From positions 1 through 41,485 of the forward strand of contig JAJFUE010000210.1 in assembly GCA_021372575.1 (NCBI GenBank): a DNA stretch of 41,485 nucleotides. Reading direction: 5' to 3'. The translations under genes were made by a program, and so were the position numbers. Position 1 is the first letter of the stretch; each line of letters begins with the position of its first letter. The notes below the pieces were generated by a model, which saw nothing but the letters and a program-made list of their open reading frames with translations, searched no databases and was not told the origin of the DNA. The stretch comes from a bacterium (GTDB lineage Bacteria > Sumerlaeota > Sumerlaeia > MVZB01). Shown here in pieces: positions 1-41,485 of the stretch.

Positions 1-41
1 GCGCGCTGAAGCGCGCTGATAAGAAAACCAAGGGATCGTTG
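1..41. other. window edge, intergenic
   Basis: There is no gene here. The first 16 bases can form a hairpin (GCGCGC-TGAA-GCGCGC), and this flows into the three-hairpin repeat that starts near 42. It may be part of the same repeat cluster. Confidence 0.4.
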
Positions 42-133
42 ACCACCGGCTGAAGCCGGTGGCAACCCGTTCAGCCCGCTAAAGCGGGCACGGGTTCGAA
101 TTCATTTGGTTCTGGCTACGCCAGGTTAGGATT
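42..133. repeat. three-hairpin intergenic repeat, copy A
   Basis: This is a non-coding element of about 92 bp that folds into three successive hairpins: ACCGGC-TGAA-GCCGGT, then a nested stem AACCCG...CGGGTT around GCCCGC-TAAA-GCGGGC, then CTGGC-TAC-GCCAG, ending GTTAGGATT. A second copy at 12205-12296 has the same order of stems with scattered substitutions. It lies immediately before a hexamer-array copy and the permease gene. Confidence 0.8.
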
Positions 134-163
134 ACGAGCACAAGCACGAACGCGAACGAATAA
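130..163 (+). repeat. compound hexamer repeat, short copy 1
   Basis: Degenerate copy of the dispersed array GATTAC-GAGCAC-AAGCAC-GAACGCGAACGAA. It is fused to the end of the three-hairpin element and ends about 20 bp before the start of the permease gene. Better copies are at 15059-15102 and 31595-31624. Confidence 0.6.
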
Positions 164-183
164 AATACTTGCACAATGACACC

Positions 184-1410
184 ATGTTCGATTTAACCAT
201 CTTCATCGTTTTTGTTCTCGTCTATCTGGGGATGATCCTGGGCGGGTTGCCGTATTTGGCGCTGGACCGGACGGGGGTGGCGCTGCTGGGAGCGATCGCG
301 CTGGTCGCGTTCGGCAAGGTCACGCCCGAGGCGGCGTGGGACGCCGTCGATATCCCGACGATCACGCTGCTGTTCGGGCTGATGGTCGTCTCGGCGCAGC
401 TCAGACTGGGCGGGTTTTACAGCGCCGTGACGCGAAGGCTGGCCAAGACGCCGATGATCGCGCCGGCGCTGCTGGGGCTGCTGATCGCGGTGGCCGGAGG
501 GCTTTCGGCGCTGCTCGTGAACGACATCATCTGCCTGGCGATGGCGCCGGTGCTGATCGACGGCTGCGCGCGGAGAGGATTCAATTCGGTGCCGTTTTTA
601 TTGGGACTGGCGTGCGCGGCGAACGTGGGGTCGGCGGCGACGCTGATCGGCAATCCGCAAAACATGCTGATCGGGCAGACGCTCGGGCTGTCGTTTGCGG
701 GGTATCTCGGCGAGGCCGCCGCGCCGACGGTCGCCGGGCTGATCCTCACGTGGTTCGTGATCGCCGTGTTGTATCGCGGCAAGTGGCGCGAGGGGGTTGT
801 CAGCCCGGTGACGGTCGTGCCGGAGCCGGAGCCGACCGCGCTCAACCCATGGCAGACCGGCAAGGGGCTGGTCATCCTGGCGCTGCTGGTGACCGGCTTC
901 TTGGCTGGGCGTTGGCCGCGGGAAGTGCTGGCGCTGACGGCGGCGGGGCTGCTGCTGGCGAGCCGGCGCATGGCGACGCGGAGAATCCTGGGGCTGGTTG
1001 ATTGGCATCTGCTGGTGCTGTTCATGGGCTTGTTCATCGTCAATCACGCGCTCAAGGCGTCGGGGATGCTCGGCGGCGTGATCGGCGAATTGAGAAGCGC
1101 GGGGATCGATCCGGCGCACCCGGCGTGGTTGTTCGGCGTGACGCCGGTGCTGTCGAACCTGGTGTCGAACGTGCCGGCAGTGATGCTGCTGTTGCCGGTG
1201 GCGACGCATCCGCTCGCGGGGCCGATCCTGGCGCTGTCGAGCACGCTGGCCGGCAATTTGTTTATTGTGGGGAGCATCGCGAACATCATTGTGGTCGAGC
1301 AGGCGGCGCGGCAGGGCGTGGTGGTCGGGTGGAAAGAGCACGCGCGGTGCGGCGTGCCGGTGACGGTGCTGACGCTGGCCGCGGCGGCCGTGTGGCTGAT
1401 GTGGAAATAA
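184..1410 (+). CDS. ArsB/SLC13 (CitMHS-type) anion permease
   Basis: Polytopic inner-membrane protein of 408 aa with about ten to twelve hydrophobic segments, probably moving an anion or organic acid across the cytoplasmic membrane. Both halves carry the re-entrant signatures of the ArsB/NhaD/SLC13 superfamily: SAATLIGNPQNMLIG near residues 150-164 and STLAGNLFIVGSIAN near 355-370, with a conserved LLVND near 110-114. The ATG at 184 is preferred because it starts directly at the first helix; a TTG at 169 would add five residues. No arsR or arsA gene is adjacent, so arsenite export cannot be claimed from context, and dicarboxylate, sulfate or another anion is equally possible. Upstream lie two repeat elements instead of an obvious promoter. 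Confidence 0.85.
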   Translation: MFDLTIFIVFVLVYLGMILGGLPYLALDRTGVALLGAIALVAFGKVTPEAAWDAVDIPTITLLFGLMVVSAQLRLGGFYSAVTRRLAKTPMIAPALLGLLIAVAGGLSALLVNDIICLAMAPVLIDGCARRGFNSVPFLLGLACAANVGSAATLIGNPQNMLIGQTLGLSFAGYLGEAAAPTVAGLILTWFVIAVLYRGKWREGVVSPVTVVPEPEPTALNPWQTGKGLVILALLVTGFLAGRWPREVLALTAAGLLLASRRMATRRILGLVDWHLLVLFMGLFIVNHALKASGMLGGVIGELRSAGIDPAHPAWLFGVTPVLSNLVSNVPAVMLLLPVATHPLAGPILALSSTLAGNLFIVGSIANIIVVEQAARQGVVVGWKEHARCGVPVTVLTLAAAAVWLMWK

Positions 1411-1506
1411 CCGGGCGCTCGGCAACGCGAATCGAAAACGGGAGCCAAAGCGGGCGAGCCGGCCTCCGCTCGAGCCGGCTTGAACATGAAATCCCTGGCG
1501 ATGGCT

Positions 1507-1839
1507 TTACGATCTCGTCGTGGTCCTCATCTCTTTGACAAGCTCCATGCCCCACGTCCGCGCGCCCTCGATGAACTTGATCTCGGGTGGCTCGGCGGCC
1601 AAATCCATCGCGGCGAGTATGCGCTCGAATATCGATGATTGGATGTGCGGCCGCGCGTCGGCCTCGCTCTTCCAGCGTTCGATGTAAAGAATCCGCTGCT
1701 CGTCCTCGATGCCCTCGTAAATTTCGCACCCAAGGTTGCCCTGCATCGCGGACGTCGGGCCCTCCACCGACCGCAGCATCTCAACGATCTGCTGCCGCAG
1801 CCTCGGCGCCGGGACGATCTTTAACAGAAACACAAACAT
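1507..1839 (-). CDS. antibiotic biosynthesis monooxygenase (ABM) domain protein
   Basis: A 110-aa protein with the dimeric alpha/beta-barrel pattern of the ABM/putative quinol monooxygenase family: an opening strand (MFVFLLKIVPAP), a helix (RLRQQIVEMLRSVEGPTSAM), then GNLGCEIYEGIEDEQRILYIERW, where the W is typical of the family, and a helix with HIQSSIFERIL. Such small proteins oxidise quinols or aromatic polyketides, or serve as stress proteins, without metal or flavin. The substrate is unknown. It is convergent with the permease and stands alone. No strong ribosome-binding site is visible before the ATG. Confidence 0.75.
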   Translation of the reverse strand: MFVFLLKIVPAPRLRQQIVEMLRSVEGPTSAMQGNLGCEIYEGIEDEQRILYIERWKSEADARPHIQSSIFERILAAMDLAAEPPEIKFIEGARTWGMELVKEMRTTTRS

Positions 1840-1849
1840 GACGCGTGCC

Positions 1850-1899
1850 CGTTTCGTTATTCGTGCTCGTGCTAGTAATCGTAATCGTAATCGAGAACC
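1850..1899 (-). repeat. compound hexamer repeat, copy 2 (inverted)
   Basis: Read on the minus strand this is CGATTA three times, then CTAGCA, CGAGCA and CGAATAACG. It has the same order of units as the copies at 15059 and 31595. It lies in the 167-bp gap between the monooxygenase and the sigma-54 activator. Confidence 0.75.
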
Positions 1900-1967
1900 G
1901 TGCCATCGCCATGTGCCATGCGACGGGGCGGAGGGGCGTTTAAAACAATTGACTTACGGCGGGTTGA

Positions 1968-1996
1968 AAAGGAACGGCCCGAAAACAAAGGGCCGT
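1968..1996 (-). terminator. intrinsic terminator of the sigma-54 activator
   Basis: Perfect 7-bp stem ACGGCCC/GGGCCGT (1974-1980 and 1990-1996) with an 9-nt loop. On the minus strand it is followed by the T-rich stretch TCCTTTTC, ten bases after the stop codon of the regulator. Confidence 0.6.
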
Positions 1997-2006
1997 ATTC
2001 GCGTCC

Positions 2007-4097
2007 TTAAGACGGCATGCCGTCCCTGACATGGCGCAGCGGGATGTTGAGCTTCTTCATTTTCGTGTAAAGCGTCGAAGGCCTCAAACCCAGCAGGGCG
2101 GCCGCCCCGCGCGGGCCCTTGATGCGCCAGTCGGTCGTCTTGAGGGCGTCCAGGATTGACTGCTGCATCACCTGCTCGAGCGTCATTGGCGCCGTCTCCG
2201 GCACGCGGCGCGCGCCGGGCATCTCCAATTCCAGCCTGTCGCCGCGGCTCACGATCATCGCGCGCTCGATTACGTTGCGCAGCTCGCGCACGTTCCCCGG
2301 CCACGAGTAGTGCCTGAGCGACTCCATCGTCTTCTGCGGGATCGACATGACGCGCTTGCCCATCTTGCGGTTGAATTCGTCAATAAAGGCCCAGACGAGC
2401 AGGGGAATATCGTCCGTCCGCTGGCTGAGCGGCGGCAGCTCGATCGGGAACACGCTCAGCCGGTAATACAGGTCCTTGCGGAACGTCCCCGCATTCACGG
2501 CATCGACGAGGTTGCGGTTGGTCGCCGCGATCAGGCGCACATCGACGCGGATCGTCCTGGGGTTGCCGAGCCGCTCGAATTCGCCCTCCTGCAGCACCCG
2601 CAGCAGCTTGCCCTGCAGCTCGACCGACAGCTCCCCGATTTCGTCGAGGAACAGCGTGCCGCCGTTGGCCAGCTCGAACCGGCCGACCTGTCGCGTCAGC
2701 GCGCCCGTGTAGGCGCCCTTCTCGCGGCCGAACAGCTCGCTTTCGATCAGCGTTGCCGGCAGCGTCGCGCAGTTCACGATGACGAGGATCTTGTTTTTGC
2801 GCGCGCTCGCGGCGTGGATCGCGCGCGCGACCAATTCCTTGCCCGTCCCGGTCTCGCCGGTGATCAGCACCGGCGAATGGGTCGGCCCGACCTGCTTGAT
2901 CTGCTTGAACACCGCCTGCATCGAGCCGCTCTGGCCGACCATCGAGGACAGTTCGTTAAGCGCCTTGAACTCCTCGGCCTGATAAACATTTTCCGACTCG
3001 ATCCGCCGCTTGAGCTCCTCGTTGTCGATTACGCGCTGGCGAAGCTCATCCTCCATCTGCTTGCGGTCGGTGATGTCCAGCGCGACGCCGAAGATGCGCG
3101 CCGGCTCGCCGGGCGATTTGGCCAGCGAACGAACCGTGCCGAACTGAATCCACCGGCATCCGCCATCGGGCAGCACGATGCGGAAATCGGCGCGGCCGTG
3201 CTCATTCGAGGCCAGCGGCCTCTCGACGATCTGGCTGAAACGGCCGATGTCCTCGGGATGGATCACGCGCATGAGGCTGTCCAGGTTCAGCGTTTCGTCC
3301 GGTCCGAGTCCGACCAGCTCGCGCGTTTTGGCCGACGCGCGGATCACTCCGTTGGCCATGTCGAGGTCCCACAGGCCCGCATTGGCCGATTCCGCGGCGA
3401 GCATCAGCCGCGCTTCGTTCTCGTGCACCGCATTGTCGATGCGCGTCCGCGCGATGGCATGGGCGAAAATGCCCGCCACGGCGCGGACCTTCTCAACGGC
3501 CCGGTCGGGCCATACCCGTTCCCCACGCAGCATGGCGAACGTCATCATCCCGATCACCGCATCGCCTTCCGCGAGTGGAAGAATCAACACGGATTTCGTT
3601 CCGTAGTGACGCAGGAACTCCCGATCGAGCCTGGCTTCTTCCGGCAGATCCTCGAGCCGCTCGATCACGCTGGCCTGGTTTTGCCGCAGCCGGCTGCCGG
3701 CCCACGGGAAAAATTGATCGACCTCGACGTGATTGAATCCCCACGTCCCGTCGGGGGACTGGGTGCGCCATTCATCGAGCGAATCCATGCTATCCGTCGG
3801 CCGGATCGTCTCCGGGCCCGCAACGGCCTGAAATAGGTGCGTGATTTGCATGACGCGCATGTCCGCGTCCATGAATTGCCAGATGGTCGATCGATCCAGG
3901 CCGAGGAACTCGCACACGCGCCGCTGCGCGTCGCGCACGGCCTCGTCCATCTCGCCGAGCGGCGCCTGCACGAAGCAGGCCGCAAGGTCGGCCAACAGAC
4001 CCTCGATCTGAAACTGCCCCGGATCCGTTTCGGATTTCCGCGGCCCGCGAGTCCGGCTCGCATCCGCACGACTCTGAACGAGGTGTGTTCCCATCAT
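2007..4097 (-). CDS. sigma-54-dependent transcriptional activator (GAF-PAS-AAA+-Fis)
   Basis: A 696-aa enhancer-binding protein. An N-terminal GAF-like sensor (about residues 30-220) is followed by a PAS domain with PAC tail (about 230-350, ending [15 protein letters not shown]), a short coiled coil, the AAA+ ATPase (about 390-625) and a Fis-type helix-turn-helix (about 645-690). The ATPase has Walker A GETGTGKE, Walker [13 protein letters not shown] and the sigma-54 contact loop as GAYTGA instead of the usual GAFTGA. The F-to-Y change is found in some active family members. There is no receiver domain, so control should be by a ligand or redox cue on GAF/PAS. The architecture resembles FhlA-type regulators. 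It stands alone; its target is not obvious here. ATGs at 4097 and 4094 are both possible starts. Confidence 0.93.
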
Positions 4098-4491
4098 CGG
4101 GCACTTTTGACCGGGATTACGCGCAGGCCAATGGCTGCGGGTAAATCTACAACTGGGAAAAGGGTGAACCTATATATTCTTGATACATCCAACCGCGCCC
4201 CGAACACAACTAATAGAAATCTCAAAAGGGTCGGAAATCCCAAAAAAGGCCGCTATGGCGACCCTTTCCCGCGCCTCCAACCGATCCAACCCCGCGCCGA
4301 TTTGACGTAACCGGTTCAATTTCAATCCGGCGCGCCGCCGAGGCAAATTCCGTCGGATCGGGCACGCTTTTTTCATCTCGACACGTTTGGCGGCGAAGCC
4401 GCGGCCAAACAAAATTTATCCGAGAATCGCCGTTGGGATAAAATTATCCATCACCCCAATCGAAAGCCTGTTTGGATTCCTGAAAGGAGCC
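4098..4491. promoter_or_regulatory. divergent intergenic region with ATCC/GGAT inverted repeats
   Basis: About 400 bp between the divergent sigma-54 activator and the DUF2092-like gene. It holds a GTTTGG...CCAAAC hairpin with a GGC-GAA-GCC core (about 4385-4410), and then TTTATCC (4415-4421), GGATAAA (4436-4442) and TTATCC (4444-4449), which make two overlapping inverted pairs upstream of the downstream gene. They could be an operator for that gene. No clear -24/-12 promoter was found. Confidence 0.35.
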
Positions 4492-4497
4492 ATGCAT

Positions 4498-5262
4498 ATG
4501 AACCGCAAGTATGTCGCGCTCGCAATCGGGTTGTTGCTGCTCGTGTTCACGGCCGGCGTGATCCGTTCGCAGGAGACGCCCCGCGCGCCGTCGATCGATC
4601 CCGAGGCCGACCAGATCCTGCGCCAGATGAGCGATCAGCTCAAGCAGGTCAAGTCGCGCGTGTTCCGCCTCGCCGACACGATCGACGACGTCCAGCCCGA
4701 CGGCCGCAAGATCCAGTTCGCGCACGTCCGCGAAATGACCGTGGTCAAGCCGGATAAGCTCAAGGTCGAAACTTTCGGCGACATCACCAACCGCATCCTG
4801 TGGAAGGACGGCAAGACGCTGACCGTGTTCGACAAGGACAAGAAGGTCTATGCGCAGCTCCATGACCCCGGCACGATCGACCAGGCCATCGACATGCTGC
4901 AGGACCAATACAACATGAGCTTGCCGGCCGCGGACCTGCTCACCGAGGACGTCTATCACGCGCTCGTCGATGGGTGCAACCAGGTGAATTACGTCGGCAT
5001 GGGCTTCGTCGGCGAGGAGAAGTGCCATCACCTCGCGTTCTCGCGCGACAACATCGATTACCAGCTCTGGATCAGCGCCGGCGAGAAGCTGGGGCCGCGC
5101 AAACTGGTCATTACCTACAAGCTGCTGCCCGGCGAGCCCCAATACACGCTGCAACTGTTGAGCATCAAGGATTCGAGCAAGATCACGGACGCGGTGTTCA
5201 CGTGCGACCTGCCCAAGGACGCCGTGCAGATTGAATTCCAGCCCCCGGCGACGCCGCGATGA
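4498..5262 (+). CDS. secreted DUF2092-like protein
   Basis: A 254-aa exported protein. The N-terminus MNRKYVALAIGLLLLVFTAG is a signal peptide, cleaved near IRSQE. The rest fits the DUF2092 pattern of envelope proteins: an opening helix (ADQILRQMSDQLKQVKS), strands around REMTVVKPDKLKVETFGD, then WKDGKTLTVFDKDKKVYAQL and HHLAFSRDNIDYQLWIS, which recall the LolA/LppX-like half-barrel. This suggests a periplasmic lipid or hydrophobic-ligand carrier role, but the family has no firm function. The ATG at 4498 is chosen because AAAGGAG lies 8 nt upstream; the ATG at 4492 is too close. It is followed after 57 bp by the repeat-rich secreted gene, probably as one operon. Confidence 0.8.
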   Translation: MNRKYVALAIGLLLLVFTAGVIRSQETPRAPSIDPEADQILRQMSDQLKQVKSRVFRLADTIDDVQPDGRKIQFAHVREMTVVKPDKLKVETFGDITNRILWKDGKTLTVFDKDKKVYAQLHDPGTIDQAIDMLQDQYNMSLPAADLLTEDVYHALVDGCNQVNYVGMGFVGEEKCHHLAFSRDNIDYQLWISAGEKLGPRKLVITYKLLPGEPQYTLQLLSIKDSSKITDAVFTCDLPKDAVQIEFQPPATPR

Positions 5263-5319
5263 CCGCGCGCCGGCGGGTTCGAATCCAACACTCCCTTCCG
5301 TGACGAAAGGATATGAAAC

Positions 5320-6645
5320 ATGAACTGGAAAACTATCATCGCCCTGGCCGGCGCGTGCGCGCTTTGCCTCGGCCCGGCGCAGGCCGCGCGCTACTCCGGA
5401 GGAGGCGGCGGAAACCGCAGCGCCTCGACCGGCCGCACCAGCTCCGGCTATAGCACCAGCGGCCGGACCAGCTCCGGATCGTATGGGTCGGTCCGTCAAT
5501 CCAGCCGCGGCACGCAATCGGCGCAGCGCCCGTCCGGCTCAACCTCGCGGCAATCGTTCAGCAACGAGCCGTATGGCTCCGTCCGCCAGTCGAAGAATCA
5601 AGCCGGCGCGACCGCGGGCGGATCGTTCACCACTCCGCAATCCACCACAAATCGCCAGGCGACCGGCGCCCGCACCCAGGAACGCGACCATCAGGCCGAT
5701 TATAGCCGCGAAGTGACCGGCCCCGGCGGCCAGACCTACCAGACCTCCGGTCAGGCCAGCGTCGATAACGGCCAGTTGCAATACAGCCGCACGATCACCG
5801 GCCCCGGCAACCAGCAGATCAGCACGTCCGGCCAGGCCACGGGCGGCGGCGGCGAAGGGGTTCAGTATTCGCGACAGGTAACCGGCCCCGGCAACGAGCG
5901 CATCAGCACGTCGGGCCAGGCCACGGGCGGCGGGGGCGAAGGGGTTCAATATTCGCGTCAGGTAACCGGCCCGGGCAACGAGCGCATCAGCACGTCGGGC
6001 CAGGCCACGGGCGGCGGCGGCCAGGGGGTTCAATATTCGCGTCAGGCAACCGGCCCGGGCAACGAGCGCATCAGCACGTCGGGCCAGGCCACGGGCGGCG
6101 GCGGCCAGGGCGTTCAGTATTCGCGTCAGGTAACCGGCCCCGGCAACGAGCGCATCAGCACGTCGGGCTACGGCACCGTCTCGGGCGGGCAGGCCAGTTA
6201 CTACCGCCAGGCAACCGGCCCGGGGAATCAGCGCATCAGCACGTCGGGCCAGGCTGCCATAACCGGGCAGAACATCGGCGCGCCGGGCGTCGCCGCGCCG
6301 GGCGCCGCGTTCAACAACCAGCGGATGTATGTGAATCCCGCGGTTTCGCCCGTGCGCGTCGGAACCGTTGTGCCCACGCTTCCGACCGGCGTGCGGCCCG
6401 TTACGGTTGCGGGCGCATCCTATTACTACCAGGGGAACAATTACTATAAGCCGATCTATAACGACGGCGCGTGGACGTATCAGGCCGTCACCCCGCCCGT
6501 CGGCGCAACGATCTTCAGCGTCCCGGCCGGCGGCAGCATGACGCGCGTGGGCGGCGTTGCCTACTACGTGCTCGACGGCACGTATTACCGCCCGACCTAC
6601 GTCAACGGCATGGTCGCCTACCTCGTCGTCGCCCCGCCGCAGTAA
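5320..6645 (+). CDS. secreted tandem-repeat protein with DUF6515-like C-terminus
   Basis: A 441-aa protein with a signal peptide (residues 1-22, ending at AQAARY). A Ser/Gly/Thr/Gln-rich linker follows (about 23-125), then about seven 27-28-residue repeats of the form YSRQVTGPGNERISTSGQ plus a Gly-rich turn (about 126-310). The C-terminus repeats tyrosine-rich motifs: YYYQGNNYYKPIY, then VGGVAYYVLDGTYYRP, like the DUF6515 family found next to DUF2092 genes in other bacteria. The ATG has GAAAGGA about 9 nt upstream. The low-complexity middle suggests an extracellular or periplasmic fibre or matrix protein. Two upstream copies of SGSYGSVRQS and YGSVRQSK form a minor repeat near residues 52-90. 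Function unknown. Confidence 0.8.
   Translation: MNWKTIIALAGACALCLGPAQAARYSGGGGGNRSASTGRTSSGYSTSGRTSSGSYGSVRQSSRGTQSAQRPSGSTSRQSFSNEPYGSVRQSKNQAGATAGGSFTTPQSTTNRQATGARTQERDHQADYSREVTGPGGQTYQTSGQASVDNGQLQYSRTITGPGNQQISTSGQATGGGGEGVQYSRQVTGPGNERISTSGQATGGGGEGVQYSRQVTGPGNERISTSGQATGGGGQGVQYSRQATGPGNERISTSGQATGGGGQGVQYSRQVTGPGNERISTSGYGTVSGGQASYYRQATGPGNQRISTSGQAAITGQNIGAPGVAAPGAAFNNQRMYVNPAVSPVRVGTVVPTLPTGVRPVTVAGASYYYQGNNYYKPIYNDGAWTYQAVTPPVGATIFSVPAGGSMTRVGGVAYYVLDGTYYRPTYVNGMVAYLVVAPPQ
5698..6255 (+). repeat. 84-bp in-frame tandem repeat within the secreted gene
   Basis: Four consecutive units begin at exactly 84-bp spacing (5779, 5863, 5947, 6031, 6115). They are flanked by more diverged 81-bp units at 5698 and about 6199. 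The central units differ at only a few positions, mostly synonymous (CAGTAT/CAATAT, GAAGGG/CAGGGG). This points to recent expansion or ongoing homogenisation by slippage or recombination. Confidence 0.95.
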
Positions 6646-6651
6646 TCAACG

Positions 6652-6683
6652 CAGCCGCCCGTGGCCAATCACCAAGGGCGGCT
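6652..6683 (+). terminator. hairpin after the secreted pair
   Basis: Stem CAGCCGCCC/GGGCGGCTG with a 15-nt loop, 6 bp after the stop codon. It is followed by ATTATG and not by a clear U-tract, so termination is likely but not certain. The rest of the gap to 6970 holds no gene that I can support. Confidence 0.5.
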
Positions 6684-6970
6684 GATTATGCCTCGCACCT
6701 GTTGTTCAACCTGGAGTCAAACTCCCCATTCGAGACATGCGCCACGCCAATGGCGCGCCGAGAGCGCATGCAATTTTTCAAACCCCGGCAAAACGTGCAA
6801 CAACCTGCTACCGTAGGTTCGGTTCCGATGTTTTAATTTGTGCATATCAACTTTCGCGAGGAGCGCTATCAGGGCGTTCACTCTCATTTCCCATTTCTCA
6901 TCACATTTGTTTCTCGGCTAGAATCATTTCGTGCCCGAGGGTTCCCCTTGCCCCCGGCGAAATCCATTCC

Positions 6971-8113
6971 TTGGATTTTAATTTGCCCGTTCCGGCCAGA
7001 CCGCCCGTTCGCCCGCGCCGCAAGCTCAGCCGGCGCAAGAAGTGGATCTTCGGCATCGTCGCCGCCCTGATGGCGCTTGGGGCTGCGCTGGTCGTTCTCG
7101 AGATCGCGACCCGCATCCTGACCCGCGCCAACCTTGTGCATTTCGGCGAGTGGGAAACCATCCCCGGTGTGCGCTTCAAGCTTCGGCCTTACATCAGCGG
7201 CAACAACAGCCAGGGCTTCCACGACATCGAACGCCCGTTCCAGAAGCCCGCCGGCAGACGCCGCGTCCTGTTCCTCGGCGACTCCTACACGTGGGGCCTT
7301 GTCGATTACGACCACCGTTTCACCACGCTTGTCGAGCGCGAGCTGAACCGGCTCGACCCGTCCCACCCCACCGAGGTCATCAACCTCGGCGTCGCCAGTT
7401 ACGGCCCCGCCGATTGCTTCGAGCTCTGGAAAAACTACGGCGTGCGCTACCAGCCCGATGCGGTCGTCTTTTGTTTCTATCAGGGCAACGACGTCACCGA
7501 CAACAGCCTGCTCGGCTATCACCGCGCGGTCCTCGGCGAGAAGGTCCCGATCCGCATCGGCAACTGGCTCGACAAAAGCTGGTTCATCGATTTCCTGCGC
7601 GTCAAGGCGCGCCTCGCGCACTTCGGCTTCACGCGCAACACCGCCGTCGCGCACGGCATGACCTCGGCCGACATCATCGCCGGCTGGCTTTACACCGTTC
7701 GCCTGTTCGACCCCGCCAGGCAGGCCGACGTCCAGTGGAGCTACGACTGCCTGAGCTACGTCTTCCGCGACATGAAGGCCTTCGCCGCGCAGCAACGCAC
7801 ACCCCTGCTTGTTGTCCAGTTGCCCGCGGCGATGCAGATCGACCCCGATCTGGCGCGCCGCGTCGCCAAAGCCGCCGGCCGCCCCATCGCCGATTTCGAT
7901 TTCACGCTCATCAGCCGCAAAATCAAATCCCAGCTCGATCACATCGGCATCACATCGGCCGACATCTCCGACGCCATCAAGGCCGAGCCCGATCCGGCCG
8001 GGCTTTACATCCCGACCGACACGCACTGGAACGAGCGTGGCAACGCCGCCGCCGCCAAAGCCATGACCCCCGCGATCGCGCAATTTCTGGGAGTGATCGG
8101 CCAGGACATTTGA
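6971..8113 (+). CDS. membrane-anchored SGNH/GDSL hydrolase
   Basis: About 380 aa. A basic N-terminus (RPRRKLSRRKKW) precedes one transmembrane helix (about 25-46), so the catalytic domain should lie outside the cytoplasmic membrane. Block I is FLGDSYTWG, with the nucleophile Ser near residue 105; a second block is INLGVASYGPAD; the oxyanion Asn lies in CFYQGNDVTDN; and the Asp/His pair is DTHWNERGN near residue 350. The layout recalls AlgJ/AlgX-like acyltransferase-esterases that act on exported polysaccharide, but the substrate is unknown. No ATG suits the N-terminus, so TTG at 6971 is proposed (GGCGA upstream), with TTG at 6983 as the alternative. The open frame runs upstream to 6737, but that part lacks coding character. 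Confidence 0.85.
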   Translation: MDFNLPVPARPPVRPRRKLSRRKKWIFGIVAALMALGAALVVLEIATRILTRANLVHFGEWETIPGVRFKLRPYISGNNSQGFHDIERPFQKPAGRRRVLFLGDSYTWGLVDYDHRFTTLVERELNRLDPSHPTEVINLGVASYGPADCFELWKNYGVRYQPDAVVFCFYQGNDVTDNSLLGYHRAVLGEKVPIRIGNWLDKSWFIDFLRVKARLAHFGFTRNTAVAHGMTSADIIAGWLYTVRLFDPARQADVQWSYDCLSYVFRDMKAFAAQQRTPLLVVQLPAAMQIDPDLARRVAKAAGRPIADFDFTLISRKIKSQLDHIGITSADISDAIKAEPDPAGLYIPTDTHWNERGNAAAAKAMTPAIAQFLGVIGQDI

Positions 8114-8194
8114 GAAGGCCGGTCCCCGCAGGGGTCCACGAGGCGGACAGCCCCGGCTCGATCAAAAACACTCGATCCGCCCGCCGATTCCCTT

Positions 8195-8593
8195 CTATGC
8201 GCCGGGGACCAGTTCGCACGCCATCACGTTCTCGTGCGGGATCTCGAGTTTGTTCCTGATGCCGAAATCGATCGCGGACTTGAAGCCGAACCGGTGGTAA
8301 TAGGCGGGGTCGCCGACGAGGAAAACGGATTTGTAGCCCATTCCGCGCGCGAGCCTGAAACTCTCCTCGATCAGCCTGGAGCCGACGCCCTGGTTGCGAT
8401 GCTCGATCGCGACCGAGATCGGCGCGAGCTGGAGCGCCTCGATCTCGCTGCCGTCGGTGTAAATCCTGATTCCGGTCAGCATGATGTGGCCGATGAGCCG
8501 GCCGTTTTCCTCCGCGACCTTGACGAGCTCGTAAATCCCGGGGAACTCTCAGGGTTTTTCCGGCCTGATGTTTATTTGTTCGCTCATTTCCAT
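8195..8593 (-). pseudogene. decayed GNAT N-acetyltransferase (YhbS-like)
   Basis: The intact C-terminal half (8195-8482) has the GNAT signature: the acetyl-CoA loop HRNQGVGSRLIEES, then GYKSVFLVGDPAYYHRFGF. Upstream in the same frame, 8593 back to 8483 reads MEMSEQINIRPEKP, a TGA stop, then EFPGIYELVKVAEENGRLIGHI. The expected N-terminal strand and start are thus present, but they are cut by the stop and about 20-30 residues are missing between IYELVK and VAEENGRL compared with full-length family members (about 165 aa). The C-terminus also stops early, just after ELVPGA. A single in-frame deletion plus a nonsense codon is the simplest reading. The remaining 95-aa frame could in principle still be translated from the ATG at 8482. 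Confidence 0.75.
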
Positions 8594-8594
8594 G

Positions 8595-9467
8595 TTACTT
8601 TGCGCGGAGCTTCGCCGTGAGCGCCTGGTTATACATGGCGAGGCCCTTGGCGAACGCGAGCGCGATCAGGCCCGCCACGAACAGGGACCCGCCCGAGGCA
8701 TGCAGGTGCTCGAACCATTGGGTGTAAAAGTGGATGCCGGCAAAGACCGCGGCCATGTTGACCATGGCGCGCCGGTTGTACCTGACGCCGAACGCGATCA
8801 TCCACGCCAGCGCAATTGCCCAAACGATCGAAAAGAAGATCTCGCCGCCGAATTGCCCGCCGCTCAATGTCTTGAGCCAGTCGTCGCCCCACAGCGAGCC
8901 GACCCAGAAGGCGAGGTTGACAAACAGCAGGCTGGCGCGGGCGTAGATGATGAGCAGCCGCTCGCGATCGGCGGTAAGGCGCGCCGACCATTTGTTCGCC
9001 AACGCGCCGACGGCCGCAAACACGGCGATCGTCAGAAGCGGCCGGCTCACCTCCATCCAATACGAGGCGTGCGCATACCACGTGCTCGAGCCGAGGGCCA
9101 TGAACAACACGACCGCGCTCAGCCCGGCAAGGAATCCCGATTTCGCGCGGAAGGCCGCCGCAAGCAAGAGCGCCGACACGATCGCCTTGCCATAGACCGT
9201 TCCGAGCACAAACCTCAGAACGGGATCGATGATCGCGGCGACTTTTTCGATGAGCGCGCGGAATTCGGGGATCTTGAGCAGGTTTTCGAAAAACGGAACG
9301 AGGAGCAGAATCCCGCCGAGCGCCACGCCGAGCACGCCCAGCACGATCACGATCCGGTAGGCCAGCTTCGAAGTGCCCTGCTTCGAAAGCGCCTTGAGCC
9401 GCTCGGCTTCCTCGGGCGTGATCTTTCCGGACTCGACAAGTTCCTTGAGATCCAGCGTGACCTTCAT
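8595..9467 (-). CDS. polytopic membrane protein, DUF2157-like
   Basis: A 290-aa inner-membrane protein. The first 30 residues form a soluble helical segment (LDLKELVESGKITPEEAERLKAL), typical of the N-terminus of DUF2157-type proteins. About eight hydrophobic helices follow (for example IVIVLGVLGVALGGILLLV and AIVSALLLAAAFRAKSGFLA). It ends with the basic tail TAKLRAK. Function unknown. It lies 32 bp downstream of higA on the same strand and just before the decayed acetyltransferase, so it might be co-transcribed with higBA. This need not mean a shared role. Confidence 0.7.
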   Translation of the reverse strand: MKVTLDLKELVESGKITPEEAERLKALSKQGTSKLAYRIVIVLGVLGVALGGILLLVPFFENLLKIPEFRALIEKVAAIIDPVLRFVLGTVYGKAIVSALLLAAAFRAKSGFLAGLSAVVLFMALGSSTWYAHASYWMEVSRPLLTIAVFAAVGALANKWSARLTADRERLLIIYARASLLFVNLAFWVGSLWGDDWLKTLSGGQFGGEIFFSIVWAIALAWMIAFGVRYNRRAMVNMAAVFAGIHFYTQWFEHLHASGGSLFVAGLIALAFAKGLAMYNQALTAKLRAK

Positions 9468-9499
9468 CGGCGCCGCCTTGCGATCAATTTGAAAAGTCG

Positions 9500-9913
9500 C
9501 TAAATGAAAAAACCCGGATCAATCGAGAAATGTTCCGCCAGTCGTCGAATGTGCGTCTTTGAGGGTTCGCGCTCACCGCGAAGCAATTTGTTCCCCAGTG
9601 CGCGATTCCCCAGCAGCCTTCCGAGATCCGACGCGTTCATTCCCGCGGCCTCGGTCAATGCCTTGAGGCGGGCGTGGACGGTGGGCAATTCGCGGATCGG
9701 ATGATGTTCATCCTCATAACGCTCGATCAGCATCGCAAGCACTTCGAGATAATCCGCGCGATCGCGGCTCATCCGCCCGCTGTCGGCTTCCATTTCGAGC
9801 TTCTCGGCCAAATCCACCGCCGCATCCAGTTCTCCATCGCTGCGGATCGGACGCAACGCCGGCAAAATCCGCCTCTTCATGCCTGAATAAGTATGCGACT
9901 GAATATGCGGCAT
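9500..9913 (-). CDS. higA: HigA-type antitoxin (HTH, XRE family)
   Basis: A 137-aa antitoxin. The N-terminal half (GELDAAVDLAEKLEM...EVLAMLIERYEDEHHPI) matches the toxin-binding helical region of E. coli-type HigA. The C-terminal half is the helix-turn-helix (TEAAGMNASDLGRLLGNRALGNKLLRGEREPS), ending HFSIDPGFFI. It binds the toxin and represses its own operon. The ATG overlaps the toxin stop as TAATG, the usual translational coupling. A TTG 18 bp upstream inside higB is an unlikely alternative. Confidence 0.88.
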   Translation of the reverse strand: MPHIQSHTYSGMKRRILPALRPIRSDGELDAAVDLAEKLEMEADSGRMSRDRADYLEVLAMLIERYEDEHHPIRELPTVHARLKALTEAAGMNASDLGRLLGNRALGNKLLRGEREPSKTHIRRLAEHFSIDPGFFI

Positions 9914-10221
9914 TATAATACTTCCTTCCAATTTCCCCGGTCATACTCCGCATGGGATAGCATGTCCAGGACATAGGCGCGGCCCCGATTGTAGTGCAGG
10001 GCCACGAGCAGCCGAGATTTATTCCCGGCAATATTAAAGACCGTCACTGTCCGGCCGCTCTTGACCACAACTGCATCAGCCGACGGGTAAATCTTTCTCA
10101 CGTCCGCCAGCGATTTCCATGAGGCGGCCTTCACAATCGCGTGCCACCCTTCAAGCGACGAGCGCGTGGCCGGGTATTTGCGGCAATATTCATTCAGCCG
10201 TTTGCGAGTAAGGATTCGCAC
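9913..10221 (-). CDS. higB: HigB-type mRNA interferase toxin
   Basis: A 102-aa toxin of the HigB_toxin family (toxin-first order). It has the expected blocks: KRLNEYCRKYPATRSSLEGWH, then SWKSLADVRKIYPSADAV, FNIAGNKSRLLVALHY and MLSHAEYDRGNW, which align with the same blocks in E. coli HigB. It should cleave mRNA on the ribosome. The start is GTG with AGGAGGG about 5 nt upstream. A perfect inverted repeat lies 13 bp upstream of the start. Confidence 0.88.
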   Translation of the reverse strand: MRILTRKRLNEYCRKYPATRSSLEGWHAIVKAASWKSLADVRKIYPSADAVVVKSGRTVTVFNIAGNKSRLLVALHYNRGRAYVLDMLSHAEYDRGNWKEVL

Positions 10222-10233
10222 GCGCCCTCCTTT

Positions 10234-10250
10234 GAATACTAATTGTATTC
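10234..10250 (-). promoter_or_regulatory. probable HigA operator
   Basis: Perfect inverted repeat GAATAC-TAATT-GTATTC, 13 bp upstream of the higB start codon and next to its ribosome-binding site. Toxin-first higBA operons are self-repressed by HigA at such palindromes. The assignment rests on position and symmetry only. Confidence 0.55.
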
Positions 10251-10303
10251 GCCGCTCCAGCAGAACGCAAACGGCAAATCGGTTCTGGACAACAAAACAA
10301 AAC

Positions 10304-11998
10304 TTACTTCGCCAGGGGCGAGACCTGGATCTGGTCGAGGCGGGCGCGCCAGCCGAACTCGAGGGCGCGGATCTTCTCGGCCGTCATCGGCTCTTTGCGC
10401 GGTCGCACGACGATGCGCGGGCGGCCGGTGTCATACGCGATATCGACGTTGGGCTGGTAGGTCCACCAGTAGGCGTCGGGCGGGGTCCGGCTGTGCGCCA
10501 TGGCGCGGATCTTTCCCGGCCGCAGCGGCGTGCGCGCGACCACGTAATCGTTGAGCCCGAGCACGTCGATGATATTGACGTTCGGCAGGCCCCATGCCGC
10601 AACCCCCACCGTCACCTCCTGGCGCACCGGGAAGCCGTCGCGCGGCGTCTTGAGGCCCTCGTCGCGCGTCGGGTACAGCCGCAGCTGGTCAAGCCAGAAC
10701 TCCTTGTGCTCCTGGTGCCGGATGCAGATCGAGTGGAAGATCAGGACCTTCTGCTCGTGGTCGAAGAGCTTCGAATACCAGTGTATCCAGGCCGGCCACG
10801 CCGGGGTGATCGGCATGGCCATCGTGAGCGTCTGCTTGCGTGTCTGGATGTCCTTCGTCAAAAAGTAATGCGTCCACGGCACCGGCAGCGAAAGCGCGAT
10901 GAACAGGATGCACGCCGCGACGGCCGTGGCAAGCTTCGCTCCCATCCGGTCCAGCATCCAGACGAACCCGATGAAGACGAGCGGGAGGAACTGGCAATAG
11001 ACGCGCCACTCGAAGTGGTCGCCGCCGATCATGATCGTGTAATAGAAGAACTGGCCGAACAGCGTGCCGATGGCCATGACGAGCAGGCCGTGGCGTTTCG
11101 CGAACGCCCACCAGTCGATCGGGCCGCGCTTGCGCCGCCAAGCAGCGAGCGCACCGACGCCGATCAGGAGCGGGAACCAGAGGGCGTATTCCATCGCGAA
11201 CGTCAGGAAGTAGCGCAGCCCCATCTGCGGCCACGGGCCGGTGTATTTGGCGTAATAGGTGTTGGGCAGCCACTCGCCGTAGAACCACAGGCGCCAGCCT
11301 TCGTGGGCGGCGGGGATGACGAGCGGCAACACGCCCCACAGGACGACCTTGCGCCGCGTGTGGCGGTCGGTTTGCAGGAATGCCAGCCACGCGATCATCA
11401 CGATCGTGGCCGCCGTGAACAACAGGCCGTCGGGGCGGCTGAGCGTCATGAACGCCGTGAGCAGGCTGCCCATGCCGGCCCGCCACTGGGGCGACTTGAA
11501 GAACACCCACGCATAAACCCACGCGATGAGGAAGAAGTCGAACATGGCGGTCTCGAGGCCGGAACTGCTCCACGTGAGGAACGTGCGGTTGAGCAGAAGG
11601 AAAATCATCAGGAACGCGACGAACGCCACGCGCGCCCGCCCGAGCCGCCCGCCCCAGCTCATGTTCATGACCATGCGCGCGCAGACCAGGAGGGTCGCGA
11701 ACGAGAAACCGAGCGAGATCCAGTTGGCGCTGTCGGGGGGCTCGACGCCAAACAGGCGCCACACGCCGTCCAGAATGACGACCCACAGGAAGCTCGTGTA
11801 GCCCTCGACGGGCAGAAACGGCGGCGCGTTCCAGACGTAGCCATACCCTAAAATGCTGTTGCTGATGTAGCGGAACGAGATGTAGGCGTCGTCGGTCAGG
11901 AACCAGAACAGCCGCCAGCCGAAATACAGCCCCACCGCGGCCGCGGCCATCACGAGGGTGAAAAGAATGCGCTCTCGATGGTTGCCGGGATGAGTCAT
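10304..11998 (-). CDS. GT-C fold membrane glycosyltransferase (arabinofuranosyltransferase-like)
   Basis: A 564-aa integral membrane protein with about ten helices and a soluble C-terminal domain. The first helix ends in the GT-C acid motif (LTDDAYISFRY, D36/D37), followed by the sequence WNAPPFLPVEGYTSFLW, GLETAMF, RPDGLLF and GGDHFEWR, a set seen in AftB-like and related polyprenyl-phosphate-sugar transferases. The active site would face the periplasm and use a lipid-linked sugar donor. The C-terminal part (about 420-564) with IDVLGLNDYVVAR is typical of this family. It is monocistronic and divergent from nothing close upstream. The sugar and acceptor cannot be inferred. Confidence 0.8.
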   Translation of the reverse strand: MTHPGNHRERILFTLVMAAAAVGLYFGWRLFWFLTDDAYISFRYISNSILGYGYVWNAPPFLPVEGYTSFLWVVILDGVWRLFGVEPPDSANWISLGFSFATLLVCARMVMNMSWGGRLGRARVAFVAFLMIFLLLNRTFLTWSSSGLETAMFDFFLIAWVYAWVFFKSPQWRAGMGSLLTAFMTLSRPDGLLFTAATIVMIAWLAFLQTDRHTRRKVVLWGVLPLVIPAAHEGWRLWFYGEWLPNTYYAKYTGPWPQMGLRYFLTFAMEYALWFPLLIGVGALAAWRRKRGPIDWWAFAKRHGLLVMAIGTLFGQFFYYTIMIGGDHFEWRVYCQFLPLVFIGFVWMLDRMGAKLATAVAACILFIALSLPVPWTHYFLTKDIQTRKQTLTMAMPITPAWPAWIHWYSKLFDHEQKVLIFHSICIRHQEHKEFWLDQLRLYPTRDEGLKTPRDGFPVRQEVTVGVAAWGLPNVNIIDVLGLNDYVVARTPLRPGKIRAMAHSRTPPDAYWWTYQPNVDIAYDTGRPRIVVRPRKEPMTAEKIRALEFGWRARLDQIQVSPLAK

Positions 11999-12127
11999 GG
12001 CAGAAGGGTCAACACCTGGAATCCGGTGCCCGCGGCGATGCCGCGGGCTTGCGGATTGATCATATTGAGGCGGGGCGGGGGTTGTGAAGGGAAAACGGGG
12101 GGAGGAACGGCATGGTCCGAAGAGGGC

Positions 12128-12180
12128 GTTAGCATTTGTGGGCTAAAGCCGGGAGACGAGAAGCCGGCTAAAGCCGGCTC
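12128..12180. repeat. GGCTAAAGCC hairpin cluster
   Basis: Two small hairpins with TAAA loops, GGCTAAAGCC at about 12140-12149 and the perfect AGCCGGC-TAAA-GCCGGCT just after (12162-12179). They share the loop and GC-rich arms of the three-hairpin element 25 bp downstream, so this region looks like a cluster of related elements. The rest of the 389-bp gap 11999-12388 holds no gene. Confidence 0.6.
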
Positions 12181-12204
12181 AAAATCAATAAGAATTGGCA
12201 GAAA

Positions 12205-12296
12205 ACCACCAACTGAAGCCGGTGGCAACCCGTTCAGCCCGCTAAAGCGGGCATGGGTTCGGATTCGTTTGGTCCTGGCTATGCCAGGTTAGGATT
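12205..12296. repeat. three-hairpin intergenic repeat, copy B
   Basis: Second copy of the element at 42-133. The core from CTGAAGCCGGTGGCAACC through CCAGGTTAGGATT matches with substitutions. The left arm of the first stem is altered, but a shorter CCACC/GGTGG pairing remains. In the third stem CTGGC-TAC-GCCAG becomes CTGGC-TAT-GCCAG, a loop change only. Confidence 0.8.
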
Positions 12297-12388
12297 CCAG
12301 CCTTCGCCAAGGCTTCGACTGGCAAGCCGAGCGCGAAAAATGGTTGACGAGGGGCCGGACCCACATTGGTTTACAGGTGGATTGACAT

Positions 12389-13192
12389 CTACCGCGCGGC
12401 CGGGGCGGCTTCCAGCAGGAACTGGCGGCTGTAGCGGGTGAACGCCGACGGCACGCGCTGGATGCCGGTGCGGTCGTAAAGGCGCAGTACAAGGTCCTTC
12501 TCCGTGATGATCCGCGGGGCGGCCTCGGGGGTCAGGTTGGCGGAGCGAACCTGATAATTCTGGCTGAGGCGATAGCCCGGGTAGAGCTTTTCGATCCCCT
12601 TTTCGTAGCTCATCGGGGCATCGACGGGCTCGGCCAGCGGGAACGCGAACTTGCTCGGGACGCTTTCGGCCAGGACGGCGCCGAACTCGCGCTTGAGGTC
12701 GTCGAGGCGCATCTGGGCGAGGCGGGGCAGGTCGCCGCGGGCGCGGTCGAGCCAGGCCTGCGTGAGGCGGCGCACCTCGCGGTCGAACTGGCGGCCGTGG
12801 CGCTCGGGCCGCATCTGGGCGTCGAAATCCTCGCTGATGTGATAGAGCTCGTGGATCAGCGTCGGCAGCGGGTTGCGGTCGAGCAGCCGGGGGAGGCGCA
12901 GCAGGATCAGGTAATTGATGTCGCGGCCGGCGAGCCTGACGCGCGGGCTGCGGAACTGGAACCAGCGGCTGACGGCGAAGACGGAGCGCGAGCCCGGCCG
13001 GCACCAGATCGAGAACGTCGGCGGCTGCGAGCGGATCATGCCGTAGCAGATGGCGAGGTTGCCCCAGTTGCCGCCGGTGCACCGCGCGGTGGCCACGACC
13101 CCGATGCGCTCGGGGTCGATGTGGCGCAACTCGCGCACGCGGCGCGGCACGTCATCGATAATCTGCTGGACCAGATCGGTATAGAGCAGCAT
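12389..13192 (-). CDS. putative zinc metallopeptidase (HExxH)
   Basis: A 267-aa soluble protein with HELYH at residues 114-118 inside LPTLIHELYHISEDFD and a further conserved-looking His at 132 (RPERHGRQFD). This HExxH plus downstream His layout is that of many zinc metallopeptidase-like proteins. It has no signal peptide or membrane helix. An N-terminal segment with GVVATARCTGGNWGNLAICYGM, and then RVRLAGRDINYLILLRLPR before the motif, look like a conserved strand core. I do not recognise the exact family. It lies 3 bp after acyP and lacks a good ribosome-binding site, so its translation is probably coupled to acyP. Confidence 0.65.
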   Translation of the reverse strand: MLLYTDLVQQIIDDVPRRVRELRHIDPERIGVVATARCTGGNWGNLAICYGMIRSQPPTFSIWCRPGSRSVFAVSRWFQFRSPRVRLAGRDINYLILLRLPRLLDRNPLPTLIHELYHISEDFDAQMRPERHGRQFDREVRRLTQAWLDRARGDLPRLAQMRLDDLKREFGAVLAESVPSKFAFPLAEPVDAPMSYEKGIEKLYPGYRLSQNYQVRSANLTPEAAPRIITEKDLVLRLYDRTGIQRVPSAFTRYSRQFLLEAAPAAR

Positions 13193-13195
13193 GAA

Positions 13196-13519
13196 TCACG
13201 GCCTGATATAGAATTCGCCGGCCGGCTCGACCGGCACGTTCCAATTCGTTTTGACGGCATCGACGCGCGCGAACGCCGGCCCGCGTTCCAGTGCGTCGAT
13301 CAGCTGCTGAAGGGCGTCACGCCCGCCGACGGCATAGACCTCGACGTCGCCCTCCTCGGTGTTGCGCGTCCAGCCGCCGAGCTCCAATTTGTTGGCCTGG
13401 CGGACGACAAAATAACGGAATCCGACTCCCTGAACCCGGCCCCTGACCATGGCGTGAACGGCCGCCTGCCCCCCTGCGGGAGGCCCGGTCGGCTGCGGGT
13501 TTTCCGGCGAACGGCTCAT
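13196..13519 (-). CDS. acyP: acylphosphatase
   Basis: A 107-aa protein with the complete acylphosphatase signature: VRGRVQGVGFRYFV, with catalytic Arg35, and GGWTRNTEEGDVEVYAVG, with catalytic Asn53. It hydrolyses acyl-phosphates such as 1,3-bisphosphoglycerate or carbamoyl phosphate. A Pro/Gly-rich N-terminal tail of about 20 residues is longer than usual; the ATG at 13450 would give a minimal protein, but GAGG lies 9 nt before the ATG at 13519. It is the first gene of a pair with the metallopeptidase. Confidence 0.9.
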   Translation of the reverse strand: MSRSPENPQPTGPPAGGQAAVHAMVRGRVQGVGFRYFVVRQANKLELGGWTRNTEEGDVEVYAVGGRDALQQLIDALERGPAFARVDAVKTNWNVPVEPAGEFYIRP

Positions 13520-13663
13520 TCAGCAGAGCCTCGCGAGGACGTGGAGCCGGGGCAAAAAGGGCGCGAACCCCATTGGCGCGCAACTGCTTGGGGGCGTTAT
13601 AAGAAACTCCGCGAAGTCTTGCAACAGGCAAATTGAGGGGAAAGGCGAAAAAAAATTAAAATC

Positions 13664-13696
13664 AAGGACCAAAAGGACCAAAGGGACCAAAAGGAC
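13664..13696. repeat. AAGGACCAA short tandem repeat
   Basis: Four imperfect units of 8-10 bp (AAGGACCAA, AAGGACCA, AAGGGACCAA, AAGGAC) in the intergenic gap 13520-13798. The rest of the gap is AT-rich around 13650 and contains no gene I can support. Confidence 0.75.
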
Positions 13697-13798
13697 GGGA
13701 TAATGAACCTGATGCTTAGGATTTATCCTTTTTGTTTTGCTTGTTTTGCTCGTTCAGGCGGGCGCGGGTCATGCGAAACGCTTCCTTTGGGTCATTTG

Positions 13799-14917
13799 CT
13801 AATCGAAATCCGAATCCCCGCCGGTTTGCGGGTGTTTCAGGGCGTCGGCGCGGAAATGCAGAATCTCTTCGCGCAAGGGCGCATCCTTGGCGAGGTATTC
13901 ATTCAGGAGACCATCGATGTCGGCGCCGGGGGTTTGGGCGAGGAGCCTTAGCGAGGTGTCGTCGAGCGGGAGCAGGAGCGTGGAGCCGAGCTTTTTGTTG
14001 CCGTCGCGGATCTGGGCTTCGCGGCCGAGAACGGCGCGGACGCAGGCGGCGCGCGACGGGCCGGGGCGCTTGAGCACGAAGCGCAGGATGTTGTAATCCC
14101 AGTTGAGATATCCCAGCACGGGGCCGCGCGGGTCGGTGCGGTCCTCGATGTAGAGCGCCAGCGTGCGGCTGACGGCGCGGTCGTCGCCCGACAGCGCGAC
14201 GATCTTCACCAGGGAGCGCGTGAGGTCGTTGAGCTCGTAGGGGCCGGAGGACATGCCGTTGCGATTGCGGCGATATTGAATCTCCAGCGCATCGACCAGG
14301 TCGGCGTTCGTGAACGCGGGCCGCGGCGGCGCGCTCAGTTCCTCCAGCGCCATGTGGGCCTCGATCGGCGCGCCGCTTTTCAGGATGTCCAGCCGGGCGC
14401 GATTTCTGGCGGGGTCCGGCGGGCGGGTCATCTGGTTGTAAATCGCCTGCACGTGCTCCCAGGCACGCTCGGGGGTGACGGGATGGAAGTGGGGCGCCAG
14501 CCGGACGACCCGTTTGTCGCCCGCGCCGTCAATCGGAAAGATCCCCCAGATCCCGGAGATGTCATTGCGCCAATACCGGCCGCCCTTGCGCTTGAGGCAG
14601 GCGATCAGCTCGCGGCCGACGTTGAAGTATTTGATTTCCGGGTCGGCCCAGTTGACGAACGTGACGGTGGTCTCGTCGAGTTTGGGGACGCTGTTCAGGA
14701 CGCGGAGCTTGATCTCCAATGTACGGATGACATGCCCCTGGCTGTTGAGGCCGTGGGTCTCGCCGGGCACGATCCGGATCGCCTCGATGATGCCATAGAC
14801 GGTGACGTCGGCGGTTTTCATGAGGTCGGGCAGGGGAACGCATTTCGGTTGCGGAGGCGCCGCGGCCACGGCTGGAAGAGAGAGGAGGACAAAAAGGAAT
14901 AACGCGAATGGGCGCAT
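13799..14917 (-). CDS. secreted protein of unknown function
   Basis: A 372-aa exported protein. MRPFALFLFVLLSLPAVAAA is a classical signal peptide, and for this reason the ATG at 14917 is preferred to the one at 14953. The N-terminal domain (about 25-150) starts with CVPLPDLMKTADVTVYGII, continues with strands LEIKLRVLNSV and TTVTFVNW, and ends with FNVGRELIACLKRKGGRYW. This pattern resembles the OB/netrin-like beta barrels of secreted proteins that begin with a Cys. The C-terminal half is helical (IEAHMALEELSAPPRPAF, and so on) and could be HEAT-like. I do not recognise a family. It stands alone. Confidence 0.7.
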   Translation of the reverse strand: MRPFALFLFVLLSLPAVAAAPPQPKCVPLPDLMKTADVTVYGIIEAIRIVPGETHGLNSQGHVIRTLEIKLRVLNSVPKLDETTVTFVNWADPEIKYFNVGRELIACLKRKGGRYWRNDISGIWGIFPIDGAGDKRVVRLAPHFHPVTPERAWEHVQAIYNQMTRPPDPARNRARLDILKSGAPIEAHMALEELSAPPRPAFTNADLVDALEIQYRRNRNGMSSGPYELNDLTRSLVKIVALSGDDRAVSRTLALYIEDRTDPRGPVLGYLNWDYNILRFVLKRPGPSRAACVRAVLGREAQIRDGNKKLGSTLLLPLDDTSLRLLAQTPGADIDGLLNEYLAKDAPLREEILHFRADALKHPQTGGDSDFD

Positions 14918-15000
14918 CGCCAAAACCTCAAAGGCGGTGAGGGGCCGGGTCATAGACCCGACCTACCCCTCCGCTTCGTTACCGGTGGGAATCATAACGA

Positions 15001-15045
15001 AATGAAAAGAAAAGAGCAAAAGCGCCGTGGGGGCTTTTGCTCTTT
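15001..15045 (-). terminator. intrinsic terminator of argG
   Basis: Perfect 13-bp stem AAAGAGCAAAAGC/GCTTTTGCTCTTT (15011-15023 and 15033-15045) with a 9-nt loop. On the minus strand it is followed by TCTTTTCATT. It lies about 80 bp after the argG stop; a hexamer repeat sits between the two. Confidence 0.8.
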
Positions 15046-15058
15046 GGGAATGGGGGAT

Positions 15059-15102
15059 CGATTACGATTACGATTACGAGCACGAGCACGAGCACGAACG
15101 AA
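15059..15102 (+). repeat. compound hexamer repeat, copy 3
   Basis: The clearest copy: CGATTA three times, directly followed by CGAGCA three times, then CGAACG and AATGCCCGTG. It lies just downstream of the argG stop codon. If read as protein it would give alternating Asp-Tyr and Glu-His, but it sits in no supported gene. Confidence 0.9.
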
Positions 15103-15125
15103 TGCCCGTGATCGGACCCTTGCGA

Positions 15126-16373
15126 TTAACCTTCGCGCATGCTGCTTTCGCGGGCGATGACCGGGGCGCCCTGGACGGCGGCGCGGGCGCGGAGGCGCAG
15201 GCCGTTCAGGCGGATGAACCCGCCGGCATCGGCCTGGTTGTAGGCGCCGTGGTCGGCTTCCATGCTGGCGACGTCGGCCTGGTAGAGCGACAGCGGCGAC
15301 TTGCGGCCGGCCGTGATGAGGTTGCCCTTGTAGAGCTTGAGGCGCACGGTGCCGCTGACGGTCTTCTGGCTTTCGCTGATGAGGGCCTGCAGGGCCTCGC
15401 GCTCGGGGGCGTACCAGAATCCGTTGTAGATCATTTCGGCGTAGCGCGGGATGAGGCCGTCGCGCAGGTGCATCGTCTCGCGGTCCATGGTGAGCGACTC
15501 GATCTGCCGGTGCGCGAACTCGAGGATCGTGCCGCCGGGGGTCTCATAGACGCCGCGCGACTTCATGCCGACGAAGCGGTTCTCGACCATATCGACGCGG
15601 CCGACGCCGTGCTTGCCGCCGAGCTTGTTCAGGGCCTTCATCATCTGGCCCGGGGTGAGCGGTTTGGCCGAGGCGTCAGCCTCGGTCTTGAGCGCGACGG
15701 CGTTGCCCTTCTCGAACTCGATCTCGATGTATTCGGGCTTGTCCGGGGCCTTTTCGGGCGAGACGGACAGGACGAACATCGACTCGTCGGGCTCGGACCA
15801 CGGATCCTCGAGGACGCCCGCCTCGAAGCTGATGTGGAGCAGGTTGCGGTCGCTGGAGTAGGGTTTGGCGATGACGCTCTTGACGTTGATGCCGTGTTCC
15901 TTGGCGAAGGCGATGAGGTCGGCGCGGCCTTCGAAATTCCACTCGCGCCACGGGGCGATGACCTTGAGCTCGGGAGCCAGCGCGGCGTAGGTCAGCTCGA
16001 AGCGGCACTGGTCGTTGCCCTTGCCGGTTGCGCCGTGAGCGACGGCTTCGGCACCTTCCTTGCGCGCGATCTCGATGTGCGCCTTGGCGATGAGCGGGCG
16101 GGCGATCGATGTGCCCAGGAAATACTGCCCCTCGTAAATCGCGTTGGCCTGGATCATCGGGTAGATGAAGTCGGAGGCGAATTCCTCGACGAGATCGACG
16201 ATGTAGCACTTGCTGGCGCCGGTGGCCTTGGCCTTGCCGGGAACCTCGTCGAGCTCTTCCTCCTGGCCGACGTCGGCGCAGAAGGCGATGACTTCGGCCT
16301 TGTATTGAAGCTGGAGCCACTTGAGGATGACGGACGTATCGAGGCCGCCGGAGTACGCGAGGACGATTTTCAT
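15126..16373 (-). CDS. argG: argininosuccinate synthase
   Basis: A 415-aa cytoplasmic enzyme. It joins citrulline and aspartate with ATP to give argininosuccinate, the penultimate step of arginine synthesis. The N-terminus [20 protein letters not shown] holds the PP-loop; other family blocks are visible, such as [20 protein letters not shown] and IAPWREWNF, and [19 protein letters not shown]. The length is normal for the family. The ATG at 16373 starts directly at the PP-loop strand; an ATG 33 bp upstream would add a tail without homology. No other arg gene is near. It has its own terminator and is bracketed by two oppositely oriented hexamer-repeat copies. Confidence 0.97.
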
Positions 16374-16475
16374 GGGGTGTGCCTTTCGTGGGCGGGGCGG
16401 GCGCAAAGCTCCCCGCCAGGGTTAAGAAACCCATATGAGACCGCCAACAACGCCAAAAATCAAGCAGTTTCCCCA

Positions 16476-16505
16476 TTTCGCGCTCGTAATCGTAATCGAT
16501 ACTCA
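16476..16505 (-). repeat. compound hexamer repeat, copy 4 (inverted)
   Basis: On the minus strand this reads CGATTA twice, CGAGCG, then CGAAAT. It is upstream of the argG start and opposite in orientation to the copy after the argG stop. Confidence 0.7.
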
Positions 16506-16517
16506 AGACGGCCGGTT

Positions 16518-16547
16518 GTCCCTCGCTCACGCTCGGGCTACTGCATC
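16518..16547 (-). repeat. 30-bp dispersed repeat, copy 1
   Basis: The minus strand reads GATGCAGTAGCCCGAGCG, TGA and GCGAGGGAC. The second copy is at 27168-27197 on the plus strand and differs only in the few bases between the two conserved blocks. Confidence 0.8.
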
Positions 16548-16550
16548 CAT

Positions 16551-16579
16551 GTCGCTTCGAGCCGAAGCGACCTACTGAC
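16551..16579. repeat. 29-bp hairpin repeat, copy 1
   Basis: A 9-bp perfect stem GTCGCTTCG-AGC-CGAAGCGAC followed by CTACTGAC. It is identical over 29 bp to the copy at 30188-30216. It is 45 bp upstream of the HAD phosphatase gene. Confidence 0.9.
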
Positions 16580-16627
16580 TGGACTTCACGCGCGCGGCAA
16601 AGCAAAATGTGGCGGCGAGGTGTGATG

Positions 16628-17287
16628 ATGGTTAAGAAGTTTCCGGAGATCAAGCTGCTCGTTTATGACATGGACGGGACGCTGGTGGATGCGTTCGTCG
16701 ATATCCAGACGGGCGTGAACAATGTGCTGGCGCAGTTCGGGCTGCCGCCGCGGACGTATGAAGAGGTGCGGCGCGGAGTCGGCGAAGGGGCGCGCAATTT
16801 GATCAAGCGGATGGTGCCGCCGGGGGCGGACGTCGATGCGGACGCGTTGTATGTGGCGTACCGGACGTATTACGCCGAGCACCCGATCGTGCGCGCCGGG
16901 CTGTATCCGGGCGTCGGCGAGACGCTGGACAAACTGAAGGCGCGCGGGATCAAGCAGGCGATCCTGACCAACAAGCCCGACGAGGTGGCGCGGCCGATCT
17001 GCGACAAGCTGGATCTGACGAGAAGGATCGATGGGATCTGGGGCGAGATCGACGGGGAAGCCAGCAAGCCCGACGCCGAGGCGATCCTGGCGATCGTGAA
17101 GCATTTTGGATTGCAGCCGCATGAATGCGCGATGGTCGGCGACGGCCGGCCCGATTGCGCGGTGGCCAAGGCGGCCGGGACGAAACTGTTCGGCGTCGCG
17201 TGGGGGCAGCTGACGAAGGAAGAACTGGAAGAGCAACAGGCCGATACGATTCTGGAGCGCTTCGACGAGCTGAACAGCTTGATTTAG
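16628..17287 (+). CDS. gph: HAD family hydrolase, phosphoglycolate phosphatase-like
   Basis: A 219-aa HAD phosphatase with an N-terminal cap between motifs I and II. Motif I is VYDMDGTLVD (nucleophile Asp14, acid Asp16), motif II lies in QAILTNKP, motif III is the Lys in EASKPDAEAI, and motif IV is MVGDGRPDCAVAKAAG. The cap type and the overall sequence fit the Gph/PpaX group, so the likely substrate is phosphoglycolate or a similar small phosphate ester. The substrate is not proven. Two ATGs are adjacent (16625, 16628); GAGGTG upstream favours the second. A hairpin GAACCGA-TTTA-TCGGTTC (17325-17342) lies 38 bp after the stop, without a clear U-tract. Confidence 0.85.
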   Translation: MVKKFPEIKLLVYDMDGTLVDAFVDIQTGVNNVLAQFGLPPRTYEEVRRGVGEGARNLIKRMVPPGADVDADALYVAYRTYYAEHPIVRAGLYPGVGETLDKLKARGIKQAILTNKPDEVARPICDKLDLTRRIDGIWGEIDGEASKPDAEAILAIVKHFGLQPHECAMVGDGRPDCAVAKAAGTKLFGVAWGQLTKEELEEQQADTILERFDELNSLI

Positions 17288-17444
17288 ACATAGCGGTTCG
17301 ATCTGGTCAGGGCGCAATGATCCAGAACCGATTTATCGGTTCGACCATGCGATCTCTCCCGCGCACCTGATTACCCCGATTCCCCTTGTCAATCTCCGCC
17401 GGATTTGAACAATGTTGATTGCAGGACTCAAAGGCACGGTTTCT

Positions 17445-17774
17445 ATGGAATCCAAGGGGAACATACTCGCTGAGGTGCGGCTGGCAGCCGCGAAAAAAAT
17501 CCTTTTTTTGCCGCACGCACTGCGTCAAATGTTGCGGCCCGACCGGATGATAAGCAGAATGGAAGTACGTCGGGCAATCGACCAGGGCGAGGTGATTGAG
17601 GATTACCCGAAAGATGTTAGAGGCCATAGTTGTTTGATACTTGTGCAAGGTGAACAGGAACGCGCCATTCACGTTGTTTGTGCACCAAAAGAGGATTACC
17701 TCGCGATTATTACGGCGTATATACCGGATCCGAATGAATGGAATCCTGGTTTCAAGGAGAGGTCCCGAAAATGA
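17445..17774 (+). CDS. DUF4258 toxin of a MqsR-like TA pair
   Basis: A 109-aa small basic protein with the DUF4258 pattern: LFLPHALRQMLRPDRMISRMEVRRAIDQGEVIEDYPKD, where HALxQM is followed by the helix and the strand, then RGHSCLILV, RAIHVVCAPKEDYLAIITAY and IPDPNEW. DUF4258 proteins belong to the BECR/MqsR-like ribonuclease set and are often encoded before a YgiT-type zinc-finger antitoxin, as here. The ATG at 17445 is preferred since AAAGG lies upstream; the ATG at 17412 is an alternative that adds 11 residues. The stop overlaps the next start as ATGA. Confidence 0.8.
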   Translation: MESKGNILAEVRLAAAKKILFLPHALRQMLRPDRMISRMEVRRAIDQGEVIEDYPKDVRGHSCLILVQGEQERAIHVVCAPKEDYLAIITAYIPDPNEWNPGFKERSRK

Positions 17775-17983
17775 AATGCATTTACTGCCAGGGCGAAATG
17801 AAACGCGGGACAAGCCCCTTTCACATCGACCGCAAGGGATACCATATTTTATTGGATTCCGTGCCCGCATGGGTTTGCGAACAGTGCGGAGAAGCCTATT
17901 TTGAAGAAAAAGAAGTCGATGCGATTCAGAATTTGATCAGGACGATTGAGGAAAAAACCGACCCCTTGGCGCTCTCTGCATGA
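17771..17983 (+). CDS. YgiT-type zinc-finger antitoxin
   Basis: A 70-aa protein. MKCIYCQGEMKRG and VCEQCGEAYFEEKEVD supply two CxxC pairs that should bind one zinc, as in the N-terminal domain of MqsA/YgiT. The usual C-terminal helix-turn-helix of MqsA is absent; the protein ends after a short helix (AIQNLIRTIEEK). Such short YgiT-only antitoxins are the usual partner of DUF4258 proteins. The ATG overlaps the toxin stop and has AAGGAGAG about 9 nt upstream, which suggests that the antitoxin is translated at a higher rate. Confidence 0.85.
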   Translation: MKCIYCQGEMKRGTSPFHIDRKGYHILLDSVPAWVCEQCGEAYFEEKEVDAIQNLIRTIEEKTDPLALSA

Positions 17984-18009
17984 ACTTGATTTGGCGATGA
18001 AATCAACTT

Positions 18010-18834
18010 ATGAGCGCAAAAACCATCATTGGCTATTGGTTCTCCTCTGAATCCGAAAACAGATATTACATCCATCCCAAAGACTTGATCGATCACGACT
18101 GGCACGCCGATGAACGAGATAAAATCGTTCAATATCTAAAGAACGGCATCGTTTTCCTGGAATTATTGGGGCACTCCCACTGCCGCTTTGAAGATGGGCC
18201 GCCGCCGAATGAAATGGGTTGTTGCGATCTGACCGATGGAATCTGGATGTGGCCCGAGGCGCTATATATTTACGTTGAGAAATACCACGTTCGCCTGCCC
18301 GAAGAATTCTATGAGCACATGAAGAAAAACAACTTCACGCTTCCCGATGAGAACGCGGTCGACAAGGAATACAGATGGTCGGTTAAATTTTGGATCGAAT
18401 GGGGAAACAGGCAGGCTCCGCTGAAAGATCCGCCTAATCCCGAGATCCAGCGCAACCTCAAGGAAATTATTTATCGGTTTCTCAAGGCAGTCGCCGACGG
18501 CATCACATCCGAACGCACGAACTACACGACTCCGTATCTGGACAGCTTCACCGAGTTCATCTGCCAGTGGTTTGACGGTTGTTACCAGCCCGGAGCGTTT
18601 ATCGAGGCTGGTTATATCAATTGGGATGAATTCGATATCCTGGATGATTTCAGCCGCGGGATGACAAGACTGTTCGAGAAGTTCAAGGGAACGGATCAGG
18701 ACAACATGGACCTGATGATCGACGATATTTTATTTACGCATCTCAAGTACGAAGCCGAACTCGCGCTGAACAGGCTCAAACGGTTTCCCGTCTGGCAGCA
18801 AATCGCCCAAAATTTCAATCCGCGCGCCCAGTGA
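18010..18834 (+). CDS. hypothetical protein with a WPEALYIYVE motif
   Basis: A 274-aa soluble protein, not recognised beyond a motif. Residues 70-100, with DGIWMWPEALYIYVEKYH and VRLPEEFYEHMKKNNF, resemble a short conserved block found in many bacterial proteins of unknown role, some of which are immunity-like. The rest is Trp/Tyr-rich and acidic (YWFSSESENRYY, FWIEWGNRQAPL). It starts 26 bp after the zinc-finger antitoxin and runs the same way. Its base composition is more AT-rich than its neighbours, as is that of the toxin-antitoxin pair, so the three may have arrived together. Confidence 0.6.
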   Translation: MSAKTIIGYWFSSESENRYYIHPKDLIDHDWHADERDKIVQYLKNGIVFLELLGHSHCRFEDGPPPNEMGCCDLTDGIWMWPEALYIYVEKYHVRLPEEFYEHMKKNNFTLPDENAVDKEYRWSVKFWIEWGNRQAPLKDPPNPEIQRNLKEIIYRFLKAVADGITSERTNYTTPYLDSFTEFICQWFDGCYQPGAFIEAGYINWDEFDILDDFSRGMTRLFEKFKGTDQDNMDLMIDDILFTHLKYEAELALNRLKRFPVWQQIAQNFNPRAQ

Positions 18835-18961
18835 ATCCGATCCACCCAGCGATCCCGGAGAATATCTTCGGCAGGGTTGATTGAATCGCACTTTTTGCAT
18901 ACCGTGGCAAAGAAGCATGTGGCACAGCCGCCCCCGCCAGTACAGAACCGCCTATTCAGCT

Positions 18962-19930
18962 TCAGCCGTTCACCCGATGAACGATCCCGATTAATTGCTC
19001 GATCGTGAAGTTGTGTTTTTTCAGGTAGCTCTGCATGCCGGTGGCGATCTCGGCGAAGACGTCGGTATCGACAAACCACGCCGTGCCGATGCCGACGGCC
19101 GTCGCGCCGGCCATGATGTATTCGAGCGCGTCCTGCCAATACGTGATCCCGCCGATGCCGACGATCGGCACGCGCCGGTCGTTGCACTCGGGGATGCTCT
19201 TGAAGCACTGGTAGACCATCGCGAGGCCGATGGGCTTGATCGCGGGGCCGGACAGGCCGCCCTGGACGTTGCCGAGGAGCGGCTTGCGCGTCTCGATGTT
19301 GATCGCCATCCCGCGGACGGTGTTGATCATCGAGAGGGCGTCGGTGCCGCCGGCGATCGCGGCCCGGGCCGGGACCGTGATGTCAGTGATATTCGGCGTC
19401 AGCTTCGTGATGATGACGTACCGGCCGCCCGTCGCCTTGCGGACGGTTTTGACAATCTTTTCGACCAATTTCGGGTTGGTGCCGAAGGCCATGCCGCCTT
19501 CGCGAATGTTGGGGCAGGATACGTTGATCTCGAGGCCGGAAATCAGGCCGGTGTCGCGCTCGGAGAGGAAGGCGGCGAGCTGGCCGAACTCCTCGACGGA
19601 GCCGGCCGAGATGTTCACGATCAGCGGGAGACCGTAGGCGGCCATGCGCGGCAGCTCTTCGGCCATGAAAACCTTGGCGCCGCTGTTCTGCAGGCCGATC
19701 GAGTTGATGCATCCCGTCCGCGTCTCGACGAGGCGCTGCTGAGGGTTGCCGAGGCGCGGCTCGAGCGTCACGCCCTTGGTCACGAACGCGCCGAGGTGGT
19801 CGAGCACGCGCTCGCTCCTGCGGAGGTTCTCGATCTCGCCCTTGGTCCCGGAGGTGCCCGACGCCGTCATGAGCGGCGTCCGCATCCGGATGGATTTCAG
19901 CTCTACTTCAAGCCCAGTTCGTCTTTCCAT
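18962..19930 (-). CDS. pyrD: dihydroorotate dehydrogenase, catalytic subunit (class 1B)
   Basis: A 322-aa FMN enzyme that oxidises dihydroorotate to orotate in pyrimidine synthesis. The N-terminus LEVELKSIRMRTPLMTASGT is typical; the catalytic Cys lies in EINVSCPNI; FMN contacts include TKLTPN and GGITYWQDALEYIMAGATAVGIGT. NSIGLQNSG is the usual substrate loop. The presence of a PyrK partner upstream marks it as class 1B (NAD-linked). The ATG overlaps the end of pyrK by 28 bp, which suggests coupled translation. Confidence 0.95.
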   Translation of the reverse strand: MERRTGLEVELKSIRMRTPLMTASGTSGTKGEIENLRRSERVLDHLGAFVTKGVTLEPRLGNPQQRLVETRTGCINSIGLQNSGAKVFMAEELPRMAAYGLPLIVNISAGSVEEFGQLAAFLSERDTGLISGLEINVSCPNIREGGMAFGTNPKLVEKIVKTVRKATGGRYVIITKLTPNITDITVPARAAIAGGTDALSMINTVRGMAINIETRKPLLGNVQGGLSGPAIKPIGLAMVYQCFKSIPECNDRRVPIVGIGGITYWQDALEYIMAGATAVGIGTAWFVDTDVFAEIATGMQSYLKKHNFTIEQLIGIVHRVNG

Positions 19931-21609
19931 ACGATGTCATCCGCCTCAAAGATCGGCCCGTCGGCGCAGACGCGGGAGAATTTGCTCGCGCCGGCTTTGT
20001 CTTTCGTCGTGCACACGCATGACAAACACACCCCGATGCCGCAGCCCATCGGCTTCTCCATCAGGACCTTGAGAGAGATGCCGCGCTCTTTGCAGATCCC
20101 GTAAACCTTGTGCATCATGATCGTCGGCCCGCACGAGAACGCCGCCGTCGCGGGTTTCGTCTTCCTCGTATCAAGATAGCTTTGATACAGGTCGGTGACG
20201 AAGCCGCGGGCCATGTTTTTTTGGGGGAGATTGCATTTGATTTTGGCGTCGCGCATGAACGAGACGAAGATGTCCTTGCGGGCGACGCCGGAGTCGATGA
20301 GGTCGTCGATGTAGATGCGCGCGTTTTGCGGGTCGTCAGCGTGGCTCGCCGCGAACTCGTCCGTGTAAAGGAGCTGGTCCAGGCTTTCGACGCCGATGAA
20401 TGCCTTGACGCCGAGGCCGAGGAACTTGAGCGCGGGGATCATGAAGATGAGCGGCGCCATGCCGACGCCGCCGCCGACCAAATGAACCTCTTTGACCCCG
20501 CCGCGGCGCAGCTGGCGCAGGTCGTAGCGCTTGCCGAGCGGGCCGATCATGCGCACCTGGTCGCCGGGCTTGAGGTTCGTCATTTCGCGGGTGCCGGCGC
20601 CGCTCGGCAGAACCTTATAGACGATGTCGAACTCGTGCGGGAGCACGGTGTGGAGCATCGTCGCGAGGAGCGGCGGCAGCGAAATGCGCCGGACGTAATC
20701 GGGGCTGAAGTATTTGAAGTGCGGCCGGTGGATGCTGAACGGGCGCTTGAGGAACGTACGCGGCGCCCCGGCGAAGAGTTTCTTGAACTCGGCCATCGAG
20801 ACGAGCTTGTTTTTCGGCGCGCGCTGCGAGGTGAGCGGCGTCGTGTCCATCATGATGAACTGGCCGGGGATGATGCTGCGCAGGTCGCGGGCCTCGAAGC
20901 GCAGCTTGTAGAACGCGCCCTCGGCGCCGACGGGAACGTTTTCCTTGATGTTTGCAACGACCGGCGCGATCCCGGCGATCTTCCGGATGTCCACGGCGGT
21001 CGATGGCGGCGCGGAAAAGAGCCTCGAATAGTCGGTGGGAAGCAGTTGCATCGCACGGCGGCGCAGCTCGGGGAATGAAAGGAAGAGTCCGCGTTTCCAT
21101 GTGTCGGCGCATTCGACGCAGCGCGCGGCGTGCATGGCGTCGTCGGCCGGGAAAATCTGGACGCAAACGGTGCGATAGCTTTCCCCGTCGAGCCGGGCGA
21201 CCCGGTCCGCGACGCGCTTGAGCCGGCGTCCCCCCAGATCCTCGAAGCAGAACAAGAGCCGGCGGTCGCGTTTTTCGCCCAAAAACGCCACGCCGTTCGG
21301 GATGGCCTCATCCCACGCGCCGGAATTGTTGGGCTCGAGCTGCGCAGGATCGACGATGAACGTCTTCCAGCCGTCCTTGCGAAGGACCAGGTCGATCAGG
21401 CGCAGGCAAAGGGCGTGATAAGCCTTCGCGTTGGCTTTCGGGTTCTTGACGGCGTCGTGGATCTCGATCGGCGAAAGGTTGCTTAAATCCGGCAGGCGCT
21501 CCGGCGGAAGAATCCGGGCGCAGGCCTCGGAGCGCTTCGATGGCTGCGGCCGATACAGGAATTCCGCCGCGCGCAGGTAGGAGTGGATGGATGGTTTCGT
21601 GTTCTTCAC
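19903..21609 (-). CDS. pyrK: dihydroorotate dehydrogenase electron-transfer subunit with a large N-terminal extension
   Basis: A 568-aa protein, about twice the usual 250-280. Residues from about 212 to 568 are PyrK: an FAD-binding barrel (KLRFEARDLRSIIPGQFIMM, RPFSIHR), an NAD-binding domain (VHLVGGGVGMAPLIFM) and the 2Fe-2S ligands (MGCGIGVCLSCVC, Cys523/528/531, and Cys548 in SRVCADGP). Residues 1-205 have no recognised domain. They include YHALCLRLIDLVLRKDGW, GVAFLGEKRDRRLLFCFED and AARCVECADTW. Two insertions interrupt the FAD domain (about 256-285 and 296-322). The start is GTG, with TAAGGACG about 10 nt upstream. An internal start at Met187 would give a protein of normal size, but the upstream part keeps the same reading and codon character. 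Confidence 0.9.
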   Translation of the reverse strand: MKNTKPSIHSYLRAAEFLYRPQPSKRSEACARILPPERLPDLSNLSPIEIHDAVKNPKANAKAYHALCLRLIDLVLRKDGWKTFIVDPAQLEPNNSGAWDEAIPNGVAFLGEKRDRRLLFCFEDLGGRRLKRVADRVARLDGESYRTVCVQIFPADDAMHAARCVECADTWKRGLFLSFPELRRRAMQLLPTDYSRLFSAPPSTAVDIRKIAGIAPVVANIKENVPVGAEGAFYKLRFEARDLRSIIPGQFIMMDTTPLTSQRAPKNKLVSMAEFKKLFAGAPRTFLKRPFSIHRPHFKYFSPDYVRRISLPPLLATMLHTVLPHEFDIVYKVLPSGAGTREMTNLKPGDQVRMIGPLGKRYDLRQLRRGGVKEVHLVGGGVGMAPLIFMIPALKFLGLGVKAFIGVESLDQLLYTDEFAASHADDPQNARIYIDDLIDSGVARKDIFVSFMRDAKIKCNLPQKNMARGFVTDLYQSYLDTRKTKPATAAFSCGPTIMMHKVYGICKERGISLKVLMEKPMGCGIGVCLSCVCTTKDKAGASKFSRVCADGPIFEADDIVWKDELGLK

Positions 21610-21720
21610 CGACGGTTCGTCCTTACGGAGCGCACACGATTACCATCTAAGCTTGGTTTGGCGCGACTGGCAAGGGAGAACGATCGATCGCGCGCATATG
21701 GAACCGCGGAAGGCGGGAGA

Positions 21721-24042
21721 TCATTCCGGTGACGGGGACAGGCAGCCGTTCGTCCCGGTCCGTCTGGCGGCGCAGGCGCGGATCGCGGCGACAAGATCCG
21801 AGGCGGGCGCGGTTTTCGGCAGGTAGCGCGCCGCTCCGGCAGTGCGCATCGCCTCGGCGCGATCGCTTTCCTCGAACATCGAAAGGCCGATGATCTGGAT
21901 GCCGGGGAATTCGGCGTGGATGCGCCGGGTCGCCTCGATCCCGTTCATGCCGGGCATGCTGATGTCCATCAGGATGACCGAGGGGCGCGCCTTGCGGGCC
22001 ATGTCGATGGCCTGTTCGCCGCTTGAGGCCTCGGCGACGATCTTCATGTCCGCCTGCTCGCCGATGAGCATCGAGAGCCCTTGCAGCATGACGAGGTGGT
22101 CATCCACGACCATGATGCGGATGGGGCCGGACCCGTCGCCGCCCGGCACAAGGACCGGCAGGGACGGGCAGGGGATCTCCATCTCCGAAAACATGGGTTG
22201 TTCCCCCAGGAAAGCGGAGGCCGGCAGCGGGGCGGCGATGACGATGCGGGTCCCCTTGCCGGGCGCGCTGTGAACCTCCAGCGAGCCTCCCAGATGCTGA
22301 AGGCGCTCCCGGACGCTGAACAGGCCGTAAGACCCGGACTCGCCGGCGTCGGTATCGGTGGCCGGGTCGAAGCCGACGCCTTCGTCGGCGACCACGATTT
22401 CAAGGTTGTCGGCGCGGCGCGCGACGCGGACCCGGGCTTTGTTCACGCCGGAGTGCTTGACGACGTTGAACAGGAGCTCGCGCACCGTCTGGAACAGGAT
22501 GATGGTCATGTCTTCGGGGGGCTGGACGGCCACGTGGACATCGAGCTCGACGGCAAGGCGCTGCCGGGCGTCCATCCAGCGCGCAAGCCACTGCAGGGCG
22601 GGGATCAGGCCCCCCTCGCGCAGGATCGGCGGGCAGAGTTCGGCGGTGAGCGACCGCGACGTCTGGATGGCATCGTCGAGCAGGTCGCCGATTTCCGCGG
22701 CCATCTGCCCGACGTTTTCGGGCCTGGCGCGCTCGAGCAGGTTGAGCCGCAGGCGCGCTCCGGCGAGCAGTTGCTGAAGCCCGTCGTGCAGGACCTGGGC
22801 CAGGCGCTGGCGTTCGCGCTGCTCGGTCAGCGCCAGTTCGCCGGCCAGCGCGCGCAACTGTTCCGTGCGGCGGCGCAGGTCCTGCTCGATCTCAGTTCGC
22901 GCCTGGATTTCCTGGCACAGGGTCTCGACGGTCTGGTTCAGTTCCGCCGTGCGCGCCTCGACGCTCCGCTCAAGGTCCACCTTGGCCGTCAGGACGGCCT
23001 TCTGCAGGCGCATGATTTCAAGGGCGAGTGACGACTTGGCGGCGGCCCATTCGACGAGTGCGAATTCCTCGGGCGTCCACTGCCGGGGCTGGTCGGAATA
23101 GAGCTCAATCGCGCCGGCGGGCCGGCCGCCAAGGTGCAGCGGAGCAGCCAGGACCGAGCGAATGCGCATCGCCTGCGGGCAGGGGACGATGATGTCGGGC
23201 CGGTCGAGAAGGTCTTCGATATAGCCGGTCTTGTCTTCCTGCATGACGGCAGCGGCCAGGGAATCGCCGTGCGGGAACCGGGCTATGCCGTCATTGCCGA
23301 AACCGCATTTGGCGCAGAGCACGCATTCACCCTCGACGACTTCCAGAACGCCCGACGCGACCGCGCGGCCTTGCGCGACGGCGAGCAGCGCGCGGCAGAT
23401 TTCGTCCAGGACGGCCTGTTCGCCTTCCAGCGCGTGGACCGAGTCGAGCATCTTCATCAGGATCGCCTCGCGATGCGCGATCTCGAGGTTGAGCGCGTTG
23501 AGATCCTCGTTTTGCTCCTGAAGCTCCTCGCGCTGCTGTTCGAGTTCCTCGGATTGCTGGCGGAGCTCCTCGTTTTGCTGCTCGAGCTCCTCGGCCTGAA
23601 CTCGCAGTTCCTCGGTCTGGCTTTCGAGTTCCCTGTTCTGGGTGTAGATTTCCTTGTTGGCGCGTTCCAGTTTGAGTTTGCGCCGTTCAACCTTTCGCAT
23701 CAGCCTGGCGATCGCGTGGACCGCCCAGCCGATCAGGATCAGGTTGACAAGATGCATGCCCCATTGGATGACTTCAAAGCCCGGGATTTCGCCCGGTTTC
23801 GGCAGGAGAAAGAACGCCTTGTATGCCGACATGAGCGCAAACGCGAACACCATCGACCACAGCAGGCGCATGTCCCGGTGCCACAGGCAAATGATCAGGG
23901 GCAGGCCGTACGTCAGCGCGATCATCCTGTCGGGATAAATGACAAGCCGAAGCCATCCCATCAGCGACACGAAGACGACAAAGATCGCGACCGACAAAAC
24001 GGCCGATGGCTTGCGGATTGAAATATCGGATGGTTGCGACAT
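21721..24042 (-). CDS. hybrid sensor histidine kinase (NarL-type HisKA_3) with C-terminal receiver
   Basis: A 773-aa membrane sensor kinase. Four hydrophobic helices (about 1-115) lead to a coiled coil of EEL heptads (about 125-190, EELRVQAEELEQQNEEL). A GAF domain (about 200-345) follows, then the HisKA_3 helix with phospho-His (His419 in QVLHDGLQQLL) and the ATPase domain (DEGVGFD, YGLFSVRERLQHLGG). The C-terminus is a NarL-like receiver (VVDDH, phospho-Asp693 in VILMDISMPG, Lys in YLPKTAP) that lacks a DNA-binding domain. The ATG at 24042 starts one base after the stop of the CheR-like gene (TAA-G-ATG), with AGGA about 8 nt upstream, so the two are translated together. Confidence 0.9.
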   Translation of the reverse strand: MSQPSDISIRKPSAVLSVAIFVVFVSLMGWLRLVIYPDRMIALTYGLPLIICLWHRDMRLLWSMVFAFALMSAYKAFFLLPKPGEIPGFEVIQWGMHLVNLILIGWAVHAIARLMRKVERRKLKLERANKEIYTQNRELESQTEELRVQAEELEQQNEELRQQSEELEQQREELQEQNEDLNALNLEIAHREAILMKMLDSVHALEGEQAVLDEICRALLAVAQGRAVASGVLEVVEGECVLCAKCGFGNDGIARFPHGDSLAAAVMQEDKTGYIEDLLDRPDIIVPCPQAMRIRSVLAAPLHLGGRPAGAIELYSDQPRQWTPEEFALVEWAAAKSSLALEIMRLQKAVLTAKVDLERSVEARTAELNQTVETLCQEIQARTEIEQDLRRRTEQLRALAGELALTEQRERQRLAQVLHDGLQQLLAGARLRLNLLERARPENVGQMAAEIGDLLDDAIQTSRSLTAELCPPILREGGLIPALQWLARWMDARQRLAVELDVHVAVQPPEDMTIILFQTVRELLFNVVKHSGVNKARVRVARRADNLEIVVADEGVGFDPATDTDAGESGSYGLFSVRERLQHLGGSLEVHSAPGKGTRIVIAAPLPASAFLGEQPMFSEMEIPCPSLPVLVPGGDGSGPIRIMVVDDHLVMLQGLSMLIGEQADMKIVAEASSGEQAIDMARKARPSVILMDISMPGMNGIEATRRIHAEFPGIQIIGLSMFEESDRAEAMRTAGAARYLPKTAPASDLVAAIRACAARRTGTNGCLSPSPE
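23515..23610 (-). repeat. 21-bp degenerate tandem repeat (EEL coiled coil)
   Basis: In the minus strand, units with the EEL codons GAGGAGCTC/GAGGAACTC recur every 21 bp, the length of one heptad. They encode the coiled coil of the hybrid kinase. The repeat is explained by protein structure and is not a separate element. Confidence 0.8.
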
Positions 24043-24043
24043 C

Positions 24044-24958
24044 TTAAAAATCCTGGCGCTTTTGATAAATGCAATTCGCAAGACGAACCAAAGGCAGGTG
24101 AGCGGCGGGGCGCTCGCTTTTGCCGGTTACAAGAAAACCGCCCACCGACAGCGAATCGACGATTCCCGCCCACAACTGATGCACGGCTCGCGGGAGCATG
24201 TAAATGGCGACGTTGCGAAACAGGACGACGTCCCACGTGCCGCGAGGCCTGTCGTATAACAGGTCGGCCTTGCGCCACTGCATCCTGGAGCGCAACGCCG
24301 GAATCGCGCGGCGCGATGTGCCGTCGGCGACAAAGTATTGATCGCGCAGCGCGGGATCGACGCCTTCCAATGCGTCGGGCTTGAAAACGCCGGCGGCCGC
24401 CTCGGCGATCGCGTCCGCGCGGCAATCGAGCCCGAGGAAAAAGCTCCGGTCAAGCGCGCCCTGCTCGGCGACCAGCATGGCGAGCGAATAGAGTTCCTGG
24501 CCGCCGCTGCAACCGGCGGCCAGAACGCGAACGCCGCCGCTCCGCCGCGCCACAACCGGGATCACGTCGCGCCTCAACGTTTCGAATACTATCCGGTCGC
24601 GAAAGAACCCGGTCACGCCGATCAGAAGCGCGTTCAACGCGGCCTGCAACAAGTGCGGATGTTGGCCCAGCAATTGGCGGGCCTCGCGGATGGAGGATAC
24701 GCGCAGCGCGCGCAGGCAGGCCGGAACGCGGCGTTGCAGCGCGCCGGCACGGTAAGCGGAAAGATCGCACATCCCGCATTCGCGCAACACCCAGGCGACG
24801 AAGCCGTCGGGGACGAGCCGGTCGTCATCGCGTTCGGGCCGGCAGCTCCATGCGCGATGAAGGTGCGCCCGCCGGCGCACGATGCTTTTGGGAACCGCTT
24901 CAAAACAGATATGGGACAAATCAACAACGGTCCCAAATGATTTCCCGGGTGAACTCAT
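24044..24958 (-). CDS. CheR-like methyltransferase
   Basis: A 304-aa SAM-dependent methyltransferase of the CheR family. It has the CheR N-terminal helical region (about 60-120), then GVTGFFRDRIVFETL, the SAM motif RVLAAGCSGGQELYSLAML (CheR has W.AGCSTGEEPYS), the acid LGLDCRAD, RNVAIYM (CheR CRNVLIYF) and SVGGFLVTGKSE. The usual GEEPYSLA is replaced by GQELYSLA. It would methylate glutamyl residues of receptor-like proteins. No receptor, CheA, CheB or CheW gene is near. It is followed directly by the hybrid kinase, so it is likely part of a non-chemotaxis sensory pathway. The ATG at 24958 is preferred; the frame upstream lacks homology. Confidence 0.85.
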   Translation of the reverse strand: MSSPGKSFGTVVDLSHICFEAVPKSIVRRRAHLHRAWSCRPERDDDRLVPDGFVAWVLRECGMCDLSAYRAGALQRRVPACLRALRVSSIREARQLLGQHPHLLQAALNALLIGVTGFFRDRIVFETLRRDVIPVVARRSGGVRVLAAGCSGGQELYSLAMLVAEQGALDRSFFLGLDCRADAIAEAAAGVFKPDALEGVDPALRDQYFVADGTSRRAIPALRSRMQWRKADLLYDRPRGTWDVVLFRNVAIYMLPRAVHQLWAGIVDSLSVGGFLVTGKSERPAAHLPLVRLANCIYQKRQDF

Positions 24959-25085
24959 AGTGCAGCGAAGCCAATCTGAATTTTCCGGCGTAATTTCCAA
25001 AACCAAGTTGGATCCGGATATTTTCACATGGAGGCTGAAAATTTCGGAAGAAAAAATGACAGTGTGCGCCGGACCGGAGGCGCCT

Positions 25086-26597
25086 CTATTTCCAGAGGCG
25101 GTTGGCGGCGCGCCAGTCGAGGTTGAGCGAGCGGGCGGAAAGGATGTAGCCGGCGGCCTCGACGCCGCCCATCGAAAGAATCGACTGGGCGAGGGCGAGG
25201 TCGGGGCTCGAGGCATTGACGCGTGTGTTGGGGATGCGCTCGAGCGCGCGCACGACCTTGCCGTGGCGCTTTTTCGAGACGGCGATCGGAACAGGCGGGA
25301 GCTTCAAAAGCGGGAGACCGGGCTTGGGCACGAAGATGCCGAGGTTGATGCCGAGCGTGCCCATGCGGCCGCGCGGGCGGGCGTATTTGAGCTGCACGGC
25401 GCGGACTTTTTCCACGAACGCGGCGATTTCGAGCGCCTCGTCGTCGGTCTCGGTCGGGACGCCGGTCATGAAATACATTTTGAGGCTCTCGGCGCCGAGG
25501 CCGAAGATCTCTTCGACGACGGCGAGGATGCGGTCGTCATCGATCGGCTTGCCGAGCAGGCGGCGGACGCGCGCGGAGCCCGCCTCGGGCGCGATCGTGA
25601 CGCTCTTCTGGCCGCCCTGCGCGAGGGCGCGCAGCATCGTGGGGCTCACGTCCTCGACACGCAACGAGGAGTAGGAGATTTTGAGACCGCGCCGCAGGAG
25701 CTCGCCGCAGATTTCGTCGATGCCCGGGTGCGCGCCGACGGCCGACGCGACGAGGCCGATGCGATCGGTGTAAGCGGCGAGGCGCTCGGCGCCGGCAAGG
25801 ATTTCCTCGGTGGGTCGTACGCGATAGCACGGCGAGTGATGGCCGAGCCAGCAGAACGTGCAGTGATGCGGGCATCCGCGCGCCAGGTCGATGAGGCCCA
25901 TTCCCGAGAACTCGGTGTGCGGTGTGACGATCGAGCTGGCGCAGGGCGTGCCGTCGAGGGGGTCCTGAAAGGCGGGCCGCGGCTGGGCGGGCTCGATTTC
26001 GGACAGGCCCGCGGCGGAGCGCGCGCCGGGGGTGATTTCGAAGCCGGGCGTCTCGGCGAGTTGTTCGAGCAGTTCGCGGCGGTCGATCCGGCCGGCGCGC
26101 TCGCGCGCAACGAGGGATATCAATGGCGGCACAAGCCGCTCGGCGTCGCCGTGCGCGAACACGTCGATGAACGGGTAGAGCGGCAGGCGGTTCACGGAGG
26201 CGAGCAGGCCGCCCATCACGACCAGCGGCCAGCGCGGGCCGCGGTCGGCCGCGCGCAGCGGCAGGCCCGACCACTCGATCGTGTCCAGAACGTAAGGATC
26301 GTCGAGTTCATACGTTGCTGAGATTGCAAGCAGGTCGAAGTCGCCGGCCGGGGCTCCGGACTCGATCGAGCCCTGAGAGAACGTGTCGATGAAGAAGCGT
26401 TCGGCGCGCGCACCGCACGCGGCGATGGCCTGCATCACGAGCTGGAAGCCGAGGCTCGACATGCCGACGTGGTAGGTGTTCGGGTAAATGAGTGCCACGC
26501 GCGGCGAACCTGAGCCATGAAAACCGGGACCGCGCTCCGCTTCGGATAAACGGCGGCGGTCTGGTATGATGGATTGTGAGTCACGAAGCCTGGCCAT
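25086..26597 (-). CDS. B12-binding-type radical SAM protein
   Basis: A 503-aa protein. The N-terminal part (about 32-160) has the layout of the B12-binding-like domain found in many radical SAM proteins (PRVALIYPNTYHVGMSSLGFQ), though a cobalamin-binding His is not obvious. The radical SAM core starts at DLARGCPHHCTFCW, with Cys242, Cys246 and Cys249 that hold the 4Fe-4S cluster. EAGSARVRRLLGKP and LKMYFMTGVPTETDDE are typical core blocks. The product is not identifiable. It resembles the TIGR03960-type group. It stands alone: the next gene on its strand starts 127 bp beyond its stop. Confidence 0.85.
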   Translation of the reverse strand: MARLRDSQSIIPDRRRLSEAERGPGFHGSGSPRVALIYPNTYHVGMSSLGFQLVMQAIAACGARAERFFIDTFSQGSIESGAPAGDFDLLAISATYELDDPYVLDTIEWSGLPLRAADRGPRWPLVVMGGLLASVNRLPLYPFIDVFAHGDAERLVPPLISLVARERAGRIDRRELLEQLAETPGFEITPGARSAAGLSEIEPAQPRPAFQDPLDGTPCASSIVTPHTEFSGMGLIDLARGCPHHCTFCWLGHHSPCYRVRPTEEILAGAERLAAYTDRIGLVASAVGAHPGIDEICGELLRRGLKISYSSLRVEDVSPTMLRALAQGGQKSVTIAPEAGSARVRRLLGKPIDDDRILAVVEEIFGLGAESLKMYFMTGVPTETDDEALEIAAFVEKVRAVQLKYARPRGRMGTLGINLGIFVPKPGLPLLKLPPVPIAVSKKRHGKVVRALERIPNTRVNASSPDLALAQSILSMGGVEAAGYILSARSLNLDWRAANRLWK

Positions 26598-26712
26598 CGG
26601 ACCAGTTTAAACCGGCGGGCGGGGGATTTCAGTTGTAAAAACGCAGTTGGTGGCGGAGCGTTGGCGTGTCGGGGTCGCTTTGCGCAACCCAGATCATTCG
26701 GGGAGGAATGAA

Positions 26713-27159
26713 ATGAGACGATACGGACAGATCGTGGCGCTCGCGGTGATGTTGCCGCTGGCGCTGATCGCCTGCAGCACGGCGAAGAAATCCGAGAAGA
26801 CTTCCATGGACCTGTCGAAGCGCATCGACGCGCAGGTCCAGGCCGCGCAGTTCACCGAGGACGGCAACCTGATCGCGAACATCGCCGAACCGATCGACAA
26901 GGTCCTGAGCGCGGTCCAGATCGCGATCGACAAGCGCGGATTCAAGATCGACAAGCTCGACCGCGGCGCGGAGCGGATCGACATTTCCGCGTGGCCGAAG
27001 GAAGACGTGCCGGCGGAGCTGAAGGTGCAATACAAGATCGCGCTCGAGCCCAAGGGCAGCCAAACGCAAATGATCGTCCACTACGGGATGTTCGGCCACC
27101 AGATGGCCTCGCGCGGCCTTCTCGACAGCACGCTGCGCGAACTCGAGACCATGAAGTAA
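26713..27159 (+). CDS. small lipoprotein
   Basis: A 148-aa exported protein. MRRYGQIVALAVMLPLALIACS is a lipoprotein signal with lipobox LIAC and Cys21. The mature part has the form of DUF3568-like proteins: a helix, ISTANIAEP-like turn (IANIAEPIDKVLSAVQIAIDKRGFKI), then strands RIDISAWPKE, LKVQYKIALEPKG and TQMIVHYGMFG, and the C-terminal helix. Its function is unknown. The ATG at 26713 has GGGAGG 6-7 nt upstream. It ends at a strong terminator hairpin. Confidence 0.75.
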   Translation: MRRYGQIVALAVMLPLALIACSTAKKSEKTSMDLSKRIDAQVQAAQFTEDGNLIANIAEPIDKVLSAVQIAIDKRGFKIDKLDRGAERIDISAWPKEDVPAELKVQYKIALEPKGSQTQMIVHYGMFGHQMASRGLLDSTLRELETMK

Positions 27160-27167
27160 GCGACCCG

Positions 27168-27197
27168 ATGCAGTAGCCCGAGCGCGCAGCGAGGGAC
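27168..27197 (+). repeat. 30-bp dispersed repeat, copy 2
   Basis: GATGCAGTAGCCCGAGCG, then CGCA, then GCGAGGGAC. It lies just after the stop codon of the lipoprotein gene. The first copy is at 16518-16547, inverted. Confidence 0.8.
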
Positions 27198-27215
27198 TCG
27201 CAACGCAAATAGCAA

Positions 27216-27263
27216 GGCGCGAAAGGATTTCGGATCCGAAGTCCTTTCGCGCCGTTTGCGTTT
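27216..27263. terminator. bidirectional terminator between lipoprotein and sigma-factor genes
   Basis: A perfect 12-bp stem GGCGCGAAAGGA/TCCTTTCGCGCC (27216-27227 and 27242-27253), with an inner TTCGGATCCGAA palindrome. GTTTGCGTTTTG follows on the plus strand. It lies between two convergent genes and could serve both, although the minus-strand T-tract is weak. Confidence 0.8.
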
Positions 27264-27269
27264 TGCACC

Positions 27270-30038
27270 TCATTTCGCGCGCAACCGCTCCAACCGCTCC
27301 TCATACGCCCACGACTGCAGCGCCTCGCCCGTCACCTTCCGCGGCTGCACGCGCCCATCGACCATTGCCGCTTGCGTCATCGGATGAAATTTCCACTTCC
27401 CAAAATCCGGGATCCGATCCAGACCGTTCAGTCGTGAGAGACTCTCCATTGCATAAAATGCGTCGTTCTCGTTGCCGTGAATCGACACCCCGGAATCCGC
27501 ATCCGCCCGGAACACCCCCTTGCCGCGATAGAACCGCAGGGTTCCCCGAATGCAGGCCTCGCGGTCGATGAGGTCCAGACGGCCCAGCGTGTCGAGCGCG
27601 AAAAGCCCCGCCCACGTTTCGCGCAGCGAGCACATGCCGAAATCAAACAGCCCGGCGGCTTCTTTCAAGTCGATCGGCGACCAATTCGTCGGGATGCGGA
27701 AGTCGGGCGAAACCTGATGGGCGGCGATTTGTTTTGCGATGGTTTCGCGATCGATGAAATCGAGGCAATCGAACTGCTTCAGGATCCACAGGCGCTTGGC
27801 GAAGGTTTCGATGTCGAGGGTGTCGAACCTTCGCAACTCGGGCACGGTGGGAAAGATAACGCCCATCTTGCGATCGAACCATTTCTTCGGGATCTGAAAA
27901 AGCATCTCGCGCACCGGTGTCATGTTGGCTTTGGGGTCGCGCTCGCGAAGCGCCAGCGCCTCCCGTACGCGCGCCGGATCGAATCCGATTTGCGCCAGTT
28001 CCTCGCTCGGCAAAATCGGCGTCGACATCGCGATATAAAGCAAATCGGGATTAATGATGCCGTTGATGATCCGGGCATTGAGAGCGCCTTCATTACGCTC
28101 GTCGAAATCCATCTGCAGCTCTTTGGTGACCAGTCGTTTGTAACCGGCGGCGTTTTCCTTGCCGATCAGCGAGAGCGAAGGATGCGCCGGGCAGCCCCAT
28201 AAATAGAGCAGATCGGCGCGCGCGCCCGATCGGTCGCCGCGAATCCACTCGGAGACGGCCTGCTGCGCCATTGCCTGCGAGACCGGTTTGTCGCCCCACG
28301 CCAGACCCCAGACGAGCGCGCTGTTGCTCCAGATACCCGGCAGGAAACTGAAACCGATCAACAGCGCCAGCGACGCGATCAGCGCGATCCTGTGCTGCAG
28401 CCGATAAGCCTTGGTCTTGCTGAAATCGGTGACGAAGATCGCTTCATCTTCGAGCGTCGAGAGCAGTTTGCGTGCTTCCGTGTGTTGGCCATTCAGGAAG
28501 AACGCAAACGCGTTTTTGATCACTCGGCCGACGCCGTCTTCGAGCGCACGGATGTCGATTGGGTGTTTTAGAAGCGTGCTTAATAATTTCGCATCCGTCG
28601 GAGACATCGTTGCATTGCATGTGCCGTCGGACTGGATCATCACCGTGGAGCGGCCGGCGAAAGTCCCGAGGAGTGAATTCAAGACCGTCATTCGCACGGC
28701 TGGAAGGCGCAAAAGCAAAGTGGCTCCGGAGAGTGCGTAGTCGGTAATGAGCCACTGTTCGCCGAGAAAGCGGGCAAAGCCGCGCAGCTCAGGTTCGGTC
28801 GCAACGCGGCCCGAAGGGCGCTCGGATCCCGGCTCGCCCAGAATTCCGTTGGCAGCGCGCAGGAACAGGTTGTAATCATGCCGCCGCGGCGCCGTCCGAT
28901 TGGCCCGAGGAAGCATCAGGTTCATGAGGAAAATGACCACAAAAACCAAACCCACCGGCGCGCCGAAAAAGCCGATGAGAACGGAGACGAGCAGGAATAA
29001 TGAATTGGCCAGGACCTGCCCGTAAGCGAATCCGCTGCGATTCACGCGCAACCTTACAATGCTTTGATAGAAGCCCCACAAACAGTAAATCGCCAGGATT
29101 TGAAAATAAGTGAACAAGCTAAAATGAGACATCGCAAAAACTATAAATATGAAAACACAAAGGACGCCTAGCGACATCGTCAAAGCCTGCCGTCGCAGCA
29201 GCGTCTTTCGAAAGGCATTCTCGGGCTTATCAACGATGTTCGCCGCCTCCATGCGCATGTACCAGCTCATGATCAGATAAGAGAATCCCGCCTGTCCGAC
29301 CGTCATCCATAATGCAAAAATCATCATCGGGAACAAACCAAGCAGCCAGCCGCCCGCTTTGCTCAACAGCGACGCGCCGCCGCCCGCGCCGACGATCCCA
29401 AGCGGTTTCGCCGGCAGCAATACCATCACCGAGGCCGCGAAGTCCTTGCGCGGCGCGAGCCCCCTGAGGTTGCGCTCGATCTGCTCCTCGAGCCGGCCGC
29501 GCAGCGCGCAGCGCGCGCGGTGCAGCCGCGTCTTGACCGCGACTTCGCTCAGGCCAAGGATCTCCGCCGCCTCGCGAATGCTTTTGCCTTCCAGATAAAA
29601 CAGGACCAGACATTCCCTGAGCTGCGGCGGCAATTCCGACAGCGTGCGCCCGAGCATCTCCTTGAGGTTTTCATCGCTCTCCGCGGCCGGCTGCGGCGCG
29701 GCAGCGGCCTCATCGGGCTGCTCGGCCTGCCAGCGCCTGCGGCCCGCCAGATCGCTGCGCCGCCGCCGCAACAACGTGGCGCTCACGTTGCGCGCGATCT
29801 TCGACAGCCACGCGGGGAACCGCTCGGCATCGCGCAGCGCGCCCAGATAGCGGAAGGCCTTGATGAACGTCTCCTGCGCGGCATCGTCGCACAGGTCCGC
29901 GTCGCCGAGATAGCTCCACGCGATGCCGTACACCATGCGCTGATGCCGCTCGACGAGCTCGGCGAACCGGTCGCGGTCGCCGTGCTTGACGGCTTCAATG
30001 GCCGCGCGATCGGGATTTGTGATCGGACTGTCCATCAT
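27270..30038 (-). CDS. ECF sigma factor fused to a membrane domain and a toroid-like tail
   Basis: A 922-aa protein, against about 200 for a normal ECF sigma factor. Residues 10-85 are region 2 (VERHQRMVYGIAWSYLGD, AQETFIKAFRY), residues 125-185 are region 4 (LPPQLRECLVLFYLEGKS, REAAEILGLSEVAVKTRLHR). About six hydrophobic segments follow (about 230-260, 286-306, 308-328, 343-376 and 551-570). Residues 740-880 have helix pairs that recall prenyltransferase/squalene-cyclase toroid repeats: LWILKQFDCLDFIDRETI, then GLFALDTLGRLDLIDREACI and DAFYAMESLSRLNGLDRI. No catalytic DDxxD or zinc site was found. The tail lies after the last helix and could be outside the membrane. No anti-sigma gene is near. 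A GTAGAA/TTCTAC inverted repeat lies 15 bp upstream of its start. Confidence 0.85.
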   Translation of the reverse strand: MMDSPITNPDRAAIEAVKHGDRDRFAELVERHQRMVYGIAWSYLGDADLCDDAAQETFIKAFRYLGALRDAERFPAWLSKIARNVSATLLRRRRSDLAGRRRWQAEQPDEAAAAPQPAAESDENLKEMLGRTLSELPPQLRECLVLFYLEGKSIREAAEILGLSEVAVKTRLHRARCALRGRLEEQIERNLRGLAPRKDFAASVMVLLPAKPLGIVGAGGGASLLSKAGGWLLGLFPMMIFALWMTVGQAGFSYLIMSWYMRMEAANIVDKPENAFRKTLLRRQALTMSLGVLCVFIFIVFAMSHFSLFTYFQILAIYCLWGFYQSIVRLRVNRSGFAYGQVLANSLFLLVSVLIGFFGAPVGLVFVVIFLMNLMLPRANRTAPRRHDYNLFLRAANGILGEPGSERPSGRVATEPELRGFARFLGEQWLITDYALSGATLLLRLPAVRMTVLNSLLGTFAGRSTVMIQSDGTCNATMSPTDAKLLSTLLKHPIDIRALEDGVGRVIKNAFAFFLNGQHTEARKLLSTLEDEAIFVTDFSKTKAYRLQHRIALIASLALLIGFSFLPGIWSNSALVWGLAWGDKPVSQAMAQQAVSEWIRGDRSGARADLLYLWGCPAHPSLSLIGKENAAGYKRLVTKELQMDFDERNEGALNARIINGIINPDLLYIAMSTPILPSEELAQIGFDPARVREALALRERDPKANMTPVREMLFQIPKKWFDRKMGVIFPTVPELRRFDTLDIETFAKRLWILKQFDCLDFIDRETIAKQIAAHQVSPDFRIPTNWSPIDLKEAAGLFDFGMCSLRETWAGLFALDTLGRLDLIDREACIRGTLRFYRGKGVFRADADSGVSIHGNENDAFYAMESLSRLNGLDRIPDFGKWKFHPMTQAAMVDGRVQPRKVTGEALQSWAYEERLERLRAK

Positions 30039-30053
30039 CGGGCCCTCATGGTC

Positions 30054-30069
30054 GTAGAATCTGTTCTAC
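30054..30069 (-). promoter_or_regulatory. inverted repeat upstream of the sigma-factor fusion
   Basis: GTAGAA-TCTG-TTCTAC, a perfect 6-bp inverted repeat 15 bp before the start codon. It may be an operator. The rest of the gap to 30237 holds a 29-bp repeat and an AT-rich stretch, with no gene. Confidence 0.35.
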
Positions 30070-30187
30070 ACCGCAAGACCCGTGTTGGGGCAAAAGGTTA
30101 CGGTGAAAAATCCTGAAAAGTGAAGGATGGAGGGTGAAATTAAAAAATAGAGATCCGAGAAACCATATCCCATACATAAGGAACAAT

Positions 30188-30216
30188 GTCGCTTCGAGCC
30201 GAAGCGACCTACTGAC
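30188..30216. repeat. 29-bp hairpin repeat, copy 2
   Basis: Identical to the copy at 16551-16579: GTCGCTTCG-AGC-CGAAGCGAC stem plus CTACTGAC. It lies in the gap between the sigma-factor fusion and the alcohol dehydrogenase. Confidence 0.9.
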
Positions 30217-30237
30217 AAAACAAGCGTGAACGAATTC

Positions 30238-31278
30238 TTACAGCGACGCCAGGTCAATCACGAACCGGTACCGCACGTCGCTTTTCAGCACTCTCTCGTA
30301 GGCTTCGTTGACCTGCTGGATCGGGATCTTTTCGATGTCCGAGACGATGTTGTGCTTGCCGCAGAAGTCGAGCATCTCCTGGGTCTCGGGGATGCCGCCC
30401 ATGCCGCTGCCGGCGAGGCATTTGCCGCCGGAAATGAGCGAGAACGCGCCGATCGGGACGGGCTTCGTCGGCGCGCCGAGGATCACCATCGTGCCGCCGA
30501 CGCGCAGCATGCGCAGGAAGTCGTTCCAGTCCAGATCGACCGAGACGGTGTTGATGATCAGGTCGAAGTGGCGCGAGAGCTTGGAAAACGTGTCGCGCGA
30601 ACTGACGATGAACTCGTCCGCGCCGAGCCGGCGCGCATCGTCCTGCTTGCGCGTCGAGTGGCTGATGACGCTGACCTCGGCGCCCATCGCGTGGGCGATC
30701 TTGATGCCGATGTGGCCGAGGCCGCCGAGGCCGATGATCGCGACGCGCCGGCCGGGGCCGGCGTGGAAGCGCCTGAGCGGCGAGTAGAGCGTGATGCCGG
30801 CGCACAGCAGCGGCGCCGCGCCGTCAAGCGGCAGGTTGTCGGGCAGGCGCAGGACGAAGTGCTCATCGACGACGATGTTCTCCGAATAGCCGCCGTAGGT
30901 CGGGGTGACGAGGTCCTGTTCGCGGCCGTTGTAGGTCCAGCTCGTCATGTTCGAGCAGTATTGCTCCATCCCCTGGCTGCACTCCGGGCACATGCGGCAC
31001 GAATCGACATAGCAGCCGACGCCGACCTTGTCGCCCGGCTTGTACTTGGTCACCTTCCTGCCGACGGCCGTGACGATGCCCGCGATCTCGTGGCCGGGGA
31101 CCATCGGGAAAATCGAGCCGCCCCATTCGTCGCGCGCCTGGTGGATGTCGGAGTGGCAGATGCCGCAGTACTTGATGTCAATGCCGACGTCGCGGTCGCC
31201 CATCTCGCGGCGCTCGAACGAAAACGGCGCAAGCTGGGCCTTGGCGTTCAACGCGGCGAACCCTCGGGCGATGCTCAT
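30238..31278 (-). CDS. zinc-dependent NAD(P) alcohol dehydrogenase
   Basis: A 346-aa medium-chain alcohol dehydrogenase of the YahK/cinnamyl-alcohol type. The catalytic zinc ligands are in YCGICHSD and PGHEIAG; four structural-zinc cysteines lie in CRMCPECSQGMEQYC; the NADP-binding motif is AIIGLGGLGHIGIKIA. It likely reduces aldehydes to alcohols in the cytoplasm. Its length is normal. AAGGAG lies 6 nt before the ATG. It is a single gene; the substrate is not known. Confidence 0.93.
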   Translation of the reverse strand: MSIARGFAALNAKAQLAPFSFERREMGDRDVGIDIKYCGICHSDIHQARDEWGGSIFPMVPGHEIAGIVTAVGRKVTKYKPGDKVGVGCYVDSCRMCPECSQGMEQYCSNMTSWTYNGREQDLVTPTYGGYSENIVVDEHFVLRLPDNLPLDGAAPLLCAGITLYSPLRRFHAGPGRRVAIIGLGGLGHIGIKIAHAMGAEVSVISHSTRKQDDARRLGADEFIVSSRDTFSKLSRHFDLIINTVSVDLDWNDFLRMLRVGGTMVILGAPTKPVPIGAFSLISGGKCLAGSGMGGIPETQEMLDFCGKHNIVSDIEKIPIQQVNEAYERVLKSDVRYRFVIDLASL

Positions 31279-31594
31279 GGCGGGCTCCTTCGATGGGGAT
31301 GATGTGTGTCACGAACGAAGTCCATCTTAACAGGATTTTCGATCCGGATGCAAAATCGATCGCGCGGGGAATATGTTGTGATATATATTATTTTGTTGCT
31401 AACGAATATCGGGCGTGGTAGGAATGAAGGCGTCCGTGAATGACAAGTTTTCCCGAACGGGTTCGGGTGAGGCGATTTCTACGTGTCGCTCCTGCGGAGC
31501 TCGGGTTGCATTTGCGACGGGTTGCTAAACACGTGCCGCTCCGGAGCCGGCGAGAACTCGAATGTGCAAGCGTCAAACGGAGGGATGTGGGATT
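31279..31594. other. intergenic region upstream of the large secreted gene
   Basis: No supported gene. It contains the promoter side of the alcohol dehydrogenase, an AT-rich stretch near 31370-31400, and a perfect hairpin CCCGAAC-GG-GTTCGGG at 31452-31467. Confidence 0.5.
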
Positions 31595-31624
31595 CGATTA
31601 CGATTACGATTACGATTACGAGCA
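31595..31624 (+). repeat. compound hexamer repeat, copy 5
   Basis: CGATTA four times, then CGAGCA. A separate short TACGAGCACGAAGCAAC follows at about 31648. It is upstream of the large secreted protein, in the same orientation as the gene. It would encode Asp-Tyr or Ile-Thr alternation if translated, but the gene starts downstream. Confidence 0.88.
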
Positions 31625-31725
31625 CGATGACTTCCCACGTATTTTCGTACGAGCACGAAGCAACAACAGGAACCCAAAATCCTGGACTTGTGAGACAATA
31701 TTTGAACTACGCGGAGGTGAGGATC

Positions 31726-34494
31726 ATGAAAGCTGCGATCAGGGCGATGGCGATTTGCGTGTTGTTGATTACGGCGGCCAGCGCGAAGGACGTGTTCGTT
31801 TCGATCCCGGTCGGCGAGCTCAAGCTGACCGCGGGCGAGATGCCGGAATTGGAAGTCTATCGATGGATGATGGGCGAGTCGCCGCGTGTGACGCTTGAGG
31901 CGGGCGAAGCGTTCCTGATGGTGCCGCCGCGCAGCAACGAACTGCCTCCCCCCGACCAGCCGCGACCCCGGTGGCAGTACACCTTTGTCGCGCGCGTGCC
32001 GGCGGGCAAGGCCGTGGGCGGCTGGATCGTGTTCCCCAAGATGGGCGACCAGGAAGCGCGCGTGGTGAAGTTCAAGCTGCCGGCGGCGAACGGCTCGGCG
32101 CAGGGGGCGGAGCTCAATTTTCAGCGGGCGCGGGAACAGTATTACAACGGGCTCGCCGGCAACGACATGCCGGGGGCGGCGTGGTTCCGGCACCAGGCGG
32201 CCGTCGCGCATGAGGCGCGCGTGAAGCTGCACGATCCCTCCGCAACCGCGCGGAACAGCGATGAAATGGATGAACTGATCGGGATGCGGCGCGGCATGCG
32301 CCAGCGCGGCATCGAAGATACCTATAGTTTGATGAGCGGCGGGCGCGCCGTGAGCGAAAACCTGCGGCTGGATCGCGAATTGATGGTGCGCGGCGGCAAC
32401 GAGGCGATCATGCCGGTAAGCGCGATCAAGGGGATCAGCGTCCGGCCGTTTGCGTGGGACACGCTCCTGAGCGGCACGGCGCCCACGCTCGATCCGCTGG
32501 CCGCCGCAATCCCGGACGACCAGCACGCGATCTTCTTCCCAACCTTCCAGGCGATGGTCGATGTGATGGACGAGGCCGACCGCAACGGGACGCCGATCCT
32601 CGACCTGCTCGAGCCGCGCAGCGAGGACGCACGGACGCGCGAGCGCTACCAGAAACAGCTGTGCCTCGCGACCGACGCCCTCAGCCGCATGCTCGGGCCG
32701 GCGCTGGTGCGCAGCGTCGCTTTCACCGGATCGGACCCGTACCTGCGCACCGGCAGCGATGTCGCAATTCTGTTTGAAGCCGACGCGGCGGCAGTCGCGG
32801 CGCTCATCGGCGCGCGCCAGGCCGCGGCGGCCCAAGCCAATCCCGCCGCCAGGCCCGTCCAAGGCGAAATCGAAGGCGTGAAATACAGCGGCTTCCGCAC
32901 GCCCGACCGCTCGATCTGCACGTATCTGGCGAGCTCGGGCAACGTCGTCGTCGTGAGCAACTCGCCCTATCAGATCGAGCGCATCATCAAAACGATCAAG
33001 GGCAAAACCACGCCGCTTGGCAACGCGAAGGAGTATGCGTTTTTCCGGTCGCGCTACGGGCGCGGCGCCGACGAATCGGCGCTCATCGTCCTGACCGACA
33101 ACACGATCCGGCGCTGGTGCGGGCCCCAGTGGCGGATCGGCAACTCGCGGCGCGTGCGCATGGCGTCGGCGATGAACGAGATGCAGGCGCGCCGGATCGA
33201 GCGTCTCGCCGCCAATGACAAGACGACAAACACGCTCACCCGGGGCCTGATCGGAGTTGACGACGTGACGTGGACCGATGCCGGACCCATTTCCGCAAAA
33301 TACGGCACGCTTGAATTCCAGACGCCGATCGCGGAGCTGAACATCGACCGCGCGACCAGGAGCGAGGCCGATACCTACGCCCGCTTCCGCGACATGTACG
33401 AGATGCAGTGGAGCCGGTTCTTCGATCCGATTGCGATCCGGCTGAGCGTGGCGCCGGGGCGCCTCGGCGCCGACCTGACCGTCATGCCGCTCGTCCTTGG
33501 GACCGACTACCGCGAATTCACCGACCTGACGCGCGGGGCACGGATCAAGCCCGGCGCCGGCGACCCGCACCCCGAGTCGGTGCTGCACTTCGTGATGGCG
33601 ATCAACCGGCAGTCCAGCGCGATCCGGGAGCTGGGCGGGATGCTCTCGCAGCAGACCGGGTCACAGCTGACCAATCCGCTCGGTTGGCTTGGCTCATCGA
33701 TTGCGATTTACGCCGACGCCGACCCGTTCTGGCAGGCCATGGCGCAGGCGAAGCAGGGCGAAGACTTCGCCGAGAAAAACATGGGCCGCATCCCGGTCGC
33801 GGCGACGTTCGAGGTCACCGACGGGCTCAAGCTCGCCGCGTTCCTGACGGCGCTGCACGGGTTCGCCGACCAGAGCGCCCCCGGGATGTCGAGGTGGACG
33901 ACGCTCGACCACAAGGGCAAGCCTTACGTGAGGATTTCCGCGACGCCGTCGGCCGACGAAACCGAAACCGGCACGATGCCGTGGTCCATTTATTATGCGG
34001 CGACGCCGAAGTCGCTGACCGTGACGCTCAACGAGGCGCTGCTCAAGCGCGCACTCGACCGGCAGGCGGCCAGGCCCGCGGCCGCCGCAACCGACTGGCA
34101 GGGCCAGAGCCTGGCGCTCAATGCGCGCAAGGGCGCGCTCGACGTCGTCAACGCCGCCGGGAGCGAATCCTACCAGAAGACCATGCAGGAGCGGTCTTGG
34201 GCGAACCTGCCGATCCTCAACGAGTGGCGGAAAATGTTCCCCGGCGAGGACCCGGCGGCCGTTCACGAGCGGCTGTGGGGGGTGCGGCTGGTCGATCCGG
34301 CGGGCGGGCAATACACGTGGAACGACGAGTGGAAGACGATGGAGTCGAGCGTGTATGGCAACCCGGCGGCGGCGCGGTTGGGAAGCGGGATGCCGGAGGC
34401 GCTGACGCGCATCAACAGCCTCGCGATGGGCGTCACGTTCGAAAACGACGGCCTGCGGGCCCGGGCCAACATCAACCGGGCGCCGAAGCCGTGA
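31726..34494 (+). CDS. large secreted protein of unknown function
   Basis: A 922-aa exported protein. MKAAIRAMAICVLLITAASA is a signal peptide, cleaved near ASAKD; GGAGGT lies 7 nt upstream of the ATG. No membrane helix or lipobox follows. The middle has a repeat-poor alpha/beta pattern, with VVVVSNSPYQIERIIKTIKG and AEYAFFRSRYGRG-like blocks (about 420-455) that resemble part of DUF3352-type proteins. The frame upstream of 31726 runs through the hexamer repeat and is not coding. It ends with a terminator-like hairpin at 34591-34621. It has no obvious enzymatic motif. Confidence 0.75.
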   Translation: MKAAIRAMAICVLLITAASAKDVFVSIPVGELKLTAGEMPELEVYRWMMGESPRVTLEAGEAFLMVPPRSNELPPPDQPRPRWQYTFVARVPAGKAVGGWIVFPKMGDQEARVVKFKLPAANGSAQGAELNFQRAREQYYNGLAGNDMPGAAWFRHQAAVAHEARVKLHDPSATARNSDEMDELIGMRRGMRQRGIEDTYSLMSGGRAVSENLRLDRELMVRGGNEAIMPVSAIKGISVRPFAWDTLLSGTAPTLDPLAAAIPDDQHAIFFPTFQAMVDVMDEADRNGTPILDLLEPRSEDARTRERYQKQLCLATDALSRMLGPALVRSVAFTGSDPYLRTGSDVAILFEADAAAVAALIGARQAAAAQANPAARPVQGEIEGVKYSGFRTPDRSICTYLASSGNVVVVSNSPYQIERIIKTIKGKTTPLGNAKEYAFFRSRYGRGADESALIVLTDNTIRRWCGPQWRIGNSRRVRMASAMNEMQARRIERLAANDKTTNTLTRGLIGVDDVTWTDAGPISAKYGTLEFQTPIAELNIDRATRSEADTYARFRDMYEMQWSRFFDPIAIRLSVAPGRLGADLTVMPLVLGTDYREFTDLTRGARIKPGAGDPHPESVLHFVMAINRQSSAIRELGGMLSQQTGSQLTNPLGWLGSSIAIYADADPFWQAMAQAKQGEDFAEKNMGRIPVAATFEVTDGLKLAAFLTALHGFADQSAPGMSRWTTLDHKGKPYVRISATPSADETETGTMPWSIYYAATPKSLTVTLNEALLKRALDRQAARPAAAATDWQGQSLALNARKGALDVVNAAGSESYQKTMQERSWANLPILNEWRKMFPGEDPAAVHERLWGVRLVDPAGGQYTWNDEWKTMESSVYGNPAAARLGSGMPEALTRINSLAMGVTFENDGLRARANINRAPKP

Positions 34495-34533
34495 CAGGAC
34501 ATTCAACTCATCAGTGACGGGTTTGTTGATCTA

Positions 34534-34556
34534 GTAAATTAGGTTGTAAATTAGGT
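34534..34556 (+). repeat. 12-bp direct repeat GTAAATTAGGT
   Basis: GTAAATTAGGT at 34534-34544 and again at 34546-34556. It lies just after the secreted gene. A small hairpin CTGTAA-GAT-TTACAG at 34562-34576 follows. Confidence 0.6.
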
Positions 34557-34590
34557 CATCCCTGTAAGATTTACAGTCAACTCCTTCCGT

Positions 34591-34635
34591 CCCCTGGATG
34601 GTTCCAACGAGAGTCCAGGGGAAGTCTTTTATTTT
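34591..34635 (+). terminator. terminator of the secreted-protein gene
   Basis: Perfect 8-bp stem CCCCTGGA/TCCAGGGG (34591-34598 and 34614-34621) followed by AAGTCTTTTATTTT. Confidence 0.6.
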
Positions 34636-34714
34636 CAGCAATCTGCAAATCAAACACGCCGCCCTCAAACGTGCCCGTTTATTGCTCTTTAGTTGGCTCG
34701 TGATGGGAGGGGGG

Positions 34715-34792
34715 CCAACCGTGCGGGAATTCAGGGCTCCCATCATCCAGCCCGATCATCTCAGAGATGAGCCCGGGCTCCCGCACGGCTGG
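34715..34792. repeat. nested palindrome upstream of the 123-aa gene
   Basis: Outer arms CCAACCGTGCGGGA (34715-34728) and TCCCGCACGGCTGG (34779-34792) pair at 13 of 14 positions, the odd one being a possible G-U. Inside are GGGCTC/GAGCCC (34734-34739 and 34769-34774) and a perfect TCATCTC-A-GAGATGA (34756-34770). It could be an RNA leader for the gene 46 bp downstream, or a remnant of a mobile element. The rest of the gap 34495-34837 is described in the neighbouring entries. Confidence 0.65.
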
Positions 34793-34837
34793 TTGTTCGA
34801 TAGACGGATCAAATGTGCGACGGGAAGGAGAACCGCC

Positions 34838-35209
34838 ATGCGTTTCACAAAGGATGCATTCCTGAACAGGGCGCTTCACGAGGTCGAGCTTGCCGCCCAG
34901 CGGACCGGGCGCAAGCTGAAGGGCTTCATCGAGAACAAAACCTCGCCCGTCCCGCAGCTTCTCATCTTTGACGAATTCATCGGCAAGGGGCCGCTGCTGA
35001 TGTTCCTTGTTTCGGATGATGGTTTTATTCCGCTCAAGTCCTTCGGGAGCCTGTTGCCGCTCGACGTGCAGCGGCCGTTCGGGCTCAGGAAGATCTTTCC
35101 GCTGATCACGGCCCTGCCGCGGCAGCCCGATGACGAGTTCGTTCCGATCGACTACGGCGACGTCGTCCAGAGCCTCCGGTTTTTCTGGTGCCGGTATCTA
35201 AAGCTTTGA
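34838..35209 (+). CDS. 123-aa protein of unknown function
   Basis: A soluble protein: MRFTKDAFLNRALHEVELAA, then FIENKTSPVPQLLIFDEFIG, GPLLMFLVSDDGFIPLKSF and LRFFWCRYLKL. GGAAGGAGAA lies about 8 nt before the ATG at 34838, so this start is firm; the open frame upstream contains the palindrome. I do not recognise a family. The gene lies 94 bp before lysA in the same direction and may share its transcript. Confidence 0.6.
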   Translation: MRFTKDAFLNRALHEVELAAQRTGRKLKGFIENKTSPVPQLLIFDEFIGKGPLLMFLVSDDGFIPLKSFGSLLPLDVQRPFGLRKIFPLITALPRQPDDEFVPIDYGDVVQSLRFFWCRYLKL

Positions 35210-35303
35210 GCGGTGATTGCGGATTGGCGGGGAACCCGTTAGGATGGCGGATGTGACTGCGCGCAAGGCGCGGTCCTGAATCCGAAGGGAAAGCCCGCGA
35301 GCC

Positions 35304-36566
35304 ATGCAGTTCCCGGTTCCGTTTTCGAGCGATGAGCAACTGATCGGTATTGCCGAAAAATACGGCACGCCGCTGTTCGTGCACGACGAGTCGGCCTACG
35401 AGCGTTGCGGAAAAGAAGCGCTTGCGGCGCCGAACGCGTTCGGCCTGAGTGTGCGCTACGCCATGAAGGCCAACTCGCACCGCGCGGTGCTGCGCATCTT
35501 CGAGCGGCTCGGGATCGCGATCGACGCCTCCTCGATCTACGAAGTCGAGCGCGCGCTGGCGGCGGGGATCGCGCCGGAGAAGATCCAGCTGACGAGCCAG
35601 GAAGTGCAGCCGGCCGAACGGCTGCGCGAGCTGATCGCGAAGGGGATTCAATACAACGCGACCTCGCTCGAGCAGTTGCGCATCTTCGCGTGGCTCGACT
35701 GCGCGAAGGACACGCCGATCTCGATCCGCGTCAACCCGGGGCTCGGGTCGGGGCACAACAACCGCACCAACACGGCGGGCCGCGGCGCATCCTTCGGCGT
35801 CTGGCACAGCCACCTGAAGGAAGCGCTGAAGCTCATCGAAGAAAATGGATTGAAGATCGAGCGCCTGCACACGCACGTCGGCTCCGGGAGCGACTGGCGC
35901 GTGTGGCAGAAGGCCGCCCTCCTCACCCTCAAGATCGCGGCGAAGATGCCGGACGTCAAGACCGTCAACATGGGCGGCGGCTACAAGATCGACCGCGTGC
36001 GGCCCGAAAAATCGATCGACCTGCAGAGCGCGTTCAAGCCGGTCAAGAAGGCGTTCAAGGATTTCGCCAGGGAAACCGGGCGCAAGCTCAGGCTCGAAAT
36101 CGAGCCCGGCACCTACCTGGCCGCCAATTCGTGCATCCTGCTGGCGCGCGTCGAGGACATCTGCGACACCGGCCCCAAGGGCTACGAGTTCCTGAAGATC
36201 AACGGTTCGATGACCGAGCTGTTGCGGCCGATGATTTACGGCGCGCACCACCCGATCCGGTTGCTGGGCAGGGGCGAGGAGACCGAGGCGGACTACGTCG
36301 TCGTCGGCACGACGTGCGAGAGCGGCGACATCTTCACGCCGAAGGAATACGACCCCGAGGGGATTGACACGGTCAGCCTGCCCCGTGCCGAGCGCGGCGA
36401 TATCGTCGCGGTGCTGGGCGCGGGGGCGTATGGGTTGTCGATGAGCGCGAAGAACTACAACACGCGCCCGATCTGCGCCGAGGTGATGATCGGCAAGGAC
36501 GGGGCAGACCGGTTGATCACGAAGCGGCAGAAGCCCGAAGAGATCTGGGCGCGGGAGCTGGATTAA
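35304..36566 (+). CDS. lysA: diaminopimelate decarboxylase
   Basis: A 420-aa PLP enzyme that decarboxylates meso-diaminopimelate to lysine, the last step of the pathway. PLP-binding Lys55 is in YAMKANSHR; HTHVGSGSDW, MGGGYKID and LEIEPGTYL line the barrel; CESGDIF supplies the active-site Cys at the dimer interface; YNTRP closes the C-terminus. It is the fold-type III barrel. Its length is standard. Start ATG, upstream GGGAAAG. Close relatives also decarboxylate arginine or ornithine, but the CESGD loop fits DapDC. Confidence 0.92.
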   Translation: MQFPVPFSSDEQLIGIAEKYGTPLFVHDESAYERCGKEALAAPNAFGLSVRYAMKANSHRAVLRIFERLGIAIDASSIYEVERALAAGIAPEKIQLTSQEVQPAERLRELIAKGIQYNATSLEQLRIFAWLDCAKDTPISIRVNPGLGSGHNNRTNTAGRGASFGVWHSHLKEALKLIEENGLKIERLHTHVGSGSDWRVWQKAALLTLKIAAKMPDVKTVNMGGGYKIDRVRPEKSIDLQSAFKPVKKAFKDFARETGRKLRLEIEPGTYLAANSCILLARVEDICDTGPKGYEFLKINGSMTELLRPMIYGAHHPIRLLGRGEETEADYVVVGTTCESGDIFTPKEYDPEGIDTVSLPRAERGDIVAVLGAGAYGLSMSAKNYNTRPICAEVMIGKDGADRLITKRQKPEEIWARELD

Positions 36567-36569
36567 ACA

Positions 36570-36614
36570 ATGGGACCCATGGGACTTATGGGGCTAATGG
36601 GAATAATGGGAGCG
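36570..36614. repeat. ATGGGAnnn nonamer tandem repeat
   Basis: Five units of exactly 9 bp: ATGGGACCC, ATGGGACTT, ATGGGGCTA, ATGGGAATA and ATGGGAGCG. It fills the gap between the lysA stop and the convergent methyltransferase stop. Confidence 0.9.
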
Positions 36615-36615
36615 A

Positions 36616-37308
36616 TTAGAGTTTCCGGCAGTGGTAAATCAGGAACCCTTCGCTCGGGTTTTCCCTGCTTAAAATCTCAAACCCCGCGCGTTGCAACAGG
36701 CCTTCCATGATCCAGTCGTAGGTGCTGAATTCCTGGGCGACGTGACGGGCGGCCTCGACGCGCATGTTGGGGAACGCGCCGGCGAAGTGCTCGAAGGCGG
36801 GCTCGGGGGATTCGCCGTCGGGGACGGCGAACACGACGTCGCGCAGGATGAACTGGCCGCCCTGCTTCAAGACGCGCGCGACATTCCTCAACGCCACCAG
36901 TTTCCACGCGTCCGGCAAATGATGCAGCGCGGCGCCCGAGAGCGCCGCGTCGAAGTGCGCGGCCGGCAGGTCCATCGTCAGGAAGCCGCTGTGCTGCGTC
37001 GCGATCGGCGGCAGGCCCTCATCGGCCGCTTTTTTCTTAATGAATTCGAGCATGATCGGCGAGACGTCGATCGCGGTGACGTTCATGCCGGCCGCCGCCG
37101 CCGCGCGCGCAAACCGGCCCGTGCCGCAGCCGATCTCAAGAATCCACGAACCGGAGGGCAGGTTGAATTTCGCGAGGTCCTCGCGATTTTCGGCGGCCAC
37201 GTCACGGAATGAACCCATGCGGTGGTCATAGGCTTCGACCTGGGCGAGATCGGCGTAATCGGTGCCGACCTGCTGCATTTCGTTCCATTGCCAGTCGGGT
37301 CTGGTCAT
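36616..37308 (-). CDS. class I SAM-dependent methyltransferase
   Basis: A 230-aa methyltransferase. The SAM motif I is WILEIGCGTGRFARAAAAAG, motif II is MNVTAIDVS, then FDAALSGAALHHL (motif IV) and GGQFILRDVVF. The acceptor cannot be inferred; the fold is that of small-molecule/quinone-type methyltransferases. GGAGA lies 8 nt before the ATG. It starts 18 bp after the stop of the ClC gene and is the third gene of the mnmG operon. Confidence 0.85.
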   Translation of the reverse strand: MTRPDWQWNEMQQVGTDYADLAQVEAYDHRMGSFRDVAAENREDLAKFNLPSGSWILEIGCGTGRFARAAAAAGMNVTAIDVSPIMLEFIKKKAADEGLPPIATQHSGFLTMDLPAAHFDAALSGAALHHLPDAWKLVALRNVARVLKQGGQFILRDVVFAVPDGESPEPAFEHFAGAFPNMRVEAARHVAQEFSTYDWIMEGLLQRAGFEILSRENPSEGFLIYHCRKL

Positions 37309-37326
37309 CGGAAATCTCCAATCTCC

Positions 37327-39093
37327 CTAAGCCTGATCGGGTTTCGTGAGTTCGTAGTAGGCGTCCAGGACGTCCTGGCGCGAGACGACGCCGATGAATG
37401 GGGCCTTGGCGGCGGCGGTCTCGAACACCGGCAACACCTCCGATTCCACGTTGCTGAAGATGGCCAGGACGGACCGGATCGTCATCTCCGGATTGAGGCG
37501 CGGAATGAACGCATCGACGATATCGGACAGCACCAGCAGCCGGCCGAGATCGTCCTCGGAGATGGCCAGCCGCATCTCATGCAGCGAGAGAATGCCCAGG
37601 AAGACCCCCTCGCGCCGGACGACGAACCAGCGGGCAGGGCACTGCTTGCAATGCTCGAGGGCGGCGCTGACCGACATGGCCGCGGGCAGTTCCTCGAACC
37701 GGTCCAACACCGGCATCGAATCGATTTTCATCAGGCTGAGCGGATCGAGCCGGCGCGTGCGGTCCAGGTCGATGCCCGAGCGCAACATATCGTGCGTGTA
37801 AACCGAGCCGCTGCGGAAGCGCTGCATCACGAACGCGCTCAGGGCGACGGTGGTCAGGAGCGGCAGCAGGATGTCGGTGCGGTAGGCCGTGTGCCGCAGG
37901 GCGAGCATGATCGCGGTGAATGGCGCGCCGAGTGCCCCGCTGATCAGGCCGGCCATCCCCATGACCGCGTAAGGCATGGCCGATGCCGCCCAGCCGATGC
38001 GCGCGAAGAACAGGCCGAACACCGCGCCGCCCATGATGCCGATGAACACGGCCGGGGCGAATGAGCCGCCGGGATTGCCCGAACCCAGCGTGAGGCCGGT
38101 GGCGAGCATTTTAAACACCAGTAGCAGCAGCAGGATTCCGATCCCCTCGGGGTGGGCGATCACGCGCGACATCCAGTCGTAACCTTCGCCCATGACGCGG
38201 GGGAAGAAGACGCCGATGAAGCCGACGAGCAGGCCGCCGAGCGCGGGCTTGAGCCACAGCGGAATCGCGACTCTTTTCATGCCGCGGAGGCATCCGCTCA
38301 GGCTGCGAACATAGATGATCGAGAGAATCCCGCAGAGCAGGCCGAAGGCGACGAAGATCGGCAGCTCGCGCGACGGGATGCTGAAGGGCTGAATCTGGAT
38401 CGCCATGTAGTCGCCGAGGAACGCATGCGCAATGACCGAGGCGACGACCGAGGCGATGGCGATGGGCGTGAACGAGGCGACCTCGTAATTGCGCAGAATG
38501 ACTTCGAGGGCGAAGAAAATCCCGGCGATGGGGGCGTTGAACACGGCCGAGATGCCGGCCGCCACGCCCGCGGCGATCATCGTTTTCATCAACCGGTGCG
38601 GAATTCGCGACGTTCGGCTGAGCACGCTGCCCGTGATGGAACCGATTTCGGCGATGGGGCCCTCGGGGCCGGCCGAACCGCCCGTGGCGAGGGTGATCGT
38701 CGCCAACGCCGATGGGATCGCCATCTTGATGCTGAACTGATGCTGGCCCGAGGCGACCGCCTGCATGATGGCCGGGATGCCGTGGGTGCCCTTGAACTTG
38801 CCGAGCTTGAAGATGAGAAATCCCGTAACGAGACCCCCGAGGGCGGGCATGACGAGGCGCCTGAGCGCCGCCAGCGACCAGACGTTGATTTGCCCGGCCT
38901 CGCCGTGATACGGGAAAAGGAGGCGCTCGCCGTAGATGGCGCTCAGGCGGAAGCCGACCGTGACGAGGGCCGCAACCGCCCCGACCACCGCGCCCATGAT
39001 CATCAGGAACGTAAAGCGGCTGATGGCGATGGTGCGGCCGGCCAATGTGATCCGGATCGTGCCGACGGAGGAGTTGGGATCGTTGCCGTTCAT
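37327..39093 (-). CDS. ClC family chloride channel/transporter with CBS domains
   Basis: A 588-aa inner-membrane protein with the ClC fold. [14 protein letters not shown] (about 138-151) carries the gating Glu144; [16 protein letters not shown] is the second anion-selectivity motif. The segment [19 protein letters not shown] is at the position of the proton-glutamate loop (EEMR in the E. coli exchanger); here a Val seems to replace the second Glu. Two CBS domains (about 440-580) make up the C-terminus and could bind adenine nucleotides. Its start overlaps the mnmG stop as ATGA. It could be a chloride or fluoride-insensitive anion transporter; direction is not determined. Confidence 0.9.
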
Positions 39094-41009
39094 GGTTGGG
39101 CGAGTGCTTCTGCGGCGTGGCCGCGGAGGTGGATCATGACCAGTGCCAGGTCGGTTGAGTTGATGCCGGCGATGCGGCCGGCATGGCCGAACGTTGCCGG
39201 CCGGAACCGCGCGAGTTTCTCGCGGGCCTCGGCGCGCAGGCCGTGGATTTTCTTGTAATCGAGCGCGGGCGGGAGCGGGCGCTCCTCGGCGCGGCGCATG
39301 CGCTCGACCTGCTCGATCTGCTTCCTGATGTAACCGGCGTACTTGAACTGCAGGACGACTTGCTCGCGAGCGCGCGTGAGCTGGCGCGGGTCGAGGCCGT
39401 CGGGGTTGGGATCGAACAGGCCGGCGAGTGTGGCGGCGGCGGCGGTAACCTCGGGCCGGGCCATGAACTGCGCGCCGCTGGACTGGCGCTCCGGGATCGG
39501 AAGGCCGGCGGCCGTGAATTCGTCGCGAGGAACGCGCTCGGGAACGAACGTCATCGCTTCGATCCGCGCGGTTTCGGCATCGACCCGCTCGCGATATCGC
39601 TCGAACGCCGACCAGCGTTCATCGCCGATCAGGCCGACGCGGCGGCCGTAAGGGGTCATGCGCAGGTCGGCTGTGTCGTGACGCAATAATAAACGGTATT
39701 CGGCGCGGCTCGTGAACATGCGGTAGGGCTCGCGATGCTCCATCGTGATGAGGTCGTCGATGAGCACGCCGATGTAGGCCTCGTCGCGGCGCAGGACGAG
39801 CGGCTCACCGCCCTTGAGAGCCATCACGGCGTTGATCCCGGCGATGAGCCCCTGCGCCGCCGCTTCTTCGTAACCCGATGTCCCGTTGATCTGGCCCGCC
39901 AGATAGAGCCCCGCCACCGGTTTCGATTCCAGCGTCGGCCATAGCTGGAGCGGCGGGCAGTAGGTGTATTCAACGGCGTAACCGGGCTTGAGGAACTCGA
40001 CGTTCTCGAGGCCCGGGACCGAACGGACCATCGCGTCCTGCACGTCCTCGGGAAGGCTCGTCGGCATGCCGTTGGGGTAAATCGAATCGTTGCCGAGGCT
40101 TTCGGGCTCGAGGAAAATCTGGTGGCGCTCCTTCTCGGGGAAGCGCACGACCTTGTCCTCGATCGACGGGCAATAGCGCGGGCCGACGCCCTGGATGACG
40201 CCGGTGTAAAGCGGCGAGCGGTCGAGTCCGCCACGGATGATCTCGTGCGTGCGGGCATTGGTGTAGCCGATGAAGCACGAGACCTGCGGCCGATCGATCG
40301 AGGCCGTCATGAAAGAAAACGGCGGCGGCGGATCGTCGCCCGGCTGCTCCTCGAACCGGCTCCAGTCGATCGTGTTCGCGCGGAGGCGCGGAGGGGTGCC
40401 GGTCTTGAGCCGGCCGGTTTCGAAGCCGGCGCGCTGAAGCGCATCGCCGAGGCCGACGGCGGAATTCTCGCCAAGCCGGCCGGCGGGAAAATGCGTGAGC
40501 CCGATGTGGATCAGGCCGTCGAGGAACGTGCCGGTCGTAAGGATGACGGCGCGCGCGCGGACGGGTTCGGCGGTGCCTTGGCCGGTGTCAACGACGACAC
40601 CCGCGATGCGGCCCTGCTCGATGATGAGGTCCACCGCCGTGCCGGCGGCCAGCGTGAGGTTCGGCGTGGCCTGCATCCGCGCGCGCATCCAGGCGTTATA
40701 GGCGGGCTTGTCGCACTGGGCGCGCGGGGCCTGGACGGCCGGGCCCTTGCGCGTGTTGAGCATGCGGAACTGGATGCCGGTGGCGTCGGTGGCGACGGCC
40801 TGAATGCCGCCGAGGGCGTCGATCTCGCGGACGAGGTGGCCTTTGGCCAGCCCGCCCATCGACGGGTTGCACGACATAAGCGCAACATGGCGTGGGTCCA
40901 TGGTGAGGAGGAGCGTCGAAAGCCCGAGCCGCGCGCAGGCATGGGCCGCCTCGCAACCCGCATGGCCCGCGCCGACCACGATCACGTCGAAATAATCATT
41001 CAAGCGCAT
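39090..41009 (-). CDS. mnmG: tRNA uridine-5-carboxymethylaminomethyl modification enzyme, FAD subunit
   Basis: A 639-aa protein. With MnmE it makes cmnm5U or nm5U at tRNA position 34. The FAD motif is [19 protein letters not shown] (about 9-27), followed by [20 protein letters not shown] and the middle block [16 protein letters not shown]. The C-terminal helical domain with [15 protein letters not shown] and [18 protein letters not shown] is the tRNA/MnmE-binding part. The ATG at 41009 is preferred, since the earlier ATG adds a tail with no homology. MnmE is not in the window. It heads an operon with the ClC and methyltransferase genes. Confidence 0.96.
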
Positions 41010-41165
41010 GCAAGCACCAACTGAAGTCGTCCATGCCATTCGGCCGAGACGCACGCTGTCTGATTCTATCCTTTCCTCACCGGCTGGCAAACCCAAAACA
41101 GTGGCAATTCCGCGCTGGCAATCCCCTCTCCTTATGCTATGGTCACTGCGTATGGTGTTTCGCCC

Positions 41166-41485
41166 ATGAGCCCAATCAATCGCCGCGCCCGTTTGATCTC
41201 GCTACTCGCGCCGGCGTCCCTGTTTCTCCTTGCGATCATCGTCTTCCTGCCCGCGATCAACGGCCAGTTCATCTGGGACGACCTCCACCAGATTCCCGAG
41301 AACCGCCTGTTGCGCGACGCCGGCGGCCTGTGGCGCATCTGGACAACCGTCACGAGCATCAGCAGCGAGGAGCATTACTGGCCATTGCTCTACACGACCC
41401 TCTGGCTCGAGTGGCACGCCTGGGGCGAAGCGACGACCGGCTACCACATCGTCAACCTGCTCCTGAACGCCGCGAAGTACACCGA
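41166..41485 (+). CDS. GT-C/TPR-type membrane glycosyltransferase (5' part only)
   Basis: The first 106 codons of an open frame that continues beyond the window. A first transmembrane helix ([20 protein letters not shown]) is followed by an extracytoplasmic loop with the GT-C acid pair ([17 protein letters not shown]) and [30 protein letters not shown]. This matches the N-terminus of TMTC-like and other dolichyl/polyprenyl-phosphate mannosyltransferase-type proteins, many of which carry C-terminal TPRs. The ATG at 41166 lies in frame with no stop. It is divergent from mnmG. Confidence 0.75.

Follow-up and report, generated by a model that had tools for sequence, protein, structure and literature searches.

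The gene described here lies on the minus strand of the window, by which we mean the whole analysed stretch of 41,485 nucleotides. A single open reading frame starts with ATG at position 30038, ends at position 27270 and encodes 922 amino acids with no internal stop. The protein begins with an ECF sigma domain (residues 1–190), continues with hydrophobic segments at residues 229–380 and 549–571, between which a soluble domain (386–548) is placed, and ends with a helical tail (573–922); the coordinates of the respective parts are collected in the table below. The initial annotation had described one 922-aa frame with ECF regions 2 and 4 in its first 190 residues and about six hydrophobic segments between residues 230 and 570. 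The uninterrupted frame and the Pfam assignments agree with the first two points, and six hydrophobic segments were indeed found, but residues 386–548 turned out to be a separate conserved soluble domain and not a part of the membrane. The full-length AlphaFold model, for which 30 sequences were given as input, has a mean pLDDT of 84. Elsewhere in the window (21721–24081, minus strand), a 786-aa frame resembles, by eye only, a membrane-bound histidine kinase carrying a receiver domain.

Features of the 922-aa fusion gene (nucleotide positions in the window; residue numbers of the encoded protein)
Feature	Residues	Positions	Strand	Basis
Whole gene: ECF sigma factor / membrane module / toroid-type tail fusion	1–922	27270..30038	-	Open frame; full-length relatives in two other phyla
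ECF sigma region 2	28–94	29757..29957	-	Pfam PF04542 Sigma70_r2, E 1e-14; AlphaFold model matches sigmaE (PDB 1or7)
ECF sigma region 4	127–176	29511..29660	-	Pfam PF08281 Sigma70_r4_2, E 6.7e-17
Charge-poor Gly/Ala-rich segment; possible weak extra membrane segment	195–228	29355..29456	-	Intermediate insertion score
Hydrophobic segment 1	229–258	29265..29354	-	Central Pro-Gly in many Verrucomicrobiota relatives
Hydrophobic segment 2	285–305	29124..29186	-	Conserved hydrophobicity; AlphaFold
Hydrophobic segment 3	308–332	29043..29117	-	Conserved hydrophobicity; AlphaFold
Hydrophobic segment 4	336–358	28965..29033	-	Conserved hydrophobicity; AlphaFold
Hydrophobic segment 5	361–380	28899..28958	-	Conserved hydrophobicity; AlphaFold
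Soluble "RMDYNLF" domain, alpha/beta in the model	386–548	28395..28883	-	Alignment; pLDDT mostly >90
Hydrophobic segment 6	549–571	28326..28394	-	Basic on N-terminal side
Helical N-terminal part of tail	573–735	27834..28322	-	AlphaFold; full-length model matches RabGGTase beta over about 300 columns
Prenyltransferase-type helical hairpin repeats	740–885	27384..27821	-	PF00432 in relatives; PDB profile matches; superposition on 1dce_B
C-terminal beta hairpin and helix	886–922	27273..27383	-	AlphaFold

The 922-aa protein is an ECF sigma factor (sigma-70 group 4), having regions 2 and 4 connected by a short linker and lacking regions 1 and 3. The general ECF model TIGR02937, as well as the two Pfam models listed in the table, exceeds its cut-off, and comparison of the full-length AlphaFold model with PDB structures retrieved sigmaE, SigW and AlgU, followed by the beta subunit of RabGGTase. 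A search of the upstream regions of 21 family members for the autoregulation motif GGAAC-N14-20-CGT found it in none, 0.74 occurrences being expected by shuffling.

A query of the genome contigs with the 922-aa protein alone gave no relatives. Within its own phylum (40 genomes, of which those with names belong to Candidatus Sumerlaeota), just two other genomes (G013 and G032) have the sigma and membrane parts, both without the tail, and this absence in the nearest members is what might be expected if the frame were a misassembled join of sigma, membrane and toroid genes, a concern already raised with the initial annotation. Relatives with the same three-part layout, which that annotation had proposed to look for, were found in Verrucomicrobiota and in the phylum to which a Ca. 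Hydrogenedentota genome belongs. In the latter, four genomes carry the sigma-membrane-tail layout: three proteins, one of which lacks its N-terminus because the contig ends there, align over residues 200–922 with 36% identity, and one more is split over two contigs. In the order of a Verrucomicrobiales genome, matches were found in 25 of 293 genomes, with the tail included in 19. Full-length relatives have about 880–1070 residues, and the alignment following the layout comprises 23 sequences. A misjoin, whose probability we regard as negligible, is refuted by independent assemblies: in several genomes from the Hydrogenedentota phylum, and in about twenty from the Verrucomicrobiota order, the parts are arranged alike and can be aligned from end to end. 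Contamination was also ruled out, because the tetranucleotide composition of the contig correlates with that of the other contigs of its genome at 0.99 and the MnmG that it encodes shares 74% identity with its counterpart in a same-family genome; this agreement with the genome likewise speaks against a misjoin. As judged from the alignments, the fusion is common to three bacterial phyla, and because its layout recurs in them, it is a real signalling protein. A broken copy was noticed in a genome labelled Ca. Hydrogenedentota (L102:7965-8766), whose phylum was then searched as described above; in this copy the same kind of sigma domain (64% identity) is directly followed, in another frame, by the end of the same kind of tail (54%); the last 95 tail residues are kept, and the membrane module and most of the tail are missing.

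The usual partner of an ECF sigma factor is an anti-sigma factor encoded separately. The zinc anti-sigma motif HxxxCxxC is absent both in the 922-aa protein and in all 30 aligned rows, and the neighbourhood comparison revealed no gene consistently conserved beside the family members, so that no partner anti-sigma gene is evident from the sequences and the inhibition, if any, should reside in the protein itself. All six hydrophobic segments are conserved across the family. The soluble domain inserted before the sixth is also well conserved, with a mean column identity of 46% in the family alignment. It matches no Pfam family, its profile search against PDB gave only weak matches (designed helical proteins, and a PDZ domain at E of about 0.5), and neither comparison disclosed a recognisable anti-sigma relation. 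The membrane module together with this domain is the best candidate for sigma inhibition, the domain itself being the candidate sigma-masking part.

With regard to the tail, the initial annotation pointed out three segments (740–776, 802–845 and 857–880) sharing the pattern LxxLxxLDxIDRE, and regarded the tail as toroid-like, with repeats typical of prenyltransferase beta subunits and squalene cyclases, and without a catalytic motif. The three segments exist, and their pattern proved to be a family signature, with the alignment consensus LGxLDxIDREACIxGILRxHxGxGxF. The tail of the 922-aa protein alone has no match in Pfam or PDB, and a family profile was needed. When all PDB chains were searched with the tail profile, beta subunits of geranylgeranyltransferases (GGTases) were the only confident matches: GGTase-I beta at E 1.9e-8 and 2e-8 and four GGTase-II beta sequences at E 6e-5 to 3e-4, the next match being a designed protein at E 0.88. 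The LDxIDRE pattern is thus beyond a chance resemblance. The Pfam family Prenyltrans (PF00432), which the 922-aa protein by itself does not match, is matched by 17 of 23 relatives when E up to 1 is allowed (best E 2.3e-9), and at least one member, L185, exceeds the curated cut-off (30.7 versus 26.5 bits).

Structure prediction leads to the same family. The separately modelled tail (pTM 0.85) has GGTase beta subunits as its top PDB matches, superposing on RabGGTase beta (1dce_B) over 138 columns at 2.6 Å rmsd, and in the full-length model pLDDT exceeds 90 over most of the toroid region. On the basis of the sequence profile, the Pfam matches in relatives and the predicted fold, a relationship of the tail to prenyltransferase alpha-alpha toroids is supported. 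A closed ring is only partly supported: the good superposition is limited to an arc of about three helical hairpins (740–880), the N-terminal half, although helical, does not complete a clean ring in the model, and the whole-tail TM-score is at best about 0.45–0.48.

The clear relation to GGTase beta subunits raises the question whether the sigma factor carries an enzyme, for prenyl transfer or cyclisation, as its tail. Where the alignment, judged by motif position, should have the zinc-binding D-x-C, most sequences retain the aspartate and the cysteine is lost; relatives have RDTxxAxESL and the 922-aa protein has NDAFYAMESL, with no D-x-C in its tail. The DxDD motif of squalene-hopene and terpene cyclases was found in none of the aligned tails, and the profile match covers only about half of the beta subunit. 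The initial statement that no catalytic motif is present therefore stands, and because both the zinc cysteine and DxDD are missing, catalysis by the tail seems unlikely, an enzymatic role of any kind being in our estimation very improbable. The tail was found in no viral contigs. The tail profile also had no match in 388 genomes of the phylum of G041, a result that carries no weight, as five candidates per genome were scored and there was no positive control. In the genome of the 922-aa protein, the sole other protein found with Prenyltrans repeats is an open frame of 1752 aa (G000:C34:5677-9360).

Comparison among the relatives further indicated that both ends of the protein can be exchanged. 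In two members (L180 and L194), the same membrane module is connected to a sigma domain of a different class, which has about 30% identity to the usual one, as compared with about 50–63% to sigma domains from other fusions and from ECF genes located beside family members. In the trees, L180 groups with L181 by the membrane module (99/96) and forms a very long separate branch by the sigma domain. At the other end, five members (L175, L177, L194, L195 and L196) combine this membrane module with an unrelated tail that is shorter (about 170 residues), is conserved among its five carriers, is helical and repeat-like by eye, and gave no match when three of the five were scanned against Pfam at E 0.05; one further member (L057) ends just after segment 6. 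The ends are swapped around a constant membrane module, which suggests an output, a transmitter and an interchangeable input united in one polypeptide.

The alternative tail is pertinent also to what the toroid-type tail may bind. A short helical domain, repeat-like by eye, replacing it in some relatives would fit a surface for docking of proteins, comparable to the TPR and WD40 extensions known in ECF42 and ECF57 (PMC8999054), and not a sensor of a small molecule or lipid. The toroid repeats, more strongly conserved than the other half of the tail, keep a G-x-G-x-F motif as a binding cavity might, although this is only suggestive, and we consider a pure docking function possible but rather improbable.

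With respect to the location of the tail relative to the membrane, the mean numbers of Lys plus Arg are 6.0, 2.7, 3.6 and 3.7 in the loops 258–285, 327–341, 378–395 and 536–551, as compared with 0.9, 0.1 and 2.1 in the loops on the other side; according to the positive-inside rule, these basic loops place the 386–548 domain in the cytoplasm with the sigma domain, and the tail outside. If, however, the sigma domain is cytoplasmic and each of the six segments crosses once, the tail would come back into the cytoplasm. This conflict vanishes if segment 1 is a hairpin, a possibility raised by the Pro-Gly in the middle of this segment in many relatives, or if residues 195–228 also cross the membrane. 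The latter stretch has an average simplified insertion score of 4.4, which is below the 5% quantile of soluble windows (5.3–7.7) and above the values of the six clear segments, and the AlphaFold model has low pLDDT at residues 212–235.

A different arrangement is obtained when the AlphaFold model is taken literally: it has a continuous helix at 224–266, giving five crossings before the 386–548 domain and a sixth after it, by which the tail would come to the side of the sigma domain. The tail could then contact sigma directly, as known cytoplasmic ECF extensions act directly on their sigma domains (PMC8999054; compare ECF41, ECF42 and ECF238), and the membrane segments would sense the state of the membrane. 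Cysteine 829 in the toroid is nearly invariant with no equally invariant partner, and the cysteine content of the toroid is 1.8%, features that would mildly better fit a cytoplasmic location. This arrangement, however, puts four strongly basic loops outside and uncharged ones inside, contrary to the positive-inside rule, and residues 195–228 could add a further crossing. We thus favour, with fair though incomplete confidence, a tail outside the membrane, and regard direct contact of a cytoplasmic tail with sigma as unlikely.

The reading that we prefer, and to which we assign about an even chance, is a one-protein transmembrane signalling system, in which the sigma domain is the output, the membrane module masks it and the non-catalytic toroid-type tail receives the input. 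It is supported by the intact ECF domain, the layout in relatives, the homology of the tail, the modularity, the non-catalytic nature of the tail and the precedent of ECF factors with membrane extensions whose release by proteolysis is shown or proposed (PMC8999054). Against it count the conflicting indications of topology, the lack of a recognisable anti-sigma relation in the 386–548 domain, the lack of the upstream autoregulation motif and the partial match of the tail to a ring. The N-terminal sigma domain would be tethered to the inner membrane by the protein's own multi-pass module and held inactive there, most likely masked by the 386–548 domain in an anti-sigma-like manner. The tail would sense something, i.e., bind, without catalysis, a hydrophobic or isoprenoid-like ligand or a protein partner, and a change of its state would be transmitted via segment 6 to the 386–548 domain, by which sigma would be freed through a conformational change or through membrane proteolysis as in IutY. 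The masking, ligand binding and sigma release are steps that we infer. The modularity, together with the lack of conserved neighbours and of the zinc anti-sigma motif, is compatible with the idea, proposed at the outset, that the role of an anti-sigma factor is taken over by the membrane segments. A more specific version, for which we have only slight expectation, is a class of sigma factors directly sensing an isoprenoid or other membrane lipid via a prenyltransferase-type cavity, which would couple the status of lipids or envelope carriers to transcription in a single protein.

In a protein of this design, a single chain would hold the output, the membrane transmitter and a candidate sensor of lipid or protein; the natural swaps of sigma domains and tails around a constant membrane module offer ready comparisons for finding which part inhibits and which senses. 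With a prenyltransferase-type fold as a sigma regulatory domain, phyla that have been little studied would gain a new class of sensor. Such fusion proteins may well be labelled simply as sigma factors in public annotation.

Fused ECF factors of other kinds were also noticed. The same genome has two further membrane-anchored ECF sigma factors, of 1590 and 1553 aa (L092:2191-6963, in G000:C174, and L093:4763-9424, in G000:C41), whose long tails contain carboxypeptidase-regulatory-like and Ig-like repeats. Among related genomes of the Sumerlaeota phylum (L059-L096), there are many ECF sigma factors of 400–960 aa with varied tails. Near residue 260, most of these proteins have a hydrophobic segment or a pair of them, so that fusion of sigma factors to membrane parts seems to be common in the phylum. 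One protein (L064:1000-3243, minus strand) combines an ECF sigma domain with a bifunctional nuclease domain (PF02577, E 2.3e-14) and matches TPR weakly; another ECF sigma factor (L076:2001-3869, minus strand) has one membrane segment followed by a C-terminal DUF6263 (E 5.3e-18).

In the literature searched, in which the coverage of subscription papers, including the 2021 ECF classification, is incomplete, we found neither a multi-pass ECF sigma factor with a prenyltransferase-type tail, nor any sigma factor with a toroid or prenyltransferase domain, nor a report on a sigma factor of Sumerlaeota. ECF factors that are anchored in the membrane and carry their own inhibitory part have already been described. 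In IutY of Pseudomonas putida (ECF243), sigma is fused to a membrane anti-sigma factor and is activated by membrane proteolysis; release of sigma by proteolysis has been proposed also for ECF48, ECF52 and ECF53, and direct conformational control is known for soluble ECF extensions (PMC8999054). The membrane helices C-terminal to sigma that characterise IutY and the ECF48/52/53 type are present here as six conserved segments. As in IutY, an ECF sigma domain and a membrane-bound part are in a single polypeptide, the inhibitory role of the latter being established for IutY and predicted here. IutY is a fusion for iron-starvation cell-surface signalling, whereas the present protein has six or more hydrophobic segments, an unrelated 386–548 domain and a toroid-type tail. 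ECF48, ECF52 (SCO4117) and ECF53 of Actinobacteria likewise have a C-terminal membrane extension, but theirs combines one or two membrane helices with an anti-sigma domain of the zinc-finger type (PMC8999054), and the present family lacks the zinc motif. In ECF41, ECF42 and ECF238 (SnoaL, TPR and Cys-rich, respectively), a C-terminal extension replaces the separate anti-sigma factor, a role that we predict also here; their extensions, however, are soluble and short, and none is toroid-like (PMC8999054). The tail resembles the beta subunits of GGTase-I and RabGGTase, and thus PF00432, in sequence profile, in helical-hairpin repeats and in the superposed arc, and differs from them in that only about half of the ring matches well, the zinc-ligand cysteine is not kept, and the fold is fused to a membrane-tethered sigma factor.
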